NCBI GenBank assembly: GCA_020852965.1
Contig: JADYZV010000045.1
Coordinates: forward strand, 1-43,794
Direction of reading: 5' to 3'
Length of the DNA stretch: 43,794 bases
From: Pirellulaceae bacterium
GTDB lineage: Bacteria > Planctomycetota > Planctomycetia > Pirellulales > Pirellulaceae
The position numbers and the translations under genes were made by a program. This document shows, in pieces, positions 1-43,794 of this stretch; position 1 is the first letter of the stretch; each line of letters opens with the position of its first letter. The notes under the pieces are model-generated. The model was given only the letters and a program-made list of their open reading frames with translations. It ran no database searches and was not told the origin of the DNA.

Positions 1-2
1 CC

Positions 3-299
3 GGCATACCGCTGGCCAAACGCACACCGTATGTCGTCTGCATTCGACGAGTCCAAAGGCCAGACGAGGCGGAGATCATTGCGGTTGCCATCGATAAACC
101 CGTTCCCAACTTCCGCATCCCCTTGCGTCCCACCGACGGCGACATTGTGCTGCAACTGCAACCGCTATTGGATGATTGTTATCGTCGTGGCCGCTACGCT
201 TCGATCGACTATAGCCAACCCCCACGACCTCCACTCGACGAACGCGCCACCATTTGGGCCAACCAACTATTGTGTGATTTGAAACATAGGCCATCGTGA
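3..299 (+). CDS. DUF4058 family protein, C-terminal part (truncated by window edge)
   Basis: An open frame runs from base 3 to a TGA at 297-299 with no start in the window, so this is the last ~98 codons of a longer gene. The translation ends with DDCYRRGRYASIDYS, then QPPRPPLDERATIWANQLL. This matches my memory of the C-terminal signature of DUF4058 proteins (a tyrosine-rich stretch, 'IDYSQPP.PPL', then 'W..LL'), common in planctomycetes and cyanobacteria. The function of the family is unknown; earlier residues (PVPNFRIPLRPTDGDIVLQL) also fit it. The next gene starts 50 bases downstream on the same strand, so co-transcription is possible. The family call rests on motif memory, but the frame itself is convincing. 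Confidence 0.72.
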   Translation, partial: GIPLAKRTPYVVCIRRVQRPDEAEIIAVAIDKPVPNFRIPLRPTDGDIVLQLQPLLDDCYRRGRYASIDYSQPPRPPLDERATIWANQLLCDLKHRPS

Positions 300-349
300 A
301 TCTTTGGAGCACGACGGCTTGCGGAGAAGATTGGAGATAGTTTTCGCAC

Positions 350-2434
350 ATGCGCATTGGAATACTGACTGACATACACGAAGCGGTTGCGGCGGCCGCT
401 GCGGCAATTGACCTGATGCGTGAGCAGAACGTAGACGAAATCATTTGCTTGGGCGATTTCTGCGAAATGGGGACTCGTCTGGAGGAAACATGTGAACTGT
501 TGTTGCGTGAGCGGGTTCAATGCGTGTGGGGCAATCATGATTTTGGATTGTGCGAAGAGGCACGACTGGGAGCAGTCGAAAGATATCCGCCGGTTGTGGC
601 TGAGTTTGCGAAGACGGCAGTGGCAAGGATTCGAATCGGCGAGCTGTTGTTTACGCACGTCGAACCGTGGCTCGATCCGAACGAGATTACCGATCTGTGG
701 TATTTCGATGGCGTGCCTGATACAGCGGAAAAGCGCGCCAGGATCTTTGCTGACCGAGGACGGGCTGACCAAGGAGGGGAGAGGCAAGATTGGCGCATTG
801 CGTTCGCGGGTCACTTTCACACTTGGTTAGCCGCCAAGGAACACGAGTCCCATAGTTGGGATGGAACAACACATCTCGATTTATCGCAGGGTCGCCATTT
901 CGTCGTCATCGACGCTTGCATGGCCGGACACTGCGCAGTCTTCGACACTGATTCTCAATTGTTGTCACCGCTACGAATTCCAGGAGTCGAAGTGGACTGC
1001 ATGGAAGATACGCTTCAAGGGCCGGTTTTTTCTGCCGCCGCTAAACCGACACCTTTGACCAGCGACCAGTCGTATGAAGCTGAGCCGTTTGCGACGCTGG
1101 CTGACGCCATTCGGCACGGCTCGTACCGAGAATCGCTGGATGCACTGCCAGACCGGCTTAACCATTATCAAATCATCGAGCAGCTTGGACAGGGGGGCAG
1201 TTCAGACGTTTGGTTGGCTGAACACGTCTATTTGAAACAACAAGTGGCGATAAAAATACTGCGGCAGCGTGCGGCGACTGGGTCGGCCGAGTATGCAGAA
1301 CGCTTTTTACGCGAAGCGCAGGCACTCGCGATTATGCGCGGTCCCGGCGTACGAATTGTCCAAGACGCGGCAGTTCACGATAACATTCCCTATGTCGTAA
1401 CGGAGTTACTGGTGGGAAACGACCTTTCCGTTCATGTGAAGAATTATGGTGCATTGACGATCAACCAGACGATGGATCTGTTGGAACAAATGGGGGAAGT
1501 GCTCATTCGACAGGAGGAACACGGAATCCTACATCGCGACATCAAACCGAATAATATTTGGGTGCGCGAGGATGGCAGCTATTGCCTGTTCGACTATGGA
1601 CTTGTTGGCTTCGATGATAGCCTGCAAAAAGTTTCACTTGGAGGGGATCTGGATACCCGAACTGGTGCGGTCATGGGAACGCCAGTCTACATGGCACCCG
1701 AGCAAATCAGAGGAGCCCAAGCCGACCATCGCACGGACCTGTTTGGACTGGGAATGACAGCCTATCAGTGTTTGACGGGGAAGAGTCCGCGTACCTTTGA
1801 AAATTTGCGATCGGGTTTCCTCGAGAAAGCAGCGATTGTTCCCATCCCATCCGCTCGTGAAGATCGCAGCGATATCACTCCAGAGTTCGAACGCATCCTG
1901 CGATCGCTTACGGCGCTTGATCCAGATGAACGCTACGCAAGCGCACAAGATTTTGTACAAGATCTGGAAGCCTACCGATACGGACGCCGGCGTCCCTACG
2001 GAGCCACCAATGGTTCAGCTTTCGTGGCGATGCCGTTTAAGCCTTCATTCAATGGCATGTACGAATTTCTGCAGGACGTGTGCGGCGAGGCTCGTTTGGC
2101 GGCACGCAAGGTGGACCGCGTGACACAGATGCACAATATCTGGGGACAGATCGAAAGCGAAATTCGCTCCGCGACGGTGGTTATCGCCGTGTTTACACGC
2201 GAGGGCATGTCGCGTTGGCCCAATGCAAATGTACTCACTGAAGCCGCGCATGCTCGTGCGGTGGGACGCCCACTGATCGTCCTCACTACGGATCGTGCCG
2301 AAAAACTGCCGTTCGACTGGCGACATCTGCCGATCATCCACTACCGCAACACAACCAAGGGATTAGCAGCACTTCGCGAAGAATTGCTCCCTCGTTTGCG
2401 CCAGGAATTACGAGATCGGGCGAACCATGCGTGA
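350..2434 (+). CDS. Metallophosphoesterase / Ser-Thr protein kinase / TIR- or NDT-like fusion protein
   Basis: This 694-residue protein has three domains. Residues 1-210 form a calcineurin-like metallophosphoesterase: TDIH (7-10), LGDF (34-37), GNHD (61-64), H103 and GHFH (154-157). Residues 273-545 form a Hanks-type kinase: glycine loop LGQGGSSDV (279-287), VAIK lysine 302, HRDIKPNN (395-402), DYG instead of DFG (415-417) and APE (449-451). Residues 556-690 begin AFVAMPF and include 'IRSATVVIAVF', 'NANVLTEAAHARAVGRP' with E631, and 'LPFDWRHLPIIHY'. That pattern fits Rossmannoid domains related to nucleoside 2-deoxyribosyltransferases and TIR-like NAD/nucleotide-acting effectors. No membrane segment is visible, so it is probably cytoplasmic. 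A purine-rich GGAG lies at 333-336. It overlaps the next gene by 8 bases, implying coupled translation. Domains 1 and 2 are secure; the third is a fold-level inference. The role could be a phospho-regulated nucleotide or NAD effector. Confidence 0.85.
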   Translation: MRIGILTDIHEAVAAAAAAIDLMREQNVDEIICLGDFCEMGTRLEETCELLLRERVQCVWGNHDFGLCEEARLGAVERYPPVVAEFAKTAVARIRIGELLFTHVEPWLDPNEITDLWYFDGVPDTAEKRARIFADRGRADQGGERQDWRIAFAGHFHTWLAAKEHESHSWDGTTHLDLSQGRHFVVIDACMAGHCAVFDTDSQLLSPLRIPGVEVDCMEDTLQGPVFSAAAKPTPLTSDQSYEAEPFATLADAIRHGSYRESLDALPDRLNHYQIIEQLGQGGSSDVWLAEHVYLKQQVAIKILRQRAATGSAEYAERFLREAQALAIMRGPGVRIVQDAAVHDNIPYVVTELLVGNDLSVHVKNYGALTINQTMDLLEQMGEVLIRQEEHGILHRDIKPNNIWVREDGSYCLFDYGLVGFDDSLQKVSLGGDLDTRTGAVMGTPVYMAPEQIRGAQADHRTDLFGLGMTAYQCLTGKSPRTFENLRSGFLEKAAIVPIPSAREDRSDITPEFERILRSLTALDPDERYASAQDFVQDLEAYRYGRRRPYGATNGSAFVAMPFKPSFNGMYEFLQDVCGEARLAARKVDRVTQMHNIWGQIESEIRSATVVIAVFTREGMSRWPNANVLTEAAHARAVGRPLIVLTTDRAEKLPFDWRHLPIIHYRNTTKGLAALREELLPRLRQELRDRANHA

Positions 2435-3383
2435 AATTGTTCAATGTTATCACTGCTTAGTGCGTGTGGTTCCGAACAAGGATCAAACATGTCCTTCCTG
2501 CTTGGGTAGGATTGAAGCACTCGATACGTCAGTACCCTATTCACCGAATATCGAGAGGCTTCGTTTAGAAGCCAAAAAACGCACTGCCTTGGGAAAGTCT
2601 GAGCGATGGAAGGCTCGCGGTCTGTTTGTTGCAGCCTGGATTCCTATAGTGGGATTGTGGAATTTCGGCTTTCCAAAATATGCATTGGCGTTCTTCCTTG
2701 CGAACGCTTCTCGCAATCGGTATGACGTTAGCCGTCGAATTATGGCTCCGAACGGTTTTGTATTGCTCGCGAAAGACCCGCGTCCTCCGGTCGTATTTCT
2801 ACGGAGCTTTCGCGATGACGGTGCGTACGACCAGAATCCGGTACTCGAGAATTTTTCGAAGCTCACTCCGTTTTATGCGATTACACCGAGAACAACGCAG
2901 GAAGAGCGAGTGGCTCTGGCAACATCCTGCGTCGGTCCTGTCGTCGCTATAGGGAGACCCCGCGAACGACTACCCGAAATGGGAGCAGCTCGAATGTACG
3001 TTCCCGAGTCTCATTGGCAGAGTACAGTTGAGGATCTGTTGAAACGTGCGCGGTTGGTAATCGTTCGAGTCGGCCCTTCTCAGGGAGTCGCATGGGAGAC
3101 TGAAACCGCAGTCCGATTAGTGCCGCCAGAGCGGATCGTTTTCTACTTGGAGGCCGAGAGCGACTTGGCGGAGTTTGTGGAAGGTAAATTGCCTATACCT
3201 ATTCCTAGGGCGTTCAAGATCAAGCGTTTTGTGTACTTCGACAACAACTGGGATCCTCAAAGCGCATCGCGAATCCAGAAGGTACTAAAAAGCAAGCGGA
3301 TTTACCGGATTAGAGTGCCAAAGGACCTGATCGTAGTCTATTGCGTCTGCGCGTTATTGCTCGCCTGGATTTTGTTTTGGTGA
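2427..3383 (+). CDS. Zinc-ribbon membrane protein with FLRSFRDD-type domain (possible TIR-like partner)
   Basis: This 318-residue protein starts inside the end of the kinase fusion gene (8-base overlap), so the two are almost certainly co-expressed. Cysteines 7, 10, 22 and 25 (CYHC...CPSC) form a zinc ribbon. Residues 64-92 are hydrophobic and probably one membrane segment; residues 300-318 are a second hydrophobic helix ending in WILFW. Between them is a soluble domain: VVFLRSFRDDG (122-132), GPVVAIGRPRE (170-180), LPEMGAARMYVPESHW (182-197), ARLVIVRVGPSQGVAWE (208-224) and ERIVFYLE (235-242). I recognise this as a recurring domain of membrane-linked bacterial hypothetical proteins, with a Rossmann-like alternation resembling TIR/SLOG-like folds, but cannot name it. 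Likely role: membrane sensor or effector partner of the upstream fusion. The gene is certain, the function inferred. Confidence 0.8.
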   Translation: MREIVQCYHCLVRVVPNKDQTCPSCLGRIEALDTSVPYSPNIERLRLEAKKRTALGKSERWKARGLFVAAWIPIVGLWNFGFPKYALAFFLANASRNRYDVSRRIMAPNGFVLLAKDPRPPVVFLRSFRDDGAYDQNPVLENFSKLTPFYAITPRTTQEERVALATSCVGPVVAIGRPRERLPEMGAARMYVPESHWQSTVEDLLKRARLVIVRVGPSQGVAWETETAVRLVPPERIVFYLEAESDLAEFVEGKLPIPIPRAFKIKRFVYFDNNWDPQSASRIQKVLKSKRIYRIRVPKDLIVVYCVCALLLAWILFW

Positions 3384-3762
3384 GATGATCGAGGCATAGT
3401 TTACCTAGCGGAATAGTGCTTTAGCACCGACTTTTCGGTTTTGACCTACAAACAACGATGGCACGCAACCATGAAACGCGAAATTCGTGTCGATGCAGAC
3501 TGAATTCCGTTGGACGGTGCGCTGCGAGTTGGCTGGTTGGCGATCGGCGAGGAGTTACAAAGAAAGGGGACTCGTTGCCTCTCGTCCATTACATAGCGGA
3601 TTAGGGGCGAATAAAGGGACTCGTTACCTCGTCCACTACAAAAAATGAGAAGTTTCGATCTCTTTTGGGAGTTGTCGTCGTCGGTCGGATTGGTTGTCCA
3701 TTGATAGAGTAGTGGCAAAGTTTGTCTTTGCTCGAACGACTCGGTTTCGCTGGAGAAGAATC
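3384..3762. other. Intergenic region with two copies of a dispersed repeat
   Basis: No convincing gene is seen. It holds a small palindrome GTGCTTTAGCAC near 3418-3429 and two imperfect direct copies, at 3564-3593 and 3613-3640, of a repeat with core GGGACTCGTTACCTCGTCCA. A related copy lies at 18105-18129. An AGAAG purine stretch near 3755 precedes the start codon at 3763. Confidence 0.6.
3564..3640 (+). repeat. Direct pair of the GGACTCGT-CCTCGTCCA dispersed repeat
   Basis: The two copies (3564-3593 and 3613-3640) share AAGGGGACTCGTT / AAAGGGACTCGTT followed by CCTCTCGTCCATTACA / ACCTCGTCCACTACA. A third copy, forming one arm of an inverted repeat, lies about 14.5 kb away at 18105-18129. 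All three are intergenic, as expected of a dispersed repeat family. Confidence 0.7.
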
Positions 3763-4131
3763 ATGAATCTGAAGCAAACGCTGCTGTGTGCAGTCCCCGC
3801 TCTGCTGGTCCTAGCAGTTAGCAGCACCGTTCGTGCTCAATGGGGCGGAAACGATACGCACTACCATGTGGTTCCACATACCACAACGCATACGGACTAC
3901 GTCCCTCATGGAAACCACTATCATCACGTGCAACATACGCAAACACACCTCGATGTTGTCCCGCACCAAACGTTTCGCCCGCAATATCTGCCACAATACC
4001 AACCACAGTATCGCCCACAGTATCAACCACAGTATGGCGTGCCGCACACGACAACGCATGTTGACTATTATCGCCACAACAATCACTTCCACGCTGTACC
4101 GCACACGACCACGCACTACCATCCGTGGTAG
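3763..4131 (+). CDS. Secreted His/Tyr/Gln-rich low-complexity protein
   Basis: The ATG at 3763 follows a purine-rich GGAGAAG and gives a 122-residue protein with a classic Sec signal peptide: MNLKQT, hydrophobic LLCAVPALLVLAV, and likely cleavage after VRAQ (residue 26). An upstream ATG at 3694 would bury this signal, so the shorter start is preferred. The mature part is built of degenerate repeats: HYHVVPHTTTHTDYVPHGNH is echoed near the C-terminus as HFHAVPHTTTHYHPW, around a central QYLPQYQPQYRPQY tract. About a quarter of mature residues are His. No catalytic domain is visible. Such composition suits metal binding or a surface/matrix role, but this is conjecture. Expression and secretion are likely from the signal peptide; function is unknown. 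Confidence 0.85.
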   Translation: MNLKQTLLCAVPALLVLAVSSTVRAQWGGNDTHYHVVPHTTTHTDYVPHGNHYHHVQHTQTHLDVVPHQTFRPQYLPQYQPQYRPQYQPQYGVPHTTTHVDYYRHNNHFHAVPHTTTHYHPW

Positions 4132-4267
4132 TGGGAGTAAAGCGAGTGGTGATAAGATCGTAGTGAAATCGATGGAAAAACGAATCGCATCTGGCGGAGT
4201 CTGCTGCTAGGTGCGATTTTTGCGTTTGGCGTAGCCGTTCATGGTAAACTCGGGGATTGAATCGAGT

Positions 4268-4440
4268 GTAGAACCATTGTCTCCGTGGTTTGCCATTGCT
4301 GTAGAACCATTGTCTCAATGGTCTATCGATTTGCATCGCTTAGCCGCGTCAAAACTCTAAACGATTGGGGACAATCGTTCTACATACCAAACGATTGCGG
4401 ACAATCGTTCTACATCCCAAACGACTGGGGACAATCGTGC
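4268..4440 (+). repeat. Tandem short hairpin repeats upstream of the kinase-RyR gene
   Basis: Five related units are seen. Three lie at exactly 30-base spacing and each begins AAACGA(T/C)TG: arms ACGATTG/CAATCGT with loop GGGA at 4361-4378, the same arms at 4391-4408, and one mismatch at 4421-4438. Before them, ACCATTG-TCT-CAATGGT at 4306-4322 is a perfect hairpin of the same design with different arm sequence, and a decayed unit starts at 4268. Each unit is joined by GTAGAA or TTCTAC. The last hairpin ends 27 bases before the start codon at 4466, so transcripts could carry it in the leader. Confidence 0.85.
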
Positions 4441-4465
4441 TACGTTCCAATTACGAAAGCAGCAG

Positions 4466-5809
4466 ATGAGTGAATCGATTTTAAACGAATTCCGCCAAGC
4501 TCGGTGCAGGGTCGACTCGCTGACTGCCGAAGCGTTTTGGCATTTGAAGGGGCTGGGGGTTGACTCAAAATTGTTTAGCGAGCTGTTGCAAGTAGAGCAT
4601 AGTCTACGTTTAGAGCAATTCTCGAGCACGGGGGACATGGATGCGACGGTAACACGGTCGACCGTGGGGAACGCTAACAACGTTCGACTCGCCGTGGGAC
4701 CATCGCTGCCGGAGCGATTTGGTCGCTATGTGGTGAAGGGAGCCATCTCTCAGGGGGCCTTTGGAAGCGTCTATCAAGCCGAAGATCCGACGCTCGGGCG
4801 CGAGGTAGCGATCAAGTCCCCCAGAGACGATCGGGCACTGGACGAAGCGGCGAGGGCTGAGTTCGAACGCGAGGCGCGCCTGATCTGTCGCTTGGAACAT
4901 CCACACATCTTACCGGTCTACGATTTTGGTTTTTCCGACAACGGACGGCCCTACCTGGTATGCAAATTGGTGATGGCCCGATCGCTGGCCGAGCGCATCG
5001 AGTCGCGAGGTCTGAATTTCCATGAGACGACTCGAGTTGTAGCGCAGATGGCACGAGCGCTTCATCACTCGCACCAGCATGGGGTCGTACATCGCGATGT
5101 CAAACCCGCCAACATCTTGCTGGAGGAAAGTGGCCATGCTTGGCTGGCCGATTTCGGTTTGGGACTCGAATCTCCCAAGACGGATCTATCCCAGGATCGC
5201 TCAGGGACTCCACGCTATTGGAGTCCAGAACAGGCCGAAGCGAACTCGCATTTGGTGGACGGTCGCAGCGACATCTTTTCGCTGGGTGTCATCTTGTACG
5301 AATCGTTAACGGGCGTGCATCCGTTCGATGGCACGTCTATAGCCGCCCTCCTGAAGCGTTTGTTGGAAGCCGACGTGCGACCACCACGACAGCTCAACGA
5401 TCGCGTACCACGAAAGTTGGAAGAAGCTTGTATGCGCGCTTTGCGCCGCAACCCACTGGAACGCTACTCCACTGCAGCCGATTTCGCCGAGGACTTAGAG
5501 GAAGCGGCGACCTACCAGCCGCAGCCAATTGACACATCGAAGGTAGAGCTTTCGCCTGCGTTGGAAAGCTTGTTGGAGCGATTATCTGAAAACACGCACG
5601 AGATCTGGTCGCAATGCCGCATTGCGGAGGGCTGGATCGTCGGTAGCACTCGCGATGATAAGAAAAAGACTCATCCCGATTTGGTGCCCTACGAGCAACT
5701 TTCCGAAGGCGAAAAGGACTACGACCGCGCCGTCGTGCGTGCTGTGTTCAAGGCTGCCATCGCGCTGGGGAGCAAAATCACTCCACCTCCTAACAAACAA
5801 ATCGATTAG
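4466..5809 (+). CDS. Ser/Thr protein kinase with C-terminal RyR domain
   Basis: This 447-residue protein has a soluble Hanks-type kinase at about 88-345: SQGAFGSV (95-102), VAIK with lysine 117, HRDVKPAN (209-216), DFG (229-231), SPE (253-255) and DGRSDIFSLGVILYE. Residues 372-436 (ENTHEIWSQCRIAEGW, TRDDKKKTHPDLVPYEQL, EKDYDRAVVRAVFKAAIALG) match the RyR domain (Pfam RyR, PF02026), a ryanodine-receptor repeat also found in bacteria and phages, often in signalling or conflict proteins as I recall. Residues 1-80 are a short region typical of planctomycete kinases. There is no transmembrane helix, unlike many PknB-type kinases. The RyR part may bind a small ligand or protein and control the kinase; that is inference. 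It stands alone, with tandem hairpins in its leader. Confidence 0.9.
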   Translation: MSESILNEFRQARCRVDSLTAEAFWHLKGLGVDSKLFSELLQVEHSLRLEQFSSTGDMDATVTRSTVGNANNVRLAVGPSLPERFGRYVVKGAISQGAFGSVYQAEDPTLGREVAIKSPRDDRALDEAARAEFEREARLICRLEHPHILPVYDFGFSDNGRPYLVCKLVMARSLAERIESRGLNFHETTRVVAQMARALHHSHQHGVVHRDVKPANILLEESGHAWLADFGLGLESPKTDLSQDRSGTPRYWSPEQAEANSHLVDGRSDIFSLGVILYESLTGVHPFDGTSIAALLKRLLEADVRPPRQLNDRVPRKLEEACMRALRRNPLERYSTAADFAEDLEEAATYQPQPIDTSKVELSPALESLLERLSENTHEIWSQCRIAEGWIVGSTRDDKKKTHPDLVPYEQLSEGEKDYDRAVVRAVFKAAIALGSKITPPPNKQID

Positions 5810-5908
5810 TTGCCTCGCTTCTCGCTCGAAAATCGAATATTCTGTATTAGCACCCTTTAGAATGTTGGCCACATTTGTGAGAAATTCTGCCCCAGCGTGT
5901 CATTTATG

Positions 5909-5940
5909 GAACACTAATCTTCTCTAATCGAACACTAATC
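5909..5940 (+). repeat. Dispersed repeat with GAACACTAATC motif, copy 1
   Basis: A 32-base sequence contains GAACACTAATC twice, separated by TTCTCTAATC. It matches 29 of 32 positions with 11604-11635. Both copies are intergenic and border regions where genes look disrupted (the truncated fragment here, IS and relics at the other). Confidence 0.65.
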
Positions 5941-6056
5941 GTCAGGATGTCGTCGTGGAGGGCAGGCAGAATCATGGTTGCCAGAATGATCTCACTTATA
6001 CAGTGAGAAGTGTTCAGAGCTCACTTAACTCCCGTGGGAAAGTCGCACGCAACACG

Positions 6057-6242
6057 ATGCACTCTATTACGATTAAGACCGAGGATGCCCGCACCGCGAA
6101 ATGTGATGTCTTTGTATTGAAGTACGCTCAGGCGTTTTTCGGTGCGGACTATGAATTAGCTGATGCTTTGGGGATGACGGATGAGAGGCTCGATCTGCCG
6201 ACCGGTAGCCATTTGTTCGTGACTGGTTCAAGCCAGGGCTGA
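6057..6242 (+). pseudogene. Truncated 5' fragment of a gene (DVFVLKYAQAFFGAD motif)
   Basis: The ATG at 6057 opens a 61-codon frame ending at TGA 6240-6242, running 15 bases into the 3' end of the convergent hydrolase gene. The translation begins MHSITIKTEDARTAKCDVFV and continues LKYAQAFFGADYELADALG. This resembles the N-terminal strand-helix unit of larger bacterial proteins with a 'DVLVLKYAQ.FYGAD' motif, which I associate loosely with CHAT- or macro-like conflict proteins. A 61-residue product lacks the rest of any such domain, so I read this as the surviving start of a gene cut by recombination. It could instead be a small real protein. The family assignment is weak; truncation is the simplest reading. 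Confidence 0.45.
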
Positions 6243-7250
6243 TTGCCATGCTGGTGGCCAGGAGGTGCGGGGAAACAATCGGCGGACTTCGCCGAACTGC
6301 TTGGACCAATCCTCACTGGTGTAGCGATCGGACAGATGAAACAATACCAGCTCGCCAACCTCCGCACTCACAGCGATCTGCGCGACTTCATCCGAACAGA
6401 GGTGAAAGTTCTTTACCGCCAAGTCTAAATCCTGGTTGGCGTAGCTATTTTCGCAGACGAGCACATCCACGTGTTTGATGAACGCGACCAGTTCTTCCAT
6501 CTCGACATCGTTGGGACGAAAATCGGTTAGATAGGCAAAGCTTGCTCCTGGCGTGCTCTTGAGCAATTGTCCACGCAACTCCGCGACGTTGAACGTCCGC
6601 TCACCAATAACGATGGTTTCGCTGCTGGGGGTGTCGTCGATGGTCGTAACTTGTTTGAGCCACGGGCCGGGCTTGAGCCCAAGTTCCGCGAGCTTTGACG
6701 TCTCCACATTCCAGCGATCTGCCTGGCGCACCACGTAGCCTGCACTGATGCAGCCCGACCCGTGGTCGAGCTCAATGGCTGAAACGGTTAGTTCGGGCCA
6801 GGCGTAGACAACTCGGTCGATCATCGGCTCGGACGTTTCCTGCGTGGGCACGCGGAATTGATCTTTGGTCGCGAACTCACAGCGTTCGAGGCGGTTTCCC
6901 CCGAATTCCGTCACAGCAACTTTGCCTGCCGCGTCGTCGACCAAGTTCCAGGTGTAGGCTTGCATCCGATGTTGGACGACGCGTCGGGTATCGCGTGGCC
7001 CGAACATGCGCAATGGAGACTCGCTGCGGTTATAATTCAAGCGAAACATGTAGTCGAAGCCGCTCACATGGTCCATGTGAAAGTGCGAGAAGAAGACCCC
7101 GTCGAGCGACATTATGTCGGCGATGGCAACACTATCCAGGCAGCCATAGCCACAGTCGAACAGCAGCTTATGAACCGCCTTCCCCGAATCCACCGATAGG
7201 AGCACCGCGTTGTCACGGCCTGGCTCTCCCAGAATTTGAAAGTTGATCAT
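6228..7250 (-). CDS. Metallo-beta-lactamase-fold hydrolase, RNase Z-like
   Basis: The start is placed at the ATG at 7250 (MINFQILGEPGRDNAVLLSV), because sequence upstream in this frame has no coding character; the product is 340 residues. The motif FSHFHMDHVSG (54-64) is the HxHxDH metal site of the MBL fold. FDCGYG (31-36) precedes it as in RNase Z/ElaC-type enzymes. The downstream FAYLTDFRP, VCENSY and LVLFHLSDRY segments fit the remaining metal ligands (D, then H). The substrate cannot be read; cyclic-nucleotide phosphodiesterase, RNase Z-like nuclease or other phosphodiester hydrolase are all possible. It lies 107 bases after the tyrosine phosphatase gene on the same strand and is plausibly the last gene of that operon. 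Confidence 0.82.
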   Translation of the reverse strand: MINFQILGEPGRDNAVLLSVDSGKAVHKLLFDCGYGCLDSVAIADIMSLDGVFFSHFHMDHVSGFDYMFRLNYNRSESPLRMFGPRDTRRVVQHRMQAYTWNLVDDAAGKVAVTEFGGNRLERCEFATKDQFRVPTQETSEPMIDRVVYAWPELTVSAIELDHGSGCISAGYVVRQADRWNVETSKLAELGLKPGPWLKQVTTIDDTPSSETIVIGERTFNVAELRGQLLKSTPGASFAYLTDFRPNDVEMEELVAFIKHVDVLVCENSYANQDLDLAVKNFHLCSDEVAQIAVSAEVGELVLFHLSDRYTSEDWSKQFGEVRRLFPRTSWPPAWQSALA

Positions 7251-7357
7251 GTGTGCGTCACTTTGCGAAATGTTTTCCGGACATGGAACTCGCTTCAGTG
7301 CGCAAGCGACCGAAGATCGATAACTAGACAGTGTACCGTCGATTTGGTTCACTGACC

Positions 7358-8016
7358 TCAGCGATTTGAACAGCCGAATTGCTCTCCCCACTGCATGCGC
7401 TCCAAGCCAACGCCCGCTGCCGTTTCTTGACGCAACTGGGACAACGCGTTCTTCGCCTCTTCGCTCGTCAAGCCAACATGCCGCAGCAAAGCGTATGAAA
7501 TTAGTCCGGTGCGGTGAATCCCCGCCGAGCAATGAAGGTAAAGCCGAGCTTGATGGTTCAATGCATTTCGAATTTCGTCGAACATTTGAACGATCTCTGC
7601 CCGTCGTTCGTCAGGTGGAGGGTCGCCAGAGACTAGCGGTAGCCAAAACCATTCCAGACCGGCTTGTCGCACATGATTGCCGACGGTTTCCGCACCTTCA
7701 GATTCCGACAATAGCGTCATGACATGCGTGGTGCCAATACTGTGCATTGACTTGATCGTCTTGATTTTGGGACGATGACCGATTGCCAAATGACCTTCGA
7801 GAACAGGAACCCAGGCGATGGATGACTCTTTGGCAACGGCTTGAACTTTCCGAAGCTTGCCCATCAATGGCCCAAGCACCGCTCGCGAGGACTCGTTGCG
7901 AGCCATTTCTGTTTGGATTTCAACGAGCAATTCGGTTATCGACTGGCCGTACGAGTCGCAATCAGTACGCTCAAGTGCAGCTTCGGCTTTTGCTAAAAGT
8001 TATCAATCGGCTTCAT
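7358..8016 (-). pseudogene. Dual-specificity/tyrosine phosphatase, apparent -1 frameshift near the N-terminus
   Basis: The long frame carries the protein tyrosine phosphatase loop HCSAGIHRTG (catalytic Cys and Arg of CX5R) and an upstream SGDPPPDE that can supply the general-acid Asp. This fits a 190-220-residue dual-specificity phosphatase. The natural start is the ATG at 8016-8014, which overlaps the preceding gene's TGA as ATGA. That frame (MKPIDNF) hits TAG at 7995-7993. The phosphatase frame is open with coding-like sequence (AKAEAALERTDC...) from just after it. One extra T in the TTTT run (AAAA at 7995-7998 on the plus strand) would fuse them. The gene is therefore frameshifted by mutation or sequencing error, or restarts at a TTG near 7930. 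Family call is strong, intactness doubtful. Confidence 0.78.
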
Positions 8017-8690
8017 TGAAATATGTCCTTGTGCGAAAGACGCGTTCCGTCACGAGCAACTTGCCAAACATCCGCTGACAATACATCCAGCGCGGTCAGC
8101 CTTCCACCGGTGACACAGGCAGTGTCGATGCAGATTAGATGGGCGGCGTCTAGGGTTTTACCAGAGTCCTGGCTGCTGTGGCCGACAACCGCGGTCTTGC
8201 CAGACCAATGCGGTGAGGGGATGCCTTCGGCTAGGTGCTTCCAGAGCAGAGTCCGCTCGTCGGTTTCAGCCAGCGGCAAGCTGGGATCGTAACAGGCATG
8301 AACAAAGAAGTGTGTGGGTGATTCAAAAAACAGTCGGCAGTGTTCTAGGAAATGTCGATGCGACTCTGGGATGGCTGCGGTGTCTGAATCAGTGCCATAG
8401 GAGCCGAGAACCGTCTGGCCACCAAGGCTAAACCAGGCACCGGCGCTCAGGTCGCCACGCAGCACGCTGCGCATTAGGAAATCATGATTGCCGAGCAGCG
8501 GGACCAGATTGCAGCGTGCCTGCAGTTCGATTAGAAAATCCAGAGTCCCTTTCGAACCGTCTCCTTTGCCGACGTAGTCGCCCAGCGTGATCAGTGTGTC
8601 GTTGCGTTTCAGCTCAATTGTGTTTACCAATTGGGCTAGCGCTTCGGTACAGCCGTGAATATCGCCAATTGCTATTGTTCGTTCGTTCAT
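8013..8690 (-). CDS. PPP-family metallophosphatase (Ser/Thr phosphatase or ApaH-like)
   Basis: A 225-residue protein starting at the ATG at 8690 (MNERTIAIGDIHGC). The metal-binding signature is complete: GDIHG (9-13), GDYVGKG in place of the usual GDxVDRG, GNHD, a C-terminal VGHSS and a further His in FVHACYD. This is the PPP family of bacterial protein phosphatases and diadenosine-tetraphosphate hydrolases; substrate class is undecidable here. Its ATG overlaps the TGA of the upstream esterase gene (ATGA), and its own TGA overlaps the ATG of the tyrosine phosphatase gene in the same way. So three genes form a tight translationally coupled unit. Loss of the 'DR' in GDxVDRG is a variation also seen in some family members. 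Confidence 0.88.
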   Translation of the reverse strand: MNERTIAIGDIHGCTEALAQLVNTIELKRNDTLITLGDYVGKGDGSKGTLDFLIELQARCNLVPLLGNHDFLMRSVLRGDLSAGAWFSLGGQTVLGSYGTDSDTAAIPESHRHFLEHCRLFFESPTHFFVHACYDPSLPLAETDERTLLWKHLAEGIPSPHWSGKTAVVGHSSQDSGKTLDAAHLICIDTACVTGGRLTALDVLSADVWQVARDGTRLSHKDIFQ

Positions 8691-9370
8691 TTGCTTCCAA
8701 AGGCCCACTCTAGAGCGACTGGAAATTCTTCGGACCAGAAACTCAGTTCGTGGCCGCGATTTGGTCGGATCACACACTCGTGTGGGATGGAGTGTTCGCG
8801 CAGGAAGGCAGCGATGGCCTGGTTATTTTTCTTAAATGGTGTTTCACGGTTGCCAGCGGCCAGGTAGTAGCTGGTATCCTCGACGGCTGCCAAAGCATCG
8901 CGACTGATATATTCCATTCCGCCAGCGACTGAAAAGGCAAATATGCAGCTAAAAACTTCGGGGTAAGCGGTGCTCATCGTCATCGCTAGGGTACCGCCGT
9001 TGGAGCATCCCCACACGGCGGTTCTGCGGCGCTCGAGCTTGAGCGAGTACTCGCGGCAGGCCCAAGGTATCAGTTCGTCAATCACAAACGCTTCGTGCGC
9101 TTCAAAGATGTCCGTGTTGTTCCCAGCTATGTACTCCTTCGAGCGCAGTTGCGGGTCACTGTGGACACCGATCAGCGCGCAGGGTGGAAACGTTCTTGGT
9201 GAGAATTGCTGCACGGATTGCCCGAGAGTGGGAACTGCTTGTCCATCGAAACATAACACGACAACTGGTGCTGCGGTCTGTGGTCCGGCGAGCTCGCTAT
9301 AGCACGTTACCCCTCTCGGCGGCGACAGATGTTTGCTGGGAAGTTCGTAGTTCCGTAATGAACCAAGCAT
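8687..9370 (-). CDS. Esterase, alpha/beta hydrolase of the esterase D / enterochelin esterase type
   Basis: From the ATG at 9370 this is a 227-residue protein. VVVLCFDGQ (36-44) is the beta-strand/oxyanion region, ALIGVHSDP (65-73) and HEAFVIDELIPW (92-103) are typical of the family, VWGCSNGG (119-126) is the nucleophile elbow with Ser123, and RGHELSFW (205-212) gives His207. It fits PF00756 (putative esterase). The frame remains open upstream to inside the insertion sequence, and the stretch just upstream (around VISFQVARKNRSVCPTIYEKH) also looks coding. The true start may therefore lie further upstream and could have been disturbed by the IS, whose left end is at 9542. First gene of a coupled set with two phosphatases. 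No signal peptide is seen. Confidence 0.8.
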   Translation of the reverse strand: MLGSLRNYELPSKHLSPPRGVTCYSELAGPQTAAPVVVLCFDGQAVPTLGQSVQQFSPRTFPPCALIGVHSDPQLRSKEYIAGNNTDIFEAHEAFVIDELIPWACREYSLKLERRRTAVWGCSNGGTLAMTMSTAYPEVFSCIFAFSVAGGMEYISRDALAAVEDTSYYLAAGNRETPFKKNNQAIAAFLREHSIPHECVIRPNRGHELSFWSEEFPVALEWAFGSK

Positions 9371-9541
9371 GTGGTCTCCGAGGTGTTTTTCGTAGATTGT
9401 TGGGCATACTGAGCGGTTTTTACGGGCAACTTGAAAACTAATCACGCGTAAGTTTTCATTCAACTCAACCGGCAGCACCCAATTGAGTGTTTCGCTTATT
9501 CGTAAGGCAGTTGGAGTACAGCCGTTATTACACTGACTCCC

Positions 9542-9565
9542 CCTAAGTTCCAGTTTAGCACTTTT
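9542..9565 (+). repeat. Left terminal inverted repeat of the IS
   Basis: 24 bases beginning CCTAAGTTCCAG and ending GCACTTTT, perfectly complementary to the right end at 11091-11114. Confidence 0.9.
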
Positions 9566-9655
9566 AGGAACTGATATTGGCACAAAAAAGGCGGCCCGCG
9601 ACAATGGTGATTGAACCTTCAAACTTTCAATCCCTTTGGCACGGAAGCCGCCCAA

Positions 9656-11084
9656 ATGAATCTTACCCAATCGTTCGAGGTTTTGCTACGCTCGTTTGTA
9701 CCCGTCTTCACCGAACCAAGCTTTCAAACCTTTAGGCTGATGATGACGGGGTGGATTCTTTCGAACCGGCATCGCTACGTCACCGACCTGATCATTTCCA
9801 GCGACTCGACCACCAACGGCCACTTTACGGACTATCATCGATTCTTCTCACAGGCAGTCTGGGACATTGACCGTCTGTGGAGGTTGCTCGCTCAGTTGAT
9901 AGTCGGCACGCTTGTCGGCCATGATGCTGTCATCATTCTCGCGGGAGACGACACGTTGTGTCGCAAGAGAGGCTTGGGCAACTTTGGAACGGGCATGCAC
10001 CACGATCCGCTCAGTTCATCGAAGTCCAAGAAAATCTGTCACTGGGGACACGACTGGGTCGATCTGTGTATCGTGATCGCCAACCCTTGGTGGGCTCCCT
10101 CGAAAGTGTTTTCGCTTCCCATCTGCATGCGTCTGTATCGCAATCGACAAGGATTGACCAAAGGCAAAAACAAGAAGCCCAAAAAGATATCAGCAGCTCA
10201 GCAGAAAGCCGCTACGAAAAAGAACAAGCAAGCCGCCGCGAAGAAAAAGTAAGCCAAGCTCACAAGCGAGAAAAATCGTCAGGGAAGCAAAACACCCCAT
10301 AAAACACGCCCCGAATTGATGGCTGAGATGATAGCGTTGGTTGCTGCCTGGTTCCCTGAACGTCGCTTTCTGCTGGTCGTCGATAGTCTCTACAGTGGCA
10401 AGAGTGTGTTGCGGACGCTGCCGAGCAACTTTGACTTGATCGGCCCGGTGCATACCAAGGCTGCGTTGTATGCACCGGCCAGGAAGGAAACAAAGACAAG
10501 GCGAGGTCCGTCCCGCAAGAAAGGGGATCGACTCAAAAATATCGATGCTTGGTCCAAAGATTCTTCACGTTGGCAGACTCATCACTTTGATCAATACGGC
10601 TTACATGGTTCGCTTCAGAGCAAGACACGAACGGGATTGTATTACAAGGCGGGCAATGATCGATTGCTTCGCTTGGTGCTCTCGCGTGATACGGTGGGTG
10701 CTCGACCCACTCGGATTTTCTACTGCACCAATATCAAATTAAAGCCTCGTGAGATACTATCGTTGTTCTCGCTTCGCTGGTCGATCGAGGTAACTCACTT
10801 CGACTGCAAGCAGTACTTAGGACTTGAGGACGCGGCCAACCGCACCGATGGCGATGTTCTTGTACAGCCTGACGATCGTGTGGTATGCAACCGAAGGGAA
10901 CAACGATTTCCAGATTCCTCACCGACCTTGGTACTGGTGGAAAGTGGAACCGAGCTTCGCGGACGTGTTGACGACTTTACGCCGTAAAAGCTGGGAAGAT
11001 CAATTATCGCAGGTATCGCTCGACACAACCCAGCGAGATAATAAATTGGAACTGCTAACCTACCTAGCAACGCTCGCAGGATGA
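9656..11084 (+). pseudogene. Transposase with one nonsense codon and one frameshift
   Basis: Translation from the ATG at 9656 (MNLTQSFEVLLRSFVP) runs to a TAA at 10250-10252, directly after a lysine-rich hinge (AATKKNKQAAAKKK). The same frame then continues open through 10253-10315 and on to about 10830, carrying the second Asp and the Glu motifs. There, after LEDAANRT, the sense continues in the next frame as TAPMAMFLYSLTIVWYATEG to TGA at 11082-11084, consistent with a small frame-disrupting deletion. So one premature stop and one frameshift inactivate the gene. The DDE catalytic residues themselves appear retained. Confidence 0.85.
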
Positions 11085-11090
11085 CCTGCG

Positions 11091-11114
11091 AAAAGTGCTA
11101 AACTGGAACTTAGG
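11091..11114 (+). repeat. Right terminal inverted repeat of the IS
   Basis: 24 bases beginning AAAAGTGCTAAACTGG and ending CTTAGG, the exact reverse complement of 9542-9565. Confidence 0.9.
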
Positions 11115-11922
11115 AGCGTCGATGACATTGGCGTCGGGGCGTGAGACGATCGCGCCACGGTCGAGTGTGCTGGTGGTAGTGTTGTAGCCGTTGAGCATAG
11201 CGAGTTGTGCGTTGCGAAGGGCTGTTTCGGACTCGGGGTTGAACAGCGGCCTCGACATTATAGCCGCTGGCCGAGACGTCGGCACATGGTCTGATCAGGC
11301 CAGCGCTCGGGTCGAGCGTGTCTATTTCAGGTGGCAAGCGAGTTGTCATAGCGACAGAGCAATTTCTGATTTTAGGAATTCGAAAACTGTTGCTTTTCCA
11401 TCCAAACGTAACGTTGGGCGATTGGCGTACCGCTTCACGAAATCTGCGGCGTAGGCAAACCCTGGCCATTGAGACCATCCGTTCGAGAAAGCACGTCGCT
11501 GTTCTCGAGAGAGCCATGACACTCGAAGGCGGTGAGTTGAGGAGCTTGCCTACAGATTAGTGTCAATTAGTGAAGATTGGTGTTCCAGATCGACTTTTCT
11601 TGAGAACACTTATCCTCACTAATCGAACACTAATCTCCAGGAGGTCGCAAAGCCTGATGCGTATTCTGGTAACTCGAAGGGGGTGATAACCGCAGGAACT
11701 ATGCCGAGCAAAGCATTCAGATTTAGGCAATTTCCAATATAATTCGTCGTTCGGGCGACGGCTTTCCCATTGAATGGTTGGCAGCAACGGCTGGGGCTTC
11801 TGTTCTGCGACATGCCGAGTTGGTCAAACCGGAGAGTATGCCATGCCGAAACCGCCAGAATAATAAGTTAGACTATTGTGCTTTCAATCCTCCTACTCAC
11901 ACAGACCTATCGCAGGCTCATC
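11115..11922. other. Gene-poor region beside the IS with possible gene relic
   Basis: No intact gene is supported. On the minus strand, 11275-11115 reads coding-like (LFNPESETALRNAQLAMLNG, then YNTTTSTLDRGAIVSRPDAN) right up to the IS edge, and may be the remains of a gene interrupted by the element. I cannot assign a family. The rest contains an inverted repeat at 11555-11635 and AT-rich sequence before the STAS gene. Confidence 0.4.
11555..11635 (+). repeat. Long inverted repeat containing the GAACACTAATC dispersed repeat, copy 2
   Basis: The left arm, 11555-11585 (GATTAGTGTCAATTAGTG...), and right arm, 11604-11635 (GAACACTTATCCTCACTAAT...), pair over about 31 bases with a few mismatches and one bulge, leaving an 18-base loop. 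The right arm matches the copy at 5909-5940 at 29 of 32 positions. Confidence 0.7.
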
Positions 11923-12273
11923 ATGTCCAAACGCATTGAATTATCGCTCGAAGGAAACGTAACGGTTGCGACGCTGAAGGACTGCAGGCTAACGGATGAA
12001 CTGATAATCCACGAGTCGATCAACGAGCTGGTCGAACTGGTGGCCAGTCGCGAACATCCGCAGGTAATTATCGACTTCACGGAAGTTGAATTCCTAAGCA
12101 CTGCGTTCTTGGGGGGACTGATCTCAGTTAAGAAATCAGCGGCAACGCACGACACCATGCTGAAACTGGCTGGCATAAGCGCGTGCATCATGGAAGCGAT
12201 TTACATTGTGGGTTTCGATCGCAACTTTGATATCGAGCCAACCGTCGCTGGAGCAGTGAAGGCGTTTAAGTAA
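11923..12273 (+). CDS. STAS-domain protein, anti-sigma factor antagonist type
   Basis: A 116-residue protein starting at the ATG at 11923 (MSKRIELSLEGNVTVATLKD); an earlier start would add an unlikely leader. The whole length is a STAS domain: 'HPQVIIDFTEVEFLSTAFLG' holds the conserved loop in which Ser59/Thr60 occupy the phosphorylation position of SpoIIAA/RsbV-type antagonists. Such proteins are phosphorylated by anti-sigma kinases and dephosphorylated by PP2C phosphatases. A PP2C phosphatase lies 0.5 kb away (12804-14414, opposite strand), a suggestive partner. The stop codon overlaps the next start (TAATG), so it forms an operon with the Nudix gene. No anti-sigma kinase is in the window. 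Confidence 0.88.
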   Translation: MSKRIELSLEGNVTVATLKDCRLTDELIIHESINELVELVASREHPQVIIDFTEVEFLSTAFLGGLISVKKSAATHDTMLKLAGISACIMEAIYIVGFDRNFDIEPTVAGAVKAFK

Positions 12274-12728
12274 TGGCACGCGAGCCGATAAAAACTTGGT
12301 GCTTCGCGGTGGTCGTAGTACGCAAGAATGACAAGTACTTGGTGGTACAAGAGACCAAGCACGATCAACTGTGGTACGTTCCGGCGGGTCGTGTCGAGCC
12401 CAGCGAGTCGTTCGAAGAGGCGGCAGTGCGTGAGACATTGGAGGAAGCCGGAATCCCCGTTCGGCTCAGCGGCATTCTGCGCATCGAGCACTCTCCGAAA
12501 TCAAAGGGGGCTCGATTGCGTGTGGTCTTTGTGGCTGAACCACTGGATGATTCGCTGCCGAAACAAACACCGGATGAAGAGTCGCTACAAGCGCGTTGGG
12601 TAGCGGTCGAAGATTTGGCCAATCTGCCGTTACGCGGTATCGAGGTGCGGCAACTGTTCGAGTACGTTTCGGAAGGGGGATTTATTTATCCACTCTCCCT
12701 ACTGCAGCGTGAGGGAAACCCATTCTAG
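12273..12728 (+). CDS. Nudix hydrolase
   Basis: A 151-residue protein with a Nudix box at 39-61: G-x5-E-x7-RETLEEAGI (GRVEPSESFEEAAVRETLEE), with the metal-binding glutamates in place. It hydrolyses some nucleoside-diphosphate-linked substrate; the substrate (ADP-ribose, NADH, dNTP or other) cannot be read. The start ATG overlaps the STAS stop by one base, giving coupled translation. Length is usual for a single-domain Nudix enzyme. It ends 75 bases before the convergent phosphatase gene. Confidence 0.9.
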   Translation: MAREPIKTWCFAVVVVRKNDKYLVVQETKHDQLWYVPAGRVEPSESFEEAAVRETLEEAGIPVRLSGILRIEHSPKSKGARLRVVFVAEPLDDSLPKQTPDEESLQARWVAVEDLANLPLRGIEVRQLFEYVSEGGFIYPLSLLQREGNPF

Positions 12729-12803
12729 TGCAGGAGTATAGGGGCTACGGCATTTACGATGCGGAGTCGTGCTGAGGCTGCAGGGTACGAAAAGTGTGTA
12801 TTA

Positions 12804-14414
12804 TCAAACGGCAGTGCGACGGATTTGCACCAAGCACATGTCGTCGAACTGCGTCTGGCTGTCAATGAAGCGATCAACTTCTGTGACGATGTGCATGACC
12901 GCATTCTGCGAACACTGGAAGCTGTCTCCGACCACGGTAGTCAAGCGCTGCTTCCCGAAGCGACTCAAATCGGGCGATTCCGCGTCGGGGAATCCGTCAC
13001 TGAATAACGTGATGCTCTCTCCAATGTCGAGCACGATTGTCGACTCTGCGTACTCTTCGGCATCGAGTACCCCAATCGGACAACGAATAAGGTCCTGGCC
13101 AATTGCTTCAACGGAGCCGTCTGCCCGACGCAGTAGCGGTAGTTCGTGCCCAGCGTTGCTCAAATGAATCGCACCGCTCTGAGGGTCAACAATTGCGATG
13201 AGCATGGTAATGAAGTTTGGCGCGAGTCGCCGATTGAGTCGTAAGAGTGCCCCGGATGCCGTGTGGCAAACCTCAAGGCTGGTACGTGTCTCAGTGGCGA
13301 GGCGCACCATGGTTAGGGCGGCGGGAACCCCTTTGCCGACCACATCGCCAAGTACGATTGCGTGGCGACCGTCTGGGAGTGCAATATAGTCGTAGTAGTC
13401 ACCGCCAATGTGCCGCGCAGCGCGATAAAACCCAGCCACATCGAACGTCGGTATCTCCGGCGGTTTGGAAGGCAGATACTGCAATTGAATGGCTTGTGCG
13501 CTTTCAACATCTCGGCGAATTAGAGCGTCGTGCAACGCAATTTCGTGCATCGCCGCAAAATTCATGGCTAAGGAGAGTTGAGTTGCCACGGCAGCCAGCA
13601 CATCGAGATCGTGGCTGGTGAAACAGTTGGAACGCGTAGCATCCAAATGAATGATGCCGCGCACCGTTTCGTCGGTGGCTACCAATGGCGCGCACATGAC
13701 GGATCGCAACGCGAGTTGTCGAACGCTTTCGGCGTCCGCAAAATCCGATTGAGCATCGTTCGAAATGATGGCTTCGCAATGCTGCACGACATGTTGGATC
13801 AGCGTCCGACTTATGCGAATCACACTATGGGAATCATCATGTCGCAGCTTCCACCACTTGGGAACAAATTCTCCGCTTTCGAACGAGCCTATTGCGACAC
13901 GTTCTACGCTAGGGAAAATTTCGAGCAGGATCGTAGCCGCCTTTTGCAGTACTTCATCAATTCGCAATGCGTTGCGCAGGGTGTGCGTAATTTGCATTAA
14001 CGCGATTAACTGCTTATTGGCTACCGCATTTCGCGAGAGACTCGCAAGCGAAACGGACTGCGAATGGCTTAGATTGGTTTGCGATTCTCTCAGATCCAGG
14101 AAGCAAGTACCGTCGTTAACTTGTGGCTGTAGTTCTAGGCTAGTCCGGAACGCATACTCGCAGATCTGGAGTTTGTCGCCAAGGTCCAGGTTTACCCAAC
14201 CTTGGCCCGAGATGTCCCGATGGTTGACTAACGTACCATTGTGGCTGTTGTTATCCCTGACTTGCACATAATTTCCAGCCACGCGAATTTCCGCATGCAA
14301 CTTGCTGACTCGATCCGATGCTAGAACTAGATCGCAATCGCTTTTGCGTCCAATTTTCGAAATTCCCTCTCGGAGTAAAAAGTCTGTGCTGAAGTTCTTT
14401 GATTTGAGATACAT
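12804..14414 (-). CDS. FHA-GAF-PP2C (SpoIIE-type) phosphatase
   Basis: A 536-residue protein beginning MYLKSKNFSTDFLLREG. An N-terminal FHA domain (about 1-95) has the phosphothreonine-binding set: G22R23, S37 and H40 in SKLH, and N59G60T61 (SHNGTLVN). Residues ~140-295 fit a GAF domain. Residues ~310-530 are a SpoIIE/PP2C-like phosphatase: IGGDYYDYIALPDG, VLGDVVGKGVPAAL and TLFSDGFPDAE provide the metal-binding aspartates. The FHA part should recruit it to phosphothreonine proteins, such as targets of Hanks-type kinases; GAF may sense a small ligand. It is convergent with STAS and Nudix genes and could dephosphorylate the STAS protein in a partner-switch (inference). Confidence 0.9.
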   Translation of the reverse strand: MYLKSKNFSTDFLLREGISKIGRKSDCDLVLASDRVSKLHAEIRVAGNYVQVRDNNSHNGTLVNHRDISGQGWVNLDLGDKLQICEYAFRTSLELQPQVNDGTCFLDLRESQTNLSHSQSVSLASLSRNAVANKQLIALMQITHTLRNALRIDEVLQKAATILLEIFPSVERVAIGSFESGEFVPKWWKLRHDDSHSVIRISRTLIQHVVQHCEAIISNDAQSDFADAESVRQLALRSVMCAPLVATDETVRGIIHLDATRSNCFTSHDLDVLAAVATQLSLAMNFAAMHEIALHDALIRRDVESAQAIQLQYLPSKPPEIPTFDVAGFYRAARHIGGDYYDYIALPDGRHAIVLGDVVGKGVPAALTMVRLATETRTSLEVCHTASGALLRLNRRLAPNFITMLIAIVDPQSGAIHLSNAGHELPLLRRADGSVEAIGQDLIRCPIGVLDAEEYAESTIVLDIGESITLFSDGFPDAESPDLSRFGKQRLTTVVGDSFQCSQNAVMHIVTEVDRFIDSQTQFDDMCLVQIRRTAV

Positions 14415-14581
14415 TGGTGTCGTGCACCTTCAAGGCATGAAATGTATTTAGCTTAGTTTTGACCTAGGTGATTACCTTCTAGTTTATAAGTCGCGAATTC
14501 ACCGATTACAACGGCGTTTTGACCATGATAGCATGGCAGCAAATGATTCATGAATTCTCGACGAATAGAGATCGGCCGTAG

Positions 14582-14604
14582 GCTCCTGGTCAAACGCCAG
14601 GGGC
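14582..14604 (+). repeat. Hairpin GCTCCTGG...CCAGGGGC in the intergenic region
   Basis: Arms GCTCCTGG (14582-14589) and CCAGGGGC (14597-14604) pair over 8 bp with one G-T wobble and loop TCAAACG. It lies between divergent genes and may be a dispersed planctomycete hairpin; the rest of 14415-14711 shows no gene. Confidence 0.55.
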
Positions 14605-14711
14605 GTGTCGGGGTGAAGTACAACTCTATAGAATAGCGATTGAGTGGATCGAAGTAGTTTCTATTGCTCCGCACGCACAATCACATTTCCATTCACAATT
14701 GGAGAATACCG

Positions 14712-15767
14712 ATGTCGCACTCTCGCCAGCTCTATGCGCTGTTGCTGATAATACTCTGCTTGACCATCCCCGAATACGCTCGAGCCCAAATCGAGAATTC
14801 GGTGGGAGTGGGGGGGGAGAACGTTGCGGCGGATGTCAAGAAAATACAAGTCTTCCTGAATTCGGTTTCCGACCTTTCCGGTGGGCCCGAGCAAAGATTG
14901 GACGAGGACGGGATAGCCGGTCCGAAGACGATCGCGGCGATTGAGCGATTTCAAAGGATGCAACTGGGCTTTGAAGATGGGCGAGTCGATCCCCAGGGCA
15001 AAACCGAGTTGCGTCTATTGCGGCTTAACGGAATGCACGTCGTTAGAGGAGTGGCCGACACGGATGACGAGAAAAAACTGGCTGAGTTTACTTCGGCATT
15101 TGCCAGTATCGTCGTTTCGGTTAATGGTAAAGCGGTATCGATAAGGCCACCATATCACATCAATGCGGGAACCCGAAAGGCCAAGGCAGAGGCCAATCGG
15201 CAAGCTAGTGCTGAGGTTCGCAAAATCATTTCCAATTCTATCGGCGCCTACGAGGCAACCAATGGCAAAGCTACTCCCGATCAAATCCGAAGTTTCTTAC
15301 AGGCGGCGATCGACGCTGGACTTGTATCGCCCTTGACTCCCGATGGAATGCGAGACTTTTTGGCAACCTATGGTATCAGCACCGACTGCTCCGGCTTGGC
15401 TGCTCGAGCATGTAACCTGCTTCATCCAGTCGACCCACTGGACGTGGTTAATGGAGCCAATACCGCTTACTTAGCGAAGCTACCAAGCGTGGTGTCTCCT
15501 GCGGAGCTCAAGGCGGGGGACATGATGGTAAAAGGTGGATCTCATGTTCGCCTGCTGACAGACGTGGATGTGACACCCGCTGGAATAGAGTTTACGACAC
15601 TGGAATCGACGGCCAGTAAAGTCTTTCCAAATGGAAACGGGATTGGCGAGCGAAGGTGGCGATTTCCAAACGTGCAGGAGTTTACACAACTCCACGAAAT
15701 GATCGGAAGCGAGTTCGTTGAAGCTTCGGCGGCAGATCAGGCTTACATTTATACATCCAAAGAGTGA
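14712..15767 (+). CDS. Secreted peptidoglycan-binding / NlpC-P60-like protein
   Basis: A 351-residue protein from the ATG at 14712. MSHSRQLYALLLIILCLTIP followed by EYARAQ is a signal peptide cleaved near residue 26. Residues ~38-105 (DVKKIQVFLNSVSDL, DGIAGPKTIAAIERFQR, DPQGKTELRLLRL) match the PG_binding_1 three-helix unit. Residues ~215-330 look like a papain-fold amidase of the NlpC/P60/CHAP group: 'STDCSGLAARACNLL' provides Cys226 and 'LKAGDMMVKGGSHVRLLTDV' provides His278. The likely role is binding and perhaps hydrolysis of cell-wall peptide or another amide in the periplasm. Single-gene context; upstream 297 bases hold only a hairpin. The enzymatic domain is divergent, so activity is an inference. 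Confidence 0.75.
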   Translation: MSHSRQLYALLLIILCLTIPEYARAQIENSVGVGGENVAADVKKIQVFLNSVSDLSGGPEQRLDEDGIAGPKTIAAIERFQRMQLGFEDGRVDPQGKTELRLLRLNGMHVVRGVADTDDEKKLAEFTSAFASIVVSVNGKAVSIRPPYHINAGTRKAKAEANRQASAEVRKIISNSIGAYEATNGKATPDQIRSFLQAAIDAGLVSPLTPDGMRDFLATYGISTDCSGLAARACNLLHPVDPLDVVNGANTAYLAKLPSVVSPAELKAGDMMVKGGSHVRLLTDVDVTPAGIEFTTLESTASKVFPNGNGIGERRWRFPNVQEFTQLHEMIGSEFVEASAADQAYIYTSKE

Positions 15768-16291
15768 GAACCACCTTCAGATCGCAACTCGATCGAGGAG
15801 CCAGTGCTTTCATAGCACGCTGAACTCATCCTTCGCATTATTTGCGGGCCACAACGGTTTTTTTCCCACGAGTCACGCTAATGAATGCGAATCCGAAAGG
15901 TATAGTTCACATCGCATGCGGGGAGGCCGACTGTCAATTGAGGTCCGTGACGGTTGCGGTTGCTGAAGTAACTATTGCCGAGCCTATGTTCATTCCAGTT
16001 CCCAGCGAATTGCCGACACCGCGACATGTTGCGATTGTCGACCGCAGTAGCGGCAATCGTATTGTCACGGCCATTGCATTGGCCAGGCCAGCCACCTCTG
16101 AATCCTTCGCTCGACGAGCAGACCACCGACCACCATATGGGCCAACACCATTCTGCGAGAGTCGGTGCGTGCTGCAGGCCGTGCTCGGGGGCAGCGGTAC
16201 TGCTGACACCAAGTTTCCGCTTGGCGTGGACTTAGGGGAGGGCCAAAGCGGTGATGAATCGCCGCACTCCAAGAATCCCCGCACTCCAAGA
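15768..16291. other. Intergenic region with hairpin and short direct repeats
   Basis: No reading frame here has convincing family or start signals. Near the folC end there is a stem GCGGTGAT-GA-ATCGCCGC (16248-16265) and a repeated CCGCACTCCAAGA. The minus-strand translation LECGDSSPLW over this repeat is one I have seen recurring in planctomycete annotations, which points to a dispersed repeat rather than a gene. Confidence 0.5.
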
Positions 16292-17944
16292 CTACGAGCC
16301 GGCAGGTATAAGGCTGGACATGATCTCGGCGGCTAGGAAGAACGAGCCGGTGGCATAGACGATACTTTCGGAGGGAGCGATGCGGCGGGCGTGTGCCCAC
16401 GCGGCTGCCGGAGTATCGACTGCTTCAATTGGCACCGGTGCCTGGCGCGTGCGCGACCAACCGTCCTGCAATTGTGCGGCGCGCTGCTGAAGCTCGGATA
16501 TCGGCAGCGCCCGTGGGTTTTCGCGATAGGCGGTGAGGACCAAGCGGCTGGCGCGGGCACCGAGCAACTCGAGCATGCGAGACCAATCTTTGTCGCGGCT
16601 TGCAGCAAACACGATTGTCAAATCGCATGCGGGGAAGTGATCGGCGAGCGTTTCCAAGCCAGCGGTGATCGAAGCGGGGTTGTGGGCGCTGTCGATAATC
16701 GACAATGGACTGCAACTGACAATCTCCAGGCGCGCTACTGGCTGCGTCGTCGCAATGGCACGCTGCACCTGCGCACGAGGGAGCTTCCAGCCTTGCTGTT
16801 GCAATACGTCTAACGTGGCTAGTACGGCGGCGATATTGTCCGCTTGGTGTCGCCCGAGTAGACGCGTCTGCCAGCGACCGTCGAAGCTGTTCGGCGGTGA
16901 TTCGCTGTTGGAGGAGGGGGGGGCGGCCTCGGCGGTTGGCGTGTGTTGGAGCGGGAGGGAACCGACGGCGGAGCGTCGGGCCACATTCAGGGCAGTTTCC
17001 GCCTCGGCGGCTGGCGAACATTCGGAGGGGGAACCGACGGCGGAGCGTTGGGCCACATTCAGGGATTGGTAGGTGAGTTCTGCGCGCAAGCGCAGCAGCG
17101 AGTCTTGGTCGGCGTCTTGTTGGGTATTTCGGAGGGGGAGTAGTGCTGACCAGGCGACCTGGAAATCGCGATCGATCAAGTGTAGGGGGGCCTGTTGGGC
17201 AGCGGCCACTTCGATAATGGCAGCCCGCGCTTCGGGTGCGCGGGTAACGCACACCACCGGAATGTGAGGTTTGACGATGCCGGCTTTTTCGCGGGCGATC
17301 GAGTCGAGCGTATTTCCCAACTGGGCTTGATGGTCGAGGCTGATCGAGGTCACGACCGACACGGCGGGAGAGCAGACATTGGTGCTATCGAGCCGTCCAC
17401 CCAAACCGACTTCGAGCACGACGGCTTCGGCCCCTTGTTGGGCAAAGTGCAAGAAACCCATGGCCGTGGTCAGTTCGAAAAAGGTGGCTCGCTCCCCTCC
17501 ACCACTCTCCAACTCATCGGCGGCCAAGCGCACGGCCGCAGTCAACTCGACCAGTTGAGCGGCAGTGCAACTCCGTCCTTCGTAGTTGATCCGCTCCTCC
17601 AATCGCAACAGGTGGGGCGACGTGTACAGTCCGGTGCGTTTGCCACAGGCGCGCAGGGAGTCGGCGAGCAGGGTTGCCGTCGTCCCTTTGCCTTTGGTCC
17701 CGGCGACATGCACAATCGAGTAGCGCTGGTGTGGATTGCCGAGTATTTCCAGCAGTTTCCGCATGCGGTCGAGGCGATAGTAACTAAGCGTGTAGGGAGC
17801 CGCGCCGATCTTTTCGTAGTTGATCCGGCCATAGAGGTAGCCCAGCGCTGCGGAGTAGTCGGCGCAGTGGTCGGCGGGGTTATCGCCGTCTGGGCGCGGG
17901 AGATCGTGGATGATGGCGGGCACTTTGTGAAATAAACTCCCCAA
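16292..17944 (-). CDS. folC: Bifunctional folylpolyglutamate synthase / dihydrofolate synthase
   Basis: A 550-residue Mur-ligase-family enzyme that adds glutamate to (di)hydropteroate/folates using ATP. 'YLYGRINYEKIG' (37-47) is the usual N-terminal signature, HVAGTKGKGTTAT (79-91) the P-loop, TSPHLLRLEERI (108-119) the substrate loop, and 'LEVGLGGRLDSTNV' (177-190) and 'SISLDHQAQLGNTLDSIA' the central motifs. A C-terminal 'SIIDSAHNPAS' marks the second domain. Family length is about 420-450; the excess is largely a low-complexity insertion at ~292-356 containing two near-identical segments (NVAQRSAVGS and NVARRSAVGS). It arises from a tandem DNA repeat, just before the GRHQADN motif. The protein should still fold if the insert is a surface loop. 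The start is the ATG at 17944. Confidence 0.93.
   Translation of the reverse strand: MGSLFHKVPAIIHDLPRPDGDNPADHCADYSAALGYLYGRINYEKIGAAPYTLSYYRLDRMRKLLEILGNPHQRYSIVHVAGTKGKGTTATLLADSLRACGKRTGLYTSPHLLRLEERINYEGRSCTAAQLVELTAAVRLAADELESGGGERATFFELTTAMGFLHFAQQGAEAVVLEVGLGGRLDSTNVCSPAVSVVTSISLDHQAQLGNTLDSIAREKAGIVKPHIPVVCVTRAPEARAAIIEVAAAQQAPLHLIDRDFQVAWSALLPLRNTQQDADQDSLLRLRAELTYQSLNVAQRSAVGSPSECSPAAEAETALNVARRSAVGSLPLQHTPTAEAAPPSSNSESPPNSFDGRWQTRLLGRHQADNIAAVLATLDVLQQQGWKLPRAQVQRAIATTQPVARLEIVSCSPLSIIDSAHNPASITAGLETLADHFPACDLTIVFAASRDKDWSRMLELLGARASRLVLTAYRENPRALPISELQQRAAQLQDGWSRTRQAPVPIEAVDTPAAAWAHARRIAPSESIVYATGSFFLAAEIMSSLIPAGS
16926..17064 (+). repeat. Tandem repeat inside folC (two units of about 65 bases)
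   Basis: Two copies begin GCCTCGGCGG (16926 and 17001) and share a 36-base core with one mismatch: 16957-16992 and 17029-17064, starting GGGAACCGACGGCGGAGCGT. The cores are 72 bases apart, preserving the folC frame. Sequence looks like an invading intergenic-type repeat rather than conserved enzyme. Confidence 0.85.
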
Positions 17945-18065
17945 AATGTGTGATGGTTGCTACTGCTTGCGGTCATTTTCGCGCATATTTATAGTTCTCA
18001 CAAGCTCGCGCGGCAAACTCAGTGAACCGAGCCTGGACGACTTTCGTAAACTTCCAGTGTATGCA

Positions 18066-18129
18066 GTGGACGAAGCTACGAGTCCGTGGCCCATAACGAA
18101 ATACAAGGACTCGTGACCTCGTCCACTAC
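18066..18129 (+). repeat. Inverted repeat between folC and the ABC genes (copy 3 of GGACTCGT family)
   Basis: Left arm GTGGACGAAGCTACGAGTCC (18066-18085) pairs with GGACTCGTGACCTCGTCCAC (18107-18126) at 17 of 20 positions, with a 21-base loop. The right arm matches the direct repeats at 3564-3640. It lies in the divergent promoter region. Confidence 0.8.
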
Positions 18130-18197
18130 GCTAAATTCAAGCTTATTCCTCATAATCAATACCAACTTGCCCATATCCACAAGGAATTGTCTTTCCT

Positions 18198-19130
18198 ATG
18201 AGCGCCTCGACCGTTGCTGAAGCAGAAAATAAGGCATCTCCCGCTACGGCGTCGGATGTTGTCATTGAAACACGGAACTTGGGTAAAATCTATCGCGATT
18301 TTTGGGGCCGCAAGAAAGTCGCGGCACTCAAGGCGCTCGACATAGAAGTGCTCAAAGGGGAGATTTTCGGCCTGCTCGGCCCCAATGGCTCGGGGAAATC
18401 GACCACGATCAAGCTCATTCAAGGTTTGTTGTTCCCGACTTCGGGGCGTGCCTTCGTGTTTGGAAAGGATGCTCGGGACGTCACCAAAAACGAGCGAATC
18501 GGCTACTTGCCCGAAGAATCTTATCTTTACAAGTTTCTCAATGCTGAAGAGACACTCGATTTTTATGGTCGCCTGTTCGATATGCCTGCCGAGTTGCGGC
18601 GAGAGCGGAGCGAGCAACTGATCAAGATGGTCGGCCTGCAACACGCGCGGCGGCGACAGTTGAAGGAATACTCCAAAGGGATGACTCGCCGGATCGGTTT
18701 GGCCCAAGCGTTGATCAATGAACCAGATCTGTTGATTCTGGACGAGCCGACCACCGGGATGGACCCCATTGGTAGCCGAGAAATGAAGGATTTGATCGTG
18801 CGACTGCGGGACGAGGGGAAAACAATATTGATGTGTTCCCACCAGTTGGCTGACGTGCAGGACGTATGCGATCGAGTGGCCATTTTGCACCAAGGCGAAT
18901 TGCGTGAGCTGGGACGTGTGGACAGTCTACTCAAGGTTCGCGATGTGACCGAGGTTCACACCACGCAGCTTTCTGACGCAACCAAGGCGAAGATCGCCGA
19001 CTTGATCCGTGCCGAAGGGGGCAAGGTGATCTCGATGGACAATCCGACCACCACGATGGAAGAGCTGTTTTTGGACATTGTGCAAGACGATCGGCCTGGC
19101 CAGCGCCCTAGCAGCAAGCCGGCGACCTAG
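18198..19130 (+). CDS. ABC transporter ATP-binding protein
   Basis: A 310-residue ATPase subunit: Walker [10 protein letters not shown] (61-69), signature [15 protein letters not shown] (158-172; SKGMT replaces LSGGQ, common in ABC-2 exporters), Walker [14 protein letters not shown] (178-190) and CSHQLADVQ switch His. The last ~70 residues form the extra C-terminal region seen in multidrug/polysaccharide-type exporters. AAGGA lies near 18180 as ribosome-binding site. Followed 62 bases later by a matching permease and then a third, coupled gene, so it is the energy subunit of one exporter. The substrate is unknown. Confidence 0.93.
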
Positions 19131-19192
19131 AGCTGGCGAGCATTTTATCTCCTTTCTGTTCCTTTGAATTATCTTGAAATTGTCGCCGTCAA

Positions 19193-21004
19193 ATGCGAAT
19201 TGAACCTGAACAAATGTGGAGCTACTTCGAGTGGCTCTTTTACCATTACGGGCTGTTGCAAGGAGTGCTGGTGGCGGTCGCCCTGGCCGCACTTGGCTTT
19301 ATAGCCTGCTATCTGATTTCCATGGCCCGCTATGGGCCTGGCGAAGGCTTCTACCACGTGACTCGGGTGATCTACGAATTGCTCGCCCGCGACTTACCTA
19401 GGACTTCCATGCGGCGCATCTATGCGCTCGGTCGCTTGGCCTTTCAGGAAGCGATTCGGCGGCGCGTGCTGGTCGTGATGGCGGTATTTATCGTCGGCGT
19501 ATTGTTTGCTGGGTGGTTCTTGGACCCGAGCTCCGACAACGTGGCGCGACTGTATATCAGCTTTGTGATGACAGGCACCAGCTACCTGGTGTTGTTGTTG
19601 GGACTGTTCCTGAGTTGCTTTAGCTTGCCTGCGGACATCAAGAGCAAGACCATTCAAACGATCACGACCAAGCCGGTGCGCTGTACGGAAATTGTGATCG
19701 GTCGCATTCTTGGCTTTACCGCCGTGGGGACCTTGCTGCTAGCTGGTATGGCTTTTTTGAGTTACCAGTTCGTGAGTCGTGGAATCAACCATGAGCACGA
19801 AGTCAAGGACATGGCCAGCGACGGTATGAGCGGTACAACCAGCTACGATGCCAAGCACCAGCACCAATTCGAGCTGATCGAGAATGAAGATGGCAGCATG
19901 GGTGGTACTACCGATGAACAGAAAGGACACCGCCACGAAGTCGTAGTGCGAGATGTCGATGGTCAGCGAGTCGTGACGCTTGGCAAACCCGAGGGTTTAT
20001 TGGGAGCCCGCATTCCGGTTTTCGGCTCGTTGCAAATAACTGACCGCAGCGGCAATGTTGGCAGTGGATTGAACGTCGGCTACGAATCGGAGTATCAGAA
20101 ATACATCGAGGGCAATTCGTTGATGTCCGCAATCTGGACTTTCGACGGCGTCTATCCAGGTCGCTTTGGTGGCGGGGATTCGCTGCCACTTGAGCTGAGC
20201 CTGAAGGCCTTCCGGACTTACAAAGGGGATATTGTTACTGGCGTGCAAGGGGAGATCATTCTCAAGAATCCCGATGGGCGTGTGGAAAGCGAGCGGCGTG
20301 GTTTTGTGGTGAAGGAATTCGCCGTCGATCACATCGAAATTCCGCGTAAAATATCGGGCTCACGCGATGGGCAACCGGTCGAAGTGGACATCTTTGATGA
20401 CTTGGTCTCCGAAGATGGGCAGTTGCAAGTGGTGGTGCGTTGCAAGGACAACGGTCAGTACTTCGGCATGGCTCAACCCGATCTTTACCTCCGTGCGGGG
20501 GACAGCACTTTTGGATGGAATATGTTCAAAGGCTTTCTCGGTATTTGGATGCAGATGGTATTAGTAATATGCTTGGGAGTCATGTTCAGCACCTTCCTGA
20601 GTGGGCCGGTAGCCATGGTGGCGACGATGACCTGCCTGATGCTCGGCTTCTTCGGTAATCTGGCGCTGGATGTGGCGACGGGCGATCTGCCCGGGGGTGG
20701 ACCGATCGAGTCGTTGATTCGCATGCCGCTTCAAACGGGAGCGATGGTCGACTTGGACCTTGGCAATGAAGTTCTCGAGACGGTGATTAAGGGGGCCGAC
20801 CAAGGTATCATGTATACGTTGGTGTCGGTGTTCCAAGCCATTCCACGGTTTGGGCAGTTCAACACGGCTGACTTCGTGGCCTATGGTTTTAATATCTCCG
20901 GTGGGCTGGTTGCGCGGCACTTGACGATGACTTTGGCCTACTTCTTGTTGACAAGTTTGATTGCATACTTCTTTCTCAAAACTCGGGAGCTGGCGGCCGC
21001 ATGA
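19193..21004 (+). CDS. ABC transporter permease with large extracytoplasmic insert
   Basis: A 603-residue membrane protein. Hydrophobic segments occur near residues 20-43, 91-110, 117-145, 170-192, then a cluster around 440-490 and a last one near 575-598. Between about 195 and 435 lies a long soluble insert, probably periplasmic. Its start is rich in His (NHEHEVKDM, KHQHQFELIE, KGHRHEVVVRD), followed by 'SGLNVGYESEYQKYIEG' and beta-rich sequence. The order ATPase-permease and the fold suggest the ABC-2 / ABC-type exporter group. The stop codon overlaps the next start (ATGA). A His-rich loop in an exporter, followed by a His-rich lipoprotein downstream, hints at metal handling, but no substrate can be proven. 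No strong Shine-Dalgarno is visible. Confidence 0.85.
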   Translation: MRIEPEQMWSYFEWLFYHYGLLQGVLVAVALAALGFIACYLISMARYGPGEGFYHVTRVIYELLARDLPRTSMRRIYALGRLAFQEAIRRRVLVVMAVFIVGVLFAGWFLDPSSDNVARLYISFVMTGTSYLVLLLGLFLSCFSLPADIKSKTIQTITTKPVRCTEIVIGRILGFTAVGTLLLAGMAFLSYQFVSRGINHEHEVKDMASDGMSGTTSYDAKHQHQFELIENEDGSMGGTTDEQKGHRHEVVVRDVDGQRVVTLGKPEGLLGARIPVFGSLQITDRSGNVGSGLNVGYESEYQKYIEGNSLMSAIWTFDGVYPGRFGGGDSLPLELSLKAFRTYKGDIVTGVQGEIILKNPDGRVESERRGFVVKEFAVDHIEIPRKISGSRDGQPVEVDIFDDLVSEDGQLQVVVRCKDNGQYFGMAQPDLYLRAGDSTFGWNMFKGFLGIWMQMVLVICLGVMFSTFLSGPVAMVATMTCLMLGFFGNLALDVATGDLPGGGPIESLIRMPLQTGAMVDLDLGNEVLETVIKGADQGIMYTLVSVFQAIPRFGQFNTADFVAYGFNISGGLVARHLTMTLAYFLLTSLIAYFFLKTRELAAA

Positions 21005-22926
21005 ACGTAGTAGTCTTACGTCGTCGACTGTTTTATATTTGTGCCATGGTGCTGTTGTTGGTGCCGCTCTATTTCTTGGGAAATCCGTCGGTGCGAAACC
21101 CCGATGGATCGGTCAAGCAGTCGGGAGGGACGTTGGCGCAGATTCGAACCAATTATGATTTGGGCCAAGGTGATTTGGGCGAGATCGATCCGGCTAGCGA
21201 ATCGATGCGTTTGGCCACGCTCGGGCTGCGCGGGGTGGCTGCCACCATCCTGTGGCAGAAGGCGGAGTACTACAAAAAAGAACAATTCTGGGATCGATTG
21301 TCGGCGACGCTCAATCAAATCGCTGTACTGCAACCCCACTTCGTTGAAGTCTGGGAGTTTCAGTCGCACAATTTGTCCTACAATGTGTCGGTCGAGTTTG
21401 ATGATTACCGGCAGCGTTACCAGTGGGTCAAACGCGGCATCGAGTATCTGATCAAGGGGAGCAAGTTCAACAAGCATCGCACCGAAATGCCCTTTGAACT
21501 GGGGAACTTCTTCGGCAGCAAAATGGGGGTGGCCGACGAGAAGTTGCAGTTTCGCTCGCTGTATCGCAATGACAATAACTTCCATGAAGAGGTGCTGGAT
21601 AGGACCGGTATGGACCTGACCCAACCCGAGGGGCTAGGCGCCGATCGCAAACCGGACAATTGGCTGAGCGGTCGCTTGTGGTTTGAACGGGCGTACGCCA
21701 TGGTCGACGCAGGCTCCGCGCCGGCCCGCAGCGCGTTGATGTTCTACGTAAAAGGCCCTCAATGGTTGATGAAAAGCGCCGAAGCGATGCAGTCCGAAGG
21801 AACTCTCGACGAACCGGCACGCTATGCTTGGCGACGGGCCGGGCGAGATTGGGACGCATTTGGCAAGCGCAATATCGTCACCACCTTTGGCGATACGATC
21901 TACTTGAAGGAGACGGCAACGGCGAACGAGAATTACGATAAATTGAAGCGGCAGTTCGAAGAGTTTGCTGGTGAAACCTATCAACGGTTGCTAGCCGAGC
22001 GAACCGCCCAATTGACACCGGAAGAGATCGTCGCCTGGGAAAAGCCAGAACTGGATCGTACCTTGGATGAGATGTTCATGGCCGCCAAGGTTGAGACTTT
22101 GTTCACCGTTCCGCCCGGTGAAGTCGCACGCGCGCTTCCTGAAGAGAAACGCATCGAGGCCTTTGAATTGGCTCAGCGATTATCGGCTGCTAATGACAAG
22201 ATCCAACACATCGAAATCTATACCAACCAGGTCAACTATGCCTATTGGGAAACGCGCTGTGAAGCGGAGCAGGAAGATGCTGCCATTCTAGCGCGGACCA
22301 GTATGTACGAAGCGAATCAGATGCTCGATCGAGGCGAATTGGATGCCGCGATTGCCAAGTACGATGAGGCTTGGAAGGCCTGGGCTGACCTGTTCAACAA
22401 ATTCCCCGCGATGATGATCGACGACGCGGCTGATGAAGTGATGGCGTCTATCGAGCGCTACCTTCGTCTGCTCGACCAACCCGACTTGCCTGAAGATTTC
22501 GCGCTGAAAGATTTCGTCAAGTTCACAGATATGTATCAATCCAACCAAGCAGATCCGGCCGTTATGCAAGTTATGGCGGTATGGCCGGACCGCTATCCGG
22601 GACGCAACTTCTTGACCGAGCTCTTCCGCAAACTGGACGAGCAGGCGAAATTGGACGAGCAAGCGGATTCCGCGTCGGATGAAAATGCCCCAGAGGGAAC
22701 CGACCAGACGGAGGAACCTACACCGGCCGATTCGAAAGAGGCCGCCGCCGAACAACCTCCCCAACCATCTGAAGAGGGTACGGAAGCGGACGCCAAGCCG
22801 AATGCGCCGACAGCGGAAGCGACACCTGCGGCGGACGCCAAGCCGACTAGCGACGAAAGTACGACCGACGGTGGGGTTTCTATAGCGCCTCCAGACCAAG
22901 GAAACGCGCCGAGCCCCAAAAATTGA
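21001..22926 (+). CDS. Membrane-anchored protein coupled to the ABC transporter
   Basis: A 641-residue protein whose start overlaps the permease stop by 4 bases. A single N-terminal membrane anchor (residues ~10-27, FYICAMVLLLVPLYFLG) is followed by a long, mostly helical, charged region with aromatic-rich stretches (ATILWQKAEYYKKEQFWDRL; LQPHFVEVWEFQSHNLSYN) that resembles tetratricopeptide-like helical repeats. Residues ~545-641 are low complexity, rich in Ala, Glu, Pro, Thr and Asp. I do not recognise a family beyond planctomycete-type proteins found after ABC exporter genes. Probable role: periplasmic accessory or regulator of the exporter. A 9-bp stem-loop follows the stop codon, so this is likely the operon's last gene. 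Confidence 0.82.
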   Translation: MNVVVLRRRLFYICAMVLLLVPLYFLGNPSVRNPDGSVKQSGGTLAQIRTNYDLGQGDLGEIDPASESMRLATLGLRGVAATILWQKAEYYKKEQFWDRLSATLNQIAVLQPHFVEVWEFQSHNLSYNVSVEFDDYRQRYQWVKRGIEYLIKGSKFNKHRTEMPFELGNFFGSKMGVADEKLQFRSLYRNDNNFHEEVLDRTGMDLTQPEGLGADRKPDNWLSGRLWFERAYAMVDAGSAPARSALMFYVKGPQWLMKSAEAMQSEGTLDEPARYAWRRAGRDWDAFGKRNIVTTFGDTIYLKETATANENYDKLKRQFEEFAGETYQRLLAERTAQLTPEEIVAWEKPELDRTLDEMFMAAKVETLFTVPPGEVARALPEEKRIEAFELAQRLSAANDKIQHIEIYTNQVNYAYWETRCEAEQEDAAILARTSMYEANQMLDRGELDAAIAKYDEAWKAWADLFNKFPAMMIDDAADEVMASIERYLRLLDQPDLPEDFALKDFVKFTDMYQSNQADPAVMQVMAVWPDRYPGRNFLTELFRKLDEQAKLDEQADSASDENAPEGTDQTEEPTPADSKEAAAEQPPQPSEEGTEADAKPNAPTAEATPAADAKPTSDESTTDGGVSIAPPDQGNAPSPKN

Positions 22927-22935
22927 ATTGAAGGT

Positions 22936-22963
22936 GGGTCATTGATTTCAGAGGCAATGACCC
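22936..22963 (+). terminator. Stem-loop after the ABC operon
   Basis: Perfect 9-bp stem GGGTCATTG (22936-22944) / CAATGACCC (22955-22963) with a 10-base loop begins 10 bases after the stop at 22926. No T-run follows, so it may be a Rho-assisted end or an mRNA-stabilising hairpin rather than a classical intrinsic terminator. Confidence 0.6.
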
Positions 22964-23120
22964 TAAACTAGAAAGAGAACTTCAATTGATGGAGCTCGCT
23001 CCCGCATGGACTGTCCTGCCGGAGGTTGTGGTTAGGTCAGGACGAAAGCAAGTTTTGGATCTTCGGTAGCCTGTGCCTACCCTATACGTTGATAGACAGA
23101 TTTTTTTGGAGAGAATAGCG

Positions 23121-23588
23121 ATGCGTTGGTTTGCTTGGACTTTGATGTTGGCTATCGCGACGAGCGTTGGTTGCAATCAGCCGGTAGAAACGATTCCTGC
23201 GGTATCACCGGCAGGTAGCAGCAGTGGTACCACCGCCGATGGCGACCACGCTGATCATGATCATGCAGAAGGCGAAGGGCACGATCACGATGCGGATGGC
23301 GAGCCATCGGCCGCGAACGAAAAAGCGGAAGTGATTCGCTTCGTCGCTGACAAACGCATTAGCGTTCCAGAAATGATGTGTCCCTACTCCTGTTGGCCTG
23401 CCGTCCAAGAGACGTTGGCTGCTCAGCCCGGTGTGGAATCGGTGCAGTTGGCCAAGCAACCCGATGGAACCCCCGAAGGCGAGATCAAGGAGCGTGTCGT
23501 CGAATTGAAGTTGAATGGGGATTTCGATGCCGATGCAGCCATTGCCGCTCTTGCTAAAGCCAATTACGAAGCCGAGCTGGCTCAATAG
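23121..23588 (+). CDS. Lipoprotein with His-rich linker and HMA-like domain
   Basis: A 155-residue protein from the ATG at 23121. MRWFAWTLMLAIATSVGC is a lipoprotein signal with lipobox SVGC and acylated Cys18. Residues 41-60 are a His/Asp/Glu-rich linker (GDHADHDHAEGEGHDHDADG), typical of metal-binding periplasmic proteins. Residues ~72-155 have the beta-alpha-beta layout of heavy-metal-associated domains: RISVPEMMCPYSCWPAVQET, then QPGVESVQL, then an ELKLNGDFDADAAIAAL repeat and a terminal NYEAEL. The metal loop is C-P-Y-S-C (87-91), a CxxxC rather than the canonical CxxC. A metal-chaperone or sensing role on the outer side of the membrane is likely but unproven. A 7-bp hairpin lies downstream, before the rnpB 3' end. 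Confidence 0.83.
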   Translation: MRWFAWTLMLAIATSVGCNQPVETIPAVSPAGSSSGTTADGDHADHDHAEGEGHDHDADGEPSAANEKAEVIRFVADKRISVPEMMCPYSCWPAVQETLAAQPGVESVQLAKQPDGTPEGEIKERVVELKLNGDFDADAAIAALAKANYEAELAQ

Positions 23589-23633
23589 GCAACGTCGACA
23601 ACGGTGCAAAAAAGCGACTGAATTAAGAAGCGG

Positions 23634-23653
23634 CTGACCGACGGACCGGTCAG
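23634..23653. terminator. Hairpin between lipoprotein gene and rnpB 3' end
   Basis: CTGACCG (23634-23640) and CGGTCAG (23647-23653) form a 7-bp stem with loop ACGGAC. Read on the minus strand after rnpB, a T-run (TTTTTT, complementary to the A-run near 23609) follows further downstream. It could end transcription from either side. Confidence 0.45.
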
Positions 23654-23684
23654 AGTCTATGTCGCGAACGGATATTGAAAAACC

Positions 23685-24135
23685 GCATGGGTAGGCCGAT
23701 AAGCCGGGTTCTGTCGCGCGAACGTCGAGCACTTGGCTGACGTCGCGGTGATGGTCATTTATCTAGGACTACAATTGCTCGTAGCCTCGAGCGATCTACC
23801 CGAAAGTGGTAACGATCCGAGCCGAATCGTAGCCCCGCGTTTCAGACGACAAGTCGCTTGAGACGCGTGACTTCCCCTCTGTTTGATCTTGCTTCGGGCG
23901 GGGTTTACCAAGCCAGCCACGTCGCCGCGGCTGCTGGTGAGCTCTTACCTCACCGTTTCACCCTTACCACGCACTGACCTGGGTCAGCCGTTCGGCGGTT
24001 TGCTTTCTGTGGCACTTTCCCTAATCTTGCGATTGGTCGGCGTTACCGACCGCCCTGCCCTGCGAAGCCCGGACTTTCCTCTCCCGAGCTGCTCTTAACA
24101 AGCAGCCCAGCAGCGACCATCTAGCCATCCCATGC
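23685..24135 (-). ncRNA. rnpB: RNase P RNA (bacterial type A)
   Basis: The minus strand reads as a complete RNase P RNA, the catalytic RNA that matures tRNA 5' ends. It shows GAGGAAAGTCCGGGCTTCGC near the 5' end (P4 region), then CAGGGCAG, 'GGGTGAAACGGTGAGGTAAGAG', 'GGTAAACCCC', a later GGGTAGATCGCTCGAGG, and the conserved 3' part 'TAGATAAATGACC...ACAGAACCCGGCTTATCGGCC'. The ends pair as P1 (GCATGGG at 24135-24129 with CCCATGC at 23691-23685). About 450 nt, slightly longer than E. coli. It is single and convergent with the lipoprotein gene; boundaries are set from P1 and could vary by a few bases. Confidence 0.96.
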
Positions 24136-24207
24136 GGAGTTTAGAGTTTAGCCCAACGCCTTTGAAATCGTAACCCTCCGCGTCAATAAGGACGTGTGAG
24201 GCCGTGT

Positions 24208-24861
24208 TTACAGCGACGGATGGTCAGCGATGAGGCTGTTCCAATGGTCGAGTAGCCACTCTTCGTGCTCGGCATTGGCGGCGAACTCGACTGCGCGCCC
24301 TCCCGGATGAGCATCGCCAAACGGATAGCGGTATTGATTGTCGCGCAGTAGCAAGCTACTGCGGGCTATCTTTTTGAAGCCGAGGTCTCTCAATTCCCAA
24401 TCGTCCACCGGCGGAGGCTCTGTCGGCTCGTGGTACATCAAGACCAGCGATTGATTGCTCGAAATGCTGCGTAACGCCGCGTCGAGCAGCGGTAAGCGGT
24501 CGGGGACTTCGGGGTGGATAAGAAATTCATGGACGAAAACTAGATCGTCGACCATATCTTCCAGATGTAAGTCTTTGCGGAAGCCGTTTCTCTTCTTGCT
24601 CATCAGCGTTTCGTAGACCTGTAGCCAAGTCGACGAGGCGGCGTCACATAAATGGACGGGGCTGAAGCCGAGCGTTTCAGCTAGAAACCAATCGAGTCGC
24701 TCGGCCCACACACGACCGACGATGTACTCGCTGTCCAAGTCGTCGTGAGCAGAATCGATCGAAAACTTCCCGGGAGCGACTATGTCGACCAAGATCGGTA
24801 CCACGAAGTCACTCTCACTTTCACGAGCGACTGGGATTCGGCAATTGACATTGATTTGCAT
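24208..24861 (-). CDS. Hypothetical protein
   Basis: A 217-residue soluble, acidic protein starting at the ATG at 24861 (MQINVNCRIPVARESESDFV). No motif I recognise as catalytic is present. C-terminal features 'WELRDLGFKKIARSSLLLRD' and 'NAEHEEWLLDHWNSL' could be compatible with an acetyltransferase-like alpha/beta fold, but the evidence is thin. It sits 73 bases from the rnpB 5' end on the same strand and 156 bases from the glpD 3' end. Codon use and length look like a normal gene. Function unknown. Confidence 0.72.
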   Translation of the reverse strand: MQINVNCRIPVARESESDFVVPILVDIVAPGKFSIDSAHDDLDSEYIVGRVWAERLDWFLAETLGFSPVHLCDAASSTWLQVYETLMSKKRNGFRKDLHLEDMVDDLVFVHEFLIHPEVPDRLPLLDAALRSISSNQSLVLMYHEPTEPPPVDDWELRDLGFKKIARSSLLLRDNQYRYPFGDAHPGGRAVEFAANAEHEEWLLDHWNSLIADHPSL

Positions 24862-25016
24862 AGGATTACCTAACGCAAGCTGGCTGGATGAGCACCGTCG
24901 CAATTCTGTTTTTGTGTTTCCGCCATATTACTTGCCCGCGTGGTGATCGCTAGTCTCTCGCTTGGCTCGGTCACAGATTTCTGACGAATAGCGGTGCGAA
25001 CTCATAAAATGCTTCT

Positions 25017-26660
25017 CTATTTAGCCAAGTATTGCTGGGCTAGATCGCAAAAGGCATCGAGCTGGCTGGAACGCCAGGCTTCGTCTTTTTGCAACAATTG
25101 CTGCATTAGCTGAGCCACGGCGGGGGCAGCAGCCATGCTGGCCCGCGCATCGAGCAAAAGTGCGCGCAGACGCCGTGACAAAACATCTTCGACGCTGCGA
25201 GCCATTTCATGCTCGACCGCCCACGCTACCTGCGCGGTCAAATAGGGAAGCTCTGGGACCAGACGCGTCGCGTAATCCGTCTGTTGTTCCATCAAATCCA
25301 GCAAGGCATTGCGATCGGAACCATAGATATCGAGAGGATTCTCGCTGGTCGCCTCCCAGTCGGTTCCTGCAATGTTGGAGGCACCATGCAATGGTAGTTC
25401 GGCCGTGCAGGATGCCTTCGGGGGCAATCCACCCACGCGCGCGGCCAAGTCCACCACGTCTTGGCCCATCTTGCGATAGGTGGTCCACTTACCACCGATG
25501 ACCGTGATCAATCCACTAGCCGAAGTAAGGATCTCATGCTCACGCGATAGCTTGGAGGTTGCCGTTTTCGAGGAGTGACCCACCAGTGGTCGCAGGCCAG
25601 CGAAGACCGAAAGAATATCGGAGCGTTGAGGTTGTTTGGTTAGGAAACGAGCGGCATGCTCTAAAAGATAGTCGATCTCTGTCTCCAGCGCTTCGGGCTC
25701 GATGTTGATCCGTTCGACACGATTGTCCGTCGTCCCGAAAAGCGTTCGTCCATGCCACGGGATGGCGAACAACACTCGAGCATCGTCGGTGTGCGGGATG
25801 AGCATAGCCGATGTGCTCGGTAAGAATTCTTGCGGCAATACGATATGCGTCCCTTGACTAGCTACGATGCGAGGAGCATCGTTGTTCGAGCCACCGCCCG
25901 CTGGCGACGCTTTCGAAGGTTTGTCGGAGTTGGATTCCTCGAAATCATCGAGCTGCATGATCGACTCGCCGAACACGCCTGTCGCATTGACGACCACTCG
26001 TCCACGCAGTTCGAATTCGTTCCCCGTCTCAGTGTCTCTAGCGACGACTCCGCTCAGTTGTCCGCGCTTGTTGCCACGATGAATCAGCCGCACACAGGGA
26101 GCGTAGTTGATCGGCACTCCCCCTTGTTCGACCAAAGTTTGCGCCAAGGCGATCGCGAGCCGAGCGTCGTCGAATTGACCATCGGCATAAGCCACGCCAC
26201 CATGCAGGCCATCGGCTTTAAGAGTCGGCAGGGCAGCTAGTGTTTGCCTAGTACTCAACAAACGCGAGGCCTCGAAACCAAGTCTCCCAGCCAGTAGGTC
26301 GTAGGCTTTCATTCCTGCGAAAAAATAGTAGCGTCCTCCCATTTGGTAGGAAGGGATGACAAACTTACGCGAGTGAACGATATGCGGTGCGTTCCGGCGC
26401 AAACGACCGCGCTCATGCAGTGACTCTCGCACCATCTTGACTTGCCCCTGGCGCAAGTAGCGCACTCCGCCGTGGATCAGTTTGGTCGAGCGGCTCGATG
26501 TCCCTTTGGCAAAGTCATGGGCTTCGAGCAAAGCGACGCGATACCCTCGGCTGGCTGCGTCCAGCGCGGTCCCCAACCCGGTCGCACCGCCACCAATGAC
26601 GATGATGTCCCATGGATCGCTGTCGGACGTCAGCGCGGCCAGCATGGCTTGTCGATTCAT
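25017..26660 (-). CDS. glpD: FAD-dependent glycerol-3-phosphate dehydrogenase
   Basis: A 547-residue enzyme from the ATG at 26660 (MNRQAMLAALTSDSDPWD). IIVIGGGATGLGTALDAASR (19-38) is the dinucleotide-binding fold, 'EAHDFAKGTSSRSTKLIHGG' and 'VRYLRQGQVKMVRESL' are GlpD signatures, and 'LFGTTDNRVERI', 'SVFAGLRPLV' and 'LITVIGGKWTTYRKM' continue the family pattern. It oxidises sn-glycerol 3-phosphate to dihydroxyacetone phosphate and passes electrons to quinone at the membrane. The C-terminal ~130 residues fit the DAO_C helical domain. Residues ~262-280 (SNSDKPSKASPAGGGSNNDA) are a small low-complexity insert. Divergent from the next gene. Confidence 0.93.
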   Translation of the reverse strand: MNRQAMLAALTSDSDPWDIIVIGGGATGLGTALDAASRGYRVALLEAHDFAKGTSSRSTKLIHGGVRYLRQGQVKMVRESLHERGRLRRNAPHIVHSRKFVIPSYQMGGRYYFFAGMKAYDLLAGRLGFEASRLLSTRQTLAALPTLKADGLHGGVAYADGQFDDARLAIALAQTLVEQGGVPINYAPCVRLIHRGNKRGQLSGVVARDTETGNEFELRGRVVVNATGVFGESIMQLDDFEESNSDKPSKASPAGGGSNNDAPRIVASQGTHIVLPQEFLPSTSAMLIPHTDDARVLFAIPWHGRTLFGTTDNRVERINIEPEALETEIDYLLEHAARFLTKQPQRSDILSVFAGLRPLVGHSSKTATSKLSREHEILTSASGLITVIGGKWTTYRKMGQDVVDLAARVGGLPPKASCTAELPLHGASNIAGTDWEATSENPLDIYGSDRNALLDLMEQQTDYATRLVPELPYLTAQVAWAVEHEMARSVEDVLSRRLRALLLDARASMAAAPAVAQLMQQLLQKDEAWRSSQLDAFCDLAQQYLAK

Positions 26661-26771
26661 CGGAGCTCTTTTTTGCAACAACTTTTTGGGAGAATTCGTA
26701 TAATAGCCTGAACCGTTAGCGAGTGACAGACCTGGGCTGACCTTAGATTTTTGCTAGAGGCAAATAGAGTT

Positions 26772-28241
26772 ATGAATACAATTACACGACGTTCGTTTGT
26801 GTCAGGTACTCTTGCTGCAGGAACTGGCTTGGCGTTAACACCACACAGTTGGGCATTCGAGACGGTGCCTCATCAGCATAGTAACGCTCCGAACCTACTC
26901 AGCAATCCGACACTCGACGGGATAACGGGCTGGACGCTCAATGGTGAGGCGGCTTACGCCGCCGATCCGACGCGCACCGGGATGGGATCGGTCAAGCTCA
27001 AGACCCACCCCATCGATAGGATCACATCCAAGGCATACCCTGTGCTGCCTGAGAGTACGGCAGGCTCGCAACAAAACCAACTGGTCGAGGGCAGGTACTA
27101 CACCTTCTCGTTCTTTATGAAATCGGCCGACGGTCCCAAGTTTGTCTTTTCTCAAATCACCGCCCTGATCGATGGTGGCTTCCACAGGAATTTTGCCGGC
27201 GCGTGGTATGGCAGCGCGCGAGACGGCGACTGGGAAGAATGCGTTTTCATTTTCCAAATACCGACTGGCGAGGCGATTACTGAAATTACAGTGCAAGTCG
27301 GAGCCAACGAAAGCACGACGCCGGATAGTCTTGCCTACGTGACCGACTTCTACCTGGGTGAGGGAGCCCGCTTTCGTGATCCCCCCTCGCCCAAGCGCCC
27401 CTTCAACGGAGAACAGGTACAAATCGACGAATTGGGCAATTGGACCATTCAAGGCAAAGCGCGGTTTCCCGTCTTTCTCTACACAAACTTGAACCTGCCT
27501 GGACGTACCCCCGAGTTCTACAGCGGGCACGGCGACGCCAATATATGGGCAACGAATATTGATGGGATCAAGCGGACTTGGGAAGCTGGATTGCATTCCT
27601 TAATCAGTCTAGCTCAGTACACCATGCCCAATCACAGTTGGGGACTTTCCGGCAACACGCAACACCTGCAAGCGCTTATCCGCGATATCAATCAACAGGG
27701 GCTCGACGAGGCGGTGATCGGATATTACCTCGATAACGAACTACACAACGAGGCATTTTATGAACAGGTGCGTGTGCTTAAGTCGATTCGCGATGTCGAC
27801 AGCCAGCGGCCGATCTACATCCTTCAGGGCTCCTATGGTATCGCGCGCACCTACGCTGCGGCTGGAGTGCAAGACGTGACGGGAACCTACGCTGACTTCG
27901 GAGGCGTGGCTAAAGGCGACTTCGATGGTGACCAGAGCAGGCTCGCCGTGCTGGAGCGTCTGTCGGGACAGACTACACCCGTTTCCGTAGCACAGTTCAA
28001 TGACGCCCTCGAATCCAAGGATTTGAGAAACCGACTGGTTAACGCAATTTTGGCTGGTGCGAAAGCGATCGGCCTCTTTATGGACGGTTCAAAAAATATG
28101 CCGTTTGAGAAGTGGGAGTCGTACGGTGAATTGCCAGAAATTCGCAGTAAACTGGCGGAGTTGTTACCGGTTATCCGCAAGCCGCATTGGACCTTCACCT
28201 CCCAGGAAGTCAAGTTGATTCGCGATTCGCTGTTGAGCTAG
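26772..28241 (+). CDS. Tat-exported glycoside-hydrolase-like protein
   Basis: A 489-residue protein from the ATG at 26772 (MNTITRRSFVSGTLAAGTGL). The twin-arginine motif TRRSFVS with a hydrophobic stretch indicates Tat export, as for folded enzymes. Residues ~45-205 (NLLSNPTLDGITGWTLNG, AYVTDFYLGEGARF) look like a beta-sandwich carbohydrate-binding module. The C-terminal half includes 'VIGYYLDNELHNEAFYEQVR', where the NE pair matches the acid/base Glu of clan GH-A TIM barrels, then 'RPIYILQGSYG' and 'TPVSVAQFNDALE'. I place it as a putative clan-A glycoside hydrolase; the family and substrate are unknown. TATAAT at 26699-26704 could be a -10 element, though no well-spaced -35 is seen. Confidence 0.78.
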   Translation: MNTITRRSFVSGTLAAGTGLALTPHSWAFETVPHQHSNAPNLLSNPTLDGITGWTLNGEAAYAADPTRTGMGSVKLKTHPIDRITSKAYPVLPESTAGSQQNQLVEGRYYTFSFFMKSADGPKFVFSQITALIDGGFHRNFAGAWYGSARDGDWEECVFIFQIPTGEAITEITVQVGANESTTPDSLAYVTDFYLGEGARFRDPPSPKRPFNGEQVQIDELGNWTIQGKARFPVFLYTNLNLPGRTPEFYSGHGDANIWATNIDGIKRTWEAGLHSLISLAQYTMPNHSWGLSGNTQHLQALIRDINQQGLDEAVIGYYLDNELHNEAFYEQVRVLKSIRDVDSQRPIYILQGSYGIARTYAAAGVQDVTGTYADFGGVAKGDFDGDQSRLAVLERLSGQTTPVSVAQFNDALESKDLRNRLVNAILAGAKAIGLFMDGSKNMPFEKWESYGELPEIRSKLAELLPVIRKPHWTFTSQEVKLIRDSLLS

Positions 28242-28318
28242 CTGCAAGGGTTTTATCAACAACCGACGAGATGCGCAGAGTCCAATTCGACGCGCTAGAC
28301 CTTTGAATCATTAAAGTT

Positions 28319-28594
28319 CTACTCTCCAACTGCGTGATACAGCGGCAGGACGGCTTGCAGCAAGAAGCTCAGCAGCAACAGCAGTGCAACTAGCACCACA
28401 ATTCTCCGCCACCAGTTCGCGGGCGCGAGCGGTTCATCGTATTCGTCGATCGAAAATCCCCCTTCTGCAAATTCTGGTGCAGCGTCTGGATCGGCCCAGT
28501 CGTTCTCATCGACGGCGTGGCAGTGATGGCACGACCGCGCACCGACTCGCAAACTCTTTCCGCAGTGGGGACAGTCGAAGAATTGAATTGCCAT
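28319..28594 (-). CDS. Small zinc-ribbon membrane protein
   Basis: A 91-residue protein from the ATG at 28594 (MAIQFFDCPHCGKSLRVGAR). Cys8, Cys11, Cys22 and Cys25 form a rubredoxin-knuckle zinc ribbon (CPHC...CHHC). After an acidic linker, a C-terminal hydrophobic segment ~64-84 (IVVLVALLLLLSFLLQAVL) anchors it in the membrane. No further domain. The Zn-ribbon plus tail-anchor layout is common among planctomycete small proteins; function is unknown. It converges with the glycoside-hydrolase-like gene. Confidence 0.85.
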   Translation of the reverse strand: MAIQFFDCPHCGKSLRVGARSCHHCHAVDENDWADPDAAPEFAEGGFSIDEYDEPLAPANWWRRIVVLVALLLLLSFLLQAVLPLYHAVGE

Positions 28595-29158
28595 GAGCAA
28601 ACGAGTTTGGAGATGGAGGAATCGGATACGAATTGACTGCAGCGACAAACGAAGGACTCATTGTAATTGCGCTACAGCCGTCTAATAGACCAGATCTCAA
28701 TCCGCGAGAAATGGTTACCGAAGAAAGCGACTGTTTAACCGTGTCAGCGCTTTCAGCGGTTAAGCGGACCAGCTCTCCGGCCGCGTGTGACGGTTTGCCG
28801 AAGAAAGAGTTTTTGGAAGCCGTTCGTACCATTCGCTAGCACGGATAGCAAGGCCGGAGCACGGATGGTAATGCCAGCCTGTTCATGAGTTCAATCGTTA
28901 CGGTGGGTCGGTATGCGTTGCTCCTATGTTTAAGTCAGCCCGCAGGCTAGGGGCTGCGTTTGCGTGCAGTGAGGGGACTGCATTGACTGACGAATGCACC
29001 GGTTTGCGGGATAGATTCCGCATGGAATTCTTTTTCACAAGCCCCTATTGTGTAGGGACTTGCGTCGCAAAAAGGGATGGCTCGAATCGGTTGTGGCACA
29101 GGCTTTGTATAGGAGGCGAGTGGCGTCTGTCTACCGTCCACCCACAAGGACCCCAACC
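28595..29158. other. Intergenic region, no convincing gene
   Basis: No frame has solid support. A 68-codon plus-strand frame (28633-28839) lacks an ATG start and family features. A short repeat GGCCGGAGCACGGAT is at 28852-28866, matching 42416-42430; ACGGATAGCA lies just before it. Confidence 0.5.
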
Positions 29159-32100
29159 ATGTCCCAGACAAAAATGTCCCGGCCCAATGTTACCCAGCCC
29201 AATGATCTTCAACTCGGTGCGCAGCACGCTGACCAGGTCAGGCAAGTCGACCAGCCACCAGTAGTGCTGGCTCATGTGGCCAGCGGGCGACAAGCGTCGT
29301 TCCTGGAGAAGTTTATCGATAGCTTCTTTCACGAAAACAATATTCGCTGGATGCTCGTGATCGGTGCGGCCATCGTGTTCGCTTCCAGCTTGATGCTGGT
29401 TACCCACGAGTGGAGCTCATGGTCGGTGTCGATCCGCTATCTGACAATCGTCGCCTACACTTTGGCCACCTACGCTTTTTCGGAGTTTGCTCGACGTCGG
29501 CTGGGCTTGCAGACCACGGCTCGTGTAATGCAAGTCCTCACCCTGCTGTTGTTACCGATCCCATTCCTGTCGCTACAGTGGTTGGGCTCAGCGACTTGGA
29601 TGGGCGTGGCGGAAAGTGCGCTACACGCCGTGCTGTTGATATTGCCTACGGCTGGTTTGACATGGATTGTAAGCCAACGCATTTTTGAAAACTTGCTACG
29701 CGGCCGGCAGCGCACGTTCCACATTAGTTATTGCCTACTCTGTGTGGCCGGTGCAATGCCTGCCCTATATCGTGTCAGCTCGATCGACGAGTCGCTTTTG
29801 TCGTGGCTGGCCGCAGCGGTCTCTGCTGGACTGTGGTTGGTGATGAGTATCGGAGTTGTGAAGGTGAACCGCCACGTCTTTTGGTTAGCGGAAGAACATC
29901 GCTTGCCTCGCATTTTCGGCTTCTTCCCTATCGCGCTGCTCGGTGGACAGTTCCTTCTGCTATTGGCTTGCAAAACGGCTTGGTCGATTCATGTTGAGTG
30001 GTTGGGTTTGGGTTGCGTGATGCTGGCGACCACTATCTTCGCGACGGGGCGTGCCGTAGCCCAAGTCTTCAAGCGACGCACGGGGGACTTGGTGCGACCA
30101 CTTCCCTGGCCAATCGTGCTGCCAATTTTCGTAGCTCTGGCCACGCTGGCGCTTGGCGTTGGCGTATCGTTTGTCGGCTTCAGCATCACGGGTCCGACGA
30201 CCTACGCCGTGGTACCGACAGCCTTGGTGGCAGCCGCTGTACTGTTATGGGCGGCCTATGAAACTCGCCATGCTGGCTTTGTCTGGTGCGGTTTGATACT
30301 GTTCGCCGTGGCCTATCAGTGTGCTCCCACTCTCATGGCCGACTTGGTCGCTAGCCTCAAATCGACTGCCGCTGCGGCAGTTAGCGAAGAACGGCTGCCG
30401 ATCGCCTTTTATGGCTTGACCTATCTGCCGCTGCTAAGTCTATTCGCCATCGCCAGTCGTTTCATGGCCGATCGCGAGCGAACCGAGTTCAGTCGCCCCT
30501 TACAAACCTTCGTGACTGGCATGAGCCTGGCACTGCTCGGACTGTCGCTGACTCACTTAAAAGCCAGCTTGCCAGTGGCAGCCATATCGGTAGCCAGCTT
30601 CACCGCTATGGCCGTTTTGTTTCGCGATCGGCGATACATCATCGGTTCGATCGTGGCTTTGATCATCGCCACCATAACATTCGTACCGGTTGTCAATGCC
30701 ATGCACTGGGCCGTGCTACCCGAGCGACATATTCTACTGGCGCTCAGCGCGCTGGTCGGACTGATTACTCTAGTTGGGCCACTGGATCGTTGGCTGCTTC
30801 GCATCCCTCTGCCAGCCGAAACGGAACACTTCGGATTGGTAGGCCCTGATGGCGAGCCTCGCAAAGTGCTGCAGCTATGCGTTGTCTTCCTGGGATACGC
30901 CCTGTCTGTGGTGTGGGTCGCAGTATCGCTGGCCTACATTCTTACGCGTGATCCGCAATGGAATGTGAACTTCGCGGGGGGAGTCTTGATGGCTAGTCTC
31001 GCGCTGCAGACGGTGCGGACGAAGCGCTACGTCATGGGGCTCAACCTGTCGATTCCGGCAGCTATCGCAGGCTTGATCGAACTCATCCAGTTCGGTGGAA
31101 GTACGCTGACAATTATCAGCTCGATGTCGATCGCCGCGGCGGTGTTAGCGATCATCAGTTGGTCGGTACTGAGTCGACTTCGACTTCGACATTGGTCGCT
31201 CGCACTGAGTGCGAACACGTCCACAAGGCTCGCGGAAGCACTTAGCCCCCAAGGTAGTCAGATGCAGATGGTCGGAGCGTTTGTGGGACCGCTGTGCGAC
31301 GTCAGCTTGATGGTGACGCTGTGTCTGGCTACCGTTATTCATCTACCGTTGATTTTGGTAGCCAACGTCGCGCTAAGCCCGCTGGTAATACCGGTGGCAA
31401 TCAGCATGGTCGTGGTGGCTTGTATCGCTATGGCGGGAGTACTGCGATTTCGCAGCCTGGTTGCCTTCAGCGTAGTTGTCTTGCCGCTATGGCTCTCGTC
31501 CCTAGTCGTCTCGCTTGCTCCGGCCTACGCAACGTACGCACTGCTACCGCTCATTTGGAGTGTTTCGCTGGCAGGCACACTCGCCTTGGGCCAACGCTTG
31601 ATTGGCGATGGTTTCGACAATGCGGTAGCGGACCTAAAGCAGCGCGACGAACTCGGCACTACAAGCAGTTACTTAAGCGCGGCTGGTCTGCTGACAATCC
31701 TGTATGGCAGTGTGTTCTACTTAGACGTCTACACTCTGGCGGCGGCAGTAATCGCTGCGGCTATGCTGTGGTACGTCAACCGCCGACGCTTGGTTGTCGA
31801 TTTAGCTGGCTTGGCAATTATTGCGCATGTGCTCAGCTTCTATCTTGTCGAGATTGCGCTTGGCAATCGTGGCTGGGTGTTCGGTATCGATGCGCAGCAG
31901 TGGCTAAGCTCGGTCCCCTTCCTCATGCCGCTGATCGTGATGGGCGTGGCCCTGTTCGATGTCCCATGGGCCAGATTTTCACGCACCATCGCAGATTCAT
32001 GGATCGTAGGCATGCGAGTGCTTTTCGTGGGTGGGGCCGTCGTTAGTCTGATGCCGGGCACGTGGCAACCGCTCGAATTCGGCCTATTCGTAGCATCGAT

Positions 32101-33016
32101 GCTTGGCATGGCTACGGTTGAATTGCGAATCGCCGTGCGGCGGCAGGTCGTTGCGAATCTATGGACCGGTGTAGCTTCAGCCGTTCTGGCCGTAGTGTTC
32201 TTAGCTGCTCAGGGAGTGGTTGTGGTCGGTATGGCCGCAGGTCAACTCGCATTGTTGAGCGTGGCAATAGTGGCTCTGGCTCTGTCGCGCAGGATTACCA
32301 ACCATCCCCATTTCGGCTTCGCAGCCCAAACATGTCAGCAGATCGGCCTAGCCATCCCGGGGTGCGTCGTACTGCTAAGAATGTTTGCGAGCGTCTTCGG
32401 AGGGATTGGCCCAACCGAGTTGGGACCGCAGGCGGCGCTGAACACTATTGTCATGTTGGCGGCAGCCGGGATCTACTTCTATCACGGCACGGCGGCTCGA
32501 CAACGGCAGTTCGTCATCTTGGCGCTGGCAATCTTCAATCTCGCGTTAGCGCTCGCCTGGCACTCGCTGCAATGGTACGACTTGCAATTGTATCTCGTCC
32601 CATTGGGTGTGTCGGTCATTGCATTGGTCGAATTATTGCGACGAGAAATCCCAGCTAATGCGCACGATTCGCTGCGCTATGTCGGTGCCTTGACCATCCT
32701 CGTCTCGCCGATGCTCGAAATTCTAGGCGGAAGCTGGTGGCATCTTCTGTCGTTGTTGGTCCTGTGCGTGTGCATTGTGCTCGCCTCCATCGGCTTGCGA
32801 CTGCGAGCGTTGGTGTTCACGGGGAGTGCCTTCTTGCTCGTCGACTTGGTGGCAATGGTAATCCATTCGAGCTTCGATCACCCACAGCTATTGTGGATCA
32901 CAGGCCTGGCGATCGGAGGAGGAGTCATTGCCCTGGCCGCAATTTGCGAGAACCAGCGCGAGCGATTGTTAGATCGAATTCGCCTGATCTCCGCAGAGCT
33001 TGCCACTTGGCACTAG
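29159..33016 (+). CDS. Very large polytopic membrane protein of unknown function
   Basis: The ATG at 29159 gives 1285 residues (MSQTKMSRPNVTQPNDLQLG); an earlier in-frame start would add an unlikely leader. After ~75 soluble residues the chain is almost entirely alternating hydrophobic stretches, roughly 30 or more membrane helices (for example WMLVIGAAIVFASSLMLV, VVFLAAQGVVVVGMAAG). Repeated helix units suggest internal duplication. It resembles the DUF2339-type class of giant membrane proteins in general shape, but I recognise no signature. The gene is followed 80 bases later by a pspA-like gene on the same strand, which may link it to envelope stress. The sequence is highly hydrophobic, with few charged residues. 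Confidence 0.85.
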   Translation: MSQTKMSRPNVTQPNDLQLGAQHADQVRQVDQPPVVLAHVASGRQASFLEKFIDSFFHENNIRWMLVIGAAIVFASSLMLVTHEWSSWSVSIRYLTIVAYTLATYAFSEFARRRLGLQTTARVMQVLTLLLLPIPFLSLQWLGSATWMGVAESALHAVLLILPTAGLTWIVSQRIFENLLRGRQRTFHISYCLLCVAGAMPALYRVSSIDESLLSWLAAAVSAGLWLVMSIGVVKVNRHVFWLAEEHRLPRIFGFFPIALLGGQFLLLLACKTAWSIHVEWLGLGCVMLATTIFATGRAVAQVFKRRTGDLVRPLPWPIVLPIFVALATLALGVGVSFVGFSITGPTTYAVVPTALVAAAVLLWAAYETRHAGFVWCGLILFAVAYQCAPTLMADLVASLKSTAAAAVSEERLPIAFYGLTYLPLLSLFAIASRFMADRERTEFSRPLQTFVTGMSLALLGLSLTHLKASLPVAAISVASFTAMAVLFRDRRYIIGSIVALIIATITFVPVVNAMHWAVLPERHILLALSALVGLITLVGPLDRWLLRIPLPAETEHFGLVGPDGEPRKVLQLCVVFLGYALSVVWVAVSLAYILTRDPQWNVNFAGGVLMASLALQTVRTKRYVMGLNLSIPAAIAGLIELIQFGGSTLTIISSMSIAAAVLAIISWSVLSRLRLRHWSLALSANTSTRLAEALSPQGSQMQMVGAFVGPLCDVSLMVTLCLATVIHLPLILVANVALSPLVIPVAISMVVVACIAMAGVLRFRSLVAFSVVVLPLWLSSLVVSLAPAYATYALLPLIWSVSLAGTLALGQRLIGDGFDNAVADLKQRDELGTTSSYLSAAGLLTILYGSVFYLDVYTLAAAVIAAAMLWYVNRRRLVVDLAGLAIIAHVLSFYLVEIALGNRGWVFGIDAQQWLSSVPFLMPLIVMGVALFDVPWARFSRTIADSWIVGMRVLFVGGAVVSLMPGTWQPLEFGLFVASMLGMATVELRIAVRRQVVANLWTGVASAVLAVVFLAAQGVVVVGMAAGQLALLSVAIVALALSRRITNHPHFGFAAQTCQQIGLAIPGCVVLLRMFASVFGGIGPTELGPQAALNTIVMLAAAGIYFYHGTAARQRQFVILALAIFNLALALAWHSLQWYDLQLYLVPLGVSVIALVELLRREIPANAHDSLRYVGALTILVSPMLEILGGSWWHLLSLLVLCVCIVLASIGLRLRALVFTGSAFLLVDLVAMVIHSSFDHPQLLWITGLAIGGGVIALAAICENQRERLLDRIRLISAELATWH

Positions 33017-33096
33017 CAGCACCCTACCGTCTGGTGACGGTAATTACAACGTGAAACGTTTTTCTGTCCGTAGCAACTTTTTGAAAGGTATTTCAA

Positions 33097-33774
33097 ATGA
33101 AATGGCTCAATCAATTTACACTGGTCATGCGTTCCAACCTCACGACGCTACGCGAAAGCGTAGAGAACCCCGAACGGCTACTGCATCAATTGGTGATCGA
33201 CATGGAGCAGGAGCTCGACAGCGTCCGCTCGAGTGTGGCGGAAGCGGTGGCGGACGAAATTCAGATGCGCAAACGTGCTGCACGCGAGCGCGATGAGGCG
33301 GAGAGCTGGATGCAGCGTGCCACCACGGCCATGAAGCGCGGAGACGAGGCTATTGCCAAATCGGCGTTGCAACAAAAATTGTCAGCCGCCACACGTGCCG
33401 ATCGATTGACCGCAGAGCATGCAAAGCAACAGGCCGAAGTTGCCAAGTTGCAAGATGCCGTACGCGATCTGGAGGACAAGATTCGCCAAGCCAAGCAGAA
33501 ACGGACTCTTCTCACCGCGCGACTGTCGCGAGCCAACTCGACGCAGAAGATCCACACCGCCCTCGATCGTACCCACAGCGATTCAGCCATTGCACAGTTC
33601 AACCGCTTGGAGGATAAGGTCGATCGTCAAGAGGCGTTGACCGAAGCCTGGGAGCGAATGGATGGCAAAGATCCCGACGCGCGTGAACTCGAACGACAAT
33701 TCGAGGCCGCCGAACGTGAGCAGCGATTGCAAACCGAATTGGAATTGCTGAAAACTCGCATCGAGCCGAGTTAG
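33097..33774 (+). CDS. PspA/IM30 family phage-shock-like protein
   Basis: A 225-residue all-helical protein: MKWLNQFTLVMRSNLTTLRE, then 'ENPERLLHQLVIDMEQELDS', long coiled coil (EAVADEIQMRKRAARERDEAE; HAKQQAEVAKLQDAVRDLED) and 'DSAIAQFNRLEDKVDRQEAL'. This is the PspA/IM30/Vipp1 family that forms ESCRT-III-like rods on the inner membrane and protects it under stress. The usual amphipathic N-terminal helix is present. Length matches the family. No PspB/C/F genes occur nearby; instead a 1285-residue membrane protein precedes it and a two-component pair follows, suggesting alternative regulation (inference). Confidence 0.92.
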   Translation: MKWLNQFTLVMRSNLTTLRESVENPERLLHQLVIDMEQELDSVRSSVAEAVADEIQMRKRAARERDEAESWMQRATTAMKRGDEAIAKSALQQKLSAATRADRLTAEHAKQQAEVAKLQDAVRDLEDKIRQAKQKRTLLTARLSRANSTQKIHTALDRTHSDSAIAQFNRLEDKVDRQEALTEAWERMDGKDPDARELERQFEAAEREQRLQTELELLKTRIEPS

Positions 33775-33821
33775 TCTCGGACATAGAACAGAGCTTGGTG
33801 ATACAAAATTCCGTATTTGCT

Positions 33822-33889
33822 ATTCTGCCCTTCATTATTCTACCGCGAGTCGAGACAAAGCGTTGGCGGAATGATAAGAGGCAGAATGA
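33822..33889 (+). repeat. Inverted repeat after pspA
   Basis: ATTCTGCCCTTCATTATTC (33822-33840) pairs with GAATGATAAGAGGCAGAAT (33869-33887) at 15 of 19 positions; all mismatches are transitions that G-U pairing would tolerate in RNA, suggesting a conserved hairpin. Loop of 28 bases. It could end pspA transcription or be a dispersed repeat. Confidence 0.6.
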
Positions 33890-34028
33890 GGAAACGTGTT
33901 TCGGTGTTTCTTGCGTTCAGCGAGAGCTGGCGTGTTTTGCTAGCCGTATCAACGCAAGAAAGGTTTTCTTGAAGCCGAACGCGGACTTGGGCAGCATGCC
34001 CTGTGGCGAATAAATACTTAGGGCCAAG

Positions 34029-34406
34029 ATGCGACGACTTGCGATGCGACTAATAAACGAACTGCAACAATTGTGGCGAGCTTGGCAAAAGCAAGATCGC
34101 ATTCGCGCGGCGCCTGGCGTCGGTAGCTTGTTGAGTCTACAACCGGGTCGGCAAGTGCTCGTTCGACAGGCGATCTACCTGATCAGTCAGCGCGCAGTGA
34201 CGACAAGCGCCACTACGCTGGAAGTGACGTACACTCTGGTCGAACTCGACCGAGAACCAGCCGCACAACTCGGCGTTTCGCTCGAACTAGCGCGACCAAC
34301 TCATGGAATGTTAACCTTCACACGGGATTCATCTACAATGGAGCTGTTCTATGAGGATGTGAGTGTGCTAGCAGAAAACACCGTAGCGACCGTCGCCAGA
34401 CGGTAG
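34029..34406 (+). CDS. Small hypothetical protein
   Basis: A 125-residue protein starting MRRLAMRLINELQQLWRAWQ (a second ATG at 34044 is a possible start). No known motif. Basic N-terminus, then mixed alpha/beta sequence with two similar strands ('TSATTLEVTYTLVELD', 'MLTFTRDSSTMELFYEDVSV'). It lies between pspA and the histidine kinase gene, 52 bases before the latter, all on the same strand, so it is probably part of the same transcript. Function unknown. Confidence 0.65.
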   Translation: MRRLAMRLINELQQLWRAWQKQDRIRAAPGVGSLLSLQPGRQVLVRQAIYLISQRAVTTSATTLEVTYTLVELDREPAAQLGVSLELARPTHGMLTFTRDSSTMELFYEDVSVLAENTVATVARR

Positions 34407-34458
34407 GGGCCTGCGATCTGGCGAACGCAGCTACCTTGGATTGAGATCGGGCGGCAGC

Positions 34459-36540
34459 ATGTTTGGACAAGTTGAAATCTTTCTACTGGGGCTAGCCACT
34501 GTCGTCGATACCGTGCTGCTGCTGGTGATGCTCGAACGCGTGAATCGCCCGCTAGTGCCGCTGTGGCTCACGCTGCTCGCGCTGGGGACATGGCTACTGC
34601 ACTCCGCGAGCTTTTTCCATGCACTACTACTAGATAGTGAGGCGGTGGCAATCAACGAATGGGATCGATTGTGTCGTTGCCTGATGGGGCTAGCTCTATT
34701 GCTGCTGCCTTCGACCATCTTGCATGCTTCGGTACGGCTGAATCATAGCGGATTCGATCCGCGCGCTAGGTGGTCGATGGGCTACGCGATACTCTATCTG
34801 CCACTTTTTTCAAGTCCGTTTTTTATGTGGCGCATCGCTCGCGATGCCGACGCCAAGTTCTTCGACAGTGTGGCCCCCTTTGTCAATGGCTATCTGATCT
34901 GGATGGTGCTGGCCATCACCATCTCGGTTGGACTGATGCTGCGCTGGCGCAATACATTTGGTTCGGCGACCAGGAGTCATGTGTTGCTGCAATTATCCGG
35001 TACACTCGTCGCGCTGGCGACGTTGGTATTAATCTACGTCTATGTGGCCCGCGGAACTGTTGGAGAACCCTGGGTGCGTGTGATGACCAGCTTCTCACCA
35101 TCGGTGGCAGTAACGCTTCTCGTGTGGCATACCCTGCGGCAACGTTTGATGCCACTGGTAGTCGAACGGACGTTGATCTACGGTGCTTTTCTAGTGGTTG
35201 TCTTGTTAATGCATCAGCTATTTGTTCGCCCGCTCACGGACATGCTGCAACGCAAGTCGAACGTCGACTTCATGATCCTTGAATTGGTGTTATTGATTGG
35301 GTTGGTGTTGGTTTGGAGGCCTCTGCGCCAGCGATTTTCGGAGGCTGCACGCTCGTTGATGAGTAAGGACTCGCTGCATATCCGCGACAAGACTCGACAG
35401 CTTTCGCTACAGTTGTCCCGTCACGCACTCCAACCCGCCGATGGAATTCGACTTTGGCTAGAGCAAGCTACCGTCGCCGACATCGACGTCGAGGCGGCTC
35501 GTGTGTGGTTGAGTAACGATTCTAGCAATGCGCGCACGTCGACTTCCGTTGGTGATCATGCGCTTATCTTCGCCGCGCTGTGTCAACAGGAGAGTCCAGT
35601 GCTGGATCGCAGCTCAGTCGCCAATCGAGAACTCTGCCAAGCGCTGGAGCGAGTGGCTGCCATGTGGGCGTTTCGACTCAATTTCCAGTCGGTGCAAGGT
35701 TTGGCGCTATTGGGCAATCGCCGACGCAACGATCGCTTGAGTGACGAAGCACTCACCGCTCTAGCATTGCTGATGGAACAATTTGCAGTGACGTTGCACA
35801 ATCGCTGCGTCGAGCAGCAGCGAGCGACGGCAGAACGACGAATGATGCAACAAGAAAAACTTTCGGTATTGGGTTTGATCGCAGGCTCGCTAGCTCACGA
35901 ACTACGCAATCCGTTGTCGTCGATTCGCACCATCGCTCCCCTGCTCGCAGAAGATTTGCCCAACGAGGACCGTCGGCAGCGGGATGTCTCGATTATCATC
36001 TCGGAGATTGACCGCCTGACGCAGACAACGCAACGCTTGCTCGACTACGCCAAGCCGGCAGACACGACGCAGCCGTTTGTTGAGCCCGACCGTGTGGTAG
36101 CGAGGCTGTTGCCGATCCTGGAGCAATTGGCTCGTCAGTATCATGTGCAGTTGAGTGCGGATTTGCAATCGGCGCAGCTAGCCGTGGCCGGAAGCGACGC
36201 GGCATTGAGTGAAATACTATTTAATTTGATTCGCAATGCGATTGAAGCCGTTCGTGGTCGCCCCACCGGCTTGGTTGAAGTGCAATCGAGGAGCGAGGGT
36301 CAGCGAATTCAACTGAGCGTAAGAGACAATGGTCCAGGTATCGATTCCAGCATTCGTGACAGCTTGTTTCAACCCTTCGTTACCGCGAAAATAGATGGAA
36401 CGGGATTAGGCCTCTATGTGGTTGCGGAGCGCGTTCGCGAGTTAAAAGGGGATTTGAGTTGTCGAAGCTCGGAGAGCGAGGGGACTGAGTTTGTGGTGGA
36501 GTTTGACGTGCAACCTATCAACGAGTTAAAGAGAAACTAG
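34459..36540 (+). CDS. Membrane histidine kinase (NtrB/ZraS-like core)
   Basis: A 693-residue protein from the ATG at 34459 (MFGQVEIFLLGLATVVDTVL). About 7-8 membrane helices span residues 1-290. Residues ~325-450 form a GAF-like sensory unit. The transmitter follows: SLAHELRNPLSSIR with phospho-accepting His480, N box NLIRNAIEA, DNGPGI (G1), 'FQPFVTAKIDGTGLGLYVV' (F/G2). This is the HisKA-HATPase form used with sigma-54 activators, and the very next gene (60 bases downstream) is one. The layout (multi-TM, GAF, kinase) recalls PrsK of PEP-CTERM systems, but no exosortase is in the window. The signal sensed is unknown; membrane state is plausible given the pspA context. Confidence 0.92.
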   Translation: MFGQVEIFLLGLATVVDTVLLLVMLERVNRPLVPLWLTLLALGTWLLHSASFFHALLLDSEAVAINEWDRLCRCLMGLALLLLPSTILHASVRLNHSGFDPRARWSMGYAILYLPLFSSPFFMWRIARDADAKFFDSVAPFVNGYLIWMVLAITISVGLMLRWRNTFGSATRSHVLLQLSGTLVALATLVLIYVYVARGTVGEPWVRVMTSFSPSVAVTLLVWHTLRQRLMPLVVERTLIYGAFLVVVLLMHQLFVRPLTDMLQRKSNVDFMILELVLLIGLVLVWRPLRQRFSEAARSLMSKDSLHIRDKTRQLSLQLSRHALQPADGIRLWLEQATVADIDVEAARVWLSNDSSNARTSTSVGDHALIFAALCQQESPVLDRSSVANRELCQALERVAAMWAFRLNFQSVQGLALLGNRRRNDRLSDEALTALALLMEQFAVTLHNRCVEQQRATAERRMMQQEKLSVLGLIAGSLAHELRNPLSSIRTIAPLLAEDLPNEDRRQRDVSIIISEIDRLTQTTQRLLDYAKPADTTQPFVEPDRVVARLLPILEQLARQYHVQLSADLQSAQLAVAGSDAALSEILFNLIRNAIEAVRGRPTGLVEVQSRSEGQRIQLSVRDNGPGIDSSIRDSLFQPFVTAKIDGTGLGLYVVAERVRELKGDLSCRSSESEGTEFVVEFDVQPINELKRN

Positions 36541-36599
36541 CCGGTAGATCGGTCAGCGACCTTCGATTGAGTTGCGAGCAATTTAGAAATAGAGCGTGT

Positions 36600-37949
36600 A
36601 TGAGAATTTTGATTGCAGATGACGAAGCCAATGCCAGATATGGTATGGCGCGGGCGCTGGCTGGCGAGGGGCGCGAATTGATCGAAGCGGAGGATGGCGA
36701 GCAAGCTTGGTCATTGATTCAAGACGAGTATCCCGACTTGTTGTACCTCGATTTGAACATGCCTCGACTGACTGGCCTAGAGCTGCTGCAGCGATTCGCA
36801 CAACACCCGGCAATTGGTAAACCTGAGATCATCGTGGTGACGGCAGGCGACACCGTCGACCAAGCGATTGAGTGCATTCGTGCCGGTGCGGATGACTTTT
36901 TGACGAAGCCCTACGAAGTCGAGCGGCTACGGGCCATCGCGCGACGCGCCGAACGGCGGGTAGCCATGCAAGCTCAGGTGGCCAGCCTGCAAACGCAACT
37001 CGCCATGCCACCTGGCTGCGGTTCGCTACTGGGTATCAGCAGCCCAATGAAGCAGTTGTTTAATCGCATACCACGAGCAGCAAGTACCGCACTGCCCGTT
37101 CTGATTCGCGGTGAGAGCGGCACTGGCAAGGAGCTGCTCGCTCGAGAAATTCACCGTTCGAGTGCGCGAGCAGACGGACCGTACGTGGCAGTCAATATGG
37201 CGGCGGTCAGTGCTCCACTGATTGAAAGCGAGTTGTTTGGGCATGTGAAAGGTGCTTTTACCGGGGCCGAGCAGCCACGCGAAGGCGTATTCCGATCGGC
37301 GCACCGAGGGACGCTGTTTTTGGACGAAATCGGCGATATGCCTGTGGCCGTGCAAACGCGACTCCTGCGAGTGCTGCAGGAAGGTGTTGTGCAGCCCGTC
37401 GGTTCCGAGCAGAGCATACAGATCGATGTGCGCATCATCAGCGCTACCCATCAGGATTTAGAACAAGCGATTGAGGAGAAGCTCTTTCGACAAGACCTGT
37501 ATTTTCGGCTGCGCGGAATTGAACTGTGCATACCACCCTTGCGTCAACGGCACGAGGATATTGTGCTTCTGGCAGGCCACTTCCTTGGAGACTCGCGACA
37601 CTTCACCGCCGATGCGATGACCGCCTTGCTACAGCACCCGTGGCCCGGTAATGTTCGCGAACTAAAACAACGTGTCGAGTCGGCGAGCGCCATGGCCGAA
37701 GACGAACATGTCAACCGTATTGATCTTGGACTGAAGGCTGCTACAGGATTGGGGGAACCGTCGCGCTTTGAAAAATACCTGGACCTGCCATTGACCGAGG
37801 CTAAGAACCAACTGGTGGAGGAGTTTGAAACTCTGGCCATCGAACGCGCCTTGCAGTTGGAGTCGGGTAACATCAGCGCCGCAGCACGTCGTCTAGGTAT
37901 TCATCGCCAAAGTTTGCAACAGAAGCTAAAGAATGGTGGGTTCGATTGA
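36600..37949 (+). CDS. Sigma-54-dependent response regulator (NtrC family)
   Basis: A 449-residue protein from the ATG at 36600 (MRILIADDEANARYGMARAL). A receiver domain (1-120) has D7/D8, phospho-acceptor D51 (LLYLDLNMP) and K103 (FLTKPYE). The AAA+ domain (~145-370) has Walker A GESGTGKE (171-178), the sigma-54 contact loop GAFTGA (218-223), Walker B LFLDE (239-243) and arginine-finger region 'FRQDLYFRLRGIELCIPPLR'. A Fis-type helix-turn-helix ends the protein (ISAAARRLGIHRQSLQQKL). It should activate sigma-54 promoters after phosphorylation by the upstream kinase. Target sites cannot be located here; I saw no obvious -24/-12 element in the neighbouring gaps. Confidence 0.95.
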   Translation: MRILIADDEANARYGMARALAGEGRELIEAEDGEQAWSLIQDEYPDLLYLDLNMPRLTGLELLQRFAQHPAIGKPEIIVVTAGDTVDQAIECIRAGADDFLTKPYEVERLRAIARRAERRVAMQAQVASLQTQLAMPPGCGSLLGISSPMKQLFNRIPRAASTALPVLIRGESGTGKELLAREIHRSSARADGPYVAVNMAAVSAPLIESELFGHVKGAFTGAEQPREGVFRSAHRGTLFLDEIGDMPVAVQTRLLRVLQEGVVQPVGSEQSIQIDVRIISATHQDLEQAIEEKLFRQDLYFRLRGIELCIPPLRQRHEDIVLLAGHFLGDSRHFTADAMTALLQHPWPGNVRELKQRVESASAMAEDEHVNRIDLGLKAATGLGEPSRFEKYLDLPLTEAKNQLVEEFETLAIERALQLESGNISAAARRLGIHRQSLQQKLKNGGFD

Positions 37950-38101
37950 CGGTATCTGCGATTGTCGCTGACCGCACTGCCTGCCAGCCGCTCTGGCAAC
38001 GCTCACCCGATGCTTTCGCATCAACCGGGAAGGTGGTAATGGCGGTTCTTGTGGTCGCTAAAAGCAAGGAATGGCGGAGCGTTCACGACTGTAGATTCTT
38101 G

Positions 38102-41100
38102 TTAAAACGGGATGTCCATATCATGGATGCCATCCAATGTGGCGGCACGCGGAATGGCCACATAGCCGATCGATTGCCATAGTGCACGCTCGTGCTCTAA
38201 CTGCATGTTGGCAAACAGTCCTTCGTGTATTTTGCCTTGTGAGAATAGGCTATCGACATCGGAACTGCTGGTGATTCGTTGTGCGGCTAAATCGATAACG
38301 CGCCGCGGGTCGGGAAGGTTAGCAGCCACAGGCTCGAGCCAGTCGAGTGGCAATTGGACAGCCGCCAGGCGCTGCGGAAATGCTAGGATTCGAAAGCGTT
38401 GTCGACGTTTCGATCCAGTCGCCGCAGGATCGTAGAAATGGACCACGCCCCCTTCACCTTCCAACCAACTTTCGACTCCCAATCCCTGGAATTGTAGCGA
38501 GAGTCCAAGTGGATTGGGCCATGCAGATTTCAGCAGCAGATCCTTGTCCAGGCGATAGGCGTCCACGACTGGCTCGCCCGATTCGCCAGTGATTTCGGCT
38601 GGAGCAAACAATCGAAAACTTGGCTGCTGAACCACCTGAGACTTGTCGGCTCCGTCTCGTGACAAACTCTGTTTACGAAATTCGGTGCTCGACTCATCGT
38701 GTCGGGCATCGTACTCATGCAGCACGTGAGCTTCACAGGTCCAGTGGTTTTGCTCTGCCAGTTGTCGATAAGCTTTCAGTAGTGTTTCGAGCTGCATCTC
38801 GCCACGGCCGACAACTACCAGCGACATGACATTGCTTCCCGAAACGCGACGACGGACGACATCCTCAGTCGCCTGGCGGAGCAGAGTCAATTCACTCTTA
38901 CTCAAATTTTGCCAATTTTGCCAATCGAGTTTTGCCCCCTTTTGCCAGGCGGTCATTAGCGACAACTGCGATCGGCCGATGCGCTCCGTAGTCTCTAACA
39001 ATTGGTCGCGAATCTTGCGCGAGATTTCGATGAAAGCTTGCCCCTGTTGGACCTGCAAGCGAATAGAGGATGTACGACTTGGCCCCTGAGCTCGTTTTAG
39101 CCGTTTCTCCAAACTTTCGTTTTGTCGTTGCGTCCTTTCGAGTTCGTTCTCTAAATCGCGCACTGGTCCACTAACACGAGCCGTGCGGGCCATGCGACCG
39201 AGCTGCTGCCAAGTGTCGATCACGTCGATCTCCAATTGCCGATGTGATTTGGTTTTGGTCGCTAGCTTTTTCGCTTGGACAACGATATCCCCCTGTTGCT
39301 CGGCCACCACAAACGACCACGTGTCATCGCCGTGGATAGAGCTCAGCGCATCGGCCAAAGGTACCGCCACATTCCGCTCGATCGCGCGGCGCAAAGGACG
39401 CGCGCCATACTTGGGTTGATAGCCCAATTGACACAGGCGATCGACGGCCGAGTCATCGAATGCTACATCGCAATCGCTATACTTGAGTCCTGGTCGCTGT
39501 CGCAGTTTTTCCAATTCGCGGTAGGCAATCTGTTTGACAACTTCCATGGAGAGCGGTCGAAAGGGAACGATGCGATCCAGCCGCCCCAGGAACTCTGGAC
39601 GCACAAATCGCCGCACTTCGCGTTCGAAGTGCTCGCGCCAGGTCGCTAGCTCTCCTTCGCCGAAACCGACGCCACCGCCGCGAAACGTCTCTGCTCCCAG
39701 ATTGCTAGTCATGATGACCACCGCATTGCGAAAGTCGGCCAAGCGTCCCTGGGAGTCGGTCAACCTTCCTTCCCCAAGCAGTTGCAACAACAGGTCAAAC
39801 ACATTCGGATCGGCCTTTTCAAATTCGTCCAACAAAACCACCGAGAAAGGTTGTTCGCGAATGGGCGATGTCAGCGTACCATCCCCTTCTCCAGCTTTGC
39901 CAATCAGTTTTACAGCCGACCATGGCGAGGCATACTCACTCATGTCGATGCGAATCATACGGCTGGTGTCGCTGTAGAGCAGTTGCGCAATGGCCTTTGC
40001 CATCTCCGTCTTGCCAACTCCTGTTGGACCGATGAACATCAGGGATGCCAGCGGGCGACCGGGACGTACCAAGCGGGCTTTGAGCGTGGCAAGCAAATCG
40101 ACGACCAGCTCGACAGGTTCGGGCTGCCCCACCACTTGCCCAGACAGCTGCTCGCCGATGGCGGTTAAGTCGAGCGGAACGGAATCGTCGACCAAGAACC
40201 TAGGTAGTCCGGTCTGCTGGGCGAAGGCTCGCGCTACTTGGTCGGCCTCGACCAACGTCCCCGGCGATTCGCGATCTGAAATAGTGCGCATCAATTGAAG
40301 CGCCGTCGCGGGTAGTGCCGAGTAGGTCGCAAAACGGGAATGAAGCCGCACCAATTCTTCGATCGCTTGATCCGAGTAGTCGACTTGTTGGAGCGATTTT
40401 CCATGTTGGGCGGCCGACCGTAGAATGGCTCGTATCTTGGCCTGCGCCAGCTCTTTGAATTCCATGCGAGTGAAGGCGCGCAACAACATCGGATCTTCGC
40501 GTTCGATAATGGACAATTGCTCTGGGGTACACTCGGCGATCGCCAGCAGCTTGCCCCGCGCGATCGATTGACGCACCATCGAGGCGACGCCCGGCTGGCC
40601 ATCGATCTTGCCCGCTTCCAATAATTCAAACAACGACCCCAGATGCAAGATCGATTTCGTTGCATGCGCCTGCCGAATCAGTTTAGAACACCGCTGCTGC
40701 CACATGCCCAATCCAGACATGCCCGAAACGATGCGCGCCCCGGATGTGGACCAGTAGCGCCGGTCACCGAGCCCCAGTGAAGAGGATATTTGGACCAGAC
40801 GGTACAGTAGCGATGTCTTTCCGACACCGGCTGGCCCAACCAGCAAGACGCTTTGCGGAGCATCACCAATCAAGTGATCGGCCAGTTCGGTCACCTTCTC
40901 ATCGAGGCCATAGATCTCCGCCAGCTTAGCCTTGCATAGATCGCTGGCTGCCGCGCGTAGAGCAGATGTTTTCTTGCGTTCCTCGCGCTTGCGATCGTCC
41001 CGTTCGGGCTCACCTCCCAGTGGCATAGCCAAGGCGACGTGGTGCATTTCGTAGCTACGTCGTGTGAAGCGTTGACTGAGCGCAAGCAAACCCTGGTTCT

Positions 41101-41530
41101 CTGCTAGTCGCAGTAAGGCCACCCGCGCCTGCTTGGCAATTTCGGCATCATCCAAATCGGGCGGCTTACCGAACAGCGTGCAATTCACGGCCGGGACGCG
41201 GACTAGATTGTGTCCATTGGCAAGCTGCCAGCGAAAGCAATCCAGCTCGATTTGCAACGGCACTTCCCAGCTCGTATCGTCCCCCTGAGGTGGCAAGTCG
41301 ACCGAGCACTTCCAACTCTGGCACTCCGCAGGTAGCCCACCCGCAAATAGATCCGTGGGCAATATTTCGGGCAGTCGTTTGGTTAGAAGCTTCGACAGTT
41401 GCTTGAGCACTTCGCTTGGCGATGTACCTACCGCCTGCATTCGCCACGGTCCCAGCGGACGGCCGCGAACGAATTGATCCGAAAAGTACTCGACCTGCAC
41501 GGGAACATGGATAGTAATCGATTCGCTCAT
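38102..41530 (-). CDS. ClpB/ClpA-like double AAA+ protein with C-terminal release-factor PCRF-like region
   Basis: An 1142-residue protein. Instead of the Clp_N domain, residues 1-170 form a different N-terminal module. AAA1 has Walker A GPAGVGKTS (232-240), but its Walker B position reads ILHLGSLFEL where ClpB has 'ILFIDELHTL': the Asp and Glu are missing, so AAA1 may bind but not hydrolyse ATP. AAA2 is intact: GPTGVGKTE (501-509), VVLLDEFEKAD (564-574), TSNLGAE, PEFLGRLD and GARPLRRAIE. Residues ~770-860 are coiled-coil-like; ~895-1050 (VMSLVVVGRGEMQLETLLKA, then 'NPLGLSLQFQGLGVESWL', EGEGGVVHFY) follow the layout of the PCRF domain of peptide-chain release factors but lack a GGQ domain. 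A ribosome- or translation-linked disaggregase is an attractive but unproven role. Single gene, start MSESITIHVP. Confidence 0.87.
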   Translation of the reverse strand: MSESITIHVPVQVEYFSDQFVRGRPLGPWRMQAVGTSPSEVLKQLSKLLTKRLPEILPTDLFAGGLPAECQSWKCSVDLPPQGDDTSWEVPLQIELDCFRWQLANGHNLVRVPAVNCTLFGKPPDLDDAEIAKQARVALLRLAENQGLLALSQRFTRRSYEMHHVALAMPLGGEPERDDRKREERKKTSALRAAASDLCKAKLAEIYGLDEKVTELADHLIGDAPQSVLLVGPAGVGKTSLLYRLVQISSSLGLGDRRYWSTSGARIVSGMSGLGMWQQRCSKLIRQAHATKSILHLGSLFELLEAGKIDGQPGVASMVRQSIARGKLLAIAECTPEQLSIIEREDPMLLRAFTRMEFKELAQAKIRAILRSAAQHGKSLQQVDYSDQAIEELVRLHSRFATYSALPATALQLMRTISDRESPGTLVEADQVARAFAQQTGLPRFLVDDSVPLDLTAIGEQLSGQVVGQPEPVELVVDLLATLKARLVRPGRPLASLMFIGPTGVGKTEMAKAIAQLLYSDTSRMIRIDMSEYASPWSAVKLIGKAGEGDGTLTSPIREQPFSVVLLDEFEKADPNVFDLLLQLLGEGRLTDSQGRLADFRNAVVIMTSNLGAETFRGGGVGFGEGELATWREHFEREVRRFVRPEFLGRLDRIVPFRPLSMEVVKQIAYRELEKLRQRPGLKYSDCDVAFDDSAVDRLCQLGYQPKYGARPLRRAIERNVAVPLADALSSIHGDDTWSFVVAEQQGDIVVQAKKLATKTKSHRQLEIDVIDTWQQLGRMARTARVSGPVRDLENELERTQRQNESLEKRLKRAQGPSRTSSIRLQVQQGQAFIEISRKIRDQLLETTERIGRSQLSLMTAWQKGAKLDWQNWQNLSKSELTLLRQATEDVVRRRVSGSNVMSLVVVGRGEMQLETLLKAYRQLAEQNHWTCEAHVLHEYDARHDESSTEFRKQSLSRDGADKSQVVQQPSFRLFAPAEITGESGEPVVDAYRLDKDLLLKSAWPNPLGLSLQFQGLGVESWLEGEGGVVHFYDPAATGSKRRQRFRILAFPQRLAAVQLPLDWLEPVAANLPDPRRVIDLAAQRITSSSDVDSLFSQGKIHEGLFANMQLEHERALWQSIGYVAIPRAATLDGIHDMDIPF

Positions 41531-41885
41531 GCAGCATAGTGTAAGACCAGTCGGCGGATGAACCCAGTACCATTGACGAGTTAGTTCGCTGGTTGACTAC
41601 GGAAAACACGAAGAACACGAAAAGATGGTTCTGCCCTTTTTTTTCGTCGTCGACTGCATCCGGAGTTGTATCCTCAGAGGATTTCCGTGGTCGATTCGTT
41701 TATACTGCACTTTGAAATCCCCTGAACTTCGCGTCCATGATTTTGCAACTGTTCATCTTTGAACCGTATTTCAGTATTGCTTTTTACCGCGTTGCGGGAC
41801 CATCAAGAACTTCAGCAGAGATTTTTTTCGTGTCCTTCGTGTGTTTCGTGGTTAATACAAATTCCTTAACTTCAGGTCTTCAAAT
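41531..41885. other. Intergenic region bounded by CACGAAGAACACGAA-type inverted repeats
   Basis: No gene is seen. Arms GGAAAACACGAAGAACACGA (41601-41620) and TCGTGTCCTTCGTGTGTTTC (41828-41847) are inverted relative to each other, about 210 bases apart. The inner part is AT-rich and has T-runs (41637-41645). Such CGTGTTCTTCGTG repeats recur in many bacterial intergenic regions as I recall. A MITE-like origin is possible. Confidence 0.5.
41592..41857 (+). repeat. Inverted repeat pair of the CACGAAGAACACGAA family
   Basis: The left arm (41592-41624) and right arm (41822-41857) are complementary with a few mismatches, centred on CACGAAGAACACGAA / TTCGTGTCCTTCGTG. It encloses about 200 bases without a gene. 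Confidence 0.65.
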
Positions 41886-42395
41886 TTGAGCTCCAGTACC
41901 CAAGAGCATCGCCAGTCCGCGCCGTCGCGATTGCGGTTTTCTGTCTTGACGATCAGCGATACTCGCACCTTAGAAAACGATCACAGCGGTCAATTGATTT
42001 GCAGTTCGATGGCGACCGCTGGACATGAATTGGTCCAGCGGCAGATTGTCCCCGACGAGCCACTACAGATTGCCTCGCACGTCTGCCAGCTTACGGCTGA
42101 GGACAACTTGGATGTGTTGCTGATGACTGGTGGGACGGGGATCTCGCCTCGCGATCGCACCCCTGAAGCAGTCGCCCCCCTGCTGGATGTAGAACTGCCG
42201 GGGTTTGGAGAACTGTTTCGCATGTTGAGCTATGCCGAGATTGGTCCCGCCACCATGCTCAGCCGTGCGCTAGCCGGCCGACGCGGTTCGGTGCTAGTCT
42301 TTTGCCTGCCCGGATCGCGCGCCGCAGTGAGCCTAGCCGTCGAGAAAATTCTAGTTCCCGAGCTGCCACATTTGGTCCATCACTCGCGCGGGTAA
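41886..42395 (+). CDS. moaB: Molybdenum cofactor biosynthesis protein, MoaB/Mog family
   Basis: A 169-residue protein; the start is a TTG at 41886 preceded by CAGGT, because no upstream ATG exists and the next internal one would remove the first strand. 'FSVLTISDTRTLENDHSGQL' is the family N-terminal signature, 'DVLLMTGGTGISPRDRTPEA' contains the GGTG(I/T)xxRD molybdopterin-binding loop, then 'LPGFGELFRMLSYAEIG' and 'VLVFCLPGSRAAVSLAVEKI'. This is the MoaB/MogA fold that adenylylates or handles molybdopterin in the cytoplasm. Bacterial MoaB and Mog are hard to separate by sequence, so the symbol is tentative. No other moco genes are nearby. Confidence 0.88.
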   Translation: MSSSTQEHRQSAPSRLRFSVLTISDTRTLENDHSGQLICSSMATAGHELVQRQIVPDEPLQIASHVCQLTAEDNLDVLLMTGGTGISPRDRTPEAVAPLLDVELPGFGELFRMLSYAEIGPATMLSRALAGRRGSVLVFCLPGSRAAVSLAVEKILVPELPHLVHHSRG

Positions 42396-42415
42396 TTCGG
42401 TTTGAGTCTCGACAG

Positions 42416-42430
42416 GGCCGGAGCACGGAT
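42416..42430 (+). repeat. Short dispersed repeat GGCCGGAGCACGGAT
   Basis: An exact 15-base match to 28852-28866, 13.5 kb away, in another intergenic region. Short, but the flanking context is similar (ACGGAT-rich). Confidence 0.45.
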
Positions 42431-42632
42431 AAAAACGCAACTCCATGGCACTTCGCACTTTTGCGATATCACAGATTCTTGTGAGGAGCCATATTAAGAA
42501 TTTTCTTTCAACGAAGAATCGCGTGAACGGTTAAGGACTATTTACCAAGTGTCTGCACGGCTTCCAACGCGTCTGCCACTTCGGTGTGGCCACCATGCGT
42601 TTTGCTAACGAATTGGCTAGCATAGTTACCCA

Positions 42633-42794
42633 ATGTCCGAAATTTTGAAATACGCGTTGCTGATCATCTTCCTGTTGGTGGTGTTTGCCATTGTGTGGAT
42701 TCTGCGCGATGGCATCGACGTTCGCCACGGCGGTGCATTCTCCATGGCTCAGGATCCGACTGGTGCGTTGTCAAACTCTCGGGATATAGATTAG
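42633..42794 (+). CDS. Small single-pass membrane protein (53 residues)
   Basis: ATG at 42633 to TAG at 42792-42794. The protein starts MSEILKYALLIIFLLVVFAI, continues VWILRDGIDVRHGGAFSMAQ and ends DPTGALSNSRDID. Residues 6-24 form one clear membrane helix with a short polar C-terminal tail. No ribosome-binding site of note. It precedes the LolC-type permease gene by 270 bases. Its clean start, one helix and high share of charged residues in the tail argue for a true small protein, although length alone cannot prove it. Confidence 0.6.
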   Translation: MSEILKYALLIIFLLVVFAIVWILRDGIDVRHGGAFSMAQDPTGALSNSRDID

Positions 42795-42964
42795 CCGGAT
42801 TGGCGGTAGTGCTAGAAACCTTAGGCTCCCCCCCGGCCTAGAAGCGTAACCCGCCGCATGCAAAGGGCGTTTGATGAGGGGCGTCTTTTGCAGTCAAAAC
42901 TCCTGACTCGTCCAAGAATTGCTGTTTGCTTGGTGCGTGCATCTAGCTAGACTCAGCAGGCTAC

Positions 42965-42981
42965 GGCACACGGAGTGTGCC
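42965..42981 (+). repeat. Perfect hairpin GGCACAC-GGA-GTGTGCC
   Basis: A 7-bp stem with a 3-base loop, extended outward by AGCA / TGCT (AGCAGGCTAC before, TGCTAC after). It lies between the small membrane protein and the permease gene, and I believe similar CGGCACACGGAGTGTGCC elements recur in planctomycete genomes. No T-run follows, so I class it as a repeat. Confidence 0.6.
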
Positions 42982-43064
42982 TGCTACTTTGCTCAATGGA
43001 CAGTATTGCTCGTGCGACGAGCGAAACTCGCTAAACCGTGGTCTTTACAGCTAAGGATGGCTGC

Positions 43065-43794
43065 ATGTACCGATGGCTGCTCTGCTGGCGTTATTTAAAA
43101 ACGCGTTATATCGCCTTGGCTTCGGTCATCAGTGTGACCCTGGGTGTGGCTACCTTGATCGTGGTCAACAGCGTCATGGACGGCTTTACGACCGAGATGC
43201 AAGACCGCATGCACGGCATTCTCTCGGATGTGATTTTGGAAAGTCATGCCACCAACGGAATGCCCGATCATGAAGCCATACAACAGCGCATTCGCCAAGT
43301 CGTCGGGGATGACTTGGAGGGGATGACCACAGTCGTCCATGTGCCTGCGATGGTGACTATCGAGCAGCTTGGAAACGAGCCGATTACGCGGCAGATCAAT
43401 CTGATTGGCATCGACACCGACAGCTATGCCAACGTCAGCGATTTCAGCAAATACTTGATGCACCCTGAGAATCAGGAACAAATTTCTTTTGCACTCAAAG
43501 AGCAGGGATATGCTCCGGATCGCAGCGGCTTTCCCGAGTCGGGATGGGTACATCGTCGCCGCACCGCAGCGGCTCGCAAGCGCATGCTCCAACTGCAGTT
43601 AGAATACGAACTCGAGAAGAAAGAGAACGAGTTCCTGCGAGGGCTTGAACACCAGAACAATGACTATCTCAAGAGCCTTGTCGATTCAGTTGGTGTCATG
43701 GCCCCGCGCGATCTGCCATTGAGTGACCTATCACATCGCGACGCTTCCACCATCGAAAGCCCTGATGCGACTGGCAATTTGCCAGACACCTCAG
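43065..43794 (+). CDS. ABC transporter permease of the LolC/FtsX type, 5' part (cut by window edge)
   Basis: The ATG at 43065 follows AAGGATGG and opens a frame to the last base. It begins MYRWLLCWRYLKTRYIALAS then VISVTLGVATLIVVNSVMDG, the classic N-terminus of LolC/LolE/MacB-like permeases with a first membrane helix (~17-37). 'MDGFTTEMQDRMHGILSDV' and 'GMTTVVHVPAMVTIEQLG' fit the start of the periplasmic MacB-core domain. About 243 residues are visible. A charged Gln/Glu/Arg-rich coiled-coil-like insertion (AARKRMLQLQLEYELEKKEN) within the periplasmic part is a departure from E. coli LolC. It would move lipoproteins or similar substrates out of the inner membrane. The matching ATPase is presumably downstream, outside the window. 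Confidence 0.85.
   Translation, partial: MYRWLLCWRYLKTRYIALASVISVTLGVATLIVVNSVMDGFTTEMQDRMHGILSDVILESHATNGMPDHEAIQQRIRQVVGDDLEGMTTVVHVPAMVTIEQLGNEPITRQINLIGIDTDSYANVSDFSKYLMHPENQEQISFALKEQGYAPDRSGFPESGWVHRRRTAAARKRMLQLQLEYELEKKENEFLRGLEHQNNDYLKSLVDSVGVMAPRDLPLSDLSHRDASTIESPDATGNLPDTS

Follow-up and report, generated by a model that had tools for sequence, protein, structure and literature searches.

A metallophosphoesterase-kinase-DRHyd/NDT fusion overlapping a gene for a membrane-anchored LRxF protein: a possible kinase-linked conflict unit in a planctomycete

Results

Locus layout and defence context

The window, a 43,794-nucleotide stretch of DNA from a Pirellulaceae bacterium, carries two overlapping genes near its start (Table 1), for which the ORF coordinates of the first-pass annotation were reproduced. 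Gene 1 had been described there as a fusion of a metallophosphoesterase (MPE), a Hanks-type kinase and a C-terminal Rossmannoid domain, and all three domain calls were upheld by Pfam, motifs and Foldseek. Its 694-codon open frame and Pfam matches above curated cut-offs identify it as a non-chance ORF. The proposed 8-base overlap with gene 2 is present (...CCATGCGTGAAATT...) and, as our sole basis for this point, supports translational coupling of the two genes.

Table 1. Features of the gene pair and of one adjoining gene, numbered from the first base of the window
Feature	Position	Strand	Evidence
Gene 1: metallophosphoesterase - Ser/Thr kinase - DRHyd/NDT fusion, 694 aa	350..2434	+	ORF list, Pfam
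Metallophosphoesterase domain, residues 1-215	350..994	+	Pfam, motifs, alignment
Hanks-type kinase domain, residues 273-533	1166..1948	+	Pfam, motifs
C-terminal DRHyd/NDT-TIR-group domain, residues 547-694	1988..2431	+	motifs, AF2 model, Foldseek, profile search
Overlap of gene 1 stop and gene 2 start, 8 bases	2427..2434	+	sequence
Gene 2: zinc ribbon + membrane helices + LRxF domain, 318 aa	2427..3383	+	ORF, motifs, structure model
Zinc ribbon CYHC...CPSC, residues 7-25	2445..2501	+	motif; sub-threshold DUF7129 match
Helical, weakly hydrophobic membrane segment(s), residues ~65-106	2619..2744	+	model, hydropathy
LRxF domain (working name), residues ~114-280	2766..3266	+	alignment, structure model
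C-terminal transmembrane helix, residues 299-317	3321..3377	+	model, hydropathy
Adjoining kinase + RyR-domain gene (context, outside the claimed unit)	4466..5809	+	domain search

Regulators and metabolic enzymes surround the pair. The GC3 values of genes 1 and 2 (0.555 and 0.522) lie below those of all nine other window genes measured (0.576-0.705), which is compatible with import. Searches of 10 window proteins each recognised no complete known defence system. PADLOC models matched three of the ten proteins: the kinase-RyR gene matched kinase models, and partial matches were found at 18198-19127 (mads_3, mads_8) and 38105-41530 (PDC-M37B, DolB), both about 15 kb or more from the pair. Support for the suggested defence setting is indirect and comes from the conflict-type neighbours of the LRxF domain in other genomes, described below.

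Domains of gene 1

The MPE domain is matched by Metallophos_2 over residues 1-161 (E 1e-13, above the curated cut-off) and keeps the full DxH..GD..GNHD..H..GHxH ligand set (D8-x-H10, GD36, GN62H63D, H103, GH155-x-H157), its metal-ligand residues being invariant across seven aligned sequences including that of the window. Its nearest relatives (31-47% identity), from seven genomes of the same family, are separate ORFs of 216-281 aa whose fetched flanks lack a kinase; nor was a kinase found near the MPE in 32 further distinct fetched loci, taken from 84 listed matches. Since the MPE relatives stand alone in the loci fetched, a conserved MPE-kinase operon was rejected.

The kinase domain (Pkinase, residues 273-533, E 4e-34, above the curated cut-off) retains all of its motifs, namely VAIK (K302), HRD at 395-397, D415YG in place of DFG, and APE. 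It strongly matches the PADLOC models of the PD-T4-6 and MADS6 anti-phage kinases, but the match is confined to the kinase domain rather than the whole protein, the second kinase of the window scores equally or better, and the MADS6 score of gene 1, at 115 bits, lies below the cut-off of 460.

Residues 556-690 had been called a TIR/NDT-like Rossmannoid, and Foldseek places the domain inside that group. The AF2 model of residues 547-694 (pLDDT 91.9, pTM 0.87) has as its top PDB match the nucleoside 2-deoxyribosyltransferase 2a0k (E 2.2e-6) and aligns to 7o62 with TMt 0.69-0.72; the 54 matches at E<=1e-3 include TIR domains of SPARTA, SfSTING and SARM1. Profile searches reach the solved structures of Rcl/DNPH1 (down to 1.9e-5) and NDT 2a0k (0.017), and single-sequence PDB searches with this domain or that of gene 2 returned chance matches only. 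A TIR domain proper is not indicated by Pfam, where TIR_2 scores 19.7 bits against a curated cut-off of 28. By structure and profile searches, the C-terminus of gene 1 is thus predicted to be a member of the NDT/DNPH1-TIR group.

The DRHyd/NDT motifs are FVAMPF, NANVLTE and PFDW. E631, in the catalytic-Glu column that is invariant in 36 aligned sequences, is the sixth residue of model helix 80-91, which follows strand 3; the remaining invariant positions, namely both Asn, Val, PFD and Tyr, are likewise kept. Beside these, the three positions with 90% or higher conservation (Tyr84, Gly87 and His90 in fragment numbering) are occupied by Thr, Ala and Arg in the window domain. In an FGE-fused subfamily, three of the four members also have the Arg; because of these changes, the activity of the domain may differ or be lost. 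Gene 1 has in common with effectors of the TIR-DRHyd-SLOG group, for example NDT-like retron effectors, the fold group and the catalytic-type Glu position, and differs from the NDT-like effectors by its fused kinase and metallophosphoesterase. For one retron, Retron-Eco1, the title of a paper mentions NAD+-hydrolysing filaments. PMC9503650 describes the DRHyd domains of conflict systems as acting as NADases or cyclases, and certain DRHyd/SLOG clades as non-catalytic sensors.

The gene 2 protein and the LRxF domain

Gene 2 had been described as a zinc-ribbon, membrane-anchored protein with a second Rossmann-like domain. The anchored zinc ribbon is borne out by the cysteine motifs CYHC (7-10) and CPSC (22-25) and by the C-terminal helix, the first membrane segment being weak by hydropathy. 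The Rossmann-like domain is modelled with good local confidence, but its fold matches are weak, with none at E<=1e-3 in Foldseek searches of the PDB. DNPH1 structures 8osc and 9i3q are matched at probability 0.99 with E 0.04-0.07 and TMt 0.50-0.55, and the lowest E-values belong to CmcI, an unrelated enzyme. Comparison with an NDT profile by hhalign gave probabilities of 10% and 1.3%, though both Glu residues align. The modelled likeness to DNPH1/NDT folds is weak. A PDB profile search returned mainly designed barrels and unrelated enzymes, which were set aside.

Across 60 sequences, the LRxF domain has the invariant residues L125, R126, F128, D131, P178, W197, W223 and E224 and no Pfam or NCBIfam model match. 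In 79 of 82 ORFs, the domain is preceded by a transmembrane segment. Its occurrence is patchy: the domain is found in 9 of 392 genomes of the phylum, the window's genome counted, and record titles name Actinomycetota genera, planctomycetes, Acidobacteria, Verrucomicrobia, Desulfobacterales, Alphaproteobacteria and others. The gene 2 protein search returned five Streptomyces/Embleya plasmid records and neither phage records nor viral contigs; the NDT domain search returned 13 plasmid records, 37 viral contigs and zero phage records. Among 14 other genomes of the genus, three contain an NDT-domain relative, and the loci fetched from these three lack a kinase.

Occurrence of the pair and of kinase-NDT fusions

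Within the searches made, both the MPE-kinase-NDT triple fusion and the gene 1-gene 2 pair occur once, in the window. The first-pass annotation had proposed a candidate two-gene system, which was not supported as a conserved pair: no adjacent homologous pair was found in the other genomes searched. A gene 2 homologue was found in one of 97 other relatives searched, with no kinase, NDT or MPE over the surrounding 19.5 kb at the thresholds used. That annotation had named homologues in which the genes are never neighbours as a refutation, and for the exact pair this largely applies; it is softened by locus L086, where an LRxF-type gene stands in a tight row with an NDT gene.

Kinase and NDT domains are fused at three other loci of one related family (L177, L181 and L235) and lie in adjacent genes at L198. 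The three fusions have the kinase-to-NDT order of gene 1 and its insert before the N-x-N-V motif, but differ in that, by eye, their kinases seem to have lost the catalytic motifs, suggesting a scaffold role there, and in that the surrounding DNA examined (2 to 12 kb for the LRxF domain) holds neither MPE nor LRxF domain. Conversely, none of 80 LRxF loci has a kinase-NDT fusion. A kinase occurs in two of these 80 loci, once within 3 kb, and the idea that gene 2 is habitually paired with a kinase was rejected.

LRxF neighbourhoods in other genomes

In 29 of 80 loci, an 8xMP, SLATT, TPR-S, TIR, NDT, patatin or cyclase gene is found within 3 kb of the LRxF domain. Nine of these 29 supplied query sequences and 20 did not; the partner classes were chosen after inspection of the same loci (10 + 10 proteins picked by eye from ORF lists), and many loci come from Streptomyces and its kin and are hence non-independent. 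Partner-class matches were found in 0 of 64 short control loci (0.24 Mb), a smaller, single-phylum set in which three loci overlap others. The classes of SLATT/8xMP/TPR-S nucleotide-conflict neighbourhoods recur beside the domain in other genomes, and none of the 12 partner queries matches the window. SLATT is a predicted nucleotide-responsive pore former according to PMC7159879.

At L086, from a Planctomyces MAG, three genes form an operon in the order LRxF, patatin, NDT+TPR-S; one junction is a 4-nt overlap, the other a 2-nt gap. At L059, the LRxF gene has beside it an NDT gene and genes for two TIR proteins, one of which also carries a metallophosphoesterase. In 71 LRxF loci (1.0 Mb), four NDT genes were seen against about 0.06 expected, an indicative figure that uses 125 listed matches, an assumed mean genome of 5.3 Mb and mixed phyla. 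MPE was found in none of the 71 by phmmer, with the window's MPE as query, and a motif scan, at a sensitivity that missed the diverged TIR+MPE protein of L059 detected by Pfam.

Discussion

The gene pair may be a signalling or phage-defence unit. Our leading reading, a tentative one that we hold to be somewhat more probably wrong than right, is a one-off, kinase-linked, membrane-tethered nucleotide-processing conflict unit drawn from a recurring kit, with activity and defence role both presumed. Gene 1 is a three-domain chain with no predicted transmembrane segment, whose kinase domain, intact in its motifs, would be activated by a signal. Phosphorylation of gene 1 itself and/or of the gene 2 protein would switch on the DRHyd/NDT domain, which would cleave the glycosidic bond of NAD+ or another nucleotide via Glu631. 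The gene 2 protein would tether the complex to the membrane, and its LRxF domain, in which Glu224 takes the corresponding position, may serve as a second nucleotide-processing or nucleotide-sensing module; the metallophosphoesterase would be the off-switch, trimming the product or undoing phosphorylation. The most likely purpose would be abortive-infection-type defence or stress arrest.

This conflict unit is favoured by the domains, motifs and fold described above, by the pairing of kinase and NDT elsewhere, fused or adjacent, by the transmembrane segment that nearly always precedes LRxF, by its conflict-type neighbours together with the L086 and L059 rows, and by patchy occurrence and low GC3. 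It is weakened by the single occurrence of pair and triple fusion, the lack of a recognised complete defence system among the window proteins searched, the Thr/Ala/Arg changes, the non-significant gene 2 fold match, the degenerate kinases of the related fusions, and the post hoc choice of partner classes among non-independent loci. The change of a third near-invariant residue, the His, shifted weight towards a serious if doubtful possibility, that gene 1 is a regulated kinase in which the DRHyd/NDT domain is a non-catalytic nucleotide sensor gating output, gene 2 is a membrane substrate and no nucleotide is destroyed. The three altered residues round Glu631, the intact kinase motifs and the sensor clades described in the text of PMC9503650 fit such a regulator; Glu631 itself and the remaining invariant residues are kept, however, and the same text describes conflict-system DRHyd domains as NADases or cyclases.

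The pair could also be more mundane. PMC11032199 reports, for Planctomycetota and outgroups, 105 accessory domains in 307 kinase architectures, and gene 1 might be an ordinary planctomycete regulator born of kinase domain shuffling, with gene 2 the next operon gene and no joint function, as uniqueness within the searches and the nearby regulators and metabolic enzymes would allow. We consider this improbable in view of the 8-base overlap and of the conflict-type effectors near LRxF in 29 of 80 loci, one row including an NDT gene. The metallophosphoesterase alone might be a passenger without a role in the circuit, derived from a separate planctomycete gene that became joined to the front of a kinase-NDT gene. 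Its closest relatives do stand alone, without kinases in their flanks or in the 32 further loci, but every metal-ligand motif is intact, the frame is continuous and a TIR+metallophosphoesterase protein adjoins an LRxF-type gene at L059; we regard a passenger as unlikely.

In bacterial defence, signalling through kinases and immunity that destroys nucleotides are mostly treated as distinct strategies. With a kinase, a DRHyd domain and a phosphoesterase in one chain, it would become possible to test directly whether kinases control such effectors. More broadly, and on a view that we rate as rather unlikely, LRxF would form an uncatalogued branch of the TIR/DRHyd/SLOG group, tethered to the membrane and making or reading a nucleotide signal for 8xMP, SLATT and patatin effectors across many phyla; its partner in the window would be a DRHyd enzyme gated by phosphorylation, with the phosphoesterase off-switch built in. 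The side result may prove more important than the fusion: a membrane domain without Pfam or NCBIfam match in 60 sequences adjoins conflict effector classes in about one third of the loci examined.

A phosphoesterase-kinase-DRHyd fusion

A single chain in this Pirellulaceae genome carries the signatures of a kinase and of a phosphoesterase, both intact, together with a DRHyd-fold domain in which the key Glu is retained; its gene overlaps one for a membrane protein. The first-pass annotation had called these two open reading frames from sequence alone, and both stand, with an 8-base overlap. All ligands of the metallophosphoesterase (MPE) are present in gene 1 (D8xH10, D36, N62H63, H103, H155xH157) and invariant across an alignment of seven sequences including the window's, and the kinase retains its VAIK (K302), HRD (395-397) and D415YG motifs.

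The gene 1 C-terminus matches TIR_2 only below the Pfam cut-off. An AF2 model built from 36 aligned sequences (the window's, 31 from viral contigs and four from genomic loci) reached a pLDDT of 91.9 and a pTM of 0.87. Its 54 Foldseek matches in the PDB at E≤1e-3 are led by nucleoside 2-deoxyribosyltransferases (NDTs; 2a0k, E 2.2e-6), followed by the TIR domains of SPARTA, SfSTING and SARM1. The family's sequence profile matches Rcl/DNPH1 (1.9e-5) and NDT (0.017), while 19 of the 36 aligned members match PF05014 and five match CAP12 TIR (E≤0.01). The earlier NDT/TIR-like call made by eye was therefore right; in the terminology of the accessible text of PMC9503650, this is a DRHyd domain.

Glu631 falls in a column of invariant Glu, and the window has Thr, Ala and Arg where the family has Tyr, Gly and His, each at least 90% conserved among the 36 sequences. 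The latter three are missing, too, in a subfamily whose four members are all joined to FGE-sulfatase-like domains; three of the four share the Arg. This subfamily (loci L196, L198, L202 and L203 from other genomes; the Pfam test covers L198) carries N-x-N-V-V-H-E-A and PFDW motifs, and in L198 a kinase+SpoIIE gene lies immediately upstream of the fused gene.

Coordinates of the features discussed
Feature	Location	Strand	Remarks
Gene 1	window 350-2434		694 aa
Metallophos_2	gene 1 residues 1-161		Pfam, above cut-off
Pkinase	gene 1 residues 273-533		Pfam, above cut-off
Gene 2	window 2427-3383		318 aa
Second Ser/Thr kinase	window 4466-5809	+	RyR domain at the C-terminus (PF02026, E 5e-30); gene 2 lies 1.1 kb upstream
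Short ORF	window 5955-6242	+	By eye, like N-terminus of a same-genus protein (L014) with C-terminal NDT domain; may be a remnant or fragment
Metallo-beta-lactamase-fold gene overlapping dual-specificity-phosphatase-like gene	window 6228-7930	-	Former weakly matches anti-Pycsar Apyc1, below cut-off
Gene with partial PADLOC mads_3 and mads_8 matches, then two large genes	window 18198-22926	+	Large genes overlap by 4 bases; no Pfam match at E≤1e-5
Membrane LRxF-domain gene, patatin-like phospholipase, NDT+TPR-S gene	L086:6906-12147		Planctomyces sp. MAG; tight gene row
LRxF gene, TIR+metallophosphoesterase protein, second TIR protein, NDT gene, WD40 protein	L059:7551-16548		Terriglobia MAG; cluster

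The gene 2 protein and its LRxF domain

Gene 2 encodes a protein with a CxxC...CxxC ribbon, N-terminal helices of weak hydrophobicity, a compact domain of alpha/beta type and a transmembrane helix at the C-terminus. We refer to the compact domain as LRxF; its L-R-x-F, D, P, W and W-E do not vary across 60 sequences. None of the 60 matches Pfam or NCBIfam within the domain at E≤0.01, their sole match being the window's zinc ribbon, below cut-off, and the window protein found no match in PHROGs. The best-scoring relative comes from a Planctomyces sp. MAG; this, together with planctomycete-type gene families carried by relatives, points to a planctomycete host. By a hydropathy threshold on stop-to-stop ORFs, 79 of 82 carry a transmembrane segment N-terminal to the domain and 81 carry one anywhere.

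Foldseek with the domain model returned nothing at E≤1e-3. The lowest E belongs to CmcI, an unrelated enzyme (6e-3), after which come DNPH1 (probability 0.97-0.99, TMt 0.50-0.55), BcmB and NDT at E 0.02-0.07. The models of this domain and of the gene 1 C-terminal domain agree in the order of their elements, Glu224 being, as in gene 1, the sixth residue of the helix after a strand. Profile-profile comparison with the NDT domain aligned the same two Glu residues, yet at probabilities of 10% and 1.3%. The LRxF domain is probably a distant, as yet unproven, relative.

Distribution and genomic company

The annotation's candidate two-gene system finds no support as a conserved pair: the triple fusion and the gene pair are both unique within what was searched. 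Counting the window's own genome, the gene 2 protein occurs in 2 of 98 near genomes and, by single-sequence search, in 7 of 392 phylum genomes (9 with the LRxF profile); the NDT domain occurs in 11 and, by profile, 80, respectively. Fetched DNA at the ten other near-genome NDT loci lacks a kinase, as do the fetched loci of NDT relatives (ORFs of 316-395 aa) in 3 of 14 other genomes of the genus. Strong MPE relatives stand alone in seven same-family genomes, and no kinase lies near further ones at the 32 distinct loci fetched (of 84 rows). Kinase-NDT fusions number two among 29 loci fetched from 124 other phylum NDT-profile matches, and a third came from 14 loci in the four genomes of their family, a related one; all three (L177, L181, L235) have kinase motifs that look degenerate by eye, and the 2 to 12 kb examined around them holds neither MPE nor gene 2 domain.

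LRxF neighbourhoods were collected from 71 loci in one scan of named genomes and nine in related genomes; as L266 bears a gene identical to that of L121, 79 of these 80 are distinct. Within 3 kb lie DUF4328 (19 loci), 8xMP (14), TPR-S (5), SLATT (4) and TIR (4), and more rarely NDT (3), patatin (2), cyclase (2) and kinase (1). At least one of 8xMP, TPR-S, SLATT, TIR, NDT, patatin or cyclase accompanies 29 of the 80, nine of these 29 having supplied partner queries; the same queries found no match in 64 control loci (0.24 Mb), a smaller set from a single phylum. In L086 the patatin ATG overlaps the preceding stop by 4 nt and the NDT+TPR-S GTG lies 2 nt past the next stop; in L059 the second TIR protein has two matched stretches, and it, the TIR+metallophosphoesterase protein and the NDT gene lie close to the LRxF gene.

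In actinobacteria, a same-strand row of LRxF, DUF4328 and 8xMP recurs (L061, L075, L077, L085, L087, L091, L099) and is a candidate membrane system in its own right. SLATT effector-type genes also lie directly downstream of actinobacterial LRxF genes (L089, L114) or nearby (L098, L112).

Possible function

The kinase may gate the DRHyd domain, the gene 2 protein or both, with the DRHyd domain cutting NAD+ or a nucleotide and the phosphoesterase resetting the circuit. Because the residues round Glu631 are changed, a DRHyd domain that merely senses a nucleotide accounts for the protein nearly as well as one that cuts. In the literature searched, with most subscription papers outside its reach, we recognised no description of the MPE-kinase-NDT fusion or the gene 2 domain. 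Calcineurin, DRHyd, TIR and S/T kinase are among the effector domains that the accessible part of PMC8195603 gives for bacterial Death-like-domain conflict systems. Against a defence role, those neighbours in the window that Pfam could type encode regulators, cell-wall enzymes and metabolic enzymes, and PADLOC on ten window proteins returned kinase models or partial matches, the latter some 15 kb or more away. The company that the gene 2 domain keeps in other genomes, together with patchy occurrence, suggests that the pair may serve in defence.
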